Positions 1 through 64,000 of a DNA stretch of 64,000 bases are shown piece by piece. The translations under genes and the position numbers were made by a program. Source of the stretch: a virus; IMG/VR virus record IMGVR_UViG_3300035698_027665, positions 1 through 64,000 of that record; one strand, written 5' to 3'. Below the pieces are notes generated by a model, which was not told where the DNA came from, ran no database searches, and worked only from the letters and a program-made list of their open reading frames with translations. How positions within the stretch are numbered: the stretch's first letter is position 1; every line of letters begins with the position of its first letter.

Positions 1-1
1 A

Positions 2-142
2 AGTGGAACTTGGTCTATAGGAGCATATGCAGTAGTCCTTTATCCTGAAATCAATTTAGTTGGTAATGGTGAAAACATATCAAATGGTGATACTACACCT
101 TCCGAAGCGGATTATACCGATTTTGGAAGTGTAAATGTTTGA
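2..142 (+). CDS. 3' end of a truncated gene, possible virion protein
   Basis: The window opens inside a reading frame that ends at a TGA at 140-142; 46 C-terminal residues are visible. They include the motif [11 protein letters not shown] followed by an Asn/Gly/Asp-rich tail. An IGAY motif close to the C-terminus is common in beta-helix surface proteins, so a phage tail or surface protein is possible, but this is only inference from a short fragment. It is on the same strand as the next gene, 29 nt upstream of it. Confidence 0.5.
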
Positions 143-171
143 TGAAATGTTTTTTAATGCTATAATAAATC

Positions 172-1011
172 ATGAAAACATATTTTAGAATAAGTGATGC
201 TGGTACAAAAACAGAACGTTTACCGGGCGGCACAAAAGAGTTGTGTTTAGTTAATGCTTTACAAATATTTGAAAATGTCACAATTATAGCTGATAATTGC
301 ACACCTAAAACATTTGGATTTATAAATAATTTGCCTTTTGAAAATTACGATATTGTTAAAACATCGTTGGGTAATTCTGGATCGTTTATGAAAGCGTTAG
401 ATTTATCACTAGATCAAGAAGAAGAATTGATTTATTTTGTCGAAGACGATTATTTTCATCGTGATCATTCTTCAGATGTTATTCATGAGGCTTTGTCTTT
501 ACCTTTAAAACCAAGCTATGTCACTTTGTACGACCATCCAGACAAATATACTCCTATGTATTCTTGGGGTGAAATCAGTGGTGTAGTTCGTACTAAATCA
601 ACTCATTGGAGATATAGTGTTAGTACAACCATGACTTTTGCTAGCACAAAACAACATCTAATAGAAGATTACGATTTATGGAAAGAACACACAAAATCTT
701 CTATGCCGAATGACCATCTTGCATTTATGGATTTACAATCAAAAGACAAGTTTTTAGCAGTGTCTATACCGGGAAGAAGTTGCAATTTGGATATTGCCAT
801 GTTAAGCAATCAAACGTTTATAGATGGGACAAAAGGGCTAGATATGGTTGAATGGTGGGTTGTTGATTTTATGGAACAACTGTTAAGAAGCATATTGATT
901 CCTGAATATGGGGAAGAAAAATTAAATAAAATGCTAGAGCCACATGATAGATTAAACCAAATGAGAATTATGTCTACATTGTGTGGAGACAGATTAATCC
1001 CTACATTTTAA
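172..1011 (+). CDS. GT-A-like glycosyltransferase
   Basis: 279 aa. It has the look of a GT-A fold nucleotide-sugar transferase: a predicted beta strand ends in the acidic motif YFVEDDYFH (about residues 87-95), where a DxD-type metal site would lie. The middle contains Trp-rich acceptor-side segments and the C-terminus is helical. No membrane segment is seen, so it is probably cytosolic. Its last 11 bp overlap the 3' end of the convergent glycosyltransferase at 1001-1780. The substrate cannot be deduced. Another glycosyltransferase group of the window lies at 41.3-52.7 kb. Confidence 0.6.
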   Translation: MKTYFRISDAGTKTERLPGGTKELCLVNALQIFENVTIIADNCTPKTFGFINNLPFENYDIVKTSLGNSGSFMKALDLSLDQEEELIYFVEDDYFHRDHSSDVIHEALSLPLKPSYVTLYDHPDKYTPMYSWGEISGVVRTKSTHWRYSVSTTMTFASTKQHLIEDYDLWKEHTKSSMPNDHLAFMDLQSKDKFLAVSIPGRSCNLDIAMLSNQTFIDGTKGLDMVEWWVVDFMEQLLRSILIPEYGEEKLNKMLEPHDRLNQMRIMSTLCGDRLIPTF

Positions 1012-1780
1012 TCCATTTTTCTATTAATTCATTTTTGAAAACTGTTCTTTCCCACTGATGAATCATGGTGTAAGGCAAAGGGTTGCTGTATCCTTTAAAT
1101 AAAACCTGTCCTTGAAAAAAATCAACATCAATCCAATTTTTAGATATTCCTTCACCTGTAGCACAGTAAGGGAGCTTTTGCGGCAATACACAAGTGAATT
1201 TTAGAGGGGTGGCGTTTGCTATGTAATTTAATGCGGCTTGATCAGAACTATTTGTAGACGATATAGCACACAACCAAATAGTATTTAATATAGAGGCTAC
1301 TGATTTGGGATCGCCATAAATAACTCCCGCATTTATTATAGGCCAATTCATAAATTGTCTTGAAAATCTACTTATGTTCATTTGGAACTTTGTTTGATCT
1401 AAACAATTAAATGTGCTTTGCCAATGATTCCCACCTTCGGCACATAAAGCCAAATCCCCAAAATCTAAAGAGAAAGGATTGATTTGAAACAGCACGTCTT
1501 TTATGTCTACAACTAAAACTTTTTCATATTTTTCCCAAATATCCATATGTTCCAAATATCCATAGAATCTATCACGCACTACTGTTTCTATGTTTTCTGG
1601 ATTTACGTTTATTATATTACAATTGTATTTTTCAAATTTTTCTTTTTGATGCATATCATGGGAAAAAACTAATATATCTCCTTCAAAATTATGTCTTAAT
1701 GATTTTAAAAATATGTCAACACCAATATTGTTGATGAAATTTTTCCCACTAGCCCATGTTATTATTGCGTTTTTGCTCAT
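1001..1780 (-). CDS. Glycosyltransferase-like protein
   Basis: 259 aa. It resembles nucleotide-diphospho-sugar transferases of the GT8/GT77-like kind: N-terminal strand AIITWASG, a VVDIKDVLFQ segment at about residues 89-98 in the usual place of the DxD motif (here D-I-K-D), a PIINAGVIYG segment and a C-terminal HQWER. The changed DxD spacing is typical of a subgroup with the pattern D-x-x-D-V-x-F. The function in the phage is unknown; surface or host glycan modification is possible. It is the last minus-strand gene of the run that starts at the tRNA promoter, but a 138-nt gap (1781-1918) without a clear terminator separates it from the methyltransferase gene. Confidence 0.6.
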   Translation of the reverse strand: MSKNAIITWASGKNFINNIGVDIFLKSLRHNFEGDILVFSHDMHQKEKFEKYNCNIINVNPENIETVVRDRFYGYLEHMDIWEKYEKVLVVDIKDVLFQINPFSLDFGDLALCAEGGNHWQSTFNCLDQTKFQMNISRFSRQFMNWPIINAGVIYGDPKSVASILNTIWLCAISSTNSSDQAALNYIANATPLKFTCVLPQKLPYCATGEGISKNWIDVDFFQGQVLFKGYSNPLPYTMIHQWERTVFKNELIEKWIKM

Positions 1781-1918
1781 TAAAAATTTCGACCTCTTTT
1801 TTGTTCAATATGGTTGTATCAACTTTCACACTTCCAGAGTACTTTGGAAGGTAGGGACACATCTTGCATTTCAACGTGCAGCATTTTTTTTGTTTTAATA
1901 AAAACTCTCTTGATAGCA

Positions 1919-2659
1919 TCAATCACCGATTAATCTTTTTTGCCCCAACTTAAAATAATTTTCTTCTTTTTCTATGCAAATCCAATTTCTATTAGTGTTT
2001 TTGGCTGCTATTGCTGTAGTACAAGAGCCAGCACAATTATCTAAAACAATCATACCTTCATTGGTATATGTTTTAATTAAGTATTCAAATAATTTAACTG
2101 GTTTTTGTGTTGGATGAAATTTTTCATCTGAATCATTATTCACTACAGGTATTTCAATTATAGAAGTAGGAAAACGATCTGTTTGTCCACCACCTACTAT
2201 ACCTTGTTTTGTCAACCCGTAATTAGTGCCGTCACTTGTGTTTTTAGTGAAAGAATTGACAGGTTTATGCCCTGTTGTTTTTTGAGGATTATATATTGGC
2301 AATTTTTGATAAAAAACCAATATAAGTTCGTGCTTTCTTAAAGGCATTTTCTTAGCATTCAAGAATCCAGTAGATTTGTTTTTTGACCAAATAAGTTCAT
2401 ATCTGAACATTTTAGGATTGCTAGTTATTAGTTGACTGGCAAAAGGCTGTATTGCGGTTAGCACAATAGCAGCCTTTTTTTTTGCTATTCTTTTATATTC
2501 TTTCCACAATTTATCAAAAGGAATTATGACATCCCATTTGTTTTTTGCTGTTACTCCATATGGAAGATCGCACAAAATCATGTCTATTGATTCGTTTGGA
2601 ATATTTTTCATTATTTCCAAGCAATCGCCTAATATAAATTTATTATTCCCAATCATCAT
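1919..2659 (-). CDS. DNA methyltransferase, beta-class N6-adenine/N4-cytosine type
   Basis: 246 aa. The motif order is that of beta-class amino-methyltransferases: catalytic motif IV DLPYG (residues 31-35) near the N-terminus, then motif X (FHPTQKP) and SAM-binding motif I near the C-terminus. Motif I reads DNCAGSCTT instead of the usual DPFAGSGTT, so the second Gly of the SAM loop is replaced by Cys; it may still bind SAM. No target-recognition domain can be assigned. The gene overlaps its upstream neighbour by 17 bp and lies at the distal end of the tRNA operon. A likely role is protecting phage DNA from restriction. A separate Dam-type enzyme is at 38978. Confidence 0.85.
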   Translation of the reverse strand: MMIGNNKFILGDCLEIMKNIPNESIDMILCDLPYGVTAKNKWDVIIPFDKLWKEYKRIAKKKAAIVLTAIQPFASQLITSNPKMFRYELIWSKNKSTGFLNAKKMPLRKHELILVFYQKLPIYNPQKTTGHKPVNSFTKNTSDGTNYGLTKQGIVGGGQTDRFPTSIIEIPVVNNDSDEKFHPTQKPVKLFEYLIKTYTNEGMIVLDNCAGSCTTAIAAKNTNRNWICIEKEENYFKLGQKRLIGD

Positions 2660-3343
2660 AATAAGAACTAGAAGGCTTGTCTATGTTTTTCAATGCAGCA
2701 TTAGATGCTTTTTGTATTGCCATTTTTGTTAAATTAGGTTCAGCATTACGTACTAAACGACCTTGACTCAACGCATTAAGGGTTACTTCATGCGTTTTAT
2801 TATTAGAGTAAACATGAATGAAAACTTCGCTTGTTTTATTTACTTTATCTTGATAAGCATCATATATCCCATTAACTATAACTTTTATATCTTGTGGAGT
2901 TATGTTCCAAGTTTCGACGTTTAGCCCTTCTAGTCTTTTCCATCCCCAATTCTTAATGGCAAAAGCACGAGCATCGCCTTGCCCTTCTGCCATTTTATAT
3001 TCTTCTAAAGTCATCCCTTCGTCTTTCAAGGCTTCCCAAGCAAAGTCTTCTGGACTGTCTTCCCACTTGTCCATAATCATCTGTTTGGCAGATTGAGTTC
3101 TGGCAGCTTGTAATTCTTCTTCGTATTTTTCTTTTGCTATATATTCTTTGTAAGCAGGCCAATCTATGTATTCACCATGATCAAACTCATCATCAGCGTA
3201 TTTTGATTGAACATTTTGAATGGCTAAGATTCGTGGTTTTGATCACAAATATCGCCATCACAATATTGGGCTTCACCATATTCATTAATCCAATACTCAC
3301 CAGTTACAGATTCCAACCATAATCTAAAATTCATAAGTCTCAT
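2643..3343 (-). pseudogene. Frameshifted gene for a CTS-like, phage-conserved small protein
   Basis: Two frames form one apparent protein. The first (3224-3343) gives 39 aa starting MRLMNFRLWLES and stops at a TAG (3224-3226) just after DQNHES. The -1 frame, open from there to 2643, continues with LAIQNVQSKYADDEFDHG and on through 145 further residues from an internal ATG at 3080. This upstream stretch has no ATG, GTG or TTG of its own. One missing base in a TAT/TAC codon at 3224-3230 would join them as NHES-Y-AIQ. It may be a real mutation, an assembly error or a recoding site; no classical slippery heptamer is seen. The N-terminus resembles a capsid-targeting sequence, and an octamer TATATAAA lies 3 nt before the start. 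Confidence 0.65.
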
Positions 3344-3373
3344 GATTTTATATATGGTTTTTGTTTTTTTTAA

Positions 3374-3457
3374 TAGCCCTGACAGGAGTCGAACCTGCAC
3401 GACCTTTCGGTCAATGGATTTTGAATCCATTGCGTCTGCCAATTCCGCCACAGGGCC
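3374..3457 (-). tRNA. tRNA-Leu(CAA)
   Basis: Cloverleaf with acceptor GGCCCTG/CAGGGCT (G1-U72 wobble), TG at positions 8-9, anticodon stem ATGGA/TCCAT with loop TTCAAAA (anticodon CAA), long variable arm and T-arm loop TTCGACT. Reads UUG. CCA is not encoded. Last tRNA of the operon. Confidence 0.95.
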
Positions 3458-3460
3458 ATA

Positions 3461-3991
3461 TTACATTTTCCATTTAGCTACAGGTATTCCCATTTCTACT
3501 TCTTCCCAACAATCCCCTAAATATTCGTGTTTTACAATTCCATCTTTCCCAATTTGCCATTTAATATAACAAACACCTAAATCATTTTTATTTATTTTTA
3601 GATTTTCAAATTCTTCTTTTGATATTGTTTTAATTGATCTTAATTCTGGAAAAACATTGTAATTTTCTATCATTGTTTTTAAATTTTCACAATATTCGCT
3701 AATGAAATTTTTGTCATAGTCATTTGAAAAAAACATATCTTTTTCTTTTAACGCCAAATAGCTTTTCATTGATTGAAATATTTCTAAATAATTAATGACT
3801 TCTTGTGCTGCACGTAGTTCTGTTTCAACATCCGCAGAAAAAAGATTGTATGACAATTTATCATTAACTTTGTAAAAATGTACAGGAGCAGGAAATCTAT
3901 TCACCCAAATTTTACTATGAAAAGAGCATAATTGATGCATGTTATATTTGGTTGCGATGTTTTTAAGTTGTTTATAAAAAATGATTGGCAT
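3461..3991 (-). CDS. Hypothetical protein of the tRNA operon
   Basis: 176 aa; I recognise no family. It is a soluble-looking protein with an aromatic N-terminus (MPIIFYKQLKNIATKYN), a central helical and acidic part, and a C-terminal segment GVCYIKWQIGKDGIVKHEYLGDC resembling a short beta hairpin. It overlaps the 3' end of the upstream gene by 20 bp, so the two are probably translationally coupled, and its stop lies 4 nt from tRNA-Leu(CAA). Co-transcription with nine tRNAs is the only functional hint. Confidence 0.6.
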   Translation of the reverse strand: MPIIFYKQLKNIATKYNMHQLCSFHSKIWVNRFPAPVHFYKVNDKLSYNLFSADVETELRAAQEVINYLEIFQSMKSYLALKEKDMFFSNDYDKNFISEYCENLKTMIENYNVFPELRSIKTISKEEFENLKINKNDLGVCYIKWQIGKDGIVKHEYLGDCWEEVEMGIPVAKWKM

Positions 3992-4568
3992 CCTTTTGTT
4001 TTATAAAATTGTAAAAATAAGGTTGGTTTTCAAAAAGATTGTAACAGTGAGAAAAGTATAATTTTCTTCTTTCACTCATTTTGACTATAAAAGTTTTATT
4101 TTTTTCATCTATTTTTGAGAAATCGTTATGGAAAGGAGGAGAATGCCAATGTTCGACAAGATACATGAATTCTTTAAAATTCTTTTGTGCATCTTGATCA
4201 ATACGAACTGTAAGAGCATAGTATCTTTCTTCATCAGACCCAAAAATATTATTTTTTCTGCATGTTTTACATGGACCAAAAGAGGAACAACGTATATGTG
4301 GGTCATGTTTTCTTTTAACATGATTAGAATATTTTGTACTATCTTTTTTTACTTTGTTTGATTTTTCACGATATTGTTTTTTTCTATAATTTTTCCAAGA
4401 TTTTGGATTCCATTCTGATCTGTCATTATCGTCCCAATCGTCCACTAGATAGCTTGGCGACCTTCTTGCTCTGTGTAACCTTTTGTTCCATCCAACTTCT
4501 TTAGCATCTTCTAAAGAGGCATAGTACGAACGTTTTTCTTGAGTCGTTTTTGGTAATCTAAAATACAT
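3972..4568 (-). CDS. Basic hypothetical protein with Cys motif
   Basis: 198 aa, very basic in the first 100 residues (many Arg, Lys, Trp, Tyr) and with a CxxxxxCxxC-like cluster (C-SSFGP-C-KT-C, about residues 94-103). This is consistent with binding of nucleic acid or zinc, but no family is recognised. The C-terminal half (HWHSPPFHNDF onward) is more globular. It overlaps the next gene by 20 bp. Inside the tRNA operon an RNA-related role would be attractive but is unproven. Confidence 0.6.
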   Translation of the reverse strand: MYFRLPKTTQEKRSYYASLEDAKEVGWNKRLHRARRSPSYLVDDWDDNDRSEWNPKSWKNYRKKQYREKSNKVKKDSTKYSNHVKRKHDPHIRCSSFGPCKTCRKNNIFGSDEERYYALTVRIDQDAQKNFKEFMYLVEHWHSPPFHNDFSKIDEKNKTFIVKMSERRKLYFSHCYNLFENQPYFYNFIKQKDANHFL

Positions 4569-4641
4569 TTGTAGCCTTTCGTAGTTAAAATAAAACTAAC
4601 GAAGGGCCAAATGTTTTCCTATTTTTTTATTTATAAACATT

Positions 4642-4944
4642 TTAACCTATTGCCTTTAGAAATTCATTGAATCTTTTTAATTTTATGGAACCTGTTACTG
4701 TTATCGTATAGGTTTTATCTCCCACTTCTCCCGAATCATGTAAGTGTGTTTCTAAATCTTGATTATATGTCATTTTTTCTAAAAATCTATATAATTGTCT
4801 TTTCCCATAGTAATTCGTTTTTTTAGAATAATGTTTGAATATTTGATATCTTGTCGGTGTTTCCGTTGGCTGTAAGGAACTTATAATTTTTAATATAGCT
4901 ATTTCTCTCATATCAAATTTTATTTTTTTTGGAGTAAAAAGCAT
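4642..4944 (-). CDS. Small protein with winged-helix-like pattern
   Basis: 100 aa, starting MLFTPKKIKFDMREIAILK. A helix, turn and helix pattern followed by a beta hairpin (residues about 12-85, including TRYQIFKHYSKKTNYYGKR) resembles winged-helix DNA-binding domains of phage regulators, but the similarity is only structural intuition. It is preceded on the minus strand by AAAAGGAA, a usable Shine-Dalgarno. It sits between tRNA-Ser(GGA) and the basic protein at 3972. Confidence 0.55.
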   Translation of the reverse strand: MLFTPKKIKFDMREIAILKIISSLQPTETPTRYQIFKHYSKKTNYYGKRQLYRFLEKMTYNQDLETHLHDSGEVGDKTYTITVTGSIKLKRFNEFLKAIG

Positions 4945-4967
4945 AAATATTTCCTTTTTTAAAAAAG

Positions 4968-5053
4968 CGGAGAGTACAGGGATCGAACCTGTAAGGCTTT
5001 CGCTCGCTCGACTTCCAATCGAGTGCCGTCGCCATCCATCGGCTAGACTCTCC
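4968..5053 (-). tRNA. tRNA-Ser(GGA)
   Basis: Acceptor GGAGAGT/ACTCTCC with G73, anticodon stem CTCGA/TCGAG with loop TTGGAAG (anticodon GGA), long variable arm GCGAGCGAAAGC and T-loop TTCGATC. Reads UCC and UCU. Confidence 0.95.
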
Positions 5054-5158
5054 TAGTGTTCACTATTCATGTTGGGGGTTTGTTAAATCAAAATATCCTA
5101 TATAATGCCCTTCTTTGTAGGCTAAAATAGATTTTTGTTTTGTTTTCTCGATTAAGCA

Positions 5159-5335
5159 CTAGTCACAAATGATTATTTCTATTCCGAAAGTGTGAGTGAA
5201 ATCGTCAATCACGGTAGACCCGTAGTTTCCGCTTGTTCGCCAACAAGTTGCAGAATGAGGAATGTCGAGATATTTAGATTTTGCATTGTCGTCATTATCA
5301 TTGAATTCATTTTTGACAATACAATCACATATCAA
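5159..5335 (-). CDS. Small Cys-containing protein, TTG start
   Basis: 58 aa if translation starts at the TTG at 5333-5335, which has AAGGAAG three nt upstream. The protein begins with a Cys-x-Cys pair (ICDC) and ends TCWRTSGNYGSTVIDDFTH, a conserved-looking aromatic and Gly segment of a type seen in small phage proteins. The same frame is open upstream through tRNA-Leu(TAG), but that part is tRNA sequence. Function unknown. Confidence 0.5.
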   Translation of the reverse strand: MICDCIVKNEFNDNDDNAKSKYLDIPHSATCWRTSGNYGSTVIDDFTHTFGIEIIICD

Positions 5336-5361
5336 ACACTTCCTTGTATAAAAATCATCAA

Positions 5362-5446
5362 TAGCCCTGACAGGAGTTGAACCTGCAAGAGTGTTTAGCT
5401 CGCCAGAACCTAAATCTGGTGCGTTTGCCAATTTCGCCACAGGGCT
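5362..5446 (-). tRNA. tRNA-Leu(TAG)
   Basis: Acceptor AGCCCTG/CAGGGCT, anticodon stem CCAGA/TCTGG with loop TTTAGGT (anticodon TAG), long variable arm, T-loop TTCAACT and A73. Reads CUA and, by wobble, CUG. It is the only tRNA of the set whose cognate codon is not found in the leader peptide at 8874-8960. Confidence 0.95.
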
Positions 5447-5632
5447 GAATTTATACTTACTAAGACTTTCCAATCTTTTTTTTGTCAATTCTCGATCCAA
5501 ACAAATAGGAACTTGCCTGTCTTCCCCTTTTAGCATATCTATAGTAGAAGGCATTTTTCTAAAAGGATTAAAAATTAAAGGATAAAATATTTTTATTTTT
5601 ATTTTGTTTAAAACGTTTTTAATAATTTTCAT
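5444..5632 (-). CDS. Small basic ORF running into tRNA-Leu(TAG)
   Basis: From an ATG at 5630-5632 the frame gives 63 residues (MKIIKNVLNKIKIK, then FNPFRKMPSTIDMLKGEDR) before it enters the tRNA. It does not stop there but continues to 5159. The N-terminal part is strongly basic with coding-like composition and overlaps the end of the previous gene by 14 bp. Whether the natural product ends inside the tRNA transcript after RNase P processing, or a stop was lost when the tRNA inserted, cannot be decided. Confidence 0.35.
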
Positions 5633-5879
5633 GATTGTTTTCCGTTTTGAAACAGCTTTGACAATGAATGCATTCAACATTTGCAGGCATCAATAATAAT
5701 TTTCCACTATCCTCTGGTACGCTTTCCCAATCATTTAGTCCATATTGTTCTCTAACTATTTCTTCATGTTCTTCTTTTGACATTTCTGGTGCAATTAAGT
5801 TTCCATAATTGTCACGCCCACAGTCATCACAAGTCCAAGCAAAAGCAGGTCTTAAATCATCAATATTTATGGTTTTCAA
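5619..5879 (-). CDS. Small two-CxxC protein, TTG start
   Basis: 86 aa from a TTG at 5877-5879 preceded by AAAGGAA at 6-nt spacing. An ATG further upstream (5993) lies beyond tRNA-Leu(GAG), so it is rejected as start. It has two Cys pairs, TCDDCGRDN near the N-terminus and ECIHCQSCF near the C-terminus, consistent with a single zinc ribbon. Between them is an acidic segment with EEHEEIVREQYGL. A small zinc-binding phage protein of unknown role. Confidence 0.6.
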   Translation of the reverse strand: MKTINIDDLRPAFAWTCDDCGRDNYGNLIAPEMSKEEHEEIVREQYGLNDWESVPEDSGKLLLMPANVECIHCQSCFKTENNHENY

Positions 5880-5897
5880 AACTATTCCTTTAAAAAG

Positions 5898-5979
5898 TAG
5901 CACTGACAGGATTCGAACCTGCATATCTTTCGACACATCGACCTCAACGATGAGCGTATACCAATTTCGCCACAGTGCC
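5898..5979 (-). tRNA. tRNA-Leu(GAG)
   Basis: Acceptor GGCACTG/CAGTGCT (G1-U72 wobble), anticodon stem CATCG/CGATG with loop TTGAGGT (anticodon GAG), variable arm TGTC-GAAA-GATA, T-loop TTCGAAT and A73. Reads CUC and CUU. Confidence 0.95.
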
Positions 5980-6011
5980 ATTGTACTATACAATTGTCTT
6001 TTGTAAAACAG

Positions 6012-6476
6012 TTATTGCTGTTCCGTATTAACATTTTGTTTTTGAATTAACTCACCAACTGCTTTTATGGTTGATAATTCATCTACGTTTATATAAAGAG
6101 ATTTAGAATTAGTTAAAGAAATGACCCTAATTAATTTTAAACAATTATTTTCTAATTTTTCATGAACCATTTCTACCAAACTTTTGTTTGGAAAATAATA
6201 AAAACCATCATCACATTCTTTTATTTTTTCCCAAATTTGCTCATCCGAAAACATTAAGTACAATTCGACCTGACGGTTTTTTTTGGTAGACCACCATCTT
6301 TTTTTATTTTTTTCTGCAACTTTTTTACGATGCTTACGAATTATTTCTTCTTTTTCTTTTTCTCTTTCTGTTTTTATGTTTTTTATACAATTTTCACATA
6401 ACAATTTTAAAGTTGTAATATCAATTCTTAACATCCCCAAAAGAGGGGTGCTTTTATTTGTTCCACATGAAGACAT
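6012..6476 (-). CDS. Hypothetical protein with basic coiled coil
   Basis: 154 aa. The N-terminus contains Cys residues and a strongly charged helix (KTEREKEKEEIIRKHRKK, about residues 35-53), followed by basic KKNRQ and then a more globular C-terminal half. The C-terminal half (SLYINVDELSTIKAVGELI) has alternating hydrophobic residues. No known family is recognised. It lies between tRNA-Ser(GCT) and tRNA-Leu(GAG) on the same strand, so it belongs to the tRNA operon. Confidence 0.55.
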   Translation of the reverse strand: MSSCGTNKSTPLLGMLRIDITTLKLLCENCIKNIKTEREKEKEEIIRKHRKKVAEKNKKRWWSTKKNRQVELYLMFSDEQIWEKIKECDDGFYYFPNKSLVEMVHEKLENNCLKLIRVISLTNSKSLYINVDELSTIKAVGELIQKQNVNTEQQ

Positions 6477-6511
6477 GAATTTATCCTTTATAATTTACAA
6501 TTTACAACAAA

Positions 6512-6600
6512 CGGAGCGAGAGGGATTCGAACCCTCGGACCACAAATTTGCGATCAACAGTTTAGCAAACTGTCGCTTTAAGCCACTCAGCCATCACTCC
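6512..6600 (-). tRNA. tRNA-Ser(GCT)
   Basis: Acceptor GGAGTGA/TCGCTCC with G73, anticodon stem ACAGT/ACTGT with loop TTGCTAA (anticodon GCT), long variable arm and T-loop TTCGAAT. Reads AGC and AGU. Confidence 0.95.
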
Positions 6601-6632
6601 TGATTCAATCGGGTATCACAAAACGAATTGTA

Positions 6633-7058
6633 TCATGTTCTCCCGGATTTTTTTTGCGATCCTGTAATAGTTTCTATTCTTTTCACTTGGCATTTTTCAC
6701 AATGGGTATGAAATACAAAACCAGTACCACCTGTTGAAAAAACGCCGGGATTATCATCGCAGCCTCCCTCATTTTCAGATGTCCATTTATGGTTACACAC
6801 ATTTACTTTTGCTTCTAACATAATGGCTTCCTCATCAGGGGCAATATCTATAGTGAAATATTCTTTTTCTTCATTCCCTGTTTCATCAGTTAGAATATAG
6901 GAACATTGTATCGATGCCCCTTCTATACCCCAATATCCCTCTCTACACCAATCTTCAACTTTACTGGATGTCATTCGACGTGCTTCTAAAAAGCCGTTTG
7001 CCTTAAAAGAAGTTTCCTCAACTGAACAATTATCATACATTTTAATATTGTAATTCAT
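6633..7058 (-). CDS. Hypothetical protein with C-terminal His/Cys cluster
   Basis: 141 aa. The N-terminal two thirds look like a mixed alpha/beta domain beginning MNYNIKMYDNCSVEETSF. The C-terminal region (about residues 88-128) has CNHKW, then GGCDDNPG and HTHCEKC, a spacing that could bind one zinc ion. I do not recognise the family. AAAGGATATTTT lies just upstream of the ATG. It is 21 nt downstream of the RNA ligase gene, so the two are probably expressed together. Confidence 0.6.
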   Translation of the reverse strand: MNYNIKMYDNCSVEETSFKANGFLEARRMTSSKVEDWCREGYWGIEGASIQCSYILTDETGNEEKEYFTIDIAPDEEAIMLEAKVNVCNHKWTSENEGGCDDNPGVFSTGGTGFVFHTHCEKCQVKRIETITGSQKKSGRT

Positions 7059-7079
7059 AAAATATCCTTTTTTAGATAA

Positions 7080-8387
7080 TTATTTTTCGTCACTTATGTT
7101 TCTTCTTGATAAATAATCTGCACTAATAGATTTTAGTATCATTCTGCCATTAGTAGCTGTTAACATCATGTTTTCATCTATTCTCTCCTTAGCAGTTTTT
7201 ACAACCACGCCTTCTCTGCCTTTGAATCCCTCTAATTGATCAGTTTTAGCAATAGTTGTAAGACCATCAGTATATTCTTTTACTTTTTCTATGGAAAATT
7301 TTCCTTTATAAAGCACAGGAACAATGTCTATAGAAAAATCAGAAGCTAGTTTTTGTACTATATCAAAGTCTAAATATTTATTGTTTACAGCCACGTCAAA
7401 GAGTCTAAATTTCTTTTCCTTTTTTAATCCATAATTCATACCTTTTTGAATGCCTGCTCCATATAATTCTCCATAAGCAATAACGCTTTTAGCATTTTCA
7501 TGTTGAGATTTCACGAAAAGCAAAAGAGGTTCTACTTCATCAGCGTTTATCCAAAATTCAGACAGCTTTAAAACAGGCTCATTATTTGAATCAACCTGCA
7601 TACAACTTAAATACACTTCATTTTCTCTGTCGCTTTTTTCTTTTACTTGCCAATAAACATTCCCAAATTTAAATACATCATTTTCTAAGGGTTCTTTTTC
7701 TATAACACCTTTTTTTATTAGTTTATTTGATTCAAATCTTTTTATGTTGTCGTATTCTTTTTTTCTTTGACTGTCATGTGATCCGACGACAAATACATCA
7801 TTTCCAAATTCATCTACTATTATTCCTATACGATTGGTTTTACCATGTATTTTTTCAGTAATTACTACTTCTTCATCTTTTTTGAATGCATTTGGATAAT
7901 TATTAAATTGTTCTATTTCAGTGTAATGATAAAAACTAGGATCAGAGCAAATAACATCTAATTCTTGTATGTTTGATGGTTCCCACTTTTCAACATTAAA
8001 ATGACTTTTAACATCTGTACCTACTTCCCAATTTGGATCATCACCTTGGGTTTCGTCTATTGGCATTATAACCCCAAATGATTTTTCGCCACGCAATATT
8101 GCAGCACGAACAATTCCACCTTCTTTTGAATTCCCTTTTTCATCTTTAGGAATAGGCTTCAAATATTTCATGATTCCCAATCTAGATTCAGCTAGATTTT
8201 TTGGCAAGATGGAGTCTGGAGGAAAGTAAACGCATTTATCTCCAGACTTAAATTGTGCTTGTTGAGTTTCTGGATTAAATCCTATACATATTTCCCACCC
8301 TTTTACAGTGGCAATAGCCATTTTGTCGGCTCTAGGATGTGGTTTCACATCTTTGATTTCGCAAACTTCAACAATCAAACTACTCAT
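7080..8387 (-). CDS. RNA ligase, DRB0094 (Rnl5-like) family
   Basis: 435 aa. The N-terminal OB-like domain (VCEIKDVKPHPRADKM, residues 8-23) is followed by a nucleotidyltransferase domain. Motif I is EKIHGKTNR with the probable AMP-accepting Lys179; FRLFDVAV fits motif III and REGVVVK fits motif IV. Together these match Deinococcus DraRnl-type RNA ligases, which seal 3'-OH/5'-phosphate nicks in RNA. It is preceded by AAGGAAAAACAA before ATG. It lies directly downstream of tRNA-Tyr in an operon of nine tRNAs, which suggests repair of cleaved tRNA, as T4 Rnl1 does for PrrC-cut tRNA-Lys. No end-healing kinase/phosphatase is seen in the window. Confidence 0.85.
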   Translation of the reverse strand: MSSLIVEVCEIKDVKPHPRADKMAIATVKGWEICIGFNPETQQAQFKSGDKCVYFPPDSILPKNLAESRLGIMKYLKPIPKDEKGNSKEGGIVRAAILRGEKSFGVIMPIDETQGDDPNWEVGTDVKSHFNVEKWEPSNIQELDVICSDPSFYHYTEIEQFNNYPNAFKKDEEVVITEKIHGKTNRIGIIVDEFGNDVFVVGSHDSQRKKEYDNIKRFESNKLIKKGVIEKEPLENDVFKFGNVYWQVKEKSDRENEVYLSCMQVDSNNEPVLKLSEFWINADEVEPLLLFVKSQHENAKSVIAYGELYGAGIQKGMNYGLKKEKKFRLFDVAVNNKYLDFDIVQKLASDFSIDIVPVLYKGKFSIEKVKEYTDGLTTIAKTDQLEGFKGREGVVVKTAKERIDENMMLTATNGRMILKSISADYLSRRNISDEK

Positions 8388-8418
8388 TTGTTTTTCCTTA
8401 TTAAAATTTTTAAGCCAA

Positions 8419-8500
8419 TGCGTCTGTACGGAATCGAACCGTCTAGTCTAAAGACATCGGAGTTACAGTCCGATTTTGATCACCACCCAACAGCAGACGC
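8419..8500 (-). tRNA. tRNA-Tyr(GTA)
   Basis: Acceptor GCGTCTG/CAGACGC with A73, anticodon stem TCGGA/TCCGA with loop CTGTAAC (anticodon GTA), bacterial-type long variable arm GTCTTTAGAC and T-loop TTCGATT. Reads UAU and UAC. Confidence 0.93.
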
Positions 8501-8506
8501 AAAAAG

Positions 8507-8589
8507 TAGCCCTGACAGGATTCGAACCTGCAAGCCTGCAAGGACAACGCATTTTAAGTGCGTAGCGTTTTCCATTTCGCCACAGGGCC
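8507..8589 (-). tRNA. tRNA-Leu(TAA)
   Basis: Acceptor GGCCCTG/CAGGGCT (G1-U72 wobble), anticodon stem ACGCA/TGCGT with loop CTTAAAA (anticodon TAA), long variable arm, T-loop TTCGAAT and A73. Reads UUA and UUG. Only 6 nt separate it from tRNA-Tyr. Confidence 0.95.
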
Positions 8590-8598
8590 AATTTAAAG

Positions 8599-8685
8599 CG
8601 GAGAGCAGAGGTAACGATCCCCAAACCGATTAAAGTTCCAGCCGTTTTCAAAACGGCGCTGTCACGCCTGTACAGTTTACTCTCC
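8599..8685 (-). tRNA. tRNA-Ser(TGA) with deviant T-loop
   Basis: Acceptor GGAGAGT/GCTCTCC with G73, D-stem CTG/CAG with a GG-containing loop, anticodon stem GCCGT/ACGGC with loop TTTGAAA (anticodon TGA, reads UCA and UCG). The T-loop is ATCGTTA: A54 and T58 replace the near-universal T54 and A58, and the outermost T-stem pair is T-T. It may be a diverged but working tRNA or a decaying one. Confidence 0.8.
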
Positions 8686-8699
8686 ATTATTACATCGAA

Positions 8700-8773
8700 T
8701 GGCTAGGACAGGACTTGAACCTGCAACCAGCGGTACTTCACACCGCCACTCTACCAAATTGAGTTACCTAGCC
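8700..8773 (-). tRNA. tRNA-Phe(GAA)
   Basis: Acceptor GGCTAGG/CCTAGCC with A73, anticodon stem GCGGT/ACCGC with loop GTGAAGT (anticodon GAA), short variable loop and T-loop TTCAAGT. First tRNA after the attenuator and the only class I tRNA of the nine. Reads UUU and UUC. Confidence 0.95.
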
Positions 8774-8813
8774 GTTAATTTCTTATTCACTTTTCAAAGA
8801 ACAAATTATTCAT

Positions 8814-8847
8814 AAAAAAAAACCGCAAGTCGCTAAGACTTACGGTT
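8814..8847 (-). terminator. Intrinsic terminator in front of the tRNA array
   Basis: On the minus strand an 11-bp stem (8837-8847 with 8821-8831, one T-G wobble) with the 5-nt loop TTAGC is followed at once by nine T residues. It lies between the leader ORF and the first tRNA, so it stops transcripts from the promoter at 9030-9057 unless its 5' arm is captured by the antiterminator. Confidence 0.9.
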
Positions 8848-8935
8848 TTAAAAGCATTTTAAAATTGCTTCGTTTAGTCTATAGCGATATCTTCCATGTT
8901 ACTAAGTAACAAATAAGACGATGATAAACTAAAAC
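8821..8935 (-). promoter_or_regulatory. Attenuator of the tRNA operon (alternative RNA hairpins)
   Basis: Three mutually exclusive pairings can be drawn. 1:2 pairs leader-codon segment 8924-8935 with 8872-8882 (11 bp, one bulge). 2:3 pairs 8876-8887 with 8830-8840 (TCGCTA-T-AGACT with AGTCTTAGCGA, 11 bp and one bulged T). 3:4 is the terminator, 8837-8847 with 8821-8831. Segment 2 covers the last codons and stop of the leader ORF. By the trp/his attenuation model, a ribosome stalled on the upstream codons would mask segment 1 and let 2:3 prevent termination; a ribosome at the stop would mask segment 2 and let the terminator form. The pairings are seen directly; regulation is inferred. Confidence 0.8.
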
Positions 8936-8960
8936 TAAAAAACATGCAATTCATTTTCAT
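8874..8960 (-). CDS. Leader peptide rich in Phe, Ser, Leu, Tyr
   Basis: 28 codons from the first ATG (8958-8960) or 26 from the second (8952-8954). The second has GAGG at a 9-nt spacing and is preferred. Codons at 8901-8942 encode FFSFSLSSSYLLLS, 14 residues drawn only from Phe, Ser, Leu and Tyr: TTT three times, AGT three times, TTA twice, and TCA, TCG, TCT, TAT, TTG and CTT once each. Eight of the nine tRNAs of the operon read at least one of these codons. The ORF lies between a strong promoter and a terminator, as in amino-acid operon attenuators. A short hydrophobic peptide with another role is the alternative. No similarity to a known leader peptide is claimed. Confidence 0.8.
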   Translation of the reverse strand: MKMNCMFFSFSLSSSYLLLSNMEDIAID

Positions 8961-9029
8961 TTTCCTCAATTTAATATAGTCTTCTCAAAACTTTTTTTGA
9001 AAACTACAATTCCTTTTCTTCGCACAATC

Positions 9030-9057
9030 ATTATAACACGTTGTTGCTGATTGTAAA
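9030..9057 (-). promoter_or_regulatory. Sigma70 promoter of the tRNA operon
   Basis: Minus strand: -35 TTTACA (9052-9057), 16-nt spacer, -10 TATAAT (9030-9035). Transcription would start near 9022 and give a leader of about 210 nt to the terminator at 8814. The box is flanked by an inverted repeat (ATAACACG at 9033-9040, CGTGTTAT at 9064-9071) that could be an operator. Confidence 0.85.
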
Positions 9058-9067
9058 GCACAGCGTG

Positions 9068-9853
9068 TTATTTTTTTTCTAGCATTCTATCTGTCACATC
9101 TTTACCTTCAGAAAAAATTGAGCTTTTTTCTGTTGGGGGTTTCACTTCTCCAATCGGATTTTTCAAAGTTGCAAAACCCTTAGCAGCTTCTTTAGTATAA
9201 TCAGCCATTGCTCCTTCAACCCCACTGGTGAAATTTGCAACAGAAGCTATTCCTGTGCTTCTACGGGTGAAATATCTAGAAGTACCGTCAGATAAAGCTG
9301 ACATGCCAGTTTTGGCGTCATTAGCCGTTTTGTTATCCCAAACAGCCATGTTTCCCAATGCAACCCCTGTTTCTGCGGCAACTTGTAACATGCTTTGCTT
9401 ATCACATCCCATAAAGGTAAATGTCCAGTTGCCTTTGTTTTGGCAAGTTTCAATCATGCTTTTTAATGTGTCTGCATCGTATACTTGATCTGAATTGGTC
9501 TGCCCATCAGAAATGCCAATTACAAGAAAGGCGGTATCTTTATCTTTATCTTCTGTTGCTGTTTTTTGCAACTTTTGAATAGTGTATCCAATGGCGTCTC
9601 GCATTGCGGTAGCACCTGATGGATTATAATGAGAAGGATCAGCCGTGACTAATTTTTCAACATTCTCATTCCAAAGATGTTCAGTGACACGTCCATTGAA
9701 AGTGACCAAAGATACAAATATATCTTGTTCTTTGGCGTATTCTTGCATTTGCTGAACTTGTTCATTGAATCCTTCAATGGCTTGGTCTTTAGTGGACCAC
9801 ATAGACCCGGATTTATCTAATACTATTGCGACATAAGTTTTTTTCTTTTTCAT
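9068..9853 (-). CDS. Von Willebrand factor A domain protein
   Basis: 261 aa, essentially one vWA domain. The MIDAS metal site is complete: DKSGSM (residues 13-18), the Thr in GATAMRD and the Asp in SDGQTN. The C-terminus (from about residue 215) is an extended tail with PPTEKSS. Cytosolic vWA proteins often work with an AAA+ or other partner in chaperone-like or defence complexes. Here the gene overlaps the start codon region of the upstream gene by 4 bp (ATGA), so the protein at 9850-10995 is the likely partner. No MoxR-type ATPase is next to it. The pair has its own promoter at 11089-11116. Confidence 0.9.
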   Translation of the reverse strand: MKKKKTYVAIVLDKSGSMWSTKDQAIEGFNEQVQQMQEYAKEQDIFVSLVTFNGRVTEHLWNENVEKLVTADPSHYNPSGATAMRDAIGYTIQKLQKTATEDKDKDTAFLVIGISDGQTNSDQVYDADTLKSMIETCQNKGNWTFTFMGCDKQSMLQVAAETGVALGNMAVWDNKTANDAKTGMSALSDGTSRYFTRRSTGIASVANFTSGVEGAMADYTKEAAKGFATLKNPIGEVKPPTEKSSIFSEGKDVTDRMLEKK

Positions 9854-10995
9854 TTTTTGTTTCCTTTGTTTGTTTTATTACCTTTATATTCTCTTTGTAA
9901 AGAGTTGGCAGAGGCATATCTTACAGTTTGCCCTGATTTGTCTACTACTTCTGCCCAAGAATAAGAATTGTTGTCTGCCCATTCTTTACGTGTTATAGGC
10001 TGAATAGGAACAATTCCTATTGGCATTTCTTTAGGGATATTAGGCATATTTCTATTCGGCATTCTTGTTGGGGCAACAAGAATGCCGTCTTCAAAAGGGT
10101 TTGAATCACCAATTTTCACACGTCCTAGCACGATTTTCAAATTAGGAAGTTCGTTTGTGTTTTTTAGTTTTTCAAATTCGATTGCTGAATTTCTATATCT
10201 GTTTTTAAGAATTTTAAAAGCATCAGATTTAAGGGATGTTTCGATAATATCATGTGCTATATCAATGCTTATTTCAACTTCCCCGTTTTCGACAATTAAA
10301 TACACCAATTGTCTCACTTCATGGGGAACCCCATCCCAAGACCTGCCTGTTTGATCACAAGTGTCATCTGGACGCAATGGCCTTTCGTGCCATATAGGGT
10401 TTTCATTTGCGTAACTATCTGGTATGTCACCAATATAAAACACTTCGTGTGGTTCGCCATTTACATCAACATGATCCATTTCTGGATAATTTTGTTTTAT
10501 TTCTAAAAGAAGTTTGAGACTTGTAGCAACATCGATGATTTTACTGTTTTTTTCAAAAACAATAAACTTCTTCCCTTTGCTGATTTTTCTTAATCTATCT
10601 CCAACGGGAGAATCACTCTCAGAAGGGTCGTAAGCCTCTACCAATTCTTTTGGCGTCATTCTTTCGGCTTTACGAGAACTAACAGGCCGATTAACAGCAT
10701 CTTCGCCTTTTTCTTTGCGGCCTCGCCAGATATTAGCAATGTCTTTTGCTATTGAAAGGGGTTGTATTTTTTTGTTGTTTATCTCAACAACAGGCAAAAA
10801 GTTAAGGATTTCTTCGTATTTGAATGCAGCAAGTCTTTCAACGTTGGTCCCGCCTTGTGCTTTAATACAAATAATAAAATCTTCGATGTTTATGAATCCG
10901 GGGTCGTGTCGCCCGTCTTTTTGCCCAATAGATTCATTGTGTTCTTTGATTACTGCATGCGCAGCATCCATCATATCCAGATATGGACTTTTCAT
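9850..10995 (-). CDS. Hypothetical partner of the vWA protein
   Basis: 381 aa; no family recognised. Predicted helical N-terminal domain (residues about 1-100), a basic linker, an alpha/beta middle (GKKFIVFEKNSKIIDVATS) with a short GDIPDSYANENPIW segment, and a C-terminal Pro/Asn/Met-rich stretch (RMPNRNMPNIPKEMPIG) ending in basic KGNKTNKGNKK. Shine-Dalgarno AAAAGGAG precedes the ATG. It is the first gene of a two-gene operon with the vWA protein, so it is probably its substrate or complex partner. Confidence 0.6.
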   Translation of the reverse strand: MKSPYLDMMDAAHAVIKEHNESIGQKDGRHDPGFINIEDFIICIKAQGGTNVERLAAFKYEEILNFLPVVEINNKKIQPLSIAKDIANIWRGRKEKGEDAVNRPVSSRKAERMTPKELVEAYDPSESDSPVGDRLRKISKGKKFIVFEKNSKIIDVATSLKLLLEIKQNYPEMDHVDVNGEPHEVFYIGDIPDSYANENPIWHERPLRPDDTCDQTGRSWDGVPHEVRQLVYLIVENGEVEISIDIAHDIIETSLKSDAFKILKNRYRNSAIEFEKLKNTNELPNLKIVLGRVKIGDSNPFEDGILVAPTRMPNRNMPNIPKEMPIGIVPIQPITRKEWADNNSYSWAEVVDKSGQTVRYASANSLQREYKGNKTNKGNKK

Positions 10996-11088
10996 TCGAT
11001 AGCTCCTTTTTTTCTACGCAGTCTAATACTGCTTAACTTCTACAGCGACTTTTAGTTGACCTTCAACATGGCTCGCCAAACCATTAGT

Positions 11089-11116
11089 AATGTATCACGT
11101 TTTCGTTGTTTGTCAA
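11089..11116 (-). promoter_or_regulatory. Sigma70 promoter of the vWA operon
   Basis: Minus strand: -35 TTGACA (11111-11116), 16-nt spacer, -10 TACATT (11089-11094). The start near 11082 leaves a leader of about 85 nt before the ATG at 10995. Confidence 0.8.
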
Positions 11117-11185
11117 CCTCAACATGAAAAATTTATTTATCGACTATTTAATATAGTTTTAAAAAACAAATTTATATATACAAAT

Positions 11186-11599
11186 ATGAAGTTTAGAGAA
11201 TTTTTAATTAAAGAAGGCCCGTTTGATAGTTTACCCGGTGGCGGCCCACCTTCATCAAGTCCCGGTGGCGATATGGGGGGTTTAGGCGGCGGTCTAGGCG
11301 GTGGCATGTCTATGCCATCTAGTTCTCCCCCACCTATGGGTGGAGGCATGAGCGGCGGTCTAGGCGGCATGGGTGGCATGGGTGGCGACCCATCAGCAGG
11401 TGCAGGCGGACAAGAACCTGAATTCGAATTAAAACCAAATGATGTATGGGATGTATTAAAAAAAATATTAAAAGGGCAACCTATAGAAGACGATAAAAAA
11501 AATCTAAAAGACTCTGGAAATAATAATCCATCTTCGCTACAATCTGGTCAACAACCGCAACAACAGGGCATGGCCCCCACTGGTCAAACAATTATCTAA
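11186..11599 (+). CDS. Gly/Met/Pro-rich protein with CTS-like N-terminus
   Basis: 137 aa from the ATG at 11186. The N-terminus MKFREFLIKE-GPF fits a phage capsid-targeting sequence ending in an I-x-E/G site of the kind cut by T4-type prohead protease. Residues about 14-75 are low-complexity Gly, Met, Pro and Ser; then comes a short folded acidic helix (ELKPNDVWDVLKKILKG) and a Gln-rich tail. The octamer TATATATA lies 5 nt before ATG and no Shine-Dalgarno is present. A packaged internal head protein is the favoured guess. Confidence 0.65.
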   Translation: MKFREFLIKEGPFDSLPGGGPPSSSPGGDMGGLGGGLGGGMSMPSSSPPPMGGGMSGGLGGMGGMGGDPSAGAGGQEPEFELKPNDVWDVLKKILKGQPIEDDKKNLKDSGNNNPSSLQSGQQPQQQGMAPTGQTII

Positions 11600-11620
11600 T
11601 TTTATTTGAACAGTTTCTCT

Positions 11621-12697
11621 ATGCCCAAAATTTTAGTTTTTACAGATATACATATCCATCCCCATAAGAGATCAACGGATCGCCTGCAACATTGTCTAGA
11701 TGCTCTAGATTGGGTTTTTAAAACAGCTAAAGAGCAAAAAATAGACAATATAGTTTTTCTTGGCGATTTATTTCATGATCGTCAAAAAATAGACGTGATG
11801 ACCTATCATAAAACTTTTGAAGTTTTTGAAAAACATTTATATGAAAGAGATGTAAATGTTTTTCTATTGCTAGGCAACCACGATCTATGGTATTCTCAAA
11901 AATGGGATGTATCCTCTGTCAATCCATTAAAAAACTTGCCGGGAGTGACGGTAATCAATAAGCCAACAACTTTAAATATAGCAGGCAGTGATATTAGTTT
12001 TTTACCTTATACACATGACCCAAAATCAGATTTAGAAAAAATAAAAAACGATTCTGGTTTTAAAATATTATGTGGGCATGTGGCTATTGACGGTGCTGTT
12101 TGGAATAAAATGGCAAACACCGTTGCAGAGGTTCATGTTGAACACGATGGAGATATGATTAAAGTTGATCAAAGCGTGTTTAATGGATGGGACCAAGTGT
12201 TTTTGGGACATTATCACGCTGAACAAAAATTATCATATAATGTGGAATACGTTGGGTCACCCTTGCAATTGAGCTTTGGAGAAGCTTTTCAACATAAACA
12301 CATATTGGTGTTTGATTTAGAAACACATAAAAAAGAATATATACGTAATAAATTTAGCCCGCAACATTTTATAATAAATCAAAAAGATATAGAAAAATAT
12401 GATTTAAATAACAATTTCATCAAAATACAAGTTGATGATTTAAGCGAATCCCAACTTGTTGATTTTAAAAATAAATTGCTAAATGACAATGCCCCTATTT
12501 CCATTGAAATAAAACAAAAACCTAATGATAAAAAAGAAGATCAAAAAGACATTGAAGGGGCAAGAGATATTCTTTTAAAAGAAGATGAGATGATAGAAAA
12601 ATATGTGGAAAAAAAAGAATTAGGGCAACTAGAAAAAAAGAGATTGCTTAAAATAGGTATGGATATATGTAACAACAGTCAAAATAAGGATAGTTAA
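11621..12697 (+). CDS. SbcD/Mre11-type exonuclease subunit (T4 gp47-like)
   Basis: 358 aa from ATG 11621; a TTG at 11606 is a less likely start. All metallophosphatase motifs are present in order: FTDIHIHP, GDLFHDR, LLGNHD, CGHVA and LGHYH. The C-terminal region (from about residue 240) is the capping and Rad50-binding part, ending in charged helices. With the gp46-like subunit at 13272 it should form the Mn-dependent nuclease that processes DNA ends for recombination-dependent replication and degrades host DNA. Two small genes lie between the subunits. Confidence 0.92.
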   Translation: MPKILVFTDIHIHPHKRSTDRLQHCLDALDWVFKTAKEQKIDNIVFLGDLFHDRQKIDVMTYHKTFEVFEKHLYERDVNVFLLLGNHDLWYSQKWDVSSVNPLKNLPGVTVINKPTTLNIAGSDISFLPYTHDPKSDLEKIKNDSGFKILCGHVAIDGAVWNKMANTVAEVHVEHDGDMIKVDQSVFNGWDQVFLGHYHAEQKLSYNVEYVGSPLQLSFGEAFQHKHILVFDLETHKKEYIRNKFSPQHFIINQKDIEKYDLNNNFIKIQVDDLSESQLVDFKNKLLNDNAPISIEIKQKPNDKKEDQKDIEGARDILLKEDEMIEKYVEKKELGQLEKKRLLKIGMDICNNSQNKDS

Positions 12698-12843
12698 AAT
12701 GGGTGAAGGAAATGCCAAGAGGCTTTTACTTAATCGGGACACACGAGTTGTAATGCATGACGAAACCACCAAAAAAGTTCAAGATTTAAAAATCGGCAAC
12801 TTGCTAAAATTTATAAAACAGCAAAATAAGGATAGTTGAAATG
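12680..12843 (+). repeat. Pair of 22-nt direct repeats carrying ribosome-binding sites
   Basis: CAAAATAAGGATAGTTAAAATG (copy 1, 12680-12701) and copy 2 (12822-12843) differ at one base and are 142 bp apart. Each contains the end of one gene (residues QNKDS), an AAGGA ribosome-binding site and the next ATG. They exactly frame the small ORF at 12699, as if that ORF had entered by recombination between repeats. Confidence 0.75.
12699..12839 (+). CDS. 46-aa protein resembling an N-terminal Hint (intein) fragment
   Basis: Short ORF between gp47-like and MazG-like genes, with AAGGA nine nt before ATG. The central part, DTRVVMHDETTKKVQDLKIG, has the pattern of block A of Hint/intein domains (D-T-x-V-h-h-x-D-G-x-x-K-x-I-x-D-L-K-x-G-D). 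The Cys1 nucleophile and all later blocks are missing. The last residues QNKDS repeat the end of the preceding protein because of the flanking direct repeat. It may be a relic of an intein or simply a small unrelated protein. Confidence 0.5.
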   Translation: MGEGNAKRLLLNRDTRVVMHDETTKKVQDLKIGNLLKFIKQQNKDS

Positions 12844-13272
12844 AGCGAAGAAGACGTTAAAAGTATTGTCGAAAGCAATCAGACTGTAACAATGAAATTT
12901 GTATTAAATGCAGAACAAGTTGATGCACAATGGAGGTCTTTATTTAATCGAGCAAGCGAGATATTTTTAAAAAATGCACAAAAGCATGGATTCACACCAG
13001 AAAAAGGTACAGCAGTAACGCCAGAATTTCATGCTACAAGAATGGCATTGATACATACTGAAGTTGCAGAAGCAACAGAAGCTATAAGAAATGGAAATCC
13101 AGAAGATGAAAAAGTGAAAGGATTTTCCAATTTAGAAATAGAATTAGCTGATGTTATAATTAGAATTATGGAATATGCAGCGTTTTCTGATTTGAATTTA
13201 GGCGATGCAATTTTGGCCAAACACAATTACAATGTCAAACGTGAACACAAACATGGCGGAAAGTTATTTTAA
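12841..13272 (+). CDS. MazG-like nucleotide pyrophosphohydrolase
   Basis: 143 aa. The all-alpha NTP-PPase pattern is seen in the middle and C-terminal part: IHTEVAEATEAIRNGN, then LEIELADVIIRIMEYAA, with the acidic E-x-x-E and E-x-x-D metal ligands. The C-terminus NYNVKREHKHGGKLF is typical of phage MazG-like proteins. The enzyme would hydrolyse NTPs or dNTPs, or alarmones, to monophosphates. Translation is coupled to gp46 (TAATG overlap at 13270-13274). Confidence 0.85.
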   Translation: MSEEDVKSIVESNQTVTMKFVLNAEQVDAQWRSLFNRASEIFLKNAQKHGFTPEKGTAVTPEFHATRMALIHTEVAEATEAIRNGNPEDEKVKGFSNLEIELADVIIRIMEYAAFSDLNLGDAILAKHNYNVKREHKHGGKLF

Positions 13273-15269
13273 TGCATGATTTACAGTTTAAATTTTTAGG
13301 GGCAAATAATTTCCTTTGTTACGGAGAAGAAGGAATAAAATTAGAGTTATCTAATTACGGCAATATCGTTTTAGTTAGAGGCGATAATCTAGATGTCGAA
13401 GAAGAAGAAGAAAGAATAGCTTCGAATGGCGTTGGGAAGTCCACAATTCCAGAAATTATAGTTTACACTTTATTTGGTAAGACAATTAAAAGCCCAAAAA
13501 AACTAAAGCACGAAAACATAATACATAATAAAATTGGCAAAGGGTTGAAAACAGAAGTTCACTGGAACAAATATAGAGTTGTTCGAACCAGAAAGCCAAA
13601 TACATTAAGAATGTGGGAAAGTGAAACTGGTGATTGGACTGATGAAAATGAAATCACTTTAGGTGGAATGCCAGCCACACAAGAATTAATAGAAACAAAA
13701 ATTGGATTATCTTACGAAACGTTCGTCAATGTAATTATCTTCACAGATAACAGCAATGGTGCGTTTATGGAATGTGATAAGCCAACTAAAAGGAAAATAG
13801 TAGAAAATCTTCTGTCTCTATCCCAATATCAGGCACATTCAGATTTTGCTAAAAAGAAAAAGAATTCTATTAAGCAAAACATAAAATTAATAAGCAATAG
13901 CTATGAACATTTATTGAACGAAAAAGATTCTAGATTGAAAAGAATAGACGAAATAAAAAATAAAGATAAAGAATGGATGGTTTCAAAAAAATCAGAATTG
14001 AAAAAAGTCAATGACATCATTGAAGGTAAAAAAGAAGAATTAAAAAGCACAGATCAAGGTAAAGCATTAGAAAAATATCAAGAGGCACAAGACAAAATCA
14101 AAGAAATTAACATTTTGTTTCCTCAACTAGAATCTAGTTTAGATGAATACACAGAAGGCGTAAATAAGTCTAAAGAGTTATCTGACAAACATTTAGAAAA
14201 AATAAGTGATATTGACAAAAGCATATCTAAACATAAACTTCAAATAAACGAATTAGAAAATTACATTTCTCAAAGAGAGAAATTGATTAGCTCTTTTGAA
14301 AATAAAGAAGGTCAAGAATGTGCTAGTTGCTTAGGAATTGTGGACAAGAAAAATTATAAAAAAGCAGTTGACAGTTATGAAAAAGAAATAGAATCATCTC
14401 AAGTCAAATTAGATAATTTTGACGACAATAAATCAGCGTTAGAAGCAGATAAGTTGAAATTAAAAGAAAAACTAGACTCTTGCAAAGAAATAATAGAATT
14501 CACAAAAAAGAAACAAAAAACCTTAGAAGACAAAATATCTAAAAATAGAGAATTGATAAGACAACTGTCTTTAATAGACAGGCCAGAAATAGATACAGAT
14601 CAAAAGGTTATAGAAAATCAGATAAATCAATTAAAAGAAATGGCTGTCGAAAAAGAAATTGAAATAAAAAACAATCCTTATAAGGAAATATTAGAAACTG
14701 CTGTAAAAGATCACGAGAAAAAGAAAACAGAATGCCAAGAAAAAAACGAAGAACTTAAAAAGGCAGAAGAAGAATTGCCTTATTACGAATTTTGGGTTGA
14801 GGCTTTTGGAGATTCTGGAATTAGAAAATTTATAGTTGAAGGCATAGTGCCTGCTCTAAACAAGAAGACGGAATACTGGATGGAATTTCTTATAGATGGA
14901 AAAATAAAATTATCTTTTGACAATGAGTTAGAAGAAACAATTAAAAGGAATCCTGCGGATGGTGACCCGTTTGTTTATCACGCAATGTCTGGTGGTGAAC
15001 GCCGCCGTCTTAATCTTGCCGTTTCCCAAGCTTTTGCTCATGTAATGATGCTAAATACAGGTGCTATTCCTTCATTGGTTTTTCTAGATGAAGTTTCTAC
15101 AAATATAGACCCTATAGGCATTCAAGGTTTATACAACATGATTGTAGAATTATCTAAAGATAGACAAGTTTTTGTTACTACACATGACCAAGAATTGTTG
15201 GAATTGCTTAATGGTTGTGATACAATAAATCTTCTTAAAAAGGATGGGTTCACTAAATTGTCTAATTAA
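13272..15269 (+). CDS. SbcC/Rad50-type ATPase subunit (T4 gp46-like)
   Basis: 665 aa. The N-terminal ABC half has Walker A GVGKST (residues 53-58) preceded by a long acidic run (EEEEE). Then come two long coiled-coil stretches around a zinc-hook CxxC (ECASCLG, about residue 350), and the C-terminal half with signature MSGGERRRLNLA (about 573) and Walker B LVFLDEVS (about 605). It should pair with the gp47-like nuclease at 11621. It is longer than T4 gp46, mainly in the coiled coil. Confidence 0.93.
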   Translation: MHDLQFKFLGANNFLCYGEEGIKLELSNYGNIVLVRGDNLDVEEEEERIASNGVGKSTIPEIIVYTLFGKTIKSPKKLKHENIIHNKIGKGLKTEVHWNKYRVVRTRKPNTLRMWESETGDWTDENEITLGGMPATQELIETKIGLSYETFVNVIIFTDNSNGAFMECDKPTKRKIVENLLSLSQYQAHSDFAKKKKNSIKQNIKLISNSYEHLLNEKDSRLKRIDEIKNKDKEWMVSKKSELKKVNDIIEGKKEELKSTDQGKALEKYQEAQDKIKEINILFPQLESSLDEYTEGVNKSKELSDKHLEKISDIDKSISKHKLQINELENYISQREKLISSFENKEGQECASCLGIVDKKNYKKAVDSYEKEIESSQVKLDNFDDNKSALEADKLKLKEKLDSCKEIIEFTKKKQKTLEDKISKNRELIRQLSLIDRPEIDTDQKVIENQINQLKEMAVEKEIEIKNNPYKEILETAVKDHEKKKTECQEKNEELKKAEEELPYYEFWVEAFGDSGIRKFIVEGIVPALNKKTEYWMEFLIDGKIKLSFDNELEETIKRNPADGDPFVYHAMSGGERRRLNLAVSQAFAHVMMLNTGAIPSLVFLDEVSTNIDPIGIQGLYNMIVELSKDRQVFVTTHDQELLELLNGCDTINLLKKDGFTKLSN

Positions 15270-15349
15270 AATTATTATTAATAAACAGAATTATTTTAAT
15301 AACACTTAGATATCGCTACCGACAAAAACAAATAGGAAGGTTTAGAAAT

Positions 15350-18300
15350 ATGAGCATTGCGAAAGAGTTTCACAGTGGTATGGGTCAAGCAGTTGCCGAA
15401 AGAACCATATTAAGAAAAAAAGACAATGGCGAATTAGAAAAATGGGAAGACGTGGCAGATAGGGTAGCATTGGGAAACTCTTTATTATGCAATACAAAAG
15501 AAGAACAAGAGAGAGAATATAAACTACTAAAAAAGCATCTTTTAAAGGCAAATACTCTAATGTCGGGTCGTCATTTGCAACACGGCGATGCAGATCAACC
15601 AAAACGAAATATGGAGATTTTTACTAATTGTGCTACAGCAATTAGTGGGTTTGCGTCATTTTACTTATTAATGAACGGAAGTGGCGTTGGTCGGTGTTAT
15701 GACGATGACATTATGCTTGTTAATTGGGATTACGCCCCTGTTATTCGGTGTGTAATAGATGAAAACCATCCAGATTTCGATTTTTCCGCTCATGAATCCG
15801 TGCGTGACGCTAAGCATAAATATGTTGGTGGAAAAGACATTCTTTGGCATCGAGTAGAAGATACAAGAGAGGGATGGAGCAAAGCTTTAGAAGTTTGGGA
15901 AAACGCAGCTTTTCAAAAAATACATACTCACAAAATGCTCATATTGGATTTTTCTGGCGTAAGAGCTAAAGGATCGCCGATTAAAGGGATGCAGAACAGA
16001 CCCGCTAGTGGGCCAGTCCCTTTAATGAATGCTTTCAATAAAACACTTGCCTTAAAAGGTGCGGGAATGCCACGCTGGAAACAAGCAATGTATGCAGACC
16101 ATTATTTTGCTGAATGCGTATTAGTTGGAGGCGCACGTCGAGCAGCTAGAATGTCTGTTAAAAATTGGCGAGACACATCAGTATTAGATTTCATTGCTGT
16201 AAAACGTCCTATAGAATATTATGGTAAAAAAGTGGATGAAGTTGTGGATATTAGATTGAATTCTGAACTTCATCCACAAGGTTTTTTGTGGTCTTCAAAT
16301 AATAGCATTACGGTTGATAAAGAATTTTGGGAGCGTGCAAATGCTGGACGTAACGATCCTTTGTTCAAAGAAGAATTGACCAAACACGCCAAGCGTGTTT
16401 TTAAAGCTGCTACATCTGCTTCTTATGCTGATGGTACTGGTGAACCGGGTTTTATAAATGAGGACAAGTTAGTAAAAAACAAGTCGGGTATTTCTGATTT
16501 GGTTAAAAACAATGAATACTTCGGCAGCGATAAATATCAGTTAGAAGAAGATACAGAAATATACATGAGCCGCCTTCTTAAAAAGGCTTCCAAAAAGCTT
16601 AATTTTATGATTGTCAACCCATGTGTGACAAAAGATACATGGGTCATGACTAATTTAGGACCAAGACAAGTATTTGAATTAATTGGCCATGACTACACTG
16701 CTGTTGTGGACGGCAAAGAATATAAAGCAAAAGGATTCTGGAAGACTGGTGATAAACGAGTTTTCAAAATGAAAACGAACAGGGGGTATGAACTAAAACT
16801 AACAGAAAATCATAAAATTTTGGTAGAAACCAGTAGAAAACAAAAATTTAATGGTGGCTATAACGTCAAGCAAGAATGGAAAGAATTAAAAGACATTAAA
16901 ATTGGTGATAAAATAGTATTAAACAATCATGATAATTATTCTTGGGAAGGTTGTGGTGGTACATTTGAAGAAGGCTGGTTGCTTGGCGAAATGGTAGGTG
17001 ATGGCGGTCATAATCCAGAAAAATATCCGAGTTATGTTAGATTTTGGAATGAAGATGAAGATGTTCAAAAAATGGCAGGAATAGCAGTAGAATATTTAGA
17101 AAATATTGGCGTTGGTCCACAATTCAAAAGCGAAAAAAGCGATACAAATGGAATTGTCACCGTATCCACTAAAACACTAAATAGGCTTACTTCTAATTTA
17201 ATAGAAGAAAAAAGTAAAAATCTATTGCCGAAAATTGAACAAATGAGCAAAGATTTTTATTGCGGGTTTATTAGAGGTCTTTTTGATGCTGATGGTACTG
17301 TTTTGCTACAAAAAGAAAAAGGGCGTAGCGTTAGACTGTCTCAAAACAACATCGAAAGATTAAAAACGATTCAAAGAATGTTGTTGCGATTGGGTATTGC
17401 TACTACAATTTATAAAGACAGAACTACAGAGTCAGGAAAATGTCTACCTGATGGAAAAGGTTCGCAAAAACTATATTTTTGTAAAGCCACTCACGAATTG
17501 GCAATATCGAAAGACAATATTAATAAATTCGAAAAAACAATAGGTTTTCATAGCGATAACAAAAATAAAAAATTAATTGGTTGCATCGAATCTATTACTA
17601 GAGGAGCTTACAAAGAAAGATTTACTGCTACTGTATCTTCAATTGAATTTGTTGGCGTAGAAGATGTATACGACACTACTGTAGAAAAAGTCCATGCTTT
17701 TGATGCAAATGGAATAAAAGCACATAATTGTGGTGAAATTGTAATAGCATTATGGGGTGCTTTTTGCACTATTGCGGATTTAGTACCTTTTCACAGCGAG
17801 AATATTTCCGACTTTGAAGAATGTGCTAGGACCATTACGAGAGGGCTGATTCGTGTAAACACTATGGATTCTATTTACAATAAAGAAGTAAAAAGAACTA
17901 ATAGAATAGGTATAGGACTTACAGGCGTTCACGAATATGCATGGAATGCATTTGGGTTGACGTTTAAAGATTTGTTAAATGAAGAAAAATCTAAAGATTT
18001 TTGGATGTCTTTGTCAAGAGTGAAAAGAGCAATTGTAGAAGAATCCGAAACGTATTCTAAAAAATTAGGAGTGGTTACTCCACATACTAATACTACAGTA
18101 AAACCTAGTGGAACGGTTTCAAAATTATTTGGACTTACAGAAGGATGGCATCTTCCCGCAATGAAATGGTATTTAAGATGGGTGCAGTTTAGAGTCGGCG
18201 ATCCTATCGTTGATGAATATGAAAAAAAGGGATATCCAACAAGGCATTTGAAGCAATATAACAATACTGTTATTGTGGGCTTCCCTACTGTTCCTATTAT

Positions 18301-18709
18301 CTGCAATCTAGGCATGCCAACAATAACAACTGCTGCGGAAGCAACTCCTGAAGAACAATACAAATGGCTCATGCTTGGCGAAAAATATTGGATTAGAGGG
18401 GTGGATGAAAATGGCGTTCCTCTAGAAGAAGATACAGGAAATCAAATTAGCTATACTTTAAAATATGATCCTGAAAAGGTTGATTATCAGGGCTTTTCAA
18501 AAACGCTAAAACAATATCAATCACAAATTAAAGCTTGTTCTATCATGCCTCAAGAAAAACAAAGCTCATATGAATACGTTCCAGAAGAACCAGTTACAAA
18601 AGCAGAATATGAAGATTATTGTAGAAAAATAGAGTTCATAAAAGAAGATGTAGATCGTGAACATGTAGATTGTGAAAGCGGAGCTTGTCCTATTGATTTC
18701 AATAAGTAA
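15350..18709 (+). CDS. nrdJ: Adenosylcobalamin-dependent (class II) ribonucleotide reductase with intein
   Basis: 1119 aa precursor; after removal of a 369-aa intein (residues 425-793) the enzyme is 750 aa, close to monomeric class II ribonucleoside-triphosphate reductases. Seen motifs: NCATAISGF with the first active-site Cys, NGSGVGR, and the split NPC-GE loop that carries the radical Cys and the Glu. PSGTVSKLFG and the C-terminal redox pair CESGACPID are also present. It makes dNTPs from NTPs with coenzyme B12, so no R2 subunit or oxygen is needed. AGGAAGG lies upstream of the start. The host must supply cobalamin. Confidence 0.93.
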   Translation: MSIAKEFHSGMGQAVAERTILRKKDNGELEKWEDVADRVALGNSLLCNTKEEQEREYKLLKKHLLKANTLMSGRHLQHGDADQPKRNMEIFTNCATAISGFASFYLLMNGSGVGRCYDDDIMLVNWDYAPVIRCVIDENHPDFDFSAHESVRDAKHKYVGGKDILWHRVEDTREGWSKALEVWENAAFQKIHTHKMLILDFSGVRAKGSPIKGMQNRPASGPVPLMNAFNKTLALKGAGMPRWKQAMYADHYFAECVLVGGARRAARMSVKNWRDTSVLDFIAVKRPIEYYGKKVDEVVDIRLNSELHPQGFLWSSNNSITVDKEFWERANAGRNDPLFKEELTKHAKRVFKAATSASYADGTGEPGFINEDKLVKNKSGISDLVKNNEYFGSDKYQLEEDTEIYMSRLLKKASKKLNFMIVNPCVTKDTWVMTNLGPRQVFELIGHDYTAVVDGKEYKAKGFWKTGDKRVFKMKTNRGYELKLTENHKILVETSRKQKFNGGYNVKQEWKELKDIKIGDKIVLNNHDNYSWEGCGGTFEEGWLLGEMVGDGGHNPEKYPSYVRFWNEDEDVQKMAGIAVEYLENIGVGPQFKSEKSDTNGIVTVSTKTLNRLTSNLIEEKSKNLLPKIEQMSKDFYCGFIRGLFDADGTVLLQKEKGRSVRLSQNNIERLKTIQRMLLRLGIATTIYKDRTTESGKCLPDGKGSQKLYFCKATHELAISKDNINKFEKTIGFHSDNKNKKLIGCIESITRGAYKERFTATVSSIEFVGVEDVYDTTVEKVHAFDANGIKAHNCGEIVIALWGAFCTIADLVPFHSENISDFEECARTITRGLIRVNTMDSIYNKEVKRTNRIGIGLTGVHEYAWNAFGLTFKDLLNEEKSKDFWMSLSRVKRAIVEESETYSKKLGVVTPHTNTTVKPSGTVSKLFGLTEGWHLPAMKWYLRWVQFRVGDPIVDEYEKKGYPTRHLKQYNNTVIVGFPTVPIICNLGMPTITTAAEATPEEQYKWLMLGEKYWIRGVDENGVPLEEDTGNQISYTLKYDPEKVDYQGFSKTLKQYQSQIKACSIMPQEKQSSYEYVPEEPVTKAEYEDYCRKIEFIKEDVDREHVDCESGACPIDFNK
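16622..17728 (+). mobile_element. Intein with LAGLIDADG endonuclease, inserted in the NPCGE active-site loop
   Basis: 369 aa starting Cys425 (CVTKDTWVM, block A) and ending AHN, with Cys794 as the +1 extein residue. This Cys+1 is the catalytic Cys of NPCGE, so the enzyme works only after splicing. It has two LAGLIDADG helices, WLLGEMVGDGG (about 542) and GFIRGLFDADG (about 640), and C-terminal Hint blocks (VYDTTVEKVHAFDANG). It looks intact for splicing and homing. Confidence 0.93.
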
Positions 18710-18734
18710 AATTAACTTATTGGCAAACAACATG

Positions 18735-18763
18735 TTGATATTTCAGCCATTTTCAAGTATAAT
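18735..18763 (+). promoter_or_regulatory. Sigma70 promoter before the DUF1508 gene and pyrG
   Basis: TTGATA (18735-18740), 17-nt spacer, TATAAT (18758-18763). Transcription would start about 18 nt before the ATG at 18788. Confidence 0.75.
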
Positions 18764-18787
18764 AATTCTAACTTGAAAGGTTTAGAA

Positions 18788-18994
18788 ATGTATGTAATTG
18801 AAACGTTTAAGGGATTAGATAAAAAACATTATTTCCGTGTTAGACACTCTAATAATAGGATTATACTTGTAAGTGAAGGGTATGAACGCCCTAGTACTAG
18901 AACGAGAATTGCAAATAATGTTGCAAAAAGTTGGGGCATCTTTGTTGAAAAGATAACAGAAGAAAAAAAGAAAACATCTTTTTGGGATTTGTGA
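18788..18994 (+). CDS. DUF1508 (YegP-like) domain protein
   Basis: 68 aa from ATG 18788, with AAAGG at 9-nt spacing; an upstream TTG is rejected because the ribosome-binding site lies inside that extension. The sequence KKHYFRVRHSNNRIILVSEGY matches the YegP-type domain (F-R-h-x-x-x-N-x-x-I-I-h-x-S-E-x-Y). These small proteins have no established biochemical role. It is probably co-transcribed with the CTP synthase gene 36 nt downstream. Confidence 0.75.
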   Translation: MYVIETFKGLDKKHYFRVRHSNNRIILVSEGYERPSTRTRIANNVAKSWGIFVEKITEEKKKTSFWDL

Positions 18995-19030
18995 ACAATA
19001 AAAAATGTTTTCTTTTTTAGGATAAATTAA

Positions 19031-20629
19031 ATGTCTAAATATATTTTTGTTGTTGGTGGTGTAATAAGCGGTACTGGAAAAGGCATAGCTGCTGCTTCCA
19101 TTGCACTTCTTTTGAAACTAAGAGGGCATACTGTAGATATGCTAAAGTTTGATCCTTATCTTTCTATTGATGCTGGAATTTTATCGCCGGGACAACATGG
19201 TGAATGTTTTGTTTGTGATGACGGAAAAGAAAGCGATCTTGATATAGGTAGTTACGAACGTTTAGCCAATATCCCGGTATCTAAAGAAAACACATGTACT
19301 TCTGGAATTTTGTATAAAGAACTTTTATCTGAACAAGAATCTGGAGTTTGTTTAGGACAAACTTATCAAGTCATTCCGCATATGACTAATAAAATTCAAA
19401 AAAGAATAACAGACCTTGGCGAGAAATCCGATGTTGTCGTAATAGAAATAGGTGGCACTGTAGGAGATATAGAAAGTGCTGCATTTTATGAAGCCATAAG
19501 GATATTCAAACAAAAAAATGATTGTTTAGTAACTATGGTTGCTCCTATATTGTGGATACCCACTATAAAAGAATTTAAAACAAAACCATTACAAAACGCA
19601 ATAAGAGATTTGCAACATCATGGGATAAGTCCTGATTTATTGCTTTGTCGAGTGGATAGAGAAGTATCTGAAAAAATACTTAAAAAAGTATCTGATTTAA
19701 CGGGGATGTCACGAGATTGTGTGTTTGACGCTCCAGATGTTTCATCAATATATAAAGTTCCAATTGAGTTTTACAATCGCCATGTAGACGATGCTGTTGT
19801 AGATATTTTACACATGAAAAGAACACCATGTAGGATATCTAAATACAAAGAATTAGTAGAAACAAAAACAGATTCAGAAGTAAACATTGGAATAATTGGG
19901 AAATATGTTGATGTTGAAGATTCCTACATTTCTATCAAAGAATCTCTTTATCACGCTGGCGTTGCAAATAATGCAAAAGTGAATATAAAATGGATAGATG
20001 CCGAGAAGTTAGAGAAATCTAAAAGCACGCATTGCGTCCATAATTATTTTGAAAATCTGCATGGAATTATTGTTCCGGGAGGGTTTGACGTTCGTGGAGT
20101 TGAAGGGAAAATTAAAGCAATACGTTATGCTAGAGAAAAAAACATTCCTTTTTTGGGAATATGTCTAGGATTACAATGTGCGGTAATAGAATTCGCTAGA
20201 AATGTTTTAAACATAAGCAATGCGAATAGTTTAGAATTTGATCAAAAATCCACTGATCCTGTAATATACTACGTAGAGGGACAGGAAAATATAAAGAAAA
20301 AAAATGGAACTATGCGATTAGGAGCCTATGACTGCGATTTGAAAAAAGATAGTATGGCTCGTGATTTATATGGAAAAAAAAGAATATCAGAGAGACACAG
20401 ACACAGATTAGAAGTTAATCCCGAATATGTCTCAAAATATGAAGAAAATGGATTTAAAGTATCGGGGATTCATCCCCAATCTAATCTAATTGAAATAATG
20501 GAATTAGAATCTCATCCTTTCTTCATAGGGGTTCAAGCACATCCAGAATTCAAAAGTAGTTTGATTAATCCTGCTCCTTTATTTGTAGGATTAATACACG
20601 CAGCAAAAATAAATGAAAAATTAAGTTAA
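19031..20629 (+). CDS. pyrG: CTP synthase
   Basis: 532 aa, full length for bacterial PyrG (about 545). The N-terminal synthase domain has GGVISGTGKG, KFDPYLSIDAG, HGECFVCDDG and EIGGTVGDIES; the C-terminal glutamine amidotransferase domain has PGGFDVRG, the nucleophile in GICLGLQ and HPEFKS. It converts UTP to CTP with glutamine, helping pyrimidine supply for an actively replicating phage beside the nrdJ gene. A complete pyrG is uncommon in phages. AGGATAAATTAA precedes ATG. Confidence 0.96.
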   Translation: MSKYIFVVGGVISGTGKGIAAASIALLLKLRGHTVDMLKFDPYLSIDAGILSPGQHGECFVCDDGKESDLDIGSYERLANIPVSKENTCTSGILYKELLSEQESGVCLGQTYQVIPHMTNKIQKRITDLGEKSDVVVIEIGGTVGDIESAAFYEAIRIFKQKNDCLVTMVAPILWIPTIKEFKTKPLQNAIRDLQHHGISPDLLLCRVDREVSEKILKKVSDLTGMSRDCVFDAPDVSSIYKVPIEFYNRHVDDAVVDILHMKRTPCRISKYKELVETKTDSEVNIGIIGKYVDVEDSYISIKESLYHAGVANNAKVNIKWIDAEKLEKSKSTHCVHNYFENLHGIIVPGGFDVRGVEGKIKAIRYAREKNIPFLGICLGLQCAVIEFARNVLNISNANSLEFDQKSTDPVIYYVEGQENIKKKNGTMRLGAYDCDLKKDSMARDLYGKKRISERHRHRLEVNPEYVSKYEENGFKVSGIHPQSNLIEIMELESHPFFIGVQAHPEFKSSLINPAPLFVGLIHAAKINEKLS

Positions 20630-20637
20630 AGATAAGT

Positions 20638-20645
20638 CTAAATAA
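20638..20645 (+). promoter_or_regulatory. T4-late-like octamer CTAAATAA
   Basis: The octamer lies 4 nt before the ATG of the CTS-like gene at 20650, which has no Shine-Dalgarno. It is identical in sequence and distance to the one before the helicase at 29800. Confidence 0.5.
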
Positions 20646-20649
20646 TAAG

Positions 20650-21204
20650 ATGAGATTTAAAGAATTTATATTAAATGAAAACACTGCCTACCTTGGGCAA
20701 AGAATAAGCGACATTTTAAATGCTATTCATGATTTAAATCAAAATGCTGAAGGTATGGGGCCACGACAACTTGCTTCACAGGGAGAAGGCGTAGTTAATC
20801 AAATTAGACGCATTTTACATACTCATTGGGATCAAAAAGAAAAAAAATATTTGCCATCGCTTCAAAAAGCAGGAGTGGCGATTATGAAATCAATAGAAGA
20901 AAAAGGCGATTTAAAAAATGTTCTACAAGGAGCATCAGGCGAACTAGAAGAAATAGTTAACAAAATGGGTACGCCGCAAAATCGTTTGGCGACAATGCCT
21001 GAAACAGATAGCAAAAATCAAACTAGCCCCTCACAAGGGGAAGATGCACCTTCTGACTCATCAGCTTCACAACAGAATCCGCAACAAAATTCACAACCCC
21101 CATCTAACGTTGCGAATTCTCCAGCACAAGGGCCACAAACGCCGGGAGTGCAGGAGCCACAACCAGCAATGGATTCCACTTTACCCGTTGCTCCTGCTGG
21201 ATAA
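20650..21204 (+). CDS. Putative internal head protein with CTS-like N-terminus
   Basis: 184 aa. MRFKEFILNE at the start resembles phage capsid-targeting sequences. The middle (residues about 15-115) is helical (GQRISDILNAIHDLN, VVNQIRRILHTHWDQKE). The last 70 residues are low complexity with Pro, Gln, Ser and Asn. This architecture, targeting peptide plus helical core plus disordered tail, repeats in several proteins of the window (11186, 37135, 40317). An intrinsic terminator follows. Confidence 0.6.
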   Translation: MRFKEFILNENTAYLGQRISDILNAIHDLNQNAEGMGPRQLASQGEGVVNQIRRILHTHWDQKEKKYLPSLQKAGVAIMKSIEEKGDLKNVLQGASGELEEIVNKMGTPQNRLATMPETDSKNQTSPSQGEDAPSDSSASQQNPQQNSQPPSNVANSPAQGPQTPGVQEPQPAMDSTLPVAPAG

Positions 21205-21220
21205 GCTGATGTTAAAATAA

Positions 21221-21251
21221 CCCCCTATTGAAAAATGGGGGTGTTTTTTTT
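21221..21251 (+). terminator. Intrinsic terminator after the CTS-like gene
   Basis: CCCCC-T-ATT stem with GAAA loop and AATGGGGG, followed by TGTTTTTTTT. It closes the run that starts at 18735. Confidence 0.85.
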
Positions 21252-21295
21252 ATCCTATTTTGATATAATAAAGATTACCGTTTGGAGAATCTATT

Positions 21296-22558
21296 ATGTG
21301 TGGAATGGCTGGATATATTGGGGAAAGTTTTAATCCCAAAGTAACTCATGAATTAATTACAGAACTGCTTTTGCAAGCAGAAAGTAGAGGGATTGACGCT
21401 TCTGGTTTTTGGGGTACTCAAAAAGGGAATGGTAAAGTTCTTTACCACAAGGAACCTCGAAGGGCTAGTGAGTTTATTAAAAAAGATGTTTGGAAAAAAG
21501 TTGAAAGATTTAACCCAAACATGCTTTTAGTACACGCTCGTGGGGCATCATCTGGCGTGGGGTTACCTTCTGCAAATAAAAACAATCATCCTTTTATGAC
21601 TTCTGATAGAAGTATAGGACTCATGCATAATGGCCGTATTCCTGATTTGGAATACAAATCTTTAAAAAAACAATATGAAGTCGTTTCAGAATGCGATTCT
21701 GAAATACTATTAAGAATATTTGAATCTGCAAAATACGATGATGATCATTCAGATTTTGAAGATTGTCAGCTTGAAACAATTGACAATCAAGTAAAATCAA
21801 GACTCACTGGTATTAGAGACATCTGGTCCCACATAATAGATGGTCATATGGCCGTAGCAATTGGGGAAAGAATAGATGATGACAATCGTCGTTTATGGCT
21901 GTTTAGAAATAAACATAGGAGTTTATGGTTGGCGGATTTAAGAAAAGAATTAGGACAAATCTTTTTTTGTTCTACCTTGAACATGTGGAAAAATGCTGTA
22001 TTCAACTCTACTTCTTTACAAACAATTATAAAAAAGTCAGTCAAATTAATAGAAATGCCAACAGAAGAAATATGGGCATTAAGAATTTCAAACAATGAAC
22101 CTGTTGTTGTTAAAGAAAACATAATGAAGTTTGACGTACTTCAACCTGAAGAATACACTTATTCTGATATAAAAAAAGAAAAAATCAAAATCCCTATTAA
22201 TAAAGCGGTAACTGGCGTTTATACAAATTTAGACGATCAAGAAAACGTCAAAGCCTCAAATATGATAAAAGAAACTCCGTATTCAACAAATCAAATAAAA
22301 TATAAAAAGAAAAAAGAAAAAGTAAAAGAAACTGAAATTGAAGAAAGAGATTATGAAGATGCAATGAAAGAAGCGATTATAGAAAAAGTTGATGCTGCTT
22401 GTGAAAAAATGCACGACCTTTTGACAGATATTGAAGTAGTAACAGCAAACAATTTAGGAGAAGGTTCTTTAACGCTATCTAATTGCGAAGAACTATTAGA
22501 CAACCTGAACACTCACGAACTGGATTTAAAGGCTACTTTAAAAATGTTTGGCAATTAA
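21296..22558 (+). CDS. Class II glutamine amidotransferase-like protein
   Basis: 420 aa. The N-terminal Ntn-hydrolase domain (residues about 1-270) starts MCGMAGYIG, so Cys2 would be the nucleophile after Met removal. RGIDASGFWG, HARGASSG, NNHPF and MHNGRI are characteristic of GATase II proteins such as GlmS/PurF/AsnB. No synthase domain follows; the C-terminal 140 residues are charged and helical. It may supply ammonia to an amidoligase such as the one at 57673, as described for phage amidoligase systems, but they are not adjacent here. A -10 TATAAT lies at 21264-21269 and GGAG before ATG. Confidence 0.85.
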   Translation: MCGMAGYIGESFNPKVTHELITELLLQAESRGIDASGFWGTQKGNGKVLYHKEPRRASEFIKKDVWKKVERFNPNMLLVHARGASSGVGLPSANKNNHPFMTSDRSIGLMHNGRIPDLEYKSLKKQYEVVSECDSEILLRIFESAKYDDDHSDFEDCQLETIDNQVKSRLTGIRDIWSHIIDGHMAVAIGERIDDDNRRLWLFRNKHRSLWLADLRKELGQIFFCSTLNMWKNAVFNSTSLQTIIKKSVKLIEMPTEEIWALRISNNEPVVVKENIMKFDVLQPEEYTYSDIKKEKIKIPINKAVTGVYTNLDDQENVKASNMIKETPYSTNQIKYKKKKEKVKETEIEERDYEDAMKEAIIEKVDAACEKMHDLLTDIEVVTANNLGEGSLTLSNCEELLDNLNTHELDLKATLKMFGN

Positions 22559-22596
22559 TTCATATAATTATACTAGTTGTTGACTAATATAATTAT

Positions 22597-23157
22597 ATGA
22601 AAGAAAAAGATTTAGAAATTGATAGCGTTCTAGATAAAGTAAAGAAAAAAAAATCTATTAAATCTGGAAAAAAAGGGGGGCGTGGCGAAAGAATTATATG
22701 CAAATCTTTAAATGAAAGGTTTGCATGTTTGTTGCAAAAGCACAAAGATTGGGGAGGGTTTAATAGATCAGTAGGGTCAGGAAATCGTTGGGGACAAGGG
22801 GTGCATTTGTCTCAAGCAGCGAAACAAACGTTTAGTGGAGATATTTCTTGTCCTACTAATTTCAAATTCGTAATAGAATCTAAATCTGGCTACAATGACA
22901 TTGATTTGAATTCTATTTTTGATGGCGGGCAAAAAGAATTAGACAAGTTCTTTTGCCAAGTACTAGATGACGCTAGCAGAAGTGGAAGAAAACCTTTACT
23001 CATTTGGAGAAAAGATAGAAAACCTACTATAGCTTTTGTCTTATCAGAAGAAATAAACATAGAAGAATATCAATTCAGTATTCGATATAAAAATTGGGTA
23101 GGAGTCAATTTAGATAATTTGTTAAAACTAGACGATGCATTCTTTTTTAATCTTTAG
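22597..23157 (+). CDS. Putative PD-(D/E)XK nuclease (resolvase-like)
   Basis: 186 aa. After a Lys-rich N-terminus, GGRGERIICKSLNERF provides the first conserved Glu, FSGDISCP the Asp and FVIESKSG the E-x-K of a PD-(D/E)XK site, followed by a Gln-containing helix. The spacing resembles Hjc/RecU-type Holliday junction resolvases and other small phage nucleases. The exact substrate is unknown. Its 3' end overlaps the convergent gene by 11 bp. Confidence 0.7.
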   Translation: MKEKDLEIDSVLDKVKKKKSIKSGKKGGRGERIICKSLNERFACLLQKHKDWGGFNRSVGSGNRWGQGVHLSQAAKQTFSGDISCPTNFKFVIESKSGYNDIDLNSIFDGGQKELDKFFCQVLDDASRSGRKPLLIWRKDRKPTIAFVLSEEINIEEYQFSIRYKNWVGVNLDNLLKLDDAFFFNL

Positions 23158-24178
23158 GATTATAAGTAGCGGATGTATCACTCAAGTCCCCCACAAACAG
23201 TTCTTTCATAACCATAATAGGTTTTATAAATTTAAGTTTCTTTAAAGTATTTTTGGGACCATATGGCTGCATTCTAAAATGCCCCCTTCTCCAATGTGGT
23301 TTTGGAGAAGCATGAAACCCTTCTGCTGAACTTCTTGTTTTTTCTTTTCTTGTTTCGAAAAAATCTATTTTTTGTTCGAATTCAACAACAAACATCGTCC
23401 CATCAACTAGTCTTTTTGCTTGTTCTCTTTTAACTGCATTATTGCTGGACAATCTCCCTTTAAATTTGTCAAATTTTTGTTGTGACATTCCTAAAGGACC
23501 AATTATTTTCGTTCCTAGCAAGGTCATCATTAGAGAGAAATTCATGCCAATTCTTTGCACTTTTTCTGCAACCAAATCTTCTTGCATCAATTTTTCAAAT
23601 TTAAATTCATCATCTTTTGGCAGGTTTTTATATCTGTTTTTCATAAGTCCATCTTCAATAGTGTCGTAAACAGGCGACAAGCTGTTCATGATGGCAGACC
23701 CCTCTTTCAATAAAGTGTCTTCCGAAAAACATCCAGATGCTATAAACCCTGTTTTTTCTTCTAGAAAATTTGCCACGTAACTAGGTCTATAATTAGAATT
23801 GTGTTTTTCAACTAAAAGCTTTTTGTATTCTTTGGGTATTTTTATAAAAGTAACGGGATATGGTTGACGATAGTTTTCAAAAGAAATATTTAATTCTGTA
23901 TTTTCCAACGCAAGACATTGTTCGAATGTAGGGCAAAACACTTTAGGACCATCAGATAATGCTTTAGAAATAATGTGAACAAACATTGTGTTCGTTGTGC
24001 TATTTTTTGCAAAATCTATAAGACTAAAGACCATGCCTGAAATGTTTTCAGGTGGGGATAGTCTCAAGTTTACGTTGAAATAAACTTGTTTGTTTTTAGT
24101 TAAAAAATCAATCCAGTTGTTTTGCCCAAGCCACTTCAAAGCCGTGTGATATTGCGAAGGAATAAATTCTGACATCAT
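23147..24178 (-). CDS. Hypothetical protein with C-terminal HWRRGH motif
   Basis: 343 aa, predicted mainly helical. The C-terminus contains SPKPHWRRGHFRMQPYG followed by LKFIKPIMV, a pattern that I associate with uncharacterised proteins of phages and mobile elements that carry a PHxRRGHWR signature. The rest is not recognised. The gene is alone on its strand between two plus-strand genes. Confidence 0.6.
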   Translation of the reverse strand: MMSEFIPSQYHTALKWLGQNNWIDFLTKNKQVYFNVNLRLSPPENISGMVFSLIDFAKNSTTNTMFVHIISKALSDGPKVFCPTFEQCLALENTELNISFENYRQPYPVTFIKIPKEYKKLLVEKHNSNYRPSYVANFLEEKTGFIASGCFSEDTLLKEGSAIMNSLSPVYDTIEDGLMKNRYKNLPKDDEFKFEKLMQEDLVAEKVQRIGMNFSLMMTLLGTKIIGPLGMSQQKFDKFKGRLSSNNAVKREQAKRLVDGTMFVVEFEQKIDFFETRKEKTRSSAEGFHASPKPHWRRGHFRMQPYGPKNTLKKLKFIKPIMVMKELFVGDLSDTSATYNPKD

Positions 24179-24247
24179 TGTTTTAATCTTTCAGTAAATC
24201 CATATAATAGACGATAGTACAAGTTGAAGCTTTTTAAAGGAGATGAA

Positions 24248-24472
24248 ATGACAAGTACGAGCGGTCTATTGAATGATTCCACCGAATCAGAATTGTTCGA
24301 AAAGGAATATTATAAAAGTTATTGGGTTGCGAAATCTTATTTTTTAAACAATGAATATTTTTCAATTTGCATTGATAGGAAACAACTCGAAAGAGCGAAA
24401 AAGGTATGCGAAACCAACTTCCGGCTTTACGGTGAAACTTCTAAAAACCCTACACGAAATTTAATATTATAA
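24248..24472 (+). CDS. Small hypothetical protein
   Basis: 74 aa from ATG 24248, which has AAAGGAG at ideal spacing. The protein is acidic at the start (STESELFEKEYY) and amphipathic, with no recognised family. A -10-like TATAAT lies about 40 nt upstream, so it may be an independent early gene; a strong hairpin terminator follows its stop. Confidence 0.6.
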   Translation: MTSTSGLLNDSTESELFEKEYYKSYWVAKSYFLNNEYFSICIDRKQLERAKKVCETNFRLYGETSKNPTRNLIL

Positions 24473-24473
24473 A

Positions 24474-24508
24474 AAAAGCCGGGGCAATATTACCCCGGCT
24501 TTTTTTAT
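24474..24508. terminator. Bidirectional intrinsic terminator
   Basis: AAAAAAGCCGGGG arm, short loop, CCCCGGCTTTTTTT. It serves the plus gene ending at 24472 and the convergent outer-membrane gene ending at 24521. Confidence 0.9.
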
Positions 24509-24520
24509 CAGTACAAGTTT

Positions 24521-25318
24521 TTAAAAACTCATACTTACACCAACGTTTCCAACAAGCTCGAAATCGCTATTGTTGTTGAAATTGTCTGCATCACCGCCGA
24601 GAAACAAACCATGAACGCCAGCATTCAAAGTCCAGTTGTCGCCAATGAATTCTAGGGGAATAGACCCTTCTAACCCAATATCGAGATATCCAAAATCAGC
24701 ATCGTCGCCATAATAGTCGTCAATGCTGAATCCTACGACAACAGGTGTGGAAACAGTTATATTATCTAAAATAATAACTGTTGGTCTAATTCCTAGCTCA
24801 AGATAAGAACCAGTGCCGTTGCCATCTCTTGAACCTTCTGTTTCAAATGCAAGAAGCACATAAGGGTTGACATCAACACCAAAAAATTCTTTGTTTGAAG
24901 AAACCCCTAAAGTAATTTCTTGTATCTCATCAAATGCTGCATTTGGACTTAAATACAGGTTGTATCCAAAAGATGTAGTTAAAAAATTGGTTAAGTCGAA
25001 ATCGACTGAAATTCCCAAACGTGTTTCATACCACGCCTCTACATCGTTGTTTACTGATGCTCTTGTTTGTGCTTCGTGAATGCTGTTCCACCAAACCCCG
25101 TTTACTCTGAGATTGTTGTGAGCGTGGTAAACAACATCTAAACTAGGTTGTGCTATTACGCCTGCGTCCTCTTGATTTATGCCTCTATGAAAATAGTGGG
25201 TCGTAAAATCAGTGTTTGCTCTAAAAGAAAGAGAATCTTCTTTAGCAAGGTCTTGCCCCATTACAGGCATGCTAAGTCCTACTGCAACTAGCAGTGTAAA
25301 TAAAAACTTCTTCATCAT
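24521..25318 (-). CDS. Predicted outer-membrane beta-barrel protein
   Basis: 265 aa. An N-terminal signal peptide (MMKKFLFTLLVAVGLSMPVMG) is followed by alternating beta-strand segments rich in aromatic residues. The region TDFTTHYFHRGINQ resembles the YxFRGISQ motif of TorF-type putative porins, and the protein ends VSMSF with the C-terminal Phe recognised by the BAM machinery. It has its own promoter (25359-25386), a Shine-Dalgarno AAAGGA and a terminator, so it looks like a moron. It could alter host permeability or block competing phages. No lytic or adsorption role is indicated. Confidence 0.8.
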   Translation of the reverse strand: MMKKFLFTLLVAVGLSMPVMGQDLAKEDSLSFRANTDFTTHYFHRGINQEDAGVIAQPSLDVVYHAHNNLRVNGVWWNSIHEAQTRASVNNDVEAWYETRLGISVDFDLTNFLTTSFGYNLYLSPNAAFDEIQEITLGVSSNKEFFGVDVNPYVLLAFETEGSRDGNGTGSYLELGIRPTVIILDNITVSTPVVVGFSIDDYYGDDADFGYLDIGLEGSIPLEFIGDNWTLNAGVHGLFLGGDADNFNNNSDFELVGNVGVSMSF

Positions 25319-25358
25319 GTTTGGTTCCTTTCGTTTAAACCATTGATGTAAGTCGTCT

Positions 25359-25386
25359 ATTGTACTGATCGTCGTTCATAAGTCAA
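25359..25386 (-). promoter_or_regulatory. Sigma70 promoter of the outer-membrane protein gene
   Basis: Minus strand: TTGACT (25381-25386), 16-nt spacer, TACAAT (25359-25364). It is arranged back to back with the plus-strand promoter 25391-25418. Confidence 0.75.
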
Positions 25387-25390
25387 CTTC

Positions 25391-25418
25391 TTTACAATCT
25401 TATGAAAAGTCGTATAAT
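25391..25418 (+). promoter_or_regulatory. Sigma70 promoter of the 25449-26238 pair
   Basis: TTTACA (25391-25396), 16-nt spacer, TATAAT (25413-25418), then TTTGGAG before ATG 25449. Confidence 0.8.
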
Positions 25419-25448
25419 CATCGCAATCACGTTTTTGGAGCAAAATAA

Positions 25449-25766
25449 ATGAAGAATAATACTTATCCTAAAGAAAAAAATAAAAAATTAGCTTCTCATT
25501 ATAAAAGAATGCTCCATATAAAAGGAGAAAAATGGTCTTACAAAATCGCAGGTACAGATGTTTATATCTTGTCATCAAACAGACAAACAAAATATAAAAC
25601 TAGTACATTTGAAGCATCAGGCACGACAGAAGATGCCTTTTGGAGCGAACAAGATGAATATAGTAGCATGGATATAGAGTATCCGACATGTACGCCAAAA
25701 GATATAAAAATATTTATAATAAATAACATTTTTACGGGAAAACAAAATGGAATTCGAGTTATATAG
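25449..25766 (+). CDS. Hypothetical early protein
   Basis: 105 aa, basic N-terminus (MKNNTYPKEKNKKLASHYKR) and an acidic middle with many Thr and Ser. No family recognised. It is the first gene after a strong early-type promoter and overlaps the next gene by 20 bp, so the two are probably translationally coupled. Confidence 0.55.
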   Translation: MKNNTYPKEKNKKLASHYKRMLHIKGEKWSYKIAGTDVYILSSNRQTKYKTSTFEASGTTEDAFWSEQDEYSSMDIEYPTCTPKDIKIFIINNIFTGKQNGIRVI

Positions 25767-26238
25767 TAAAAGAGACAAAAGATGGATAAAGTCTGCGATT
25801 AAATCCGAAATCAAATCTGACGGTAAGATTGTGGTGGGACTAACCAGTGGATGTTATGATTTGTTGCACTATTTGCATCTTTTATATTTTAAAAGATGTA
25901 GAAGATATTGCGATATTTTATTGGTCGGGGTCGACAGTGATGACATGGTGCGAAAATCCAAACCCGGTCGTCCTATTGTTCCAGAGGCACATAGATTGGC
26001 AATGGTATCTGCTATAAATGTGGTAGATGCCGCCTTCATTATGGGAGATGTTAAAGATTTAGAAACTGCTATTAAAGAATTTGATGTTGACAAGCTTTTC
26101 AAAAATGATTTTTTCGTTGATCCAAATATAAAAATTGTAGGGGACGGATTGACAGAAATAGTAATTATTCCAGATGTGGACATGCCTGATTCCACATCTG
26201 GAATAATTGAAAGTATCATAAGAAAAAATAAAACATAG
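25747..26238 (+). CDS. Cytidylyltransferase-like nucleotidyltransferase
   Basis: 163 aa. SGCYDLLHYLHLLYF is a variant of the (F/Y)D-x-h-H-x-G-H signature of TagD/RfaE-type cytidylyltransferases; here the second His is kept but the Gly before it is Leu. VGVDSDDMVRKSKPGRP and the R-x-x-x-h-x-A-h segment follow as in the family. It would transfer CMP or AMP to a sugar- or polyol-phosphate for cell-surface precursor synthesis, or act in NAD salvage. The altered motif leaves activity open. Confidence 0.75.
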   Translation: MEFELYSKRDKRWIKSAIKSEIKSDGKIVVGLTSGCYDLLHYLHLLYFKRCRRYCDILLVGVDSDDMVRKSKPGRPIVPEAHRLAMVSAINVVDAAFIMGDVKDLETAIKEFDVDKLFKNDFFVDPNIKIVGDGLTEIVIIPDVDMPDSTSGIIESIIRKNKT

Positions 26239-26240
26239 TT

Positions 26241-26732
26241 TTATTTTTTCTTATGATAATAATGGGTTACGAATTTTTCACTTTTATTTATTTCTATTTT
26301 ATTTTTCAAAAAGTTATTTTTTATTTTGCTTATTGGAAAATAAACATCTCCAACATGTTCCCCATAAACAATGCTTAAAATTATTTCTTCAACATGTTCC
26401 AAGGCTTCTTCGTAAATAGAAGCACCACCTATAACAAAAATATCTCTATCTCCTGCTATTTTTTTGGCTAAATCTAAAGCAGATTCAAAACTATTACACC
26501 AATGTACGCTTTTTGGAACATCATCAGTACGTTCTTGTCGAGATATAACTATAGATTCTCTTTTAGGCAAAGGTTTTATGGGCAAACTGTCCCACGTTTT
26601 TCGCCCCATTATTAAGATGTTGTTTACTGTTGTTTCTTTAAACAAAGTTAATTCTTCTGAGATATGCCAAGGCAATTTATTTTTATTTCCAATAAGCCCT
26701 TTTTCATTTGCTGCCATTATCATTTTCAACAT
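26241..26732 (-). CDS. folA: Dihydrofolate reductase
   Basis: 163 aa, normal length. MIMAANEKGLIGNKNKLPWHISEE contains the Trp of the active site and the acidic residue after it. LIMGRKTWDSLP, the SRQ strand and FVIGGASIYEEAL complete the NADPH and folate site. It regenerates tetrahydrofolate for thymidylate synthesis. It overlaps the upstream gene by 29 bp. No thymidylate synthase is seen in this window. Confidence 0.95.
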   Translation of the reverse strand: MLKMIMAANEKGLIGNKNKLPWHISEELTLFKETTVNNILIMGRKTWDSLPIKPLPKRESIVISRQERTDDVPKSVHWCNSFESALDLAKKIAGDRDIFVIGGASIYEEALEHVEEIILSIVYGEHVGDVYFPISKIKNNFLKNKIEINKSEKFVTHYYHKKK

Positions 26733-27381
26733 GGAGTACCTTTTCTAATGGATAATTTGTTTTTCTATACTTTTTTTCTAGTTCTTTTTTAGAAACGTTT
26801 AATTCCAAACAAGCAAAATTCAATAATTGTTCTTCGGATATTGGTTTTTTAGTCAATACAGTTTCGATATCTTTCGCTGACATGTTTCTGAATTTGTTTC
26901 GCCATCCTGTATTTTCTCCTTTATACCAAGTATACCCATTAATAAATTGTTGTACTGCGATTTTTGTTTCTTTAACATATTTGTTTTTATATAAAGCTTC
27001 TTCAAAATTGTCTTTTTCTATATCGTAGTCTTGCCCACATCTTAATAAAATTGTAAACAAAGACTTTCGTGCATTGTTGCGATTCCAAAAAGGGGCAGGT
27101 TCTATCCAAATTGATCTGTTATATGTTGTCTTCCCAAATTTACTAAGGTTGGAATGCTTCATGTTTTTTTCTAGCTTTAAAATAAAAGCTGCTATATTCT
27201 TCGATTTGTCTTTTTTGTGTGCAAAAAGAATACATTTAATATTAGGATGATTATTATGAAAAGCTTCTCTACATCGTTGCCAACTAGAAACATTGCCTGT
27301 ATCATCAACATGGGCGTAACTACCAGCAGCTACATTTATTGTTGGCATTCCAAAATTTTTTGTTTCATTTAGATAATTCAT
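26704..27381 (-). CDS. Hypothetical protein upstream of DHFR
   Basis: 225 aa from the ATG at 27379-27381, chosen for its AAGG at 5-nt spacing; a further upstream ATG adds 15 residues. It contains NFGMPTINVAAGSY and HPNIKCILFAHKKDK and a C-terminal helical, basic half (LNVSKKELEKKYRKTNYPLEK). The middle has WIEPAPFWNRNNARKS. I do not recognise it. Co-expression with DHFR is implied by the overlap. Confidence 0.6.
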   Translation of the reverse strand: MNYLNETKNFGMPTINVAAGSYAHVDDTGNVSSWQRCREAFHNNHPNIKCILFAHKKDKSKNIAAFILKLEKNMKHSNLSKFGKTTYNRSIWIEPAPFWNRNNARKSLFTILLRCGQDYDIEKDNFEEALYKNKYVKETKIAVQQFINGYTWYKGENTGWRNKFRNMSAKDIETVLTKKPISEEQLLNFACLELNVSKKELEKKYRKTNYPLEKVLHVENDNGSK

Positions 27382-27404
27382 TTTTACCTTAAAAGTAGTA
27401 TTTT

Positions 27405-27671
27405 TTATAAAGGGATAAACCAACATTCTTCTGCTCTATAGCGGCCCAATGTAGAGAAAGTCATCATGGGCTTCACTTGAGAAACAGCTAGTACAAGAAT
27501 CCATTGTTTATCATCGTTAAAGGGATTTTTAACATTGTTAAAACAATTTTTACTCTTTATTCCGCAATTACAAGCAGAATGATGTGAAAAAGATACTCGA
27601 CTTGTTTTACTGTAGAAATCTGCTGTGTACCTTTTCACAGTTTGAAAAATGTTTTTTTTGAAAATAATCAC
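27405..27671 (-). CDS. Possible small protein, GTG start
   Basis: 88 aa beginning at a GTG (MIIFKKNIFQTVKRY) with Cys-rich centre (HHSACNCGIKSKNC). Composition looks coding, but the Shine-Dalgarno is weak and no family is recognised. It lies 23 nt upstream of the 26704-27381 gene on the same strand. A -10-like TATAAT is immediately upstream. Confidence 0.4.
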   Translation of the reverse strand: MIIFKKNIFQTVKRYTADFYSKTSRVSFSHHSACNCGIKSKNCFNNVKNPFNDDKQWILVLAVSQVKPMMTFSTLGRYRAEECWFIPL

Positions 27672-27844
27672 TCTTTTTTATTATAGCTTTATAGTTTAAA
27701 CAATCAAACAATTAAAAATAGTTTACATGACAGAAATTTGAAACAAGTTTTAAAAGTTGAATTCTTCGATTAATTGCACTATAGTAGTAAATAAATGTAG
27801 TTGATGTGGAAACGAAGTTTTCTGCAAAATCTTTATATACCTCA

Positions 27845-27872
27845 TTGACACAAGAGAAAAACATGGTACATT
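27845..27872 (+). promoter_or_regulatory. Sigma70 promoter before 27919
   Basis: TTGACA (27845-27850), 16-nt spacer, TACATT (27867-27872), then AAAGGAG before ATG 27919. The rest of the 247-nt gap 27672-27918 shows nothing else that I can identify. Confidence 0.75.
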
Positions 27873-27918
27873 ATTTGAATCGTGTAAGAACAGTAACGCT
27901 TAACAAAGGAGCAATGAT

Positions 27919-28257
27919 ATGAAAAAAGCAGAAAAACAGGCAAGACAAGGGGACATATTTTTCAAGTCGGTTGAAAAAGCCCCAACGAAAACAGTTAAAC
28001 CCTATGGAAGTAACATTCTAGCATATGGCGAAGTTACGGGTCACGCTCATGCAATATCCAGCCCATCACTTTCAGAATACGAGTCTGTTATTGATGAAAA
28101 TGGTGATATCTTTGTCTATTCATCAGAAAAAGATATAGAAATTTCTCACGAAGAACATGGGACAATAACTCTTGAAGCCAATAAATGGTGGAATGTTTCT
28201 CGTCAAAGAGAATACGACCCCATTGCTGTTGAAAAAGAACGAATTGTCGCTGACTGA
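27919..28257 (+). CDS. Small conserved-type protein with RQGDIFF and EVTGHAHA motifs
   Basis: 112 aa. The motifs ARQGDIFFKSV (residues about 8-18) and ILAYGEVTGHAHAISS (about 37-52), plus a C-terminal beta region ending in NVSRQREYDP, belong to a small all-beta family seen in bacteria and phages whose function is not known to me. AAAGGAG precedes the ATG and a sigma70 promoter lies 50 nt upstream. The next gene encodes a Sm-like protein. Confidence 0.7.
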   Translation: MKKAEKQARQGDIFFKSVEKAPTKTVKPYGSNILAYGEVTGHAHAISSPSLSEYESVIDENGDIFVYSSEKDIEISHEEHGTITLEANKWWNVSRQREYDPIAVEKERIVAD

Positions 28258-28288
28258 TTTATATTTGAGTTAATTTTTTGACTTAAAT

Positions 28289-28318
28289 ATATCTAATTAA
28301 AATGTATTAATTAGATAT
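28289..28318 (+). terminator. AT-rich hairpin between 27919 and 28349 genes
   Basis: ATATCTAATTA (28289-28299) pairs perfectly with 28308-28318 around an 8-nt loop, followed by TTTTAC. It may be a weak terminator; stem GC content is low. A TTGACT at 28278 has no good -10 partner. Confidence 0.4.
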
Positions 28319-28348
28319 TTTACTCAATCCTTAAAAGGAATGCATCAA

Positions 28349-28675
28349 ATGTCCGCAAAAAAACAAGAACAAGAACAGCCAAGAAACGCAGCAGATATCT
28401 TTAAAAGATATTTAGGACAAAAGGTGGCTGTACTTTGTGCTAGATACCATTATCGAGGAATTCTTTCTGTTGTAACAGAAGATGCGATTGTTTTAGCGAA
28501 TCCAACAATGGTTGAAGTTAGCGGCATCGCCGCTGCTGAAAGACCCCATAGCGAAGACCCTATGGGGTCTGATGTCATTGTCAAAAATGATGCTATTGAA
28601 ATCATGCATCAGTCAAATTGGGTAACGTCCGCATTGCCTTCCGAAGACGGATATGTTGGTACCAATACCAACTAA
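28349..28675 (+). CDS. Sm-like (LSm) fold protein
   Basis: 108 aa from ATG 28349, which has AAAGGA at 9-nt spacing; the ATG at 28340 is too close. YLGQKVAVLCARYHYRGILS followed by VTEDAIVLANPTMVEVSG is the beta1-beta3 pattern of Sm/LSm domains, with the G-x-L and h-h-L-x-N-A positions recognisable. It could be an RNA-binding protein, but many phage LSm-like proteins are uncharacterised. A second Sm-like candidate lies at 35189. A terminator follows. Confidence 0.65.
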   Translation: MSAKKQEQEQPRNAADIFKRYLGQKVAVLCARYHYRGILSVVTEDAIVLANPTMVEVSGIAAAERPHSEDPMGSDVIVKNDAIEIMHQSNWVTSALPSEDGYVGTNTN

Positions 28676-28678
28676 ATA

Positions 28679-28708
28679 AAAACCCGTCAGTTTTACTGAC
28701 GGGTTTTT
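28679..28708 (+). terminator. Intrinsic terminator
   Basis: AAAACCCGTCAG stem, TTTTA loop, CTGACGGGTTTTT, then more T. Confidence 0.9.
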
Positions 28709-28732
28709 ATTTTTTTTAAAAGTGAGTAAATA

Positions 28733-29335
28733 ATGTCAAAAACAAGCAGCCCTCTTTCAAAATGGCTTGCAAGGATTAGCATTGTCCATAGCGAATATGA
28801 TTTTGGCCCTTTGAAAGAATATAGAAATGAAGAAGGTCGTCTTCATAGGGATAATGCACCAGCGTATGTTTCGCCAACCAAAGTTACCTATTATCAAAAT
28901 GGGCGAAAACATGGGTTAGACGTAGGTATTTTTGGAACAATAGCCTATTATTATGAAGGAATTGCAGTTCCTAAAAGATTTATAGACGCACCAGAAACCC
29001 TAAATTTAGATTCTATAATTACAAATCCTAATACAGAGGTTAGGTATGTAGGATTAAAAGTTTATGGTTATGATAGAATGGAAAAGGAAGGGCGTCTCAA
29101 AAAAATCAATGAAGATGAAAAAGGGACTCTTTATCTTTTCAAATACAATGATGGCAAAACAGACCTTAATACAGAAATAGGTTTGGCAAAGGTGTTAAAC
29201 TCGTCTGCGGAGCCTGATGGGACGTATAAGACGTATTTCCTACAAGTACCGCCAGATATGACTACCTGTAAAGAAGCTATTGCATGGACCTTTAGAATGA
29301 ATGTCGACGATTATTTTCCAGAACAGGAAAGTTAA
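28733..29335 (+). CDS. DUF6745-like protein
   Basis: 200 aa. The N-terminal half has the MORN-like phrase EEGRLHRDNAPAYV and TYYQNGRKHG. The C-terminal half matches the pattern of DUF6745: TEVRYVGLKVYGYDRM, GTLYLFKY, YKTYFLQVPPDMTTCKEAIAWTF, ending with an acidic tail. In bacteria such domains occur in uncharacterised leucine-rich or repeat proteins. Flanked by terminators on both sides, it is a stand-alone unit; no promoter is obvious in the 25 nt before it. Confidence 0.7.
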   Translation: MSKTSSPLSKWLARISIVHSEYDFGPLKEYRNEEGRLHRDNAPAYVSPTKVTYYQNGRKHGLDVGIFGTIAYYYEGIAVPKRFIDAPETLNLDSIITNPNTEVRYVGLKVYGYDRMEKEGRLKKINEDEKGTLYLFKYNDGKTDLNTEIGLAKVLNSSAEPDGTYKTYFLQVPPDMTTCKEAIAWTFRMNVDDYFPEQES

Positions 29336-29343
29336 TATTTATT

Positions 29344-29377
29344 AAAAAAAGCGGATTCAATTGAATCCGCTTTTTTT
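29344..29377. terminator. Bidirectional intrinsic terminator
   Basis: AAAGCGGATTCAA pairs with TTGAATCCGCTTT, flanked by A and T runs, between two convergent genes. Confidence 0.9.
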
Positions 29378-29708
29378 AATAAATGCTGTTGTATTCTTTT
29401 ACTTTTTTTTCTATTGCTTTTCGTTCTAAAAGCATTTCTTTTACTGTTTCTTTTTTTGCCCAATCTAGAAGCAACTCCCCTCTCATTCCTTGTTCATAAC
29501 CTTTTATTAATTTTTTGGTTTGTATTTTTTTATACACAGGAGCGCTAGGAGTCCCTATTATTTCTTCAATTTCTTGTTCAATTTTTATTTTTCTTTCATT
29601 ATTCTTTTTTTCTAAAAAAAGATTCCAAAAAGGGGCCACAAAAAACAATATGAAAGCCAATAACCAAAGTTTATTTAAAGATTTTCTTGATATTGGGACG
29701 TGCAACAT
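29376..29708 (-). CDS. Small single-pass membrane protein
   Basis: 110 aa from the ATG at 29706-29708 (AAGG five nt upstream). One hydrophobic segment, LWLLAFILFFVAPFW at about residues 14-28, is followed by a long basic and acidic helical domain (KKNNERKIKIEQEIEEIIG) facing the cytoplasm by the positive-inside rule. A Pro-containing hinge (TPSAPVYKK) divides this domain. Function unknown; possible lysis or membrane-exclusion protein, without specific motif support. Confidence 0.55.
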   Translation of the reverse strand: MLHVPISRKSLNKLWLLAFILFFVAPFWNLFLEKKNNERKIKIEQEIEEIIGTPSAPVYKKIQTKKLIKGYEQGMRGELLLDWAKKETVKEMLLERKAIEKKVKEYNSIY

Positions 29709-29787
29709 GTTCACCTTATAATTATTTGTGCTTATTAAAATAAAAAAACGTTATTATTTTTCCATTGTCGAAAAAGAAATTTATTGT

Positions 29788-29795
29788 CTAAATAA
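29788..29795 (+). promoter_or_regulatory. T4-late-like octamer CTAAATAA
   Basis: It is placed 4 nt before ATG 29800 in the context GTCTAAATAATAAT, almost identical to the site at 20638. This decides the helicase start, because the longer reading frame would run through the box. Confidence 0.5.
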
Positions 29796-29799
29796 TAAT

Positions 29800-32334
29800 A
29801 TGAAATTTCATAGTTTTATTATCAATAAGAAATTTGGACATTCTTTAAATTTAATTAAAGAAGAAAGCCAAATGCCTTTTGGAAAATACAAAGGGAAGCT
29901 TATTTCTCAAATTCCATCTGGATATCTTAATTGGGCTGTAGATACTGTAGATAGCAGAATCCTACCGGATGTTTTAAAACAAGAAATCATTGCTCTTATT
30001 AGACAAAACAAAAATATTCCTAGTGTCCCTAACGCAAACACAAACACAAATACAAATACAAATACAAATACAAACACAATAAACATTTTAAACAAAAAAG
30101 GGAGATGGATAGGCGTAAAAATAATAAGCAATCCTCCTTTAAATTTTCAAGTTGGGGACGTTTTAACTATCGAAATGAACGGTGAAGGCGATTGGTTTGC
30201 GGTGAGAGAAGATAAAAAAACTGCAATCTTATCAAAAAACATGATTTCCTCTATTGTTCAAAGTCTAAAAACAGATGATGGGAAAAGCATTCAAGGGGCC
30301 ACCCCATTAGAAGTATTTAATATTATAAAGACTTTAAAGCCTTTAAAGAAAAACAAAAAAGATAGTCCGTTAATCCCATCTGAATTGATGAGTGATGAAC
30401 AAAAAGCTATTGAATCCAAATTTGAAAAAATAATTAATGGACAACAAGATCACATTGTAATTAACGCCTTAGCAGGCACAGGCAAAACAACAGTTTTGAA
30501 ACATTTAGCTTGGAAGTTCGGCAAGCCGGGCCAAAAGTGGTTGTATTTAGTTTTCAATAAAGCAAACGAAGTGGAAGCAGTAGAAAAATTTCCAAGTTTC
30601 GTAACAGTAAAAACAACTAATAGTTTTTTAGGAGATGTTTTAAAAGCTAAAAGCAATATAACGAAAATTCCTCAAACTGATAGGTTGATAGGAATAGCGA
30701 ACCAAGACAATGGCAGCAAAAATATTGAAAAGATAAGATTATTGGCAGATAGCACAGAGTTCCAAGCAATAGAAAACACGTTGTTGAATTTATCAAATGT
30801 ACATAACGAAACAGATTCTATAGGGAAGACTACAGGAAGGCTTATCAAAGCAATTAGATATTCTTTTAAAGAACAAGCTTTAAAATTAGCAAATTTAGCT
30901 AAATCATATGCAGTCGATCCAGAAGGAGATTTAGAAAAAGAATTTAAAATCATTATGGATAAATACGATTTTGACTACGATTTATCTGACATCAAAGAAA
31001 GAATTCAAAAATACGACTCTAGTTTTGGGGCTGCTGTAATTGATCGCTTGCAAGAAGTTTTAGGATATGATTTTATGACGGCTAATTTTGAAAAACAAAT
31101 TATTAAAGCCTCTGAATGGATGATTAGAAAAAGCGTTCCCAATGCAACAAAACAAAAATACAAGTCGGGTAAGAACGAATATGATTTAGGAAAAATGAGA
31201 GATTTCAATGACGATTTGTGGTTCGCCGCAACGATGGCCAACAAAATTGATTGGCCTAAATACGATGTCGTTCTGGCTGACGAAGTGCAAGATTTCAACG
31301 TATCACAAAAAATTATGGTTCTGAAATTGCACGATGCTGGTAGCAAAATAGTTGCTGTAGGTGACCCCAATCAGTCGATATACAGATTTAGAGGGGCTGA
31401 TGGAGAATCGTTTGATAATCTGGCAACTTTATTAAAAAAGGTTTCCCAATCAGATGAAAACGTTGAGTATTCTTTAACTAAAAACTTTAGATCGAAAAAG
31501 GCTATTATAGATTTCGCCAATGAAGAAACACATGTAAAGAATTTAATTCATGGTAGAACATCTGATGATGGAGATGATGGGATTGCAACCAAATTTAAAG
31601 TCGACTACAATCAGGCGTTTGAGGTTCTTAACCAAGAAGGAAATTCTAGAAAAAACACCGCCTTTATCGCCAGAACAAATGAGCCGTTAGTGCATGCTGC
31701 TTTAAAACTTTTGTCAAATAACATCCCTTTTGTTATTGTTGGAAAAGATATAGCTAAAGACTTGAAGAATCACATTGCTTATATGATTAGATTAAATAGA
31801 CTGCATGACAATGATCGTGTTGGAGATTTACATCAAGCATTGTTTGATTTTCAAGAAAAAGAAAAGGAACAACATGAATCTAAATCCACAAAAAAATCTT
31901 ATTTAGAAGAAGTTAATGAGGTAACAGAGGCGTTGTCATCTGCGATTGATAATTTTAGTAACAGTGAAAGAAATACATATGACTCTCCCACGAATAATGA
32001 TGAAACAATTGGTGAATTTAAAAAATGGATAGAAAATAGATTGGGGGGATTAAATGTTGGCGAGCGTGTATCCGATACGAAAAAATATCAAAAGAAATTA
32101 GAAGAAGAAAATCCAGTAGTTTTGACGACAGCCCATCGTTCTAAAGGATTGGAATTTGAGAGGGTGTATGTGTTGAGGTACGACGGGTATCCTAATAAAA
32201 AAGCTACAAGAGAAGAAGACTTGAAGCAAGAAGAAAATGCGAAATATGTCACAATAACAAGAGCAATGGATGAACTGCATATTTTAGATTTGAAAGACCA
32301 ACCGGGCTACAAAAAACCCAATTCAAGCGAATAA
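29800..32334 (+). CDS. UvrD/Rep-family SF1 helicase with DUF3820 domain
   Basis: 844 aa from ATG 29800. The N-terminus MKFHSFIINKK is CTS-like; then a DUF3820-type segment MPFGKYKGKLISQIPSGYLNW (about residues 26-46) and a linker of seven Asn-Thr repeats. The helicase core has motif I NALAGTGKTT (about 220), II DEVQD (about 493), III GDPNQSIYRFRGAD, IV NFRSKKAI, V TTAHRSKGLEFE and VI VTITRAMDELH. It is a 3'-5' DNA helicase by family. Fusion with DUF3820 and a packaging-like leader is unusual. Confidence 0.9.
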   Translation: MKFHSFIINKKFGHSLNLIKEESQMPFGKYKGKLISQIPSGYLNWAVDTVDSRILPDVLKQEIIALIRQNKNIPSVPNANTNTNTNTNTNTNTINILNKKGRWIGVKIISNPPLNFQVGDVLTIEMNGEGDWFAVREDKKTAILSKNMISSIVQSLKTDDGKSIQGATPLEVFNIIKTLKPLKKNKKDSPLIPSELMSDEQKAIESKFEKIINGQQDHIVINALAGTGKTTVLKHLAWKFGKPGQKWLYLVFNKANEVEAVEKFPSFVTVKTTNSFLGDVLKAKSNITKIPQTDRLIGIANQDNGSKNIEKIRLLADSTEFQAIENTLLNLSNVHNETDSIGKTTGRLIKAIRYSFKEQALKLANLAKSYAVDPEGDLEKEFKIIMDKYDFDYDLSDIKERIQKYDSSFGAAVIDRLQEVLGYDFMTANFEKQIIKASEWMIRKSVPNATKQKYKSGKNEYDLGKMRDFNDDLWFAATMANKIDWPKYDVVLADEVQDFNVSQKIMVLKLHDAGSKIVAVGDPNQSIYRFRGADGESFDNLATLLKKVSQSDENVEYSLTKNFRSKKAIIDFANEETHVKNLIHGRTSDDGDDGIATKFKVDYNQAFEVLNQEGNSRKNTAFIARTNEPLVHAALKLLSNNIPFVIVGKDIAKDLKNHIAYMIRLNRLHDNDRVGDLHQALFDFQEKEKEQHESKSTKKSYLEEVNEVTEALSSAIDNFSNSERNTYDSPTNNDETIGEFKKWIENRLGGLNVGERVSDTKKYQKKLEEENPVVLTTAHRSKGLEFERVYVLRYDGYPNKKATREEDLKQEENAKYVTITRAMDELHILDLKDQPGYKKPNSSE
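30037..30078 (+). repeat. Hexanucleotide microsatellite inside the helicase gene
   Basis: Seven tandem AAC/AAT-ACA units encode (Asn-Thr)7. Because the unit is 6 nt, slippage changes linker length without shifting the frame. Confidence 0.9.
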
Positions 32335-32339
32335 ATCGC

Positions 32340-32367
32340 TTTACAAAACGCACAGAAGCCCTATACT
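32340..32367 (+). promoter_or_regulatory. Sigma70 promoter before 32476
   Basis: TTTACA (32340-32345), 16-nt spacer, TATACT (32362-32367). It is followed by about 100 nt of untranslated leader before ATG 32476 with no recognised structure. Confidence 0.7.
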
Positions 32368-32475
32368 TAACAAGCAAGATGTTTAACAAACAACAGCAAA
32401 ATTGAATAGTATGGGCATAACGTCTCAATTTAAAACACGAATCAGACCTGCATACTCCGAAATGATGGGCAATAT

Positions 32476-32742
32476 ATGAATACAAAAGTTAAAATTTTAA
32501 TTTATATTTTAGTGGTTTTTACATTTATATCAATGGCTATTTTAATTGAGCCATTAAACACTAATGAAATGACAAATAACGCATTGCAAGCCGTAAATGG
32601 GACATCGAACCAATTTATAGAGCAACAAACATATCGTGAAACAAGCGTGCTTATCAAAACGTGGTTTATGCCAATTGTATTGATTGTAATTGGCATATTT
32701 TTATTCAAAAAAGAATTTGTTAAATTCTTTAAAACTCTTTAA
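32476..32742 (+). CDS. Small two-pass membrane protein
   Basis: 88 aa with two hydrophobic helices (ILIYILVVFTFISMAILI, about residues 7-24, and WFMPIVLIVIGIFLF, about 63-77) connected by an approximately 38-residue loop rich in Asn and Thr. Basic residues lie at both ends, so both termini are probably cytoplasmic and the loop periplasmic. It is 13 nt upstream of the SPFH lipoprotein gene and likely works with it at the membrane. Confidence 0.6.
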   Translation: MNTKVKILIYILVVFTFISMAILIEPLNTNEMTNNALQAVNGTSNQFIEQQTYRETSVLIKTWFMPIVLIVIGIFLFKKEFVKFFKTL

Positions 32743-32755
32743 AAGGAAAATGTAA

Positions 32756-33841
32756 ATGAAGCATGACATTGGAATTATTTTGGCAGTAGCAATTATGACA
32801 CTAGCTGGATGTAAGCCATATCAAGAAGAAAGATATGTAGAAGCTGGTACAAATGAAACGGTTTATGTTATTCCAATCGACGGCGATGCAGCAACACAGG
32901 TTAAGCTTGATTCAAAAGAGGCTTATGAAGAAAGACGGGTTTTAGCTCGTAGAATAACTGTGCCTACTCGCTGGAAGAAAACGGGAAGATTTTGGGCTGA
33001 TGGATATTATATTCCTACTGTAAGAGTAATACGAGTTAATAGAAGTCCTGTTACTAGAGAATGGACCGCAGATAACAACAGCGGTACTTCTAGAAACAAT
33101 CAAGCTATTTGGATCGAATCTTCTGATTCTGTTGGTTTTTCTCTAGGATTCAACTGCACTGCAATGGTTCGTGAAGAAGATGCTTCTTTGTTTCTTTACT
33201 ATTATCCCTCTGAAAAATCAGATGGAGAAAAAGGCAATGAAGACACCAATAGCCGACTAGCCGTTGTTATAGATACAGAAATCAGGGGATTGGTGCAGTC
33301 TGTTAGTTCAGAAGTAGCAGCTAGATACAATCTCGATCTTCTGCGAGAAAGAAAGAACGAGATTTTAGACGAAGTACGAAAAGCATTAATCCCTTATTTT
33401 GCAGAACGGGGCATTACCATAACAACTATTGGTATGTTCGATGGATTTTCTTATGAAAACGCCAATATTCAGAAATCTATTGATGATGTGTTCATCGCAC
33501 AGCAAGAAAAAAATAGAGAAAAAGCACTTCTCGATGCTATGGGTTCAAAAGAACAAAGATTGAAGCGAGAAGGCGAAGCAGAAGCAGAAAAATTTGCTGC
33601 TATAGCTGAAAAACGTTTGGAAACTCGTGAAAAAGAAATTGATGTTGAAGTTCAAGGAATCCTCAAGAAGAACACTGCTCTTGCAAACGCAAGTCCTATA
33701 TATGTTCAACTACGAGCTTTAGAAGTCGAACAGAACAGAGTAGAAAAATGGGATGGGAAAGCTCCGCAAATGATGATGGGGAGCAACGGTAATGGGTTTT
33801 TGCCTATGATGCAAATGCCAATGACAGTCACAAGCCCATAG
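32756..33841 (+). CDS. SPFH/Band 7 (prohibitin-like) lipoprotein
   Basis: 361 aa. The N-terminus has a signal peptide with lipobox LAGC (residues 16-19), so Cys19 would be lipidated. An SPFH-type beta domain follows, then VVIDTEIRGLVQSVSSEVAARY and a long Ala/Glu/Lys coiled coil (EKNREKALLDAMGSKEQR, GEAEAEKFAAIAEKRLE) typical of stomatin and prohibitin homologues, and a Met-rich tail. It would form membrane-anchored oligomers, here on the periplasmic side. A strong terminator follows. Possible role: membrane integrity or protease regulation during infection. Confidence 0.8.
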   Translation: MKHDIGIILAVAIMTLAGCKPYQEERYVEAGTNETVYVIPIDGDAATQVKLDSKEAYEERRVLARRITVPTRWKKTGRFWADGYYIPTVRVIRVNRSPVTREWTADNNSGTSRNNQAIWIESSDSVGFSLGFNCTAMVREEDASLFLYYYPSEKSDGEKGNEDTNSRLAVVIDTEIRGLVQSVSSEVAARYNLDLLRERKNEILDEVRKALIPYFAERGITITTIGMFDGFSYENANIQKSIDDVFIAQQEKNREKALLDAMGSKEQRLKREGEAEAEKFAAIAEKRLETREKEIDVEVQGILKKNTALANASPIYVQLRALEVEQNRVEKWDGKAPQMMMGSNGNGFLPMMQMPMTVTSP

Positions 33842-33867
33842 AGAAAAATACGAGATAAAATTTAATA

Positions 33868-33901
33868 CAAAAGCCCACGTTTTAAACGTGGGCTTTTGTA
33901 T
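33868..33901 (+). terminator. Intrinsic terminator
   Basis: AAAAGCCCACGTTT pairs with AAACGTGGGCTTTTG followed by TATTTT. Confidence 0.9.
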
Positions 33902-33925
33902 TTTAATTGCTATATTAAAATCATT

Positions 33926-34861
33926 ATGGATATATTAGTAGTTCCTACAATTAGAAAAGATTGCATTCTTAATTTTTTAAACAAATGGGAGGGAAATGGA
34001 GATTGGGATAAGATTATTATTGTAGAAGATAATCCTACTTGTACTTTTGACATTAAAGGAATAGACTTTCACTATAGTTGGGAAGACATAGAAAAGGATT
34101 TAGGAAAAGACTCTTGGATCATTTCAAAACGTGATAGTGCAATTCGAACATATGGATTTTACAAAGCTTACCAGCTAGGGGCAGACTATATTTTCAGTCT
34201 AGATGACGACTGCATGCCTTATAAAAAAGATTTTTGTAAATCACATAAAGAAAATATGCTTTTTGAAAAATGGATGAGCCTGATTCCAGATGTTAGAACA
34301 AGGGGATTGCCCTATAAAAATAAAGGGATGTTAAAATGTGTAGCTAATGTAGGTTTGTGGAGAGGAATACCAGATTTTGACGCTGTGACTTCTTTAGCAA
34401 ATGGAGTTCCAGAAAACTTTGACCCTCAATCTAAAAAACAAATTATACCAAATGGAGTTTACTTTCCTTTTTGTGGTATGAATATGGCATTTCATAAATC
34501 TATAATCCCATTAGCTTATTTTCCATTAATGGGGCAAAATCAAAAATATTCTAGATTTGATGATATTTGGTTTGGAATTATTTTAAAAAAGATATGTGAT
34601 CATTTGAGGCTAAACATTAGCTACGGACATCCAGAAATAACTCATAAAAAGGCAAGCAATATGTTTGTCAATTTGATAAAAGAGGCTTCTGGTATTTATT
34701 CAAATGAAACTTTTTGGGAAACAATAGATCAAATAAAATTAACTAAAAACAATCCTAAAGATTGTATGGCTGAAATAGGGGATGGATTGCTTCACCTTGA
34801 AGATGAATATTTATCTAATCTTGGGAAAGCTATATTGATTTGGATTTCGTTTTTTAATTGA
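33926..34861 (+). CDS. Reversibly glycosylated polypeptide / UDP-arabinopyranose mutase homologue
   Basis: 311 aa from ATG 33926. It follows the plant RGP/UAM (GT75) family along its whole length: ILVVPTIRKDCI, a RDSAIRTYGFYKAYQ segment, the DxD site FSLDDDCMP, GLWRGIPDFDAVTSL, then YFPFCGMNMAFHK, RFDDIWFG, KKICDHL and THKKASNMFVNLIKEASGI. The plant enzymes interconvert UDP-arabinopyranose and UDP-arabinofuranose and self-glycosylate at an Arg. It suggests arabinofuranose or similar sugar donors for the phage glycosyltransferases. The neighbour downstream (34876) encodes a CTS-like protein. Confidence 0.85.
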   Translation: MDILVVPTIRKDCILNFLNKWEGNGDWDKIIIVEDNPTCTFDIKGIDFHYSWEDIEKDLGKDSWIISKRDSAIRTYGFYKAYQLGADYIFSLDDDCMPYKKDFCKSHKENMLFEKWMSLIPDVRTRGLPYKNKGMLKCVANVGLWRGIPDFDAVTSLANGVPENFDPQSKKQIIPNGVYFPFCGMNMAFHKSIIPLAYFPLMGQNQKYSRFDDIWFGIILKKICDHLRLNISYGHPEITHKKASNMFVNLIKEASGIYSNETFWETIDQIKLTKNNPKDCMAEIGDGLLHLEDEYLSNLGKAILIWISFFN

Positions 34862-34875
34862 TATATAAAAATATA

Positions 34876-35199
34876 ATGAAATTTAAATTATGGTTGGAAA
34901 ACGGGCAACTAGAATTTCCTTTTGCGAAAAAGGAACCTTATGACGTTAAAACAGAACCCATGTCTACAGAAAAAACACCAACAAAAAACCTTAAACTTGT
35001 ATCAATAACCAATGATTATTCTAACCAAAAGGTGGTTAAAATAATCATTGGTCATGATACGTATGAATATTTTATACCTGCATTTGAAGGGAGAGATAGA
35101 TTGATATCTCAATTGTCTACAAATGGGGCATGGAGTGCTTTAAATAAAATAAAAAAAATAAGTTCTTTTTATTATAAAAACGGACATCCTATTGAGTGA
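34876..35199 (+). CDS. Small protein with CTS-like N-terminus
   Basis: 107 aa from ATG 34876. The N-terminus MKFKLWLENGQ resembles those at 3343, 11186 and 39836. TATAAAAA lies 4 nt before ATG and there is no Shine-Dalgarno. The C-terminal domain (residues about 40-107, VVKIIIGHDTYEYFIPAFEGRDR) is a compact alpha/beta fold without known family. Likely a virion-associated protein. Confidence 0.55.
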   Translation: MKFKLWLENGQLEFPFAKKEPYDVKTEPMSTEKTPTKNLKLVSITNDYSNQKVVKIIIGHDTYEYFIPAFEGRDRLISQLSTNGAWSALNKIKKISSFYYKNGHPIE

Positions 35200-35488
35200 T
35201 TTTCAAATTGGGTGTCACTATTCCATTGCCATATTTTGCATTGAATTCATTAGCTATTTCTTTTAGAGGCGTTGCGACAATTGCAACATGTTCTTTTTTT
35301 ATTTTGAACACATCATCATCTGAAATAGGGATTAAAGGCATCAATCCGAATTGCGGCCTTCCAGTTGCAGGATCAACATCCATGACTGGTTTAAATGCAT
35401 TTTTCATTTCGTAATAGTCATCTTTTTCTGTCAAAAAACACACTACCTGATCGCCATTGGTCAATTGTAAAACTTTAATATTATTCAT
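35189..35488 (-). CDS. Sm-like phage protein
   Basis: 99 aa. KVLQLTNGDQVVCFLTEKDDYYEMKNA fits the first strands of an LSm-type barrel (N-G-D-x-h-h at the beta1-beta2 turn). It ends EIANEFNAKYGNGIVTP, a helix typical of small cyanophage and T4-like LSm-like proteins. GGAG-type ribosome-binding sequence AAAAGGAG precedes ATG. Convergent with 34876, sharing 11 bp. RNA binding is possible but unproven. Confidence 0.6.
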   Translation of the reverse strand: MNNIKVLQLTNGDQVVCFLTEKDDYYEMKNAFKPVMDVDPATGRPQFGLMPLIPISDDDVFKIKKEHVAIVATPLKEIANEFNAKYGNGIVTPNLKITQ

Positions 35489-35557
35489 AATATTTTCTCC
35501 TTTTCAACATTATAAAAGTTATTTACTAAAAAATCAACTAAGTTTCTTTATTATTCC

Positions 35558-35812
35558 GTGAAGCAGATAATAGAAAAGGTTCTTGAAGAAAACGATGAAG
35601 CAATTTTAGCAGATGGATTTGAATCTTCTGCAATTGGAGTTGGATATCGTTGTGGACAAAAACCTGTCATCGTTTATGATTATAAAAAATGCATTGAAGA
35701 AATAATTAAAAGCAAAGGAGTTTCAAGACTTGAAGCTGTTGATTTTTTTCACTACAATGTTGTAAGATGTTGGATCGATGAAAACTCACCTATATTTTTA
35801 GAACTATGCTAA
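35558..35812 (+). CDS. Small conserved-type hypothetical protein, GTG start
   Basis: 84 aa from GTG 35558. The sequence EENDEAILADGFESSAIGVGYRCGQKP, then VYDYKKCIE and AVDFFHYNVV, follows a common pattern of short phage and bacterial proteins (N-D-E-A-h-L-A-D-G-F-E, h-Y-D-Y-x-K-C, F-x-x-N-V). Its role is unknown. No Shine-Dalgarno is evident. It overlaps the next gene by 7 bp. Confidence 0.65.
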   Translation: MKQIIEKVLEENDEAILADGFESSAIGVGYRCGQKPVIVYDYKKCIEEIIKSKGVSRLEAVDFFHYNVVRCWIDENSPIFLELC

Positions 35813-36081
35813 TACTACTTATTATTTCAAATTTATTATTGCCTTTTGCAGTGGTTTTGTATTTCGTTTATTATTCAAAAAAAGCAAAACAGAAAGATAA
35901 ATCTATTTTGCTTTTGCTTGAATCTGTATTAAAAAAAATAGACTCTAACAAGAATGAGTTATATGAAATTTCTGACACTGTATATGAAATATTAGAATTG
36001 TTAGAAGATGATGGAGATGATGGGGATGATGACGGAGAACCTATTATTCTCATTGAATCATCATTGAAATTAACAGGTTAA
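35806..36081 (+). CDS. Small membrane protein with acidic tail
   Basis: 91 aa. One N-terminal hydrophobic segment (MLILLIISNLLLPFAVVLYFVYY) followed by a basic turn, a helical region and a run of Asp and Gly (LEDDGDDGDDDGE). The topology would be N-out with the acidic tail in the cytoplasm. Function unknown; coupled to the preceding small gene. Confidence 0.55.
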   Translation: MLILLIISNLLLPFAVVLYFVYYSKKAKQKDKSILLLLESVLKKIDSNKNELYEISDTVYEILELLEDDGDDGDDDGEPIILIESSLKLTG

Positions 36082-36632
36082 ATCTCGAACCAATGTGGCA
36101 ATTGAGGTTTTATCAATTCTAAAAATTCTTTAGAAGAATCAATTCCTAATTTCAATCTGAATCTTCCTCTTTCTTTAATTATCTCTGAATCAAAATAAGC
36201 ATAATTAAAATATTTTTTAATATTTTCAGTACCTTCTTCTCCCCAAATATTTGTATTTAAAATAATATTTTTGTTTTTTAATTTTCCACAGTCTCCGTAC
36301 CAAACAGCAAACCCCACGTCTTTTAAAGAGCTAATATATTCTATATCAATTACTCTTTTTCCATTGGAATAAAAGTTTTTTCTATATTCATTAAATATAG
36401 GATAGCATAAAGAGTGCCATCTGTTTGTTTTTTCGATAGTAAAAGGCTTGTCAGAAGATAAGTTGCTTAATTCAAAAGACTTGTGTTCAAGCCACTTGCC
36501 TTTTATACATCTCATAGATAAATAAGCTGTTTTGCTTTTTTCAGACTTTATTAAAGATGAACCTCCTAATATAGTCCCTAAAATATATTGTTTTTGAAGA
36601 TCAGATATTTCTGGATTTTTATTGTGTGCCAT
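36078..36632 (-). CDS. Free-standing LAGLIDADG homing endonuclease
   Basis: 184 aa. Two LAGLIDADG-like helices are present: QYILGTILGGSSLIKSEKSK (about residues 15-34) and VGFAVWYGDCGKLKN (about 106-120), where Asp/Gly positions fit the catalytic ends of the two-motif family. Basic beta saddle segments follow each. It is not inside an intron or intein and is alone on the minus strand. A 23-bp perfect inverted repeat lies directly upstream and could be its mRNA leader, a terminator or its target. Confidence 0.75.
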   Translation of the reverse strand: MAHNKNPEISDLQKQYILGTILGGSSLIKSEKSKTAYLSMRCIKGKWLEHKSFELSNLSSDKPFTIEKTNRWHSLCYPIFNEYRKNFYSNGKRVIDIEYISSLKDVGFAVWYGDCGKLKNKNIILNTNIWGEEGTENIKKYFNYAYFDSEIIKERGRFRLKLGIDSSKEFLELIKPQLPHWFEI

Positions 36633-36634
36633 TC

Positions 36635-36681
36635 AATTATTTATGCAATTGGATAAATTTTATCCAATTGCATAAATAATT
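36635..36681. repeat. 23-bp perfect inverted repeat
   Basis: 36635-36657 is the exact reverse complement of 36659-36681, with a single T between. It is rich in A and T with a GCAATTGGATAAA core. It lies between the homing endonuclease start and the structural-type gene at 36740. Confidence 0.9.
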
Positions 36682-36739
36682 TGTTTCTAAATGTTTAGAT
36701 ATAATTGAGATCAAAACAAATTATTTAAGGAGGCATTTT

Positions 36740-37069
36740 ATGTCAGCAACAAGCGTAACAGGAAAAGGGGCAGGAGCAGCGGGGAATCTTAAAGGTCCGG
36801 GAAACGGTCGTAATCATTTCGTACCATCAGTAACTCCACATGTTGTAGCAGCCGATGAAATTGCTTTAGTAGCCGGTGCAGCTACTGTAGAAGTGCCGGG
36901 TTTATCTGGCGTGAACTATACGGTTCAAGCTCAAGATATTACTACTCCATCTAACACAGTAGCAGTTACTAAAACTAACGTATCAAGTACACTTTCTAGA
37001 TTGACTTTTGCAGGAACCGGCACTGACGTTGTTTCATACATCGTTGTGAAAATGGGCCAAGCTGGTTAA
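36740..37069 (+). CDS. Small Gly/Ala/Val-rich protein, possible head decoration protein
   Basis: 109 aa. The N-terminus is Gly-rich and basic (GKGAGAAGNLKGPGNGRNH); the rest is a beta-rich domain of Val and Thr (VEVPGLSGVNYTVQAQDI) ending VVKMGQAG. The perfect ribosome-binding site AAGGAGG and a strong terminator suggest high expression, and the compact beta domain fits an abundant virion decoration protein, but no homologue is recognised. Confidence 0.6.
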   Translation: MSATSVTGKGAGAAGNLKGPGNGRNHFVPSVTPHVVAADEIALVAGAATVEVPGLSGVNYTVQAQDITTPSNTVAVTKTNVSSTLSRLTFAGTGTDVVSYIVVKMGQAG

Positions 37070-37097
37070 TATTGTTAGACGATTCATCTTTCTAAAC

Positions 37098-37136
37098 AAC
37101 GTTCTTTGGTTGAAAAATCAAAGAACGTTTTTTATT
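37098..37136. terminator. Intrinsic terminator
   Basis: AACGTTCTTTG pairs with CAAAGAACGTT, followed by TTTTTATT. The A/T flanks also allow use by the convergent gene 37135-37749. Confidence 0.85.
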
Positions 37137-37749
37137 ATCCATTATAAGCTGGTTGTCCCATAAAGGTTTTGTTTTTGTTTCCACCGGGAGAATAAGCTGG
37201 TTGTCCCATAAAGGTGTGATTCTGATTACCTTGTTGATTCTGTTGATTCTGATTACCTTGTTGATTCTGTTGATTTTGATTACCTTGTTGATTCTGTTGA
37301 TTTTGATTACCTTGTTGATTCTGGCTTACTTGCTTGCCATATTCAATAACACTTTTCAATATGTCATCAAACACGTTTTTTAATTCTGGATCAATACTTT
37401 GAGACAATTGGCTCAATCTAGATAGAAGCTTTCCCATTTCTTCTATTTTTGCTTCTTTAGAAGGAGCGGGATTTACATTGCCATGATAATTTTTCGCAAC
37501 ATCGCCAGCAAAGTTTCGAACCCCTGCTGCTGCCTGTCCTATAGAATTCGCCAGATTTTCATTTAGCGAATTGTTGAAATTTAATATTTTAATTTTATCT
37601 TCGTTTTTTTCTGCATAAGCGATAAGATGATCAATATAATGCTCTGCCACTACTTGCGTAGAAATGTCGTTTCCCACATAGTAGGATGCGGCTTTTGTTG
37701 TTGTATTAACTTCTTTTTCTTTATTGTAAAAATCTTTAAATGTTTTCAT
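37135..37749 (-). CDS. CTS-like protein with Gln/Asn-rich tandem repeats
   Basis: 204 aa. MKTFKDFYNKE at the start is close to T4 internal-protein targeting sequences. A helical middle (residues about 20-140) precedes about four copies of a QNQQNQQGN-type repeat and two copies of TFMGQPAY. GGGAG lies 6 nt before ATG. The tandem DNA repeats (37220-37330) are a likely site of length variation. It is downstream of the exported protease gene in one operon. A packaged or virion-associated protein is favoured. Confidence 0.65.
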   Translation of the reverse strand: MKTFKDFYNKEKEVNTTTKAASYYVGNDISTQVVAEHYIDHLIAYAEKNEDKIKILNFNNSLNENLANSIGQAAAGVRNFAGDVAKNYHGNVNPAPSKEAKIEEMGKLLSRLSQLSQSIDPELKNVFDDILKSVIEYGKQVSQNQQGNQNQQNQQGNQNQQNQQGNQNQQNQQGNQNHTFMGQPAYSPGGNKNKTFMGQPAYNG

Positions 37750-37752
37750 AGT

Positions 37753-38553
37753 TCACTCCCAATAGCTTTCTTTTAGATGTAATTCGTGTTCGTATATGGA
37801 ATAATCTAATTTTAAAAATTTAGTCCATAACTCTAAAACAATACCTTCATTTTTATATATGAAATCAAGTTTAATATCTTTTTTATTTAATAATCCTGAC
37901 ATTGGCGTAAAATAAGATATCCCATTAAAAGACGCCATAGAATTGTAGTCAAACAAAATAGAACTAATTACGCCTACTAATTCGTAATCAGTATTGTAAA
38001 CTCCCCCTCCTGAATCTCCCTTGACCACGTACATAGAAGTTCTGTATCTTTTATTATTTATGGATGTATCTGTTATTTTTCCGGGTATAAACCTTGGCGT
38101 GTCTTTATAGCCCACTCCATAAACATCATTCCCAATGTAAAGTTTGGGTGAAAAATTAATTTTAGCTGTGGGTAAAGGGAATGGTGTAAGAAAGACAATT
38201 ACAGCCAAATCTAAACTTGGATATCTAGCATATGTTATGTATGGGAAAGAGTGATTTGAGCGTTTTGCAAAAACGAACTTTTCATAATATGCTATTTCCA
38301 AAAAAGACTTAGTGTTGAGGGCAACAACATGGTCGCAAGTTATCGCTGTGTTTAGATAAACATTGCGACTTGTCCTTATACTTTTTACGACAACCCCACT
38401 CCCACTTCCAGTTATCCGTTTATCAGTTCCAACTAATATATGCACTGATGGAGACAAGGATTGTTGATAAAGAACAATGTCTGCTTTTTGAGCATGCAAT
38501 TTATTATTTGCGGCAAATAAAAACAGAAACAATACTATAATAATCTTGTACAT
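37753..38553 (-). CDS. Secreted trypsin-like serine protease
   Basis: 266 aa. An N-terminal signal peptide (IIIVLFLFLFAANNKLHA) precedes a chymotrypsin-fold protease with the triad His75 (TCDHVV), Asp115 (SLDLAV) and Ser181 (VKGDSGGGVYN). The loop and strand order fits S1 proteases. It should act in the periplasm or outside the cell. CTAAATAAT (38564-38572) lies 11 nt before the ATG. Its partner in the operon is the CTS-like protein 37135. A host-envelope or virion-maturation target is possible. Confidence 0.85.
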   Translation of the reverse strand: MYKIIIVLFLFLFAANNKLHAQKADIVLYQQSLSPSVHILVGTDKRITGSGSGVVVKSIRTSRNVYLNTAITCDHVVALNTKSFLEIAYYEKFVFAKRSNHSFPYITYARYPSLDLAVIVFLTPFPLPTAKINFSPKLYIGNDVYGVGYKDTPRFIPGKITDTSINNKRYRTSMYVVKGDSGGGVYNTDYELVGVISSILFDYNSMASFNGISYFTPMSGLLNKKDIKLDFIYKNEGIVLELWTKFLKLDYSIYEHELHLKESYWE

Positions 38554-38582
38554 AATTTTATATATTATTTAGGAGTAATAAC

Positions 38583-38831
38583 ATGAGTGGAGAAAATTGT
38601 TGCAAAAAAAACCCTGATCTTAAAAACGAATTGAATTCTTGCGAAAACGATTGCAAAAGCACAGGTTTTTTATGGGATTTGTTTGGCGAAAAAGAAAAGA
38701 CATTTACCTTAAAAGAAGTAAATGTTTTAGTTGAAAAAATAAAGAAGTTTAACGCAGGGGCCATTGATGAATACTTGGACAACCACGTAAACGAAGCTAT
38801 TAAAGAATGGGTTGACACTTACAGTGAGTGA
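38583..38831 (+). CDS. Small Cys-containing protein
   Basis: 82 aa with Shine-Dalgarno AGGAG at 7-nt spacing. N-terminal Cys cluster (NCCKKNP, then SCENDCKSTGF) and a helical, acidic C-terminus (LVEKIKKFNAGAIDEYLD). No signal peptide. The family is unknown. Its stop overlaps the next small gene, so the two are coupled. Confidence 0.6.
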   Translation: MSGENCCKKNPDLKNELNSCENDCKSTGFLWDLFGEKEKTFTLKEVNVLVEKIKKFNAGAIDEYLDNHVNEAIKEWVDTYSE

Positions 38832-39003
38832 AGATAGTTATTGGGATTTAGATGAAGTGACAAAAGCCATATGTGTCACTTGCCATGAAAAAACACCAAA
38901 AGGGTATTTATGGAAAGGCACAGAGTATGGATATGGCGAACACAAAATAGAATGTTCTATTTGCGGGAAAGTTATTAATGAAGAAACTAAGACCAGTAGT
39001 TAA
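38824..39003 (+). CDS. Small zinc-ribbon protein
   Basis: 59 aa from a GTG at 38824; a TTG at 38812 would add four residues. Two Cys pairs, ICVTCHEKT and IECSICGKV, about 22 residues apart form a zinc-ribbon pattern. It overlaps the previous gene by 8 bp and the Dam gene by 26 bp. Such ribbons often bind nucleic acid or a protein partner; none is identified. Confidence 0.6.
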   Translation: MSEDSYWDLDEVTKAICVTCHEKTPKGYLWKGTEYGYGEHKIECSICGKVINEETKTSS

Positions 39004-39784
39004 AATACACGGTGGAAAATATTATTTATCAAAATGGATTATTGATGCTTTCCCTCAAGAATATGAAAAACTAAGTTATATAGAACCATATTGCGGCGGT
39101 GCAAGTGTTTTTATGAACAAAGTCCCGTCTAATAATATAGAAATAATTAACGATATATCTGCATCATTGATGCAAATATATCGTGCATTAAGAGACGAAC
39201 CAGAATTATTCATACAAAAAGTTAAAAGAACCACATATTCAGAACGTGTATTTATTCGTGAGAAAAACAAACAAGGGAACGTGTTTGATGATTATCTCAA
39301 AGAAGCTTTAAATGAGTATGTCGTAAGAAGAATGAGCAGAGGTGGATTGAAAGAAGCTTTTGCTTGGTCTGATAGAGAAAGAGGCGGCAAGCCCGGAGAT
39401 TTAAATGCGTGGATTACGATGGCTGACCATCTATCTCTTTTAGGGGATAGAATTAAAAAATGCTATTTGCTAAACAAACCAGCTTTAGAAATTATAGAAG
39501 TTTTTGATTCGAAAAATAGTTTGATTTACGTTGACCCTCCATATGATCCAGAAGCTAGAGTTTCTAAAAACGTATATGAAAATGAAATGACTACAGAAGA
39601 TCATCTAAAGTTAATAGAACTCATAAAAACATGTAAGTCTAAAGTAGTTATTAGTGGATATCCATCAGCTATTTATAGAAGCCACTTGAAAGAATGGAAC
39701 TGTATTCAGAAAAAGATAGCTAATCATTCATCTCAGAAAAAAACAAAACCAATTAAAACTGAATGTCTTTGGGTTAATTATTAA
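38978..39784 (+). CDS. dam: DNA adenine methyltransferase, Dam (D12) class
   Basis: 268 aa. Alpha-class order of motifs: GGKYYLSKW near the N-terminus (motif X), YIEPYCGGASVF (motif I, SAM binding) and IYVDPPYDPE (motif IV, catalytic DPPY). The region between holds the target recognition part (RRMSRGGLKEAFAWS). It methylates adenine, probably in a short palindrome such as GATC by family, giving restriction protection. The terminator hairpin overlaps its last codons. Confidence 0.9.
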   Translation: MKKLRPVVKIHGGKYYLSKWIIDAFPQEYEKLSYIEPYCGGASVFMNKVPSNNIEIINDISASLMQIYRALRDEPELFIQKVKRTTYSERVFIREKNKQGNVFDDYLKEALNEYVVRRMSRGGLKEAFAWSDRERGGKPGDLNAWITMADHLSLLGDRIKKCYLLNKPALEIIEVFDSKNSLIYVDPPYDPEARVSKNVYENEMTTEDHLKLIELIKTCKSKVVISGYPSAIYRSHLKEWNCIQKKIANHSSQKKTKPIKTECLWVNY

Positions 39785-39803
39785 CTCAAAGACATTTTTA
39801 TTT
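39762..39803 (+). terminator. Intrinsic terminator overlapping the end of dam
   Basis: AATGTCTTTG-G-GTTAAT pairs with ATTAAC-T-CAAAGACATT, followed by TTTATTTT. Confidence 0.8.
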
Positions 39804-39835
39804 TAAAACAATATAATTACTTCATAGATAAATGC

Positions 39836-40027
39836 GTGAGGCTGTTATTTAAACAATGGTTGGAAAACGCAGGTGTTGTTTACTCTAATGTAAACAACAG
39901 AAACTATACCAGCAGGTGTGTTGGCAGCAATATAGTCGCAGTTGACAAAGAAAACTGCGACTCTCTTGTAAATGTTGAGAAAATATTTGGTAAAAGAAAA
40001 AAAAGACACAAAAAGGAGAAGCCATGA
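39836..40027 (+). CDS. Small basic protein with CTS-like N-terminus
   Basis: 63 aa from a GTG at 39836, N-terminus MRLLFKQWLENAG. The C-terminus is strongly basic (KIFGKRKKRHKKEKP). GATAAAT lies just upstream. First of five overlapping or adjacent small genes (39836-41333). A DNA-binding internal virion protein would fit the charge, but this is speculation. Confidence 0.55.
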   Translation: MRLLFKQWLENAGVVYSNVNNRNYTSRCVGSNIVAVDKENCDSLVNVEKIFGKRKKRHKKEKP

Positions 40028-40320
40028 ACCCTAGTCCAGCAATTACTTTCGAAGTCGATTTGACACTTGTAAAGAGTGAAAATATAGGACCAGTAACATC
40101 CCAAAAGTCAATAGGAATTAAAAGTGCAAATCAAGCGGATAACGCAACAGCACCAAATAGAGTTTCTACGTGGCTTCCATCTTCATTAGGTTCATCTAAC
40201 GTTAATCTTAAACACGGTGAAACATTCACACTTTATGGATTAGAAGCTATTAAGTTTAGAAATTTGTACGCCGAAGGCTATGCACCAGAAGAAAGAACTT
40301 GGGTGACAGTTTCATCATGA
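40024..40320 (+). CDS. Small beta-rich protein, possible virion component
   Basis: 98 aa, with AAAAGGAG before ATG. Sequence suggests a beta sandwich (ITFEVDLTLVKSENIG, LKHGETFTLYGLEAIKF) without known family. It overlaps both neighbours by 4 bp. Its place between CTS-like genes supports a structural role. Confidence 0.55.
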   Translation: MNPSPAITFEVDLTLVKSENIGPVTSQKSIGIKSANQADNATAPNRVSTWLPSSLGSSNVNLKHGETFTLYGLEAIKFRNLYAEGYAPEERTWVTVSS

Positions 40321-40745
40321 TTTCTTTTCACAAACTATTAGAAAAAATGATGGAATCGGATCAATATGATGACGATTCTCAAGATTCCAACGCATTGCTT
40401 AAAAGTGGCGTTGAATCTAAAGCTATGGACATGATACGTTCAGGTAAAGATTTAGAAGGTTCTTTTTGGCAAAATTTTATTAATATGTGTTCTAATTCTG
40501 AATCCATGTCTGATTTGCTAGACGTTCCTAAACACAAAATTGCGGAATGGCCTTCTAAAATACAAGAGTTATTAGACGAAGTTGAAAATTTGGATTCAGA
40601 AGATGTAAAAGAAAAGAAAAAAGTGGTTTCTACTGGTGATAACACTTCGTTAGCTGATCCAAGCGGACCAGACGGTAGCCAACTAGACCAATCAGCCCCG
40701 AATAATGTAACAGGAGAAAAAAATGAGTTTAAGTTCAATACATGA
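40317..40745 (+). CDS. Acidic protein, CTS-like N-terminus
   Basis: 142 aa from the ATG at 40317 that overlaps the preceding stop (ATGA). It begins MISFHKLLEKMMESD, then an acidic helical domain (FWQNFINMCSNSESMSDLLD) and a low-complexity Ser/Asp/Pro tail. Overall very acidic. Resembles internal head proteins in layout only. Confidence 0.55.
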   Translation: MISFHKLLEKMMESDQYDDDSQDSNALLKSGVESKAMDMIRSGKDLEGSFWQNFINMCSNSESMSDLLDVPKHKIAEWPSKIQELLDEVENLDSEDVKEKKKVVSTGDNTSLADPSGPDGSQLDQSAPNNVTGEKNEFKFNT

Positions 40746-41049
40746 TTTCAAAAAATCAAAACATGTTCTAAATGAAGAAGATGGAATAGACATGAGTCGT
40801 TTAGCAGGTGCAAACAGTCTTTTAGGCACTGGAAGCGAACAAGTCGACACAAGTTTGTATAATAGATTAAATAGCGCAATAGGAAATTATTTGGAACAAA
40901 AATATCCTAATAAACAAGACGCTATAAAAGCTGTAATTGTTGCCACATTGAAAATTTTAAATACAGATTTGAATTCGATGATGTCTTCAACAGATTTGCA
41001 AAGAAGTTTGCCACAGCAAACAGACGACACACCTGACTCGGAAGTATAA
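40723..41049 (+). CDS. Small helical protein of the CTS cluster
   Basis: 108 aa with AGGAG upstream. N-terminus MSLSSIHDFKKSKHVLNEE, then helical segments (YNRLNSAIGNYLEQKYPNK, AVIVATLKILNTDLN) and a polar tail. It overlaps the previous gene by 23 bp. Function unknown. Confidence 0.55.
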   Translation: MSLSSIHDFKKSKHVLNEEDGIDMSRLAGANSLLGTGSEQVDTSLYNRLNSAIGNYLEQKYPNKQDAIKAVIVATLKILNTDLNSMMSSTDLQRSLPQQTDDTPDSEV

Positions 41050-41051
41050 TT

Positions 41052-41333
41052 ATGAATTTTAATGATTGGGTGAAATTACACGAAAACGAGCCTTCTACTC
41101 CCGTAACTGACGGGAACGAACAGGCTGCACGTCCTACTGGTGTCCCTTTAGATGAAATGCAGATTAAAAACATTCTAAAAATGAGACTAGAAGCTTTATT
41201 TAAAGAACTAGAGAACCAAAATTTTTCTCGTGACAAGTCTTTAGAATTGCTAACTATAATATTGAAAGAATTTAGTCAAGAATTTAATTTAACTTCGGTC
41301 CAACAAAAGCAGGCAGTTGACAATATTCAATGA
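41052..41333 (+). CDS. Small helical protein with CTS-like N-terminus
   Basis: 93 aa starting MNFNDWVKLHENEP. After a Pro/Thr linker comes a helical bundle (IKNILKMRLEALFKELEN, ELLTIILKEFSQEFN). It is only 2 nt after the previous gene and overlaps the glycosyltransferase gene by 4 bp. L-H-E could be a prohead-protease-type site. Confidence 0.55.
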   Translation: MNFNDWVKLHENEPSTPVTDGNEQAARPTGVPLDEMQIKNILKMRLEALFKELENQNFSRDKSLELLTIILKEFSQEFNLTSVQQKQAVDNIQ

Positions 41334-43300
41334 AAAGCAATATCACAAGAAATCAAAGGCCATCCTTAGATGATAAAATAAAAAAAGCTTTGGCTAAAAA
41401 ACCAACTGCTGATTATATCAATTCTAATGGGCTTACATCACTTCAGGTAAATAAAATGTTTGGCAACACAAAGGTTCCAAAGGCCACATTGATGAAAATC
41501 AATGGAAAAAAAGGAGGGTTGAAAAGACGCCTCACTGTAGAAAGAACCCCTAAAGTTTTAAGAAAAAGCAATAAGGGGCATTTGCCTGACCATAGTTCTA
41601 AAAAGTTAAAATTACCATTGTGGTTTGAATCTCAAGATAATATTGATGTTTCTATTATTGTGCCTTGTTTTCGCAGTAAAAAAGTCATAGAAAAACAAAT
41701 ACAATCTTGGGATGTAATTAACGATAATTATAACGTGGAAATAATTTACGTTAATGATGCGTGTCCAAACGATTCTTATCAAGAAGTAATTGCTTCTTGG
41801 CGAAAAAGAAAAGATGAAATTAAAAATAATGTTGGACAAATAATATTGAATGATGCAAATTATGGATATTCCATATCTTGCAACATAGGGGCTTCTCAAG
41901 CAAAAGGCAAATATCTTATATTTTTAAATGCTGATTGTGAAGTTAAACCCAATTGGATACGTCCTATGATAGAGTTATTGGACTCTGATGATGAAATAGG
42001 AATTGTGGGGAATTTACAAACAAAGAACGGAGAAATAGATTCTGCAGGATCGGAATGGTCTTGGAGGTCTAGTTCATTCGAACATATAGGTCGTAATGTT
42101 TATAATGGCGTTCCTATTGGACAAAGAATGAAAACAACCTCTTTGCCAGCGGATTTAAAAAATCCAATAGAAAGACAAATGGTGACAGGCTGCTGTTTTG
42201 CAATCAAAAGAGATTTATTCGTAGAACTAGAAGGCTTTGACACAAATTTCAGAATAGGATATTGGGAAGACTCTGATTTAAATATGAGAATAAGAGCAAA
42301 AGGGTTGAAGGTATATTTTCAACCCAAATCAGAAATAATACACATCGGTGGACATTCAGGAGGGGGCGGACATCCCTACATGGCAGACAACAAAAAACTG
42401 TTTCTGTCAAGATGGATAGATAATGGCAATTTTAATCCAAGAGCTAATACTGTTGTTGCTCCAACTATAAAATCAAATATTTTTGGCAAAGTCGTTGGTT
42501 GTGTAATAGCCTGTAATGAAGAAGAATTTTTACAGGTTTCTGTTGAAAGCGTAACAAAAATAGTTGATGAATGGGTATTTGTAATTGGTGGCAATCAGCA
42601 TGCCTACAAAAGTGGAATGTGTGACGAAAAAGGATATCCCAACGATGAAACATTAGAGATAGCAAAAGAGTTGGCTGCAAAATATAACGGTACAGTTATT
42701 GAACCTCCTGATAGATTGTGGAAAGACAAGGTGGAAATGAGAAACGCCTATGTCCCATATTTAGACGATGGAGATTGGCTGTTTGTTCTAGATGGCGATG
42801 AAGTATACAAAGATGAACAATTGTGGCGAATATCAGAACTCATGCATACACATGAAGCATTTATAATGCAATTTTGGCTATTTTGGAACAATATGTCTAC
42901 TCTAGGAACAGGCGCTTGGGATTCTTATCCTCAAGAAAGAATAATTCGCTGGCGGAAAGGGTATGGATATACAGGGAAGAATCATCTTTTTGTGTCTGAT
43001 TCTTCCGGCGCTGTCGCACACAATAAAGTTCCATGCTACAGAGGGCAAGACAAATTATTTTATCATTATTCTTGGATTAGACCGATAGAAAAAATAAGAC
43101 AAAAAAGAGAATATTATAAACATCAGTCTGGTAATCATAATGATACTTATGTTGATGAAGTGTTTCTCAAATGGCGTGAGAAACCAAAAGAAGTGGATGG
43201 CAAAACGCATCCTATGGGCGGTGGGAGTTATATAGATTTTATAGGAATGCACCCTAGAGGGGTCCAGAAACTTATAGAAGAAGGTAAGTTTGACTTCTAA
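41330..43300 (+). CDS. Bifunctional glycosyltransferase (two GT2-type domains)
   Basis: 656 aa. A basic N-terminal region of about 100 residues precedes GT2 domain 1: VSIIVPCFRS, YVNDACPND, the DxD-like site FLNADCEVK, then GYWEDSDLNMRIRAKG. Domain 2 begins about residue 380: VVGCVIACNEEEFL, WLFVLDGDEVY, FWNN and RIIRWRKGYGY. Both are cytosolic GT-A folds. The enzyme could build a short oligosaccharide. It starts the glycan-modification island and is coupled to the CTS-like cluster, which hints that virion proteins or surface glycans are the target. Confidence 0.85.
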   Translation: MKSNITRNQRPSLDDKIKKALAKKPTADYINSNGLTSLQVNKMFGNTKVPKATLMKINGKKGGLKRRLTVERTPKVLRKSNKGHLPDHSSKKLKLPLWFESQDNIDVSIIVPCFRSKKVIEKQIQSWDVINDNYNVEIIYVNDACPNDSYQEVIASWRKRKDEIKNNVGQIILNDANYGYSISCNIGASQAKGKYLIFLNADCEVKPNWIRPMIELLDSDDEIGIVGNLQTKNGEIDSAGSEWSWRSSSFEHIGRNVYNGVPIGQRMKTTSLPADLKNPIERQMVTGCCFAIKRDLFVELEGFDTNFRIGYWEDSDLNMRIRAKGLKVYFQPKSEIIHIGGHSGGGGHPYMADNKKLFLSRWIDNGNFNPRANTVVAPTIKSNIFGKVVGCVIACNEEEFLQVSVESVTKIVDEWVFVIGGNQHAYKSGMCDEKGYPNDETLEIAKELAAKYNGTVIEPPDRLWKDKVEMRNAYVPYLDDGDWLFVLDGDEVYKDEQLWRISELMHTHEAFIMQFWLFWNNMSTLGTGAWDSYPQERIIRWRKGYGYTGKNHLFVSDSSGAVAHNKVPCYRGQDKLFYHYSWIRPIEKIRQKREYYKHQSGNHNDTYVDEVFLKWREKPKEVDGKTHPMGGGSYIDFIGMHPRGVQKLIEEGKFDF

Positions 43301-43871
43301 ATACAATAAAAGCTTTTTAATAACTGGAAGTGGGAGATCAGGCACGAAATTCTTGTCTAGTTTGATGAACAAGTCAGAAAAATGGACTGTTCTACATGAA
43401 CCCAAACCAAAAAAAACAGATTACGAAAAAGCTTTTGTTGAAACAATTCAAAACAGATTTAATAAAGACTATTACGGTGAAGTAAACTCCTATTGTAGAA
43501 AATATCTTTTTGACTTAAAAATAAAGAATAAAGCTGTTATTGTTAGAAATCCATATGATATATGGGTTTCTATTGTTAATAGACGAAATAAAAATAAATT
43601 TTGGGAAAAAAGTTTGGAAGAATCTTTAAAAATAATCGACAAAGCGATAGATGATAAAAATATTTTTCCTATTAGTTTTAAAAAAATGACAACTAACGTC
43701 TATTATTGTCAAAACATTTTGTATGAATTTGACATACACGATGTTACAATTAAAGAAAAAGATTTGAAGCAAAAAATAGGCGAAACTAAAGAATTTAATT
43801 TCAAACGTTCCAATTGTCAAGAGAATAGATATTTTGAATATTTTTGCAACAAATATAAAAGTTTAATTTAG
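43290..43871 (+). CDS. Sulfotransferase-like protein
   Basis: 193 aa from TTG 43290 with AAGG upstream. The 5'-phosphosulfate loop FLITGSGRSGTKFL is near the N-terminus and the 3'-phosphate site appears as AVIVRNPYDIWVS. These are the PAPS-binding elements of sulfotransferases. It overlaps the glycosyltransferase by 11 bp, so the sulfated substrate may be the sugar added by that enzyme. The C-terminal part is diverged. Confidence 0.75.
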   Translation: MTSKYNKSFLITGSGRSGTKFLSSLMNKSEKWTVLHEPKPKKTDYEKAFVETIQNRFNKDYYGEVNSYCRKYLFDLKIKNKAVIVRNPYDIWVSIVNRRNKNKFWEKSLEESLKIIDKAIDDKNIFPISFKKMTTNVYYCQNILYEFDIHDVTIKEKDLKQKIGETKEFNFKRSNCQENRYFEYFCNKYKSLI

Positions 43872-43915
43872 TTGAAAAAATCATACTAGTTTATTTTAAA
43901 ATTGGAGTTTTGACA

Positions 43916-44545
43916 ATGGATAAAAAAATACAAAGAGAAGAAGTAGTTAAAGAAATCAATAGCTGGACAAAAGCTATGAACTATCAATCAATCCCTTTTA
44001 GAAACTATGAAGGAATAAGACCTCATCGGGAAGACCACAAACATGTTTTTAATTCTTGTGTTAATGCTATTAAAAAAGAAAATTATGACATTAAAGGTAA
44101 AAGCGTTTTAGACGTGGGTTCAAATATAGGTTATTTCGCCTTTTCCTTTAGAAAAGAAGGTGCTGGAGATTTGTTTTTATTGGAAAAAATAGGCAAAATC
44201 GCTGAAACAGCGAGAAAGATTGCCGAAATAGAAGAATTGGAAAATGTTGAAGTATCAAAATCCACAATAAACAATTTAGAACAAGCAGAAAAAATAAAAA
44301 AATGCGATATCGTTGTTTATAAAAGCGTTCACCATTGGGTTAGAAAATTTTCTGACAATGAAATGGCAAAAAAAATATTTGGAGAACTAACAAAACAAGC
44401 TTCTATAGTTTTGTACGAGCCGGGCAATTTTGGCAACGCCAAAGTAAGTGAAGAAGATGATAACTTGCCTGAGATTTTTGGCTTCAAAACAGTTACTATA
44501 TCAAAAAAGTTTAGAGGAAGAAAAGTTAAAGTCTGTTTTAAATGA
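43916..44545 (+). CDS. Class I SAM-dependent methyltransferase
   Basis: 209 aa from ATG 43916 (TTGGAG at 8-nt spacing). SVLDVGSNIGYFAF is motif I; LFLLEKIGKIAE fits the acidic post-I strand, and CDIVVYKSVHHWV motif IV. The pattern resembles small-molecule or glycan O-methyltransferases. It lies between a sulfotransferase and a kinase-like gene, so a role in decorating sugars is plausible. Confidence 0.75.
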   Translation: MDKKIQREEVVKEINSWTKAMNYQSIPFRNYEGIRPHREDHKHVFNSCVNAIKKENYDIKGKSVLDVGSNIGYFAFSFRKEGAGDLFLLEKIGKIAETARKIAEIEELENVEVSKSTINNLEQAEKIKKCDIVVYKSVHHWVRKFSDNEMAKKIFGELTKQASIVLYEPGNFGNAKVSEEDDNLPEIFGFKTVTISKKFRGRKVKVCFK

Positions 44546-45162
44546 TTTTAGAAGCTAATAAAAAATATAATATGTTTGATAAAGAATTAACTTTTGAATC
44601 CTTTTTTCATAGAGTGGGTTGCAAAAAGGATTCTATAGGCAAAATGGTTTCAGTTAGGTTTTTAGACTTAGACAAAAAACACCCTCCAAGAAAAGATTTG
44701 CATCAGCATTTGTATGCTGCGGCTTTAGATGAAAATAGAAGCAAATGGTTTGTCAAATTCTTAACAGAAGGGCATTATAGAAAATCAAAAAATGTTTATG
44801 ATAGCTTAAAATCTTTCGACAAAGACAATGTTGTTTTAGAAACATTCTACGACAGCGTGAATAACGCTCTTTGTCAACCAAAATTGCCTAAGACATTGCA
44901 TGAAGGTATAAAGAATATAACCCTTCAACAAGCTTCTGAAAATGCTGATATAATTGTTTCTTTTATAGAAAGAATTTATAAAAGCGAAGACGAAGATGCT
45001 AAAAAAAATATTTCTCATTTTGACATGTCATATGGGAATTTCATGTTCGATTCTAAAAAGAGAATTGCTATTATAGATTTTGGGTTGTGGCCTAGAGACA
45101 CAACTATACAACACTGGTATGAACTAGCAGAAAAAATTAGAGGTATGGCAAATGATTTATAG
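44542..45162 (+). CDS. Kinase-like (protein kinase fold) protein
   Basis: 206 aa. The catalytic loop is recognisable as SHFDMSYGNFMF (H-x-D-x-x-x-x-N) and the metal site as IAIIDFG (DFG). The N-lobe is short and without a clear glycine-rich loop; a Lys in WFVKFL may be the ATP-binding Lys. It fits aminoglycoside- or sugar-kinase-like enzymes better than protein kinases. It overlaps both neighbours, so it belongs to the glycan operon. Confidence 0.6.
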   Translation: MILEANKKYNMFDKELTFESFFHRVGCKKDSIGKMVSVRFLDLDKKHPPRKDLHQHLYAAALDENRSKWFVKFLTEGHYRKSKNVYDSLKSFDKDNVVLETFYDSVNNALCQPKLPKTLHEGIKNITLQQASENADIIVSFIERIYKSEDEDAKKNISHFDMSYGNFMFDSKKRIAIIDFGLWPRDTTIQHWYELAEKIRGMANDL

Positions 45163-45913
45163 TTGTTCTATGTTTTTTAACGAATTTGATCTTCTGGACC
45201 TTAAAATAGCAGAAGAAATAAATATAGTAGATAAAATAATTTTAGTAGAATCTACTAAAACACATTCAAATCAAAATAAAAATTTGTTACTAAAAAACAA
45301 TCCAAAATATGTTCACCCCAAAATAGAAATTGTAGTCGTAGGAGAAGACTTTTCTAATTCTAAATTTGATAACGAAGCATCTCAAAGAAACGCCTCAATA
45401 AAAGCCATGCAACAGTTGAAAGATGACGATGTTATTATTTCTTGCGATTTAGATGAAATATTATGTGAAGAAGATATTTCTAAAGTTGTAGAAAAAACTA
45501 AAGAAAAAAAATATATAAAAATCGGAATGAAATCTCATTTTTATAAAATAAATCTTTTGTTTGGAACGTGGAAAAGCCCCATTGCAGTAACTGGAAAAGT
45601 TTTAAAAGAAAATAAAATGGATTTAACAAAATTGAGACATGATAGAGCAGGCGTATTAGTAAATACAAACGGTCATCATTTTAGTTATCTAGGCACACCC
45701 GAAAATATTAAACTCAAACTTGACAGTTTTAAACATAGCGATGTTTCTTCTAAAGTTAAAAAAATAGATTGGATAAAAGAAAGAATAGCCAACAAAGAAG
45801 ACATATTAAAAAGAAAAGGTAGAGTAGGAACAATTGTCCCTATTGATCACACTTACCCAAAAACTATTTTAAACAATCTAGAACAATGGGAAAAACACAT
45901 AGAAAAAGAATGA
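45152..45913 (+). CDS. GT17-like glycosyltransferase
   Basis: 253 aa. FFNEFDLLDLKIAEE and ILVESTKTHSNQNK are the typical start of GT17 (beta-1,4-N-acetylglucosaminyltransferase III-like) proteins. The metal site is ISCDLDEI. GHHFSYLG and a C-terminal helical part complete the family pattern. GT17 members in phages and bacteria add sugars to glycans, substrate unknown. Start overlaps the kinase-like gene by 11 bp. Confidence 0.8.
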   Translation: MIYSCSMFFNEFDLLDLKIAEEINIVDKIILVESTKTHSNQNKNLLLKNNPKYVHPKIEIVVVGEDFSNSKFDNEASQRNASIKAMQQLKDDDVIISCDLDEILCEEDISKVVEKTKEKKYIKIGMKSHFYKINLLFGTWKSPIAVTGKVLKENKMDLTKLRHDRAGVLVNTNGHHFSYLGTPENIKLKLDSFKHSDVSSKVKKIDWIKERIANKEDILKRKGRVGTIVPIDHTYPKTILNNLEQWEKHIEKE

Positions 45914-45916
45914 AAT

Positions 45917-46675
45917 CTATTTAAAATAGTTTGTATAATCTTCGCTTAATTTAGAAAAATATTGCTTTTGCCAAAGTCTACCATGCAAAATTTGAATTTC
46001 TGGCATGCGTTTCCACCATTCTAAATAAACCTTATCGGAATATTTTTTATCCCCTTTTGCGGGTTTTACTCTATGCGATTTAGGAGTTGGCATTGAAGGA
46101 TGTTTCCAATTGTAAGCAAGAGGCAAACTCCCTATGTTCAATTTAGAAGCCCATGCAGCCTTTCTAAACGAGTTTTGATCATGGCCTGTCATTTGCGGCG
46201 TGTAAACGCTTTGCCAGTCGGAGAACAGGGTACACGCTGTTTTTTTATATAACATTACCCCACAATTGAATTCAGGGAAACAAGCAGGAATAACATGGTC
46301 CCTTTTTGACTGTCCACCACTATGTGATAGTGCTATATCATATTTATCTAGTAGCTGGAACATGTCTTTTATTACAGGTTGAATCACTAATGTGTCATTG
46401 TCCAAATATAATGTATTTTCATAAGGAGTTTTTTGCAACGTCTTTATTCTATTAAGTTTGTATCCACGAGGTTGTGGATCAGGAATTATTTTTTGAACAT
46501 CAACACCAGAAGGAACAGGCATTCCATTGGCATTTGTGAAAATTGTGATTGGTACATCAGGATGAAAGAATTTTATTGATTTTGCTGATATTAAAGCTTC
46601 TTTTATATGCTTCCCTTGACCAGATGACACTTCTGCTATAAAAATTACGCCATTCATAGGATTATATATTAACAT
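45917..46675 (-). CDS. GT8-like glycosyltransferase
   Basis: 252 aa, or 246 aa if translation starts at the ATG at 46657. The DxD motif is TLYLDNDTLV; FNCGVMLYKK and GHDQNSFRKAAW are the conserved later segments of GT8 and related nucleotide-sugar transferases. The segment ILHGRLW near the C-terminus carries a catalytic-like His. It is on the opposite strand and its start overlaps that of the divergent gene 46674. Confidence 0.75.
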   Translation of the reverse strand: MLIYNPMNGVIFIAEVSSGQGKHIKEALISAKSIKFFHPDVPITIFTNANGMPVPSGVDVQKIIPDPQPRGYKLNRIKTLQKTPYENTLYLDNDTLVIQPVIKDMFQLLDKYDIALSHSGGQSKRDHVIPACFPEFNCGVMLYKKTACTLFSDWQSVYTPQMTGHDQNSFRKAAWASKLNIGSLPLAYNWKHPSMPTPKSHRVKPAKGDKKYSDKVYLEWWKRMPEIQILHGRLWQKQYFSKLSEDYTNYFK

Positions 46676-47432
46676 GGAAATAGATTACAATACAAACTGT
46701 TTTGAGGGATCATGGAAGGTAATGTTACAAACTAACTACCTTGAAGAAACAATAAAAAACAATAAAATAAATTTTGATAAGAAAAATTTGTGGATTAACA
46801 ATGTAGAAGATTGGGATGAGGTTGCCCATTACGCACAGAAAGCTGTAGATAAAGGAGTATTGACAAACTTTTATAATTGTGAAGATTATATTGAAGAAGC
46901 AATGGCTCATTTCGATGTTAATCGATCCGATAAATCTTTAGGTAGAGGGTACCCATATTCAGTTGGGAGTTTATGTGCGATTTACAATTGTAAAAAAGAA
47001 TGGATGTTGTACTTTACTGATGATGCATATGTCCCGTTTGAAGTAGATTGGATACCAGAAACTGTAAAATTCATAGAAGAAACTCCAAAGGTTAGATTTG
47101 GTAATTTGATGTGGGGTAGAGGAATAGAAAAGATAAGTTGGCCTACTGTCAAAAGAGAGGCATACTATGAAACATCTGATTATTTTGTAGGTTATGGATT
47201 TTCCGATCAATGTTATTTGGCGAAAACAGATTTGCTTAAAAATTTAGATTATAATATGAGTCATAAACTATCAGATAGAAGATTTTCCAAACAAAGAAAA
47301 CCGGGTACCTCTTTTGAAAAAAGGATAGAAGCTTGGAAGTTAAACAATGATGCTCATAGAGCGACGTTTAAAAATGGATTTTATGTACATGCTTCTGTTA
47401 TGAACTCTAGAAAAAAAAGGATGGCAAAATGA
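46674..47432 (+). CDS. Putative glycosyltransferase
   Basis: 252 aa. MLYFTDDAYVPF resembles the DxD strand of GT-A enzymes, followed by RFGNLMWGRG and an aromatic C-terminal acceptor region. The N-terminal part is diverged, so family assignment is weak. It overlaps the next gene, a sulfotransferase, by 4 bp and probably works with it. No Shine-Dalgarno is visible. Confidence 0.55.
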   Translation: MEIDYNTNCFEGSWKVMLQTNYLEETIKNNKINFDKKNLWINNVEDWDEVAHYAQKAVDKGVLTNFYNCEDYIEEAMAHFDVNRSDKSLGRGYPYSVGSLCAIYNCKKEWMLYFTDDAYVPFEVDWIPETVKFIEETPKVRFGNLMWGRGIEKISWPTVKREAYYETSDYFVGYGFSDQCYLAKTDLLKNLDYNMSHKLSDRRFSKQRKPGTSFEKRIEAWKLNNDAHRATFKNGFYVHASVMNSRKKRMAK

Positions 47433-47986
47433 TTTTTGTACACGTACACAAAACAGGTGGGCAAAGCATTCAGTCTGCCCTAAAAGGCAGAATAGAAAAA
47501 ACAGGGCATACTATAGCTTCTGAAATAATTAAAGACATAGGAATTAATGGATGGAATTCAAATTTCACATTCTGTTTTGTTAGAAATCCTTGGGATAGAG
47601 TGGTATCTGTGTATCATTTTTACAAAAAGAAAAGAATTACAAAAGGGAAGCCATATGAGGAAGACTTTGAAACATGGCTGAAAGACTGGATAAAAGTTTC
47701 AAAACCTTTGCATAAAAAACACCGTTTTATTAGAAATGCACCACAATGTCATTGGATGTTCGAAGGAGATAAACAATTAGTTAATTTCATAGGAAGATTT
47801 GAAAATCTTAACAAAGATTTTCAAAAAATATGCGAAATAAACAACTTTAAGTCTATGCCTAAACTTGAACATAAAAACAAAACCGAACACAAACATTATA
47901 GTGAATACTATAACGATAACACCAGAAAATTGATATATGAATACCATAAAGAAGATGTAGAAAGATTAAATTACAGTTTTGTATAA
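47429..47986 (+). CDS. Sulfotransferase family 2-like protein
   Basis: 185 aa. FVHVHKTGGQSIQSAL is the PAPS-binding start, FCFVRNPWDRVVSVYHFY the 3'-phosphate motif and FIGRFENLNKDF the central motif, with YYNDNTRKLIYEYHKEDVERL at the end. This is the carbohydrate sulfotransferase pattern (Sulfotransfer_2). Together with 43290 the phage encodes two sulfotransferases. No PAPS synthesis gene is seen, so host PAPS must be used. Confidence 0.85.
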   Translation: MIFVHVHKTGGQSIQSALKGRIEKTGHTIASEIIKDIGINGWNSNFTFCFVRNPWDRVVSVYHFYKKKRITKGKPYEEDFETWLKDWIKVSKPLHKKHRFIRNAPQCHWMFEGDKQLVNFIGRFENLNKDFQKICEINNFKSMPKLEHKNKTEHKHYSEYYNDNTRKLIYEYHKEDVERLNYSFV

Positions 47987-48118
47987 AGTTTCATCTGATG
48001 CTTTTTAAATAAAAACCTTTCAATCTAGATTTTTCTATAAGCCAATGTTTAAAACTTCTTGTTTTATGCATTTATGGAAGTATAATGAAAAACATCGGCT
48101 GATATATCAGGATAATAA

Positions 48119-49471
48119 ATGAAAACTTTAAATCAAAAAATATTAAAAAAACATGAAGTTAAAACCCGTTCTCTAGAAGAAGTTATTAAAAGATTCCCTT
48201 CATGGTATGATCCAAATGCGCCATATCAAAGAAACAAAGTTTGGTCAAAAAGACTAAAAAAATCTTTAATAGAATCTATTTTAGCCGGGTTACCTATTGG
48301 TCCAGTACATCTAGTCCCTAAAGAAGAAAAGGGAGCTACTTCTTGGATCATAGACGGAAAACAAAGATTGTCTTCTATTGATTCTTTTACAAAAAACGAA
48401 TTCGATATCATGTGGGACGAAAAAAAATTAAATTGGAATATATTACAAAAGAATGAAAATCAATATCTTTTAGAAAGATTTCAAACATATCAAATGAGTT
48501 TGATAATTTGGCCTTCAATGTCTCTTTTGACGCAAAAAGAAATTTTTGAAATGATCAATACTTATGAAAAACTAAGCACTGCTGAAAAAATATATTGCCC
48601 TAATTTTCTTTCTCAATCTTTGTTTGAATATATTTATAAAAACTGTTTTTCGGGACTTGCAAAGCATGCAAGAGGCGAAATGAGATTAAACAAGAGGTTT
48701 TCTGGAATATATTGGACTCATAAAATTTCTGTAATTGCATGGGGAGCAATATTGAATGACAAATGGGCGACTAGAAAAATAGATTTTACAAACATTAAAA
48801 GATCAGCAGTTGAGATAAATGAATCTCTTTGTAAATACTTCACAGAAAAAGGCAATCTTGAAGAATTCAAAAGCGATTTGATAACAAAAAATGTAATAGA
48901 AGATTTAGGCTACAAAAGTCAAATCAACTTCATGAAAAAAATAAACGACGCTATAGTTTATTGTATTGACTATAGAGGCGATTTGCCGAAACAAATTCCT
49001 TCTGTAGATTTAACTGATATAGCTGTTGGTTTTTACAAAAAAGCTCAAGATATGGTAATAACCGCTTCTTTCATTAAAGAAAACGCAGAATTGTTTCATG
49101 ATTTTATTATACGCTTCATATCTGAAAAGAAACAAGAAATAGAACTGTCACGCCATACTACAGATAAAAACAGTATTGAAATTAGAAACGGATTATTTAA
49201 TAAACTTTTTGATCAATTGGAAATAGATAAAACAAAAAAAAATAAGCCTATTCCTCCTGTGAATAGGGCATTAGCTTTACTAAAAGCAGATACACAATGC
49301 CCTATTACTGGCGAGGAATTAACTCCCAAAAACACTCAAATAGATCATGTGCTTCCGAAATCAAAATATGGACATACAGATTACAAAGCTGTTTCATCAA
49401 CTGGCAATAGGAATAAGTCTAATCATACAGAGAACTCTATTGAAAAAATAAGTTCTTACATGAAGTCTTAA
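48119..49471 (+). CDS. DUF262-HNH nuclease (GmrSD/SspE-like architecture)
   Basis: 450 aa. The N-terminal DUF262 domain has PYQRNKVWSKRLKKSLIESI and the nucleotide-binding motif WIIDGKQRLSSI (DGQQR-type, residues 79-83). The C-terminal HNH domain has CPITGEELTPKNTQIDHVLPKS followed by an Asn in SSTGNRNKSNHT. In bacteria this pairing is found in modification-dependent systems such as GmrSD and SspE that cut foreign DNA. In a phage it may attack competitors or host DNA. Gap 47987-48118 before it shows no clear promoter. Confidence 0.8.
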   Translation: MKTLNQKILKKHEVKTRSLEEVIKRFPSWYDPNAPYQRNKVWSKRLKKSLIESILAGLPIGPVHLVPKEEKGATSWIIDGKQRLSSIDSFTKNEFDIMWDEKKLNWNILQKNENQYLLERFQTYQMSLIIWPSMSLLTQKEIFEMINTYEKLSTAEKIYCPNFLSQSLFEYIYKNCFSGLAKHARGEMRLNKRFSGIYWTHKISVIAWGAILNDKWATRKIDFTNIKRSAVEINESLCKYFTEKGNLEEFKSDLITKNVIEDLGYKSQINFMKKINDAIVYCIDYRGDLPKQIPSVDLTDIAVGFYKKAQDMVITASFIKENAELFHDFIIRFISEKKQEIELSRHTTDKNSIEIRNGLFNKLFDQLEIDKTKKNKPIPPVNRALALLKADTQCPITGEELTPKNTQIDHVLPKSKYGHTDYKAVSSTGNRNKSNHTENSIEKISSYMKS

Positions 49472-50049
49472 ATTATTTTTATTTGATTGGAGAAATCCAC
49501 TAAACCAGAACCAGACCAATGTCCTACATCTGTTAGATCGTATTTGGTTTCTTCTATAGACTCCCAAAATTTTTTCATGTTGCCAAGTCTCTTTAAATAG
49601 ATATCGTCTAGTAATAGTACACCAGTCCATTTGAGATCGCACAGAGCTTTGTAGAACTTCATTTCGTCTTTGCCATTATGGGTAATGTCTAATAATATAA
49701 ATTTAGATTTGCTTACTAATTCTTGAAATTTTTCATTTTCATCTAGACTGGTAGCGTCGTAAGCAATGGGGATTACAGGGTAGGGATGAAATTTTTTCGC
49801 TTTAAACTTTTGTTTGTAATCAATTGTATAAACCGTGTTTTTTTTATTCAAAGCTAGTGATAATGCACTTGCTCCCAAAAAAGTTCCTATGTCTAGTAGA
49901 GTTTCCCCTTCAAACCAATTAGATATATAATGTAACAATTTATAGTGTTCTCTATCTTTATGTAAATATTTATTCGCCTTTACAGGGAGAAGGTTGAAAA
50001 CTGGTGACAAATCTATTTTTTTTATATCTTTTTTATATAAGCTATACAT
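49468..50049 (-). CDS. Class I SAM-dependent methyltransferase
   Basis: 193 aa. ETLLDIGTFLGASALSLA is motif I; KNTVYTIDYKQKF the acidic strand and GVLLLDDIYL a Methyltransf_24-like late motif with metal-binding Asp residues. This resembles catechol-type or glycan O-methyltransferases. Convergent with the DUF262 gene (4-bp overlap) and divergent from the HD-type gene. A TATATATT box lies 3 nt before its ATG. Confidence 0.75.
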   Translation of the reverse strand: MYSLYKKDIKKIDLSPVFNLLPVKANKYLHKDREHYKLLHYISNWFEGETLLDIGTFLGASALSLALNKKNTVYTIDYKQKFKAKKFHPYPVIPIAYDATSLDENEKFQELVSKSKFILLDITHNGKDEMKFYKALCDLKWTGVLLLDDIYLKRLGNMKKFWESIEETKYDLTDVGHWSGSGLVDFSNQIKII

Positions 50050-50080
50050 GAAAATATATAGTGTTTTATGTTTTCAACTA

Positions 50081-50088
50081 TATAAATA
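50081..50088 (+). promoter_or_regulatory. T4-late promoter octamer TATAAATA
   Basis: Exact T4 late -10 consensus, 5 nt before ATG 50094. No -35 or Shine-Dalgarno. Confidence 0.55.
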
Positions 50089-50093
50089 AAATA

Positions 50094-51236
50094 ATGAATA
50101 ATTTAGATTTGCAAAAAAGTATAGAAGATAGATTGTATAAATATATTGATTTATTAGATTTAATGATATGCAAACGGTGTATATATTTCCGTTCAGGAGA
50201 AAGTAAAAAATGGACAAACCACCATCAAGGAAAACTTTCAATTGAGTTTTCACAAAACAATAAAGTAGAAGAAAAATATATTGACAATTGGATAAAAGAT
50301 ACGGGGCATGGCCTTTTACATTGCTTTCTTACAGGATTTTTTGCCTATGGCGAATTGCTCAAAAAAAAGAGTTATGACGACATCGTTAAAGATATATGCA
50401 AGGGGGCTTTTGAGGATAATGATTTCGAAAAGCTAACTGCAAGTTGTTTATTGCACGATTTGGTAAAATGCACAGATGGGCATGACGCCCATGATGTTAA
50501 ATTAAAAAAATATTATCCAAATTTATTATCAGAGACATACACTCACACTAATCCATTAAGCGATTCTTTATTGACTATAGGAGACAGGATAGAATTAAGA
50601 AGATATTCAGACTGGAAAGAATGGTCTACTATTGACATAGAAAAATACAACTCTTTTAATGTTGAGGAAATAGAACATTTTTACAAAACAATTCGCCCTG
50701 CATTGTGCAATCTTTTTGCTCATCGTTATGATTTATGGATCAGGCACGGAGCAGAAGGTAAAACTAATTTTGGGAAAAACAATTTTTTCCCACAAGTTTT
50801 AGATCATGAAATAAAAAGACAAAATTTAAAACTAGTCAGTATGGAATCGTGTAAACTTTTTACTTTTACTTCTATAGATTTTCCTAATTCTAATTGTATT
50901 TTAGACCATTCTAAAACTTGGTGTCCTAGAGGGCTGCTACCATTGAAAACCGTCAAAAAATATGAATTTAAATGCATTCCATGTAAGACACATGCAGGTA
51001 GAGATAGAGATTTGACTGGTGGAATTGTAAAAGGTCGAGATCATATAGGAATAGATGATTTAAAAATACCTTTAAATGAATGGGTGTTCTTTTATGATTA
51101 TAAAAATACACCTAAAACAAAAAATGCAGATTTAGAAGATTTAGTATCTAACACAATGGGCCTAGAAGAAAAATTGGCAATAAGGATTTTAAATTGTACC
51201 GAAAAAATCATTGAAAGAATAAAGATTTTATTATGA
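50094..51236 (+). CDS. HD-like phosphohydrolase domain protein
   Basis: 380 aa from ATG 50094, chosen because the late octamer lies just before it. DTGHGLLHCFLTGFFAYG and ASCLLHDLVKCTDGHDAHD supply the His and His-Asp metal ligands of an HD-type domain in the N-terminal half. The C-terminal half has four Cys (CIPC, CPRG) and is not recognised. The natural substrate, perhaps a nucleotide or sugar phosphate, cannot be named. Confidence 0.6.
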   Translation: MNNLDLQKSIEDRLYKYIDLLDLMICKRCIYFRSGESKKWTNHHQGKLSIEFSQNNKVEEKYIDNWIKDTGHGLLHCFLTGFFAYGELLKKKSYDDIVKDICKGAFEDNDFEKLTASCLLHDLVKCTDGHDAHDVKLKKYYPNLLSETYTHTNPLSDSLLTIGDRIELRRYSDWKEWSTIDIEKYNSFNVEEIEHFYKTIRPALCNLFAHRYDLWIRHGAEGKTNFGKNNFFPQVLDHEIKRQNLKLVSMESCKLFTFTSIDFPNSNCILDHSKTWCPRGLLPLKTVKKYEFKCIPCKTHAGRDRDLTGGIVKGRDHIGIDDLKIPLNEWVFFYDYKNTPKTKNADLEDLVSNTMGLEEKLAIRILNCTEKIIERIKILL

Positions 51237-51823
51237 ATATATTTAAATACGAATCATATAAAGAATATAAAGAAAATCAAGTTAAAGCAAATAAAAGGAA
51301 ATTAGATAGGATTTGGGCTTTAGAAGAACCAATAATTTTTATTTCAGACTATATCAAAAAGAACATTCCAGATGCTGAACAGGGAATATGTCATGGCGTG
51401 CGAAATGGGTGGGAAGTGGAAAAATTTAAGAAATATTTGGATTTTAAGATAACAGGAACTGAACTGTCTGATACTGCAAATTCTTTTGAAAATGTCATAG
51501 AATGGGATTTTCATCAAACAAAAGATGATTGGCTGGATTCTATAGACTTTATTTATTCAAACTCTTTAGATCACAGCTACAAGCCTGAATTTTGCGTGCA
51601 ACAATGGCTTAAATGCTTGAAGCCTGAAATTGGCAGGTGTTTTATCGAATGGGGAAAAAGCCATAATAAAGGATTTGGAAAAGTAGATTGTTTTAGCGCA
51701 GACAAGAAGGACTATGAACAAATAATATCTTCTGTAGGAGAAATAGAAGACGTTATTAATATCACATCTAAATGCAGAACTCAAGGAACAAGAAAAACAT
51801 GCATCTTCATTGTAAAGCGTTAA
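51233..51823 (+). CDS. Methyltransferase-like protein
   Basis: 196 aa. GICHGVRNGWEVEKF takes the place of motif I (usually with D-x-G-x-G), ITGTELSDTA the acidic strand and IDFIYSNSLDHSY motif IV, a pattern of FkbM-like or GT-linked methyltransferases. The changed motif I leaves SAM binding uncertain. It overlaps the HD gene by 4 bp and the convergent GT9 gene by 17 bp. Confidence 0.6.
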   Translation: MNIFKYESYKEYKENQVKANKRKLDRIWALEEPIIFISDYIKKNIPDAEQGICHGVRNGWEVEKFKKYLDFKITGTELSDTANSFENVIEWDFHQTKDDWLDSIDFIYSNSLDHSYKPEFCVQQWLKCLKPEIGRCFIEWGKSHNKGFGKVDCFSADKKDYEQIISSVGEIEDVINITSKCRTQGTRKTCIFIVKR

Positions 51824-52706
51824 TTTGCCTTATTACTTCGTCAACCGTTAACTCTTTCATGCATTTCATGTCGTATGGACATCCTGATCTGTTACCGTCA
51901 AAAACCGTTTTTCCGTCAATTTTTTTGAATTGACATGGTTTGCATGGAAGGCTAAGACCGATAGCATGTGCGTTTGGAGAAATAGGTTTATTTTTAACAA
52001 TTGACGATGGGCCGAAAATAATATAAGTAGGAACGCCAGTTGCAGCAGCAACATGCGATAATCCTCCGTCATTTCCTATGAACATTTTGCAATTAGATAT
52101 ATAAGACGCCATTTCCATTAAACTTCCGGTACGAAAACGAACGTTTTCTGGCCAACTCCAAGGTTTCTTAATCCATGTAGGATCACCATGAGATTTTATA
52201 TCTTCTTCTTTTCCAACTATTGTTACTTTTTCAAATCTTTCTGCTAGCGAATCGTACTTATCCCATCTTTTCATTGCCCAATTTGGTTTCGAACCGGGAT
52301 AAAGAACAACCGCATTATTCAGATTGTCTTTTTTTGTTGATACATTTATTTCAGGGTTAGGCAGTAATGGAGTTGGGTATATCCCCATTTGTAATGCTAA
52401 ATCATAATATACTTCTGTTTCTGGTATATGTTGAGCGTAGTTTATTTGATAAGAATAATATTTATCTACATTGTATTTTTTATTAGGAGTGAACGGTCCT
52501 CTTAATTGTATGTCGTATTTTGTGTCTGGAGCTTTATTTATAAAAACCTCCCCTACGCAAGACAAATTCAATATTTCTGCAAGATCAGATGAGCTATTAC
52601 AAAACAATAATAAATCAACGTGATGGCTCTCTGCAACTAGTTTTATAGTTGGTGTAGCTTGGATGATGTTCCCGATTCCGCCGCCTAATGTAAATAAAAT
52701 TTTCAT
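51807..52706 (-). CDS. GT9-family (heptosyltransferase-like) glycosyltransferase
   Basis: 299 aa, GT-B fold. TLGGGIGNIIQATPTIK is the N-terminal glycine loop, VLYPGSKPNWAMKRW the donor domain start, and MFIGNDGGLSHVAAATGVP the conserved nucleotide-sugar site, followed by a C-terminal Cys cluster (CKPCQFKK, GCPYDMKCM) seen in many GT9 proteins. LPS heptosyltransferases belong here, so it may change host LPS. TATAAATA lies 2 nt before its ATG. Confidence 0.85.
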   Translation of the reverse strand: MKILFTLGGGIGNIIQATPTIKLVAESHHVDLLLFCNSSSDLAEILNLSCVGEVFINKAPDTKYDIQLRGPFTPNKKYNVDKYYSYQINYAQHIPETEVYYDLALQMGIYPTPLLPNPEINVSTKKDNLNNAVVLYPGSKPNWAMKRWDKYDSLAERFEKVTIVGKEEDIKSHGDPTWIKKPWSWPENVRFRTGSLMEMASYISNCKMFIGNDGGLSHVAAATGVPTYIIFGPSSIVKNKPISPNAHAIGLSLPCKPCQFKKIDGKTVFDGNRSGCPYDMKCMKELTVDEVIRQINALQ

Positions 52707-52708
52707 TT

Positions 52709-52716
52709 TATTTATA
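52709..52716 (-). promoter_or_regulatory. T4-late promoter octamer TATAAATA
   Basis: Exact consensus on the minus strand, 2 nt before the ATG of the GT9 gene. Confidence 0.5.
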
Positions 52717-52730
52717 GTAGTAACGACAGG

Positions 52731-52738
52731 GATAAATA
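52731..52738 (+). promoter_or_regulatory. T4-late-like octamer GATAAATA
   Basis: Placed 5 nt before ATG 52744, divergent from the octamer at 52709. Confidence 0.5.
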
Positions 52739-52743
52739 AAATT

Positions 52744-52935
52744 ATGGATTACGAAGGATCGGGACAGTTAGGCATTACAGGTGGAGCATCGTATTGTTAC
52801 GATGATTCTAATTCTTCAACTATCAGTGTTGTAACAACATTCGAATCTATTGATCTGCATCACGTTCAAGAAAGTATTGCATATAAACTAATTTTGCTTA
52901 AAAACAAAGTTAAAACAGGCAGGTGTGTTGTATGA
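52744..52935 (+). CDS. Small protein of a late gene pair
   Basis: 63 aa from ATG 52744, which follows a late octamer. Gly/Ser/Thr-rich start (MDYEGSGQLGITGGASYCYD) and a beta-type C-terminal half. It overlaps the next gene by ATGA. Likely virion component; no family recognised. Confidence 0.55.
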   Translation: MDYEGSGQLGITGGASYCYDDSNSSTISVVTTFESIDLHHVQESIAYKLILLKNKVKTGRCVV

Positions 52936-53282
52936 ACTTTTCCTACATATCTTCTGGTGCTTTTTCTTTAGGAGGATGCAGTTCTCCAATTGTGTTAACT
53001 CAAAATTTTTATATAAAATTTGCTGTAGGATCAATGGTGTACATAAAAGCAAAAGCCGAAATTGGAAAATTGGAAAAAATAATAATAAAAAAAGTTAATA
53101 GAAACACGTTAAACAATACGCAATATTCAGGAGTATCCCCAACAATTGTTTATATAGATTCTTTAAATGGAGCTTGGCTAGAGAATGAGTTGTGTTGGGA
53201 AGCTATGGCATTAAGTTTGAGCATAGATTATTACGAAGAATTAGCACAATATAATACGAATTTAGTAATGCAGTGTAAATAG
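52932..53282 (+). CDS. Small beta-rich protein of a late gene pair
   Basis: 116 aa from the ATG at 52932 that overlaps the previous stop. FSYISSGAFSLGGCSS leads into a beta-barrel-like domain (IKFAVGSMVYIKAKAEIGKLEKIIIKKVN) similar in pattern to small phage barrel proteins. Coupled to the subtilase gene 15 nt downstream. Confidence 0.55.
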   Translation: MNFSYISSGAFSLGGCSSPIVLTQNFYIKFAVGSMVYIKAKAEIGKLEKIIIKKVNRNTLNNTQYSGVSPTIVYIDSLNGAWLENELCWEAMALSLSIDYYEELAQYNTNLVMQCK

Positions 53283-53296
53283 AATATAGAGGTTAT

Positions 53297-54688
53297 ATGA
53301 AAAAAGAAATAAATCCAGTTGGCAAAGTAGCCGAAAATGAAAAAATAGAATTAATAGTGCAAAACTTAAAAGAAGTTTGGGACAATGATTCTAAAATAAG
53401 CACAAAAGAAAAAAAAATAAAGGCGACACACTATATGCTTGCCTCTACTGATGAGTTGATAAAAGAGGCAGAATCATTAGAAGTAGAAGGACAAGATAAA
53501 AAAGCTACTGTTCTAAATGCTTTAGACACAATTTATGATTATGTCGCTAAAGGGCTTGTGCCTTTTTTGATGAAACCTTTTTCTAAAGTTATTAAAAATT
53601 TCTTTTTAAATGTCGTGATTTCTTATGCTATTGATTGGTTTGTCGAGAAATACAATGTCAATGAATGGGGAGAACCCAATGTTAAAGAAAGCGAAAACGT
53701 TATAACTATAGAGAACCCCGATGTCGAGATACAATCTTCGAATAAACCAAAAGACTTTTGCAGTTTGTTCCCATTTGAAGTCAAAGAAGTTGTGACATTA
53801 CAATCAGCAAAACAACAATCTGGTTGGGGTATTAGTGCCTTCGAACTTCCTAAAGCTTGGGAGTTTTCCGAAGGCGAAGGGGTGACTATAGCAGTTATAG
53901 ATACGGGATGTGATTTGGATCATCCTGATTTGAAAAATAATTTGTTACCCGGAAGAAACTTTATAAATGCTAGAAAACAACCTCAAGATGACAATGGTCA
54001 TGGTACGCATGTTGCAGGTATAATAGCTGCCATAAATAATACCATTGGAATGGTAGGAGTTGCACCAAAAGCTAAAATAATTCCTATAAAAGTATTAGAT
54101 AAAGACGGCAATGGGAGCATGTCAAATGTAGCTAAAGCAATTAATTGGGCGGTAGACAGGAATGTAGACATTATTTCCATGTCTTTAGGTTCTCCAAGAC
54201 CGCTAAGAAACGTTAGAATAGCCATTAAAGAAGCTGCAAAAAAAGGAATTCCTGTTTTTTGCGCTGCTGGAAATGCTGGTCGTACAAAAGAAGTTTATTA
54301 TCCTGCGGCATATCCAGAGACAATAGCAATTGGCAGTATTGATAAAGATTATAAACGTTCAGATTTTTCTAATACTGGAAAAAATTTGGATTTCATGGCC
54401 CCCGGTGGCGATGTATTTTCAACAGTTCCAGATGATTGGTACGCAATCATGTCAGGAACATCTATGGCTGCACCTTTTGCTGTTGGTGTATCTGCATTGT
54501 TGCTTTCATATTCAAAGAACAACAATAATAAATATTCTTTGAAAAATGTAGACGATTACAGAAGAATATTGAGAAAATACTGTACTCCTATTAGTGATCC
54601 AAAATTTGCAGGCGATCATTTCTTTGAAGGATATGGAATTATTGATCCAAGAAAAATTAAACAATGGGCCGAAAAAAACATGTTATAA
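53297..54688 (+). CDS. Subtilisin-family serine protease
   Basis: 463 aa. The N-terminal 150 residues form a charged helical prodomain with a hydrophobic stretch (FFLNVVISYAIDWFV) but no signal peptide. The S8 domain has the triad IAVIDTGCDLDHPD (Asp), NGHGTHVAG (His) and SGTSMAAPFA (Ser), with oxyanion AAGNAG. It should act inside the cell or virion, for example in head maturation or on host proteins. No T4 gp21-type protease was found, so this may process the CTS-like proteins. A strong terminator follows. Confidence 0.93.
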   Translation: MKKEINPVGKVAENEKIELIVQNLKEVWDNDSKISTKEKKIKATHYMLASTDELIKEAESLEVEGQDKKATVLNALDTIYDYVAKGLVPFLMKPFSKVIKNFFLNVVISYAIDWFVEKYNVNEWGEPNVKESENVITIENPDVEIQSSNKPKDFCSLFPFEVKEVVTLQSAKQQSGWGISAFELPKAWEFSEGEGVTIAVIDTGCDLDHPDLKNNLLPGRNFINARKQPQDDNGHGTHVAGIIAAINNTIGMVGVAPKAKIIPIKVLDKDGNGSMSNVAKAINWAVDRNVDIISMSLGSPRPLRNVRIAIKEAAKKGIPVFCAAGNAGRTKEVYYPAAYPETIAIGSIDKDYKRSDFSNTGKNLDFMAPGGDVFSTVPDDWYAIMSGTSMAAPFAVGVSALLLSYSKNNNNKYSLKNVDDYRRILRKYCTPISDPKFAGDHFFEGYGIIDPRKIKQWAEKNML

Positions 54689-54719
54689 AAAAAGTCCGCC
54701 ATTGGCGGACTTTTTTTAT
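54687..54719. terminator. Bidirectional intrinsic terminator
   Basis: AAAAAGTCCGCC, ATT loop, GGCGGACTTTTTTT between the convergent genes 53297 and 54716. Confidence 0.92.
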
Positions 54720-55156
54720 AAATTATCCATGAAATCTTCAAACACTTTTTTCAACTTTTCTTTTATTTCTAGAGCGTCTTCCACAGAAGAATTGTTTAAT
54801 TGCAACTCTAATTCTTTTTTGTCTTTGTTTATATTTTCTATTTTGCGTATCTTGTCGTCTATTTCTTTTGCTTTTTCGTATTTTTCTTCATGTAATATTT
54901 TTTCAAGCTTGTTTTTCAAAAAACTCAAATATGAATCTATCCCCTTTTCAGCAAAAGATTTAGGATATTCGTCTTCTCCATTTAAAAAAGAAAATCCATC
55001 AATGCTAACTTCATTCATTTTTTCTGTAAGAAAATAATTTTCCGCACATAATTTGCAACATTTTACGTTTTTTACTACTTCTCCGTTTATGAAATCGTAA
55101 ATAGGGATGTTTTTGCTTTCACTACATGGTTTGTTTTTTATTGGACAATCACTCAT
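54716..55156 (-). CDS. UVR-motif protein (McsA-like)
   Basis: 146 aa. N-terminal Cys pairs (DCPIKNKPC and CCKLC) may bind zinc, and the C-terminal helix pair LEKILHEEKYEKAKEIDDKI is a UvrB/UvrC (UVR) interaction motif. The layout matches McsA-type activators of bacterial protein-arginine kinases, but no kinase partner is seen. It overlaps the upstream gene by 4 bp. Confidence 0.7.
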   Translation of the reverse strand: MSDCPIKNKPCSESKNIPIYDFINGEVVKNVKCCKLCAENYFLTEKMNEVSIDGFSFLNGEDEYPKSFAEKGIDSYLSFLKNKLEKILHEEKYEKAKEIDDKIRKIENINKDKKELELQLNNSSVEDALEIKEKLKKVFEDFMDNL

Positions 55157-55695
55157 TGCTCCCCTAACATATCTAAATAAGCTTTTAACTCTACTTCATT
55201 TAGAATAGTTCCCTTAGCCAGTAATTCCAAATCGTGTTTGAAGTTTTTAATTTCTATATCCAAAAGTTTTATGTAAGGCACAGAGTTTGGTTCTTTTTCC
55301 CATTCTTTCTTGTACCGTTTTAATTTTCTCAATATTGTGAATCCTATCCACAAATAAAAATCGTTATCAATTTCCATTTTAAAGTTATCGGCTTTTTCTA
55401 GTTCTAAATAAAATTCTTTATCATCAAAATTGTCTATCCAATTTGTGTAGTGTGTTAAAACTTTTAAATAGTCGTCTTCTGTAGGAACTTTTTCTTCGTC
55501 GAAATAAAAGACAGGTGGTTCTATTTCGACTATGGTTGGCGGTTTTACTTCGACTATGGGAGAGGGGTCTATTATAATAGGTTTTTCAATAGACTCTGCT
55601 TTTTTGTAACTGTAAATAGAAATTATAGTTGTCGCTATAATTAAAAAAGGCAATATTAATTTTATTATATTTTTTTTCATTTTGTTAGCAATCAC
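55153..55695 (-). CDS. Single-pass membrane-anchored protein
   Basis: 180 aa. An N-terminal hydrophobic helix (IIKLILPFLIIATTIISIYS, about residues 9-28) is followed by a Pro-rich spacer (PPTIVEIEPPVF) and a helical, charged soluble domain, probably periplasmic. No family recognised. It overlaps both neighbours by 4 bp in an operon with a virion structural gene. Confidence 0.6.
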   Translation of the reverse strand: MIANKMKKNIIKLILPFLIIATTIISIYSYKKAESIEKPIIIDPSPIVEVKPPTIVEIEPPVFYFDEEKVPTEDDYLKVLTHYTNWIDNFDDKEFYLELEKADNFKMEIDNDFYLWIGFTILRKLKRYKKEWEKEPNSVPYIKLLDIEIKNFKHDLELLAKGTILNEVELKAYLDMLGEQ

Positions 55696-56519
55696 AAGAA
55701 AGGCGTTCCCGTTATTCTTAATGAAACGCCATCGTTTTCCAATGCGTTTATCCCTTCACTTGTAACACGTTTAAACCATATAGCTGCTATATCTCCGGGT
55801 TTTAAAGTTCCAAAAAGAAGTGGAGAACTCTCACTGGTATCTATAAAAGTTACTTCAAAAGGTTCGATATTGTCAGCAGTTAACAAAGAAGCAGAAAGAT
55901 TTATCGGACCTCCATTTATTGTTTTTGTAATTTCCACACTAGGGGCAGAATTTAAATTGTTCTCACTTAACTCCAATAATTGATGGTACCTATTGTTAGA
56001 ATCTCCTTTAAAGGCAATAGTAAAAGTAGTTTTAGGGCCGACTGTCTCCACGGCGGTTACCTCCACGTCTGAAAGTTCAGAAAGTGAATTTATTGCATTT
56101 TTGAAATTCGAAGCCCATGTTGACAAATTAGAATTGTGGTTTACCGTAAATGAATTTGTCGTATTACCGATATAATTAAAAACCATGTTGCCGCCTGTAG
56201 CAACGCCATCTACAACCACTTTTTGCGTGTCTGTAGCAAAAGTGGTTCCGATTTGCACACTGCTTCCGTTTTCCACTTGTGTCAAAATAAATATTTTGGT
56301 ATTGTACAAATAGTCAGATTCACTAATGTTTGAAACATAAATACAACGATAGTCTATATTTCCTATTAAAGATTCATCAGGTAATACATCATCAAACAAA
56401 TTGTTGGTTGAACCAACTACAGGCTCTACAGATGGATCGCCGCCTATAGACGCATTGGGGGCAGAATTTGTTGTGCCGCCTGAAAGAAACAAGGCTATAT
56501 CAGATGCGTTTATTGTCAT
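55692..56519 (-). CDS. Virion structural protein family
   Basis: 275 aa. The start MTINASDIALFLSGGTTNSAPNASIGGDP and the segments NLFDDVLPDES and YRCIYVSNISES are characteristic of a widespread phage structural protein, usually in the tail or baseplate region. The middle is a beta-rich domain with many Asn and Thr, ending GVSLRITGTPFL. It is expressed after the HTH-type CTS protein (4-bp overlap) and before two unrelated genes. Confidence 0.75.
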   Translation of the reverse strand: MTINASDIALFLSGGTTNSAPNASIGGDPSVEPVVGSTNNLFDDVLPDESLIGNIDYRCIYVSNISESDYLYNTKIFILTQVENGSSVQIGTTFATDTQKVVVDGVATGGNMVFNYIGNTTNSFTVNHNSNLSTWASNFKNAINSLSELSDVEVTAVETVGPKTTFTIAFKGDSNNRYHQLLELSENNLNSAPSVEITKTINGGPINLSASLLTADNIEPFEVTFIDTSESSPLLFGTLKPGDIAAIWFKRVTSEGINALENDGVSLRITGTPFL

Positions 56520-56809
56520 TTTTCCTCTTTTTTAAGAATGTATCTTATATTTCTCGGCGTATACCCTGTTAATTTAGCTACAGAATTCAAATTTAATCCT
56601 GAATCCGATAAAATTCTAACATTTTCATGATTTTTAATTTGTCTATTAGGGTTGACCCCAAAATTTTCTAATGTTCTATAAATTTCCCCTATAGATTTAC
56701 CAGTTTGTGTTGATATTTCTTTTACACTTACAGCAGGGGATTTCGAATAAAGGGATACGATATTGTAATCCAAATTTGCATTTTCAACGAATTCTCTAAA
56801 TTGTGCCAT
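56516..56809 (-). CDS. Helix-turn-helix protein with CTS-like N-terminus
   Basis: 97 aa. MAQFREFVENANLD resembles a targeting sequence; two helix-turn-helix-like segments follow (VSVKEISTQTGKSIGEIYRTLE and LNSVAKLTGYTPRNIRYIL). It could be a DNA-binding protein packaged in the head or a late regulator. The octamer AATAAATA lies 4 nt before ATG. Confidence 0.6.
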   Translation of the reverse strand: MAQFREFVENANLDYNIVSLYSKSPAVSVKEISTQTGKSIGEIYRTLENFGVNPNRQIKNHENVRILSDSGLNLNSVAKLTGYTPRNIRYILKKEEK

Positions 56810-56813
56810 ACTT

Positions 56814-56821
56814 TATTTATT
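56814..56821 (-). promoter_or_regulatory. T4-late-like octamer AATAAATA
   Basis: 4 nt before the start codon at 56809 on the minus strand, no Shine-Dalgarno. Confidence 0.5.
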
Positions 56822-56902
56822 GAAGAAAACCAATATTCTCTTGAAATCAGAAATAAGTTTATTAGACTTAACAAATCAGCACTTCGGTGAACACATTACA
56901 GG

Positions 56903-57676
56903 ATGATTTTTGTGATAAGAAAAAAGAACATTAATTGGCGAAAACAAACAGGTTATTTATCTCAAGCTGTTAATTCGGGAATAGAATTTGCATTCGTTTC
57001 TGATGACATGCATCAATGTACTCCATTTGTTTATTGCAGGGATTATTTGCAAGACGCCATTCAAGGCGTTCTTACAAATAAGAAGAAAACCATTTATGGT
57101 TTTAAATTTAACCCTCAAGATGAACACTTGCCTTCTGTTAAAAAAACTCAATTGATCGTTTGTAATTCAATTGATAAGTCATTCCATAAAAAGATGGCTA
57201 ATTGTTTGGATTTTTTAAATCAAATTGAAACAAAGTTAAAAATCAAAAAAACAAAAATGTGTTTGTGCAATACGCCTCCTTTGAAATATAAAGCTGGTGG
57301 AGTTATTTTTATAAGCGGGAGCAAACGATGGATAAATAGTCCGCCTATGATTTCTTTTTACACTTTGCTAATTCGAATTGGGTTCGGATATAATCCTAAA
57401 AAACATGGGGATTACAAAAAATTTATAAATGGGATAGTATCCAATAAAATAAATCCTTACATGTCCGTCGACCACTCCAGACTAAAAAATGCGTCTGCTG
57501 CCATTGATAGAATTTTCAACAACGGGGATCGTTGTATATTTCATAAAGCAATGGAAGATAATTATTGTGACAAAATAGCATTGTCAGTCATGCATAATTC
57601 TTGTGGGATTGTCGGTTTGTCTTTAGGAAATTGCAGAACACAAATGCCTAGATGGTATAAAGGAGAAGATAAATGA
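56903..57676 (+). CDS. Uncharacterised protein of the amidoligase cluster
   Basis: 257 aa. FVYCRDYLQDAIQGVLTNKKKTIYGFKFNP near the N-terminus is a pattern I associate with phage genes placed next to COOH-NH2 ligase genes. It contains several conserved-looking Cys and His positions (MHNSCGIVGLSLGNCRTQMP) without a fold I can name. It overlaps the ligase gene by 4 bp, so the two proteins probably act together. Confidence 0.65.
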   Translation: MIFVIRKKNINWRKQTGYLSQAVNSGIEFAFVSDDMHQCTPFVYCRDYLQDAIQGVLTNKKKTIYGFKFNPQDEHLPSVKKTQLIVCNSIDKSFHKKMANCLDFLNQIETKLKIKKTKMCLCNTPPLKYKAGGVIFISGSKRWINSPPMISFYTLLIRIGFGYNPKKHGDYKKFINGIVSNKINPYMSVDHSRLKNASAAIDRIFNNGDRCIFHKAMEDNYCDKIALSVMHNSCGIVGLSLGNCRTQMPRWYKGEDK

Positions 57677-58611
57677 AGTTTTCATTTGGCAGTGATCCAG
57701 AATTTGTAATAGTAGATGAACATGATAATATTTGTAGTGCTATAGATGTTTTAAAAGGCTCAAAGGACGAGCCAGTTTTAAATGGCAAAAACAAGTTTTT
57801 TTACGACAATGTACTAGCGGAATGTACCATTACCCCTTCTAAAACTAACAAAGAAGCTGTAGAAAGTTTTCGAAATTCTTTGCTAATATTGTCAGACATG
57901 GCGAAACCATACAAAATCAAACCTTTAGCTTCTGCAAAATACAACAAAAAACAAATGCTTCATCCGATGGCGCAGAAAATAAATTGCGACAAAGAAATCT
58001 GTGCATATGAATTGAAAACAATTGAAGTAGATGAAGAAGTATTCAAAAAAAGCAATTTGAGAACCGCTGGCGGGCATATTCACATAGGTGGAAATATAGA
58101 CGGTATTGAAATACTTTCTATAGTTAGAATGTTGGATTTGTTTTTGGGTATCCCTACTCTTTTTCTAGATAAAGACCCCACTAGCAAACCTAGAAAAGAA
58201 TTTTATGGACAAGCAGGAAGATTCAGAACTCCAGAACATGGTTTGGAATATCGATCTTTAAGCAACTACTGGACTGCATCTCCTGAATTGGTTTCTTTGA
58301 TATTTGACATATCTAAATTCACATATGAATATGTTAAAAGTAAAAAGCACGAAAAATTCTGGTTTATAGATTTAGAAAAACTAGAAGACGAAAACGTATG
58401 GGCAGAAGAAGATTTTAATATAGCGGACTATCACATTTGTACTGGATATGATGCAAAATTATTAATAAAAACTATTGGCAATGCCGATAAAAGTGCGGCT
58501 GCTATTTTTATGAAAATGGTAGAATCTGAATTGCCAGATTCTATTTTTAGTAAAATCAAAAAGCTTTCTAATAAAAGAAAACCTTTTGATCTCTACAAAT
58601 CTTGGTTTTAA
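57673..58611 (+). CDS. Phage-type COOH-NH2 (amido)ligase, type 2
   Basis: 312 aa. FGSDPEFVIVD at the N-terminus, AECTITPS, then AGGHIHIGG and a C-terminal GLEYRSLSNYW are the motifs of the glutamine-synthetase-like phage COOH-NH2 ligase type 2 family. Members are predicted to make amide bonds on peptides or metabolites with ATP. With 56903, the hydrolase at 58621 and perhaps the GATase II at 21296, it forms a candidate peptide- or envelope-modifying system. Confidence 0.85.
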   Translation: MKFSFGSDPEFVIVDEHDNICSAIDVLKGSKDEPVLNGKNKFFYDNVLAECTITPSKTNKEAVESFRNSLLILSDMAKPYKIKPLASAKYNKKQMLHPMAQKINCDKEICAYELKTIEVDEEVFKKSNLRTAGGHIHIGGNIDGIEILSIVRMLDLFLGIPTLFLDKDPTSKPRKEFYGQAGRFRTPEHGLEYRSLSNYWTASPELVSLIFDISKFTYEYVKSKKHEKFWFIDLEKLEDENVWAEEDFNIADYHICTGYDAKLLIKTIGNADKSAAAIFMKMVESELPDSIFSKIKKLSNKRKPFDLYKSWF

Positions 58612-58620
58612 AGGACGAAA

Positions 58621-59376
58621 ATGAAAAAGATAAATAACGAATGGTCTATTTTTAGAGATGAAAATTCTGAAAATGTGGATTCTTGCGTTCTGGCTTTGCC
58701 GGGACGTTTTCAGTCAGGCAATGATTTTGCTTTAAGGCATTATGAATTAGGAAATTTCAAAGATACTGTCGTCATAGGGATAACGCCAGAACATCTTGAG
58801 TGGTATCCTATGCCCAATGGTGCTTATGATCAGAGTAACGCCATAGACGGAATCCCCTGCGCAGTAGACACAATTGTCAATGTGATGCATAAGATAGAGC
58901 AATACTATGGGGTTCCATCTGAAAGGATCATACTTTCGGGATACTCGGCGGGTGCTGTAATGGCTATTCAAACACTGGCATTACATAAAAAAGTTGCAGG
59001 AGTTGTCAGTTATTCGGGGGCTATATTAGACCCCGACAACCTGCCTTTAAGCGAAACTGATTCTCCGCTTCTTCTGCTTCACAATGAAGATGATGTTGTC
59101 TTTTCTTGGGAAGAAAGATTTCTCCCAATGGAAAAATCTTTGTTAAACAAAGGGTATAATCTTTTTACGAGAACGTTTGATGAAGGCAATCATCAATTGT
59201 GTTTCGACGATTACCTTATAGGAAACGCTTTCGCTTCTTATATATTAGGAAAATATGATGAAAAAGAATATTTTTCGCCATATTTCAACTTCGATACGAG
59301 GTTGCTTAGATTGGTTGTAAAGAATTTAATAACAGAGTTGGAATCTAATTTGGGATCGCCTTCAATTGTCTATTAA
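58621..59376 (+). CDS. Alpha/beta-hydrolase (phospholipase/carboxylesterase-like)
   Basis: 251 aa. The nucleophile elbow is GYSAGAVM, the acid LLLHNEDDVVF and the His GNHQLCF. The N-terminal ALPGRFQSGNDFALR resembles the oxyanion loop of PF02230-type esterases. No signal peptide, so it is cytosolic. It follows the amidoligase by 9 nt with AAAGGACG before ATG. It may release or edit the ligase product. Its 3' end overlaps the PrimPol gene by 32 bp. Confidence 0.8.
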   Translation: MKKINNEWSIFRDENSENVDSCVLALPGRFQSGNDFALRHYELGNFKDTVVIGITPEHLEWYPMPNGAYDQSNAIDGIPCAVDTIVNVMHKIEQYYGVPSERIILSGYSAGAVMAIQTLALHKKVAGVVSYSGAILDPDNLPLSETDSPLLLLHNEDDVVFSWEERFLPMEKSLLNKGYNLFTRTFDEGNHQLCFDDYLIGNAFASYILGKYDEKEYFSPYFNFDTRLLRLVVKNLITELESNLGSPSIVY

Positions 59377-60127
59377 TAGTTTTTCTCAAATGTGATATAT
59401 CGTATTCTCTGCATTTTCCACAAGCCCATTCCCTTCCTATTGATGAAAATGCTTTTATTTCTGATATGTGATATCTTTTTTTGTAAAAATGAATATGATT
59501 GCAAACCGGGCATATGGTTTTAACATTACCCGGTTTGCAATCATAATTCCATTTATATCGTTTAGATTCTAGTTGTTCAAAAGCATCAACAGAAGATTTG
59601 TGATTAACAGAAAAAATCTTTTTCGAATCTCTATTTTTCTTTTTCTTTGTTTTTGAATTCAATTTATTAAACAAAGAAATTAAGCTATCAGGAAGCGGAG
59701 GGATTACAAAACTATTATTGTTAATCCATTCATATTTAACGTGCTTTTCGTGCATGCTTGGCGGCATAACAGAAATGTGTCTATTTGCTCTGAATTCAAT
59801 ATTGTCACAGCTAACCCTTGTCAGGTTTTCAAATGGGTTAAGAAACAAATGATGCTTGGATTTAAAGCTTAAATAGACAGGATGTGCATATCCATTTACC
59901 GCTTCATCTATTATTGCATTAGCGTTTGCATCATCCCCTTCTACATCAATTATAGTTCCTAATAATATAGCAATATTGAATTGTTTATATCTTTTCATTT
60001 CACTTATAACAAATTCTTTATTCCAATTTTTCCAAGGAACTAAAGGCGATTTAGTACCCCAAGCAGTTGGGACAACTTGAAACCCCATTTCTAAATATTT
60101 TTTCGCCCAATCATGATTGTTAAACAT
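59345..60127 (-). CDS. PrimPol (archaeo-eukaryotic primase-like) with zinc finger
   Basis: 260 aa. The N-terminal part (residues about 1-150) fits bifunctional primase/polymerase domains: GFQVVPTAWGTKSPLVPWK, the acidic motif IIDVEGDD, then SKHHLFLNP and EFRANRHISVMPPS. A C-terminal zinc finger (TICPVCNHIH, then WACGKC) follows. There is no helicase part. It may prime phage replication. Its start overlaps the stop of the 47-aa gene upstream. Confidence 0.8.
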   Translation of the reverse strand: MFNNHDWAKKYLEMGFQVVPTAWGTKSPLVPWKNWNKEFVISEMKRYKQFNIAILLGTIIDVEGDDANANAIIDEAVNGYAHPVYLSFKSKHHLFLNPFENLTRVSCDNIEFRANRHISVMPPSMHEKHVKYEWINNNSFVIPPLPDSLISLFNKLNSKTKKKKNRDSKKIFSVNHKSSVDAFEQLESKRYKWNYDCKPGNVKTICPVCNHIHFYKKRYHISEIKAFSSIGREWACGKCREYDISHLRKTINRQLKAIPN

Positions 60128-60270
60128 TAGTTTTTGCTTTTAATAGCTGCAAGTACTTCTTCTTCTTTTAAATCTCTAGGATGCTTGTTTTGCTTTTGTG
60201 CATATGAAACTATTTTAAGGAGAATTTTTTCTTCTTTTTTAGATGTCCAAAAGAAATTGTCAGTTGTCAT
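60127..60270 (-). CDS. 47-aa protein upstream of PrimPol
   Basis: From the ATG at 60268-60270, with AAAAGGA nine nt upstream. It is a basic, helical peptide (KKEEKILLKIVSYAQKQNK, ending LKEEEVLAAIKSKN). It ends TAATG with the PrimPol start, so translation is coupled. Function unknown. Confidence 0.65.
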   Translation of the reverse strand: MTTDNFFWTSKKEEKILLKIVSYAQKQNKHPRDLKEEEVLAAIKSKN

Positions 60271-60307
60271 AATAAAAATCCTTTTATTGTTGGTGTTAGA
60301 CAGCTAG

Positions 60308-60335
60308 AATATAGCGGAGTTGTTGAAAAAGTCAA
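60308..60335 (-). promoter_or_regulatory. Sigma70 promoter of the PrimPol operon
   Basis: Minus strand: TTGACT (60330-60335), 16-nt spacer, TATATT (60308-60313), about 30 nt before the 47-aa gene. Confidence 0.75.
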
Positions 60336-60358
60336 GCAGCATAATTGCAAAAGGGTTG

Positions 60359-62032
60359 ATGGAGAACGTCCTGTTCCCTTGTTTGTTAATTAAAAGCGAT
60401 GAAAAAGGTTCAGGAGGTGGTCGTAGTAGCAAATTAAATGCTTTTAGCCTTTTGGTTGATGATCCTCAGACGCAGCAAGATATTGAATCTGATATTGTTA
60501 TGCGTTGTCTAAAAGAGGAAGAATACTCTGGTGCAGTTACTCGTGATTCTTTTGATGGTTTCGTAGAAGAAATATTAGATCAGTATGGTTTTGATAAAAT
60601 TGATAATTTAGAAGATGTAACAAATGCCCTTTGGGTTTCGTTGTGTAATAGGACTAAGAAATTCATCGATGGTCTTGATGTTTCAGAGATTGACATTGAT
60701 TTAATTCGTAGCGGCGATCCTATTGGTTGGCTTAAATATTATTTTACAAGTGATTTGTGTGGTACAAAAACGTTTGCTGATATTCGAGAAGCTATTGGCA
60801 ATTTGAATAGTGCTGACGAAAATAAACGTGTTCTTCTTCAAATGGCGATGGATGGTAACGGTAAACCACATGTGAAAAGTAATTTAGGAATAGCGTTAAA
60901 TAATTACAAAAGAAGATTAAGCGGTTCTTATGATCCTGTTTTCGATGCGGAAATAACAAAAGAAAGACCTGATTGGTTTGAAAACAGTTCTGTTGTTGCT
61001 AAGAATAAATTGATCGAAATGGCAGAAAATGGAGAGAATAAACCTCACAGTAAAACTAAACTAGGAAGTTGTTTTGCAGAGTATATAAATGTAAATAGAA
61101 ATACTTATGACTCTGTTTTTGTCGATAATATAAAAAAACTTTGCAACTGGTTAGTAAAATCCACTGACGTTAAAAAATCAGAGTTGTTAAAAATGGCTAA
61201 AAATGGTGACAAACGACCAAGTGGTAAAAATACTAAATTGGGAGTGGCTTTGCTTCATTACACAAGTAGTAATTGCACTGATAAAAAATTTAATGCTGAA
61301 CTACGTAAGTGCCGTCCTGATTGGTTTGATAACACGGCCAGTGTTAAAAAAGAAGAATTTCTCAAAATGGCCAAAAATGGGGAATCTAGACCTGCCCAGA
61401 ATTCAGCTTTATGTTCTTATACAAATAAAAAAAACGGTTCTTACGATCCTGATTTTGACGCTAAAATAAGAAAAATAAGTCCTGATTGGTTTAAAAACAG
61501 TGCTGATGCAAAAAGAGAAAATATCTTGGAAATAGCTAGGGCTGGCGGATATAGACCTAACAGTAAAACCAATATAGGTATCGCCTTGAACAATTATACA
61601 AATAGTCGTAAGGGCAATAGAGGGTTTAGTAAAAAATTTAATGATAAAATAAGAAAACTGCGTCCTGATTGGTTTGAAAATAGTGCTAATGTTTCAAAAG
61701 AAAAATTGCTTAAAATGGCTAAAAATGGAGAAGCAAAGCCAAGTCAAAAAACAAAATTAGGACAGAGTTTATGTAATTATGTAAATTCAAATAGGGGTTG
61801 TTATGATCCTGCTTTTGATGCTAAGATACGAAAGCTCCGATCTGATTGGTTTGTGAGGTATTCAAATAGAAAAGAAGAATTGTTTATGGTGGCAAAAACT
61901 GGAGAAAAGAAGCCTCATTATAAAACAAAATTAGGATCAGCTTTGAAAAATTATTTAACCAAATCATCAAGTTCTTACGATCCTGCTTTCGACGCCAAAA
62001 TACGCAAACTCCGTCCTGATTGGTTTAAATAA
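60359..62032 (+). CDS. Protein with seven tandem 52-60 residue repeats
   Basis: 557 aa from ATG 60359 (AAAGGG upstream); a TTG at 60320 would add 13 residues but overlaps the divergent promoter. The N-terminal 160 residues are globular and unrecognised. From about residue 155 there are seven repeats of the form LLKMAKNGE-KPxxKTKLG, a YxN segment and SYDPxFDAKIRKLRPDWF. Each looks like a small helical DNA-binding unit, somewhat like helicase-associated (HA) repeats. The repeats are more alike at the C-terminus (6 and 7) than in the middle (2 and 3). The gene lies near a TnpB gene. It overlaps the next gene by 1 nt. Confidence 0.75.
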   Translation: MENVLFPCLLIKSDEKGSGGGRSSKLNAFSLLVDDPQTQQDIESDIVMRCLKEEEYSGAVTRDSFDGFVEEILDQYGFDKIDNLEDVTNALWVSLCNRTKKFIDGLDVSEIDIDLIRSGDPIGWLKYYFTSDLCGTKTFADIREAIGNLNSADENKRVLLQMAMDGNGKPHVKSNLGIALNNYKRRLSGSYDPVFDAEITKERPDWFENSSVVAKNKLIEMAENGENKPHSKTKLGSCFAEYINVNRNTYDSVFVDNIKKLCNWLVKSTDVKKSELLKMAKNGDKRPSGKNTKLGVALLHYTSSNCTDKKFNAELRKCRPDWFDNTASVKKEEFLKMAKNGESRPAQNSALCSYTNKKNGSYDPDFDAKIRKISPDWFKNSADAKRENILEIARAGGYRPNSKTNIGIALNNYTNSRKGNRGFSKKFNDKIRKLRPDWFENSANVSKEKLLKMAKNGEAKPSQKTKLGQSLCNYVNSNRGCYDPAFDAKIRKLRSDWFVRYSNRKEELFMVAKTGEKKPHYKTKLGSALKNYLTKSSSSYDPAFDAKIRKLRPDWFK

Positions 62033-62697
62033 TGGCTATAGCTTTAAACCAAAAAAACTGGAACGATCCCAATAAGATTCTAGCAAGGACTGAGACAATC
62101 ATCAGTCCTTACAAGAGGCTGTTCGGACACAACCTTCCAGAAGATAAACACTACTGGTCAATGTGTGAACAATGCTCGACTCCAAATGGCACATTCCAAG
62201 AAGGATGCGAATTAGATCAAATCCTAAAAGAAGATATAATCTCTGTAAATCAGTTTCACGGAGTTGATTGGAATGAAGAAATAACAGAAGCCAATAGAAA
62301 TGCAAACCCTGATGCCAATTGGTATCATGGCGATTTCCAAAGGACAATGAGTGAACAAAGAGCAAAAGGAAACTTTGATCCAGCAGTCATTAATGCAGAC
62401 TTTACAAGTATGCAGGGCAAAGCTATGCCTTACATCGCTTCTATATTGAATCTTGCCTCATATTACGATGGAGAGTTAATGGTTATTTGCAATATGGTGT
62501 TAGGTTATCAGAGATTCCCTGATAGGATGGGCAATATTGATTTGGCAATTGAAAAATTAAATGAGTTGCCAATGTTTCGTCGTGCTAAAAGAAAGTGTAA
62601 TTGGGAAGCAATGGATAATTCTTTTTATGAGTATGGTGGCACTGGCGATAAACACTCTACAAAAATGGCATCTATTATATTTTACAAAGAGGCATAA
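62032..62697 (+). CDS. Methyltransferase-like protein, LPEDKxYW family
   Basis: 221 aa. The segments HNLPEDKHYWSMCEQC, GCELDQILKEDII, VNQFHGVDWN and NWYHGDFQRTM resemble a group of phage and mobile-element proteins with a Rossmann-like SAM-binding outline (G-V-D as the acidic strand). Catalytic residues are not evident, so enzymatic activity is not assured. Coupled to the repeat protein by an ATG/stop overlap. Confidence 0.6.
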   Translation: MAIALNQKNWNDPNKILARTETIISPYKRLFGHNLPEDKHYWSMCEQCSTPNGTFQEGCELDQILKEDIISVNQFHGVDWNEEITEANRNANPDANWYHGDFQRTMSEQRAKGNFDPAVINADFTSMQGKAMPYIASILNLASYYDGELMVICNMVLGYQRFPDRMGNIDLAIEKLNELPMFRRAKRKCNWEAMDNSFYEYGGTGDKHSTKMASIIFYKEA

Positions 62698-62699
62698 AC

Positions 62700-62990
62700 A
62701 TGGCAACAGGAGAAACAGCGTTAAAATTTTTATTGACGTTAATAAATAGAAGTTTTGTACCTTTTATTATAACTATTTTTTTAGTTGGTGGATTTGATAT
62801 TATTCGCTTTTTTTACAATCCTAATTGGTTTGATAAAATAACTACGGCTGATTTTTGTTTTTTCTTATTCGTTTTTTCTACAATTGCTATTTTTAAAGAA
62901 TGGATAGATTATAGAAAAAGAAAAAATACTGTGTATGAATTCCGTCTTATTGAAGGCAAAGACCTTTTGCCTCCATTGGATAAATATTAA
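62700..62990 (+). CDS. Small two-pass membrane protein
   Basis: 96 aa with two hydrophobic helices (FVPFIITIFLVGGFDII, about residues 19-35, and FCFFLFVFSTIAIF, about 52-65) and basic segments after the second. Starts 2 nt after the preceding stop, with ACAGGAG following rather than preceding the ATG. Function unknown. Confidence 0.55.
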   Translation: MATGETALKFLLTLINRSFVPFIITIFLVGGFDIIRFFYNPNWFDKITTADFCFFLFVFSTIAIFKEWIDYRKRKNTVYEFRLIEGKDLLPPLDKY

Positions 62991-63022
62991 ACAGATTTCT
63001 ATATTAGAAAAAGGAGCTTAAC

Positions 63023-63163
63023 ATGGCAACTAGAGAAGCAGCATTAAAGGCGTGGGATACACGCAGAGCCAATCAAAGAAGCGAGTCAGCACATAAAGCA
63101 TGGAAAACCAGACGACGAAAGGCGGCTGCTAAGAAAGCGTGGGAAACACGCAGAGGAAATTAA
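63023..63163 (+). CDS. 46-aa protein with three KAWxTRR repeats
   Basis: AAAGGAG precedes ATG. The peptide is built from three copies of (K/H)AW-x-TRR (LKAWDTRRAN, HKAWKTRRRK, KKAWETRRGN) and is very basic. It ends directly at the start codon of the TnpB gene (TAA-ATG). It may be a nucleic-acid binding partner or an unrelated passenger. Confidence 0.7.
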   Translation: MATREAALKAWDTRRANQRSESAHKAWKTRRRKAAAKKAWETRRGN

Positions 63164-64000
63164 ATGAAAGTGATTCGGGGTTACAAAACTGAATTAAAAC
63201 CAAATAACAAACAACGTTCTGCACTACTGCAACACGCAGGAACAGCCCGTTATGTCTGGAATTGGGCATTAAATAGGATTGAGAGCAAAGTCTCTAAACC
63301 AAACGCTATCCAACTTCATAAAGAATGGAACGTATGGAAAAGAGATAATGCTGTCTGGTACAAAGAAGTGTCAAAATGCTCGCCTCAAGAAAGTTTAAGA
63401 AACCTAGAAAATGCTTTCAAACACTTTTTTAGAAAGTGTAAAGATAAGAAGAAAGGAAAGTTTAAAGGAAAAGCAGGTTTCCCAAGATATAAGAATAAAC
63501 ATAAAGGCATTGGTTCAAGTAGATTTACAGGAACAATAAAAGTTGCAGAAAATACTATTCAACTTCCAAGACTAGGAAAGTTAAGATTAAAAGAAAACAG
63601 TTATTTGCCAATTAATGCCAAGATACTGTCTTTGACAATAAGCGAAAAAGCAGGAAAATGGTTTGTGTCGATTCAAGTTGAGGAAAATATTCCAGAGCCA
63701 AAGGCTAAGAAAGAAAATGTAGTTGGAATTGATTTAGGAATTAAAACATTAGCGGTTTGTAGCGATGGAAAAGAATATCAAAACCCCAAAGCATTAAAAA
63801 CTAGACTCAGAAAATTAAAGATGCTACAATGTTCAGCTAGTAAAAAAGTCAAAGGTTCTCAAAATAGGAAGAAAGCAAATCGTAAAGTAGCGAGATTGCA
63901 TTATAAGATAGGAAACATTAGGAAAGATACATTACATAAAATCACTACAGAATTGACGAAAACCAAGTCAATTGTTGTGATTGAAGATTTATGTGTATCT
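63164..64000 (+). CDS. tnpB: TnpB (IS200/IS605-family RNA-guided nuclease), 3' end outside window
   Basis: 279 residues visible. The OrfB_IS605 N-terminus (YKTELKPNNKQRSALLQHAGTARYVWNWAL) leads to the RuvC-like core: GIDLGIKTLAVCSDG with Asp190 and VVIEDL with Glu274; the third Asp and the zinc finger lie beyond the edge. TnpB is an RNA-guided DNA endonuclease whose guide (omegaRNA) comes from the 3' end of its own gene, not visible here. No TnpA transposase lies upstream, so it is a stand-alone or partial element. Confidence 0.92.
   Translation, partial: MKVIRGYKTELKPNNKQRSALLQHAGTARYVWNWALNRIESKVSKPNAIQLHKEWNVWKRDNAVWYKEVSKCSPQESLRNLENAFKHFFRKCKDKKKGKFKGKAGFPRYKNKHKGIGSSRFTGTIKVAENTIQLPRLGKLRLKENSYLPINAKILSLTISEKAGKWFVSIQVEENIPEPKAKKENVVGIDLGIKTLAVCSDGKEYQNPKALKTRLRKLKMLQCSASKKVKGSQNRKKANRKVARLHYKIGNIRKDTLHKITTELTKTKSIVVIEDLCVS

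Follow-up and report, generated by a model that had tools for sequence, protein, structure and literature searches.

What governs a phage tRNA operon whose promoter is followed by a short ORF spelled in the codons that the operon's own tRNAs read? The question bears on a debate of several decades, namely whether phage tRNAs compensate for codon usage or replace tRNAs destroyed by the host. The locus lies in a stretch of 64 kb (hereinafter the window; 33% G+C) of a 99,353-base virus record, the source of which is a jumbo myovirus encoding a T4-type tail sheath.

A leader ORF ahead of nine tRNA genes

The operon occupies the minus strand and comprises nine tRNA genes, all for Phe, Ser, Leu or Tyr as a preliminary description of the locus had stated, with five Leu and Ser genes distributed among small genes down to position 3373. 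No further tRNAs were found in the rest of the 99,353-base record. The features of the locus are as follows:

11606-12697, plus strand: SbcD/gp47-like metallophosphoesterase, divergent neighbor (alignment; PF00149 on a relative)
9853-9068, minus strand: von Willebrand gene, directly 5′ of the leader promoter
9057-9030, minus strand: sigma-70-type promoter, TTTACA-16-TATAAT with TG before the -10 (consensus scan, 11/12)
8960-8874, minus strand: leader ORF of 28 codons, MKMNCMFFSFSLSSSYLLLSNMEDIAID; GAGG at 8964-8967, 3 nt before the ATG (sequence; 22 further class A leaders)
8942-8901, minus strand: control codons TTT TTT AGT TTT AGT TTA TCA TCG TCT TAT TTG TTA CTT AGT (sequence)
8932-8924, minus strand: segment 1, the protector arm, pairing with 8874-8882 (MFE and centroid)
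8911-8897, minus strand: apical hairpin of the 1:2 structure, TGTTAC-TTA-GTAACA (MFE; same place across class A)
8887-8874, minus strand: segment 2, of which 8874-8882 pairs with segment 1 and 8876-8887 with the terminator loop region 8830-8840 (duplex energy, partner swap)
8849-8819, minus strand: intrinsic terminator (segments 3 and 4), 13 pairs and a T-tract
8773-8700, minus strand: tRNA-Phe (GAA) (ARAGORN, Rfam RF00005)
8685-8598, minus strand: tRNA-Ser (UGA) (ARAGORN)
8589-8506, minus strand: tRNA-Leu (UAA) (ARAGORN, Rfam RF00005)
8501-8418, minus strand: tRNA-Tyr (GUA) (ARAGORN)
8387-7080, minus strand: RNA ligase, PF09414 with a PHA02142 OB-fold, co-oriented and right after the first four tRNAs (Pfam; phage RNA ligase relatives)
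6600-6512, minus strand: tRNA-Ser (GCU) (ARAGORN, Rfam)
5979-5897, minus strand: tRNA-Leu (GAG) (ARAGORN, Rfam)
5446-5362, minus strand: tRNA-Leu (UAG) (ARAGORN, Rfam)
5053-4967, minus strand: tRNA-Ser (GGA) (ARAGORN)
3458-3373, minus strand: tRNA-Leu (CAA) (ARAGORN, Rfam)

The preliminary description had read this arrangement as a leader-peptide attenuator. Its promoter, its leader of 26-28 codons with an upstream GAGG and its intrinsic terminator ahead of the tRNAs were all recovered here, and eight of the nine tRNAs do read a leader codon under strict wobble. The control run consists of 14 consecutive Phe/Ser/Leu/Tyr codons, and a consensus scan returned no promoter-like site of at least 9/12 between the terminator and the first four tRNAs. 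In naked RNA the Shine-Dalgarno and start region (8932-8971, minus strand) can pair with the first Phe codons, which might gate leader translation. Elsewhere in the window, a ribonucleotide reductase-like ORF (15350-18709) carries what by eye is an intein-like insert (CVTKDTWVMTNLG...), and an ORF at 63164-64000 (extending to 64390 in the record) resembles, again by eye, TnpB/OrfB transposon proteins (MKVIRGYKTELKPNNKQRSALLQHAG...).

Equivalent leaders in related phages

A scan with the tail sheath yielded 80 related IMG/VR contigs. Those with tRNAs fall into two kinds, one with a few other tRNAs (Met, Arg, Lys, Glu, etc.) and one with arrays exclusively of Leu, Ser, Phe and Tyr, and every array of the latter kind has just upstream of it a short ORF with 13-16 consecutive F/S/L/Y codons. 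Further loci came from a scan with EF-Tu and from one with the divergent neighbor gp47/SbcD, a conserved synteny marker beside the leader in many relatives. Among 80 gp47/SbcD loci, the leader is present in all 19 with a Leu/Ser/Phe/Tyr array, and the remaining 61 have neither array nor leader. Altogether, we count 23 such leaders including that of the window (hereinafter class A), which reduce to 17 families after grouping of near relatives. They occur in both AT-rich and GC-rich phages and diverge in sequence under a constant layout, in which a short leader ORF with clustered control codons stands upstream of an intrinsic terminator and a Leu/Ser/Phe/Tyr-only operon. The class A spacing from stop codon to terminator is 15-34 nt; Shine-Dalgarno matches are weak in some leaders. 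The terminator search admitted large loops and broken T-tracts, and one terminator outside class A (G089C) was placed by hand. As evidence that would count against it, the preliminary description had named tRNA-bearing relatives in which the leader codons are unrelated or the alternative pairing is absent. The opposite was found: the other 22 keep both the F/S/L/Y codons and the layout of 1:2, 2:3 and 3:4 pairings while differing in sequence, which supports the attenuator interpretation.

The same description had worried that a T-rich stretch favors such codons by chance, and the relatives settle the point. A combined pattern of at least nine F/S/L/Y codons in a run and a strong terminator 8-42 nt past the stop matched 44 times in 2.93 Mb of phage DNA (the loci partly overlap); all 44 matches lie ahead of a Leu/Ser/Phe/Tyr array, and none was found away from tRNA arrays in that DNA.

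Close relatives of the window itself were not found in IMG/VR with its RNA ligase as query, and its von Willebrand neighbor retrieved two sequences that lack tRNAs in the vicinity, a frame-broken contig and the 595-kb phage LR756511. DNA and protein searches of cultured phages returned no isolate carrying the window's locus. Nor is a codon-matched leader universal among tRNA-rich phages, since none was found within 10 kb of EF-Tu in EF-Tu-bearing phages with mixed tRNA arrays (L111-L129). In one phage (G063), the second array starts at the contig end, with its upstream side outside the contig.

EF-Tu genes are common in the Leu/Ser/Phe/Tyr operons of relatives. Phage EF-Tu lies inside the tRNA operons of most of them (L086 5910-7082, L089 8202-9398, L090 3375-4541, L101 9992-11173, L105 9887-11179 and others). 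Most EF-Tu matches from the phage collection are tuf genes of the bacterial type, with ~60% identity. The bacterial EF-Tu closest to the phage versions is mostly from Planctomycetota (~66-70% as against ~60% elsewhere), a likeness that hints at Planctomycetota as possible hosts. The tRNA operon of a 533-kb phage also codes for a homolog of ClpS, the N-end-rule adaptor (L101 7447-7845), and one phage region that combines 42 tRNA genes with EF-Tu and a tmRNA (L114 18246-18598; tag ANDNSTALPALLAA) showed no codon-matched leader in the scan.

Leader codons follow the tRNAs of each operon

The control codons are cognate to the operon's tRNAs, and three codon classes track three kinds of array. The strongest evidence that codons follow tRNAs lies in arrays that supply other tRNAs, the leaders of which change their codons in step with the tRNA set (L102, L144, L145, L241, L242). 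The L102 array, for example, supplies Lys, Glu, Gly, Gln, Pro, Asn, Asp, Trp, Ala and other tRNAs but none for Leu, Ser, Phe or Tyr; its leader, MFVVNHKPGKQMQAQAVRVCTGITVNGPAAAWCERPQGNDKTKTP, uses each of the remaining 16 amino acids and, of Leu, Ser, Phe and Tyr, contains just one Phe. Two class A phages, with records of 436 kb (G065) and 527 kb (G089), each carry two further tRNA operons, the leaders of which spell other amino acids matching their own arrays; the partition of tRNAs among the three operons differs between the two:

G065, MHALLSYSLSSLSSLFSEPGETAAVA: before Leu/Ser/Phe/Tyr
G065, MAVLIQRHGKQWCRCHKQWNNQITYLMS: before Asn, Lys, Ile, His, Gln, Arg, Cys
G065, MLTCRFTFVERTAGTTEAVAPAAVRPEGMSAVDTTV: before Met, Pro, Gly, Asp, Thr, Glu, Val, Ala
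G089, MGIFSSSLSFLFLSLYLSDRWRCA: before Phe/Tyr/Ser/Leu
G089, MLVSVQKNQVCWQGITCPCATITPKQGETNGRTGHEDNAPAP: before Glu, Gly, Trp, Pro, Ile, His, Cys, Lys, Asn, Gln, Thr, Asp, Ala
G089, MTIIQAQERRAIAAVRRAMAVRAMQVAT: before Arg, Val, Gln, Ala, Gly, Glu, Met

The match of each leader to its own array is 0.56/0.59/0.83 in G065 and 0.65/0.85/0.81 in G089, with swapped pairs mostly far lower. Within class A, the share of tRNA genes correlates with the share of codons (Spearman 0.63); one phage with no Leu tRNA in its visible array (G086) has a single Leu codon in its leader.

In operons of class B/BC, the leader is preceded by one or two tRNA-Met genes (L102 6442-6590, L144 3135-3209, L241 reverse 4522), which would thereby escape its control. 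The multi-operon phages also have putative suppressor tRNAs reading UAA/UAG (L241 reverse 5076 and 5151, L143 1894-2041, L147 743-820), one pair of which is directly 5′ of a leader.

The coupling extends below the level of the amino acid. Of the 275 anticodons encoded, 267 find a codon to read in the leader of their own operon under strict wobble, as compared to 236.5 ± 5.1 or 235.4 ± 5.2 on random synonymous recoding of the same peptides with uniform or local codon usage, respectively (0/2000 reach 267). A reduced, less redundant set behaves likewise (217/225 versus 192.6 ± 4.8). Most of the effect is carried by class A alone (136/138 versus 117.2 ± 3.7), being weaker in the five class B/C leaders taken alone (81/87 versus 75.3 ± 2.8, with 77/3000 recodings as high). 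Distinct codons are also raised overall (357 versus 333 ± 6 expected), and repeat avoidance could be partly behind this diversity. Since anticodon coverage exceeds synonymous chance, which sensing of amino acids alone would not need, the pattern points to leaders that sense individual tRNAs.

Alternative pairings of the leader RNA

In the naked RNA, class A leaders form a 1:2 hairpin that reaches from the codon run to the stop codon and carries an apical hairpin where the run ends; the terminator follows. By MFE, the position of the apical hairpin is constant across leaders of different sequence. In the window, the protector pairing of the preliminary description recurs in both MFE and centroid as 8924-8932 with 8874-8882, and its antiterminator (8876-8887 with 8830-8840; 11 pairs with one bulge) is the best 2:3 duplex at -16.5 kcal/mol. 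Taken alone, the window gives modest values against dinucleotide shuffles, with z -2.0 for 1:2, -2.4 for 2:3 and -3.2 for the whole leader region, which folds better than 198 of 200 shuffles. Across the 23 leaders the corresponding Stouffer z is -16.6 for the 1:2 structure and -6.9 for the 2:3 duplex; with the set reduced to 18 leaders, the values are -14.8 and -6.4.

Because composition could mimic the shuffle result, we also swapped partners between unrelated leaders. Own partners of the 2:3 duplex reach -21.2 kcal/mol against -15.9 when swapped (p 6e-6, 23 leaders), and those of 1:2 reach -28.9 against -19.6 (p 4.8e-7, or 3e-5 with one leader per family). Hence, own-partner pairing is retained between segments whose sequences differ from leader to leader. 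Across the set there are thereby mutually exclusive 1:2, 2:3 and 3:4 helices with co-variation, weakly so in some single leaders, with 2:3 pairing no better than shuffles in G066, G065A, G085 and G068.

When a ribosome was modeled codon by codon in 28 leaders, the antiterminator pairing persisted with the A site in the control run and gave way close to the end of that run (median +1 codon). For QRHGKQWCRCHKQWNNQIT-YLMS, a leader of G065, the modeled switch falls at the end of the matching codons. As loss of pairing with the ribosome at the stop codon is partly built into this model, the case rests on the shuffle and swap tests; these and the codon test are not fully independent, the leaders being related by descent. 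Given strong terminators and a full-length MFE in the terminated form, the switch must be kinetic.

Proposed mechanism and its trigger

From the leader, the terminator, the alternative pairings, their conservation and the co-variation of codons and tRNAs present in these sequences, we infer translation of the leader, ribosome stalling and readthrough. We consider it highly probable that the element is a ribosome-mediated transcription attenuator of the trp/his type, one that responds to a shortage of the tRNAs under its control by turning on their replacement. RNA polymerase would start just downstream of 9030 and a ribosome would start the leader. With all nine tRNAs available and charged, the ribosome would reach the stop codon and cover segment 2, letting the terminator form and keeping the operon off; were the leader untranslated, segment 1 would pair with segment 2 and the terminator would form as well. 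If any one tRNA were short, the ribosome would stall in the run and cover segment 1, leaving segment 2 free to take the terminator loop region as its partner, with readthrough into the tRNAs, the RNA ligase and the rest. The new tRNA would relieve the stall. Such a loop would be autogenous, as its product is the same tRNA whose lack stalls the ribosome, and would sense tRNA shortage. A promoter-proximal sensor reading the codons of its own tRNAs, and resolving single isoacceptors, would imply that the phage wants its tRNAs when those are missing.

The most likely natural trigger is a loss of host tRNAs in the course of infection, such as tRNA-cleaving immunity would cause, a demand-driven shortage being equally possible. 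The latter, a rival to the trigger alone, takes the everyday cause to be translational demand, through a host pool mismatched to phage codons or late decay of host tRNAs, rather than defense, and we put its chances at somewhat under even. The mechanism is blind to the cause of a shortage, and the supply of whole tRNA sets along with EF-Tu fits a general takeover of translation; however, the RNA ligase in the window's operon and the published action of phage tRNAs against tRNA-cleaving immunity (PMC11555353, PMC13096335, PMC10264068) favor a defense trigger, neither being decisive. At the scale of the genome, a near-complete complement in one to three operons, with codons sampling about every isoacceptor, may amount to tRNA surveillance, in which any single loss (e.g., through tRNA-cleaving immunity) would call up the exact replacement set together with EF-Tu or RNA ligase. 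We hold this view, of a self-limiting inducible counter-defense, to be evenly balanced between right and wrong.

Alternatively, the same attenuator might sense host starvation for Leu, Ser, Phe or Tyr and not tRNA loss. To our knowledge, all known trp/his/leu-type leaders sense amino-acid starvation, and an uncharged tRNA stalls the ribosome just as an absent one does. Yet an output of tRNAs cannot cure a missing amino acid, the codons sample nearly every encoded isoacceptor above synonymous chance, and as many as 16 amino acids are represented in leaders of other operons (L102), which together make this reading improbable.

It is more doubtful still that the ORF encodes a functional hydrophobic micropeptide, with the terminator merely insulating the operon. 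Class A peptides are indeed rich in Leu, Phe, Ser and Tyr, but their order and C-terminus are not conserved, leaders of sister operons differ greatly in chemistry (QRHGKQWCRCHKQWNNQIT, QAQERRAIAAVRRAMAVRAMQVAT), and a micropeptide would account neither for the coupling to tRNA identity nor for the alternative pairings. A chance conjunction of a T-rich strand with the terminator of the upstream gene, to which the AT-richness of the window and its own 2:3 z of only -2.4 lend some color, has a negligible probability in light of the 44/44 matches at tRNA arrays, GC-rich relatives included, and of the partner-swap tests that contradict it.

On the tRNA-depletion attenuator, the leaders predict which tRNAs run short in hosts, with Leu, Ser and Tyr plus Phe forming one regulon. 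Leu, Ser and Tyr tRNAs are those of bacteria with a long variable arm, which may be the reason for their common regulon; Phe does not fit. The leaders would also be natural multi-input sensors of tRNA depletion, transferable to reporters.

Comparison with known systems

T-box riboswitches likewise sense tRNA status and control terminators, but they bind uncharged tRNA directly and have no leader ORF; Rfam gave no T-box covariance match in the window. The Rfam His, Leu, Thr, Trp and Phe leader families gave no match at gathering score either, the best being Phe_leader at 14.1 bits against a cut-off of 55, which is at chance level. In the pheM-pheST attenuator of E. coli, a codon-specific leader controls phenylalanyl-tRNA synthetase. 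It resembles the phage leaders in governing part of the tRNA-charging machinery, and differs in that it reads one amino acid and its product is a synthetase rather than tRNAs.

Phage tRNAs are known to overcome tRNA-targeting immunity, with tRNA-Tyr of T5 and SP15 acting against retron-Eco7 and that of T6 against Septu (PMC11555353, PMC13096335, PMC10264068). These too replace host tRNAs lost in infection, but they are described as coming from strong promoters or amplified genes, and no account of codon-sensing control was found for them. The searched literature, which is thin on subscription papers and preprints, holds no description of phage tRNA operons under codon-matched attenuators.

The closest architecture is that of the trp, his, leu, thr and ilvGMEDA attenuators of the E. 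coli type, with which the phage leaders share the promoter, the short leader with clustered control codons, the 1:2/2:3/3:4 helices and the terminator before the first gene. The ilvGMEDA and thr leaders are multivalent. The phage elements are not amino-acid biosynthetic attenuators in the narrow sense, as downstream of them lie tRNAs, RNA ligase, methyltransferase and, in relatives, EF-Tu; the genes behind them are tRNAs, with EF-Tu or RNA ligase in addition, in place of biosynthetic genes. They further differ in covering 4 to 16 amino acids each and nearly every encoded isoacceptor, in being phage-borne with several leaders of differing codon sets per genome, and in an antiterminator that often pairs with the terminator loop. 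Thus, the principle of attenuation is known, and as far as the searched literature shows, its use on tRNA operons with leaders spelled from their own tRNAs, in several regulons per phage, is new and would extend attenuation from metabolism to the decoding machinery.
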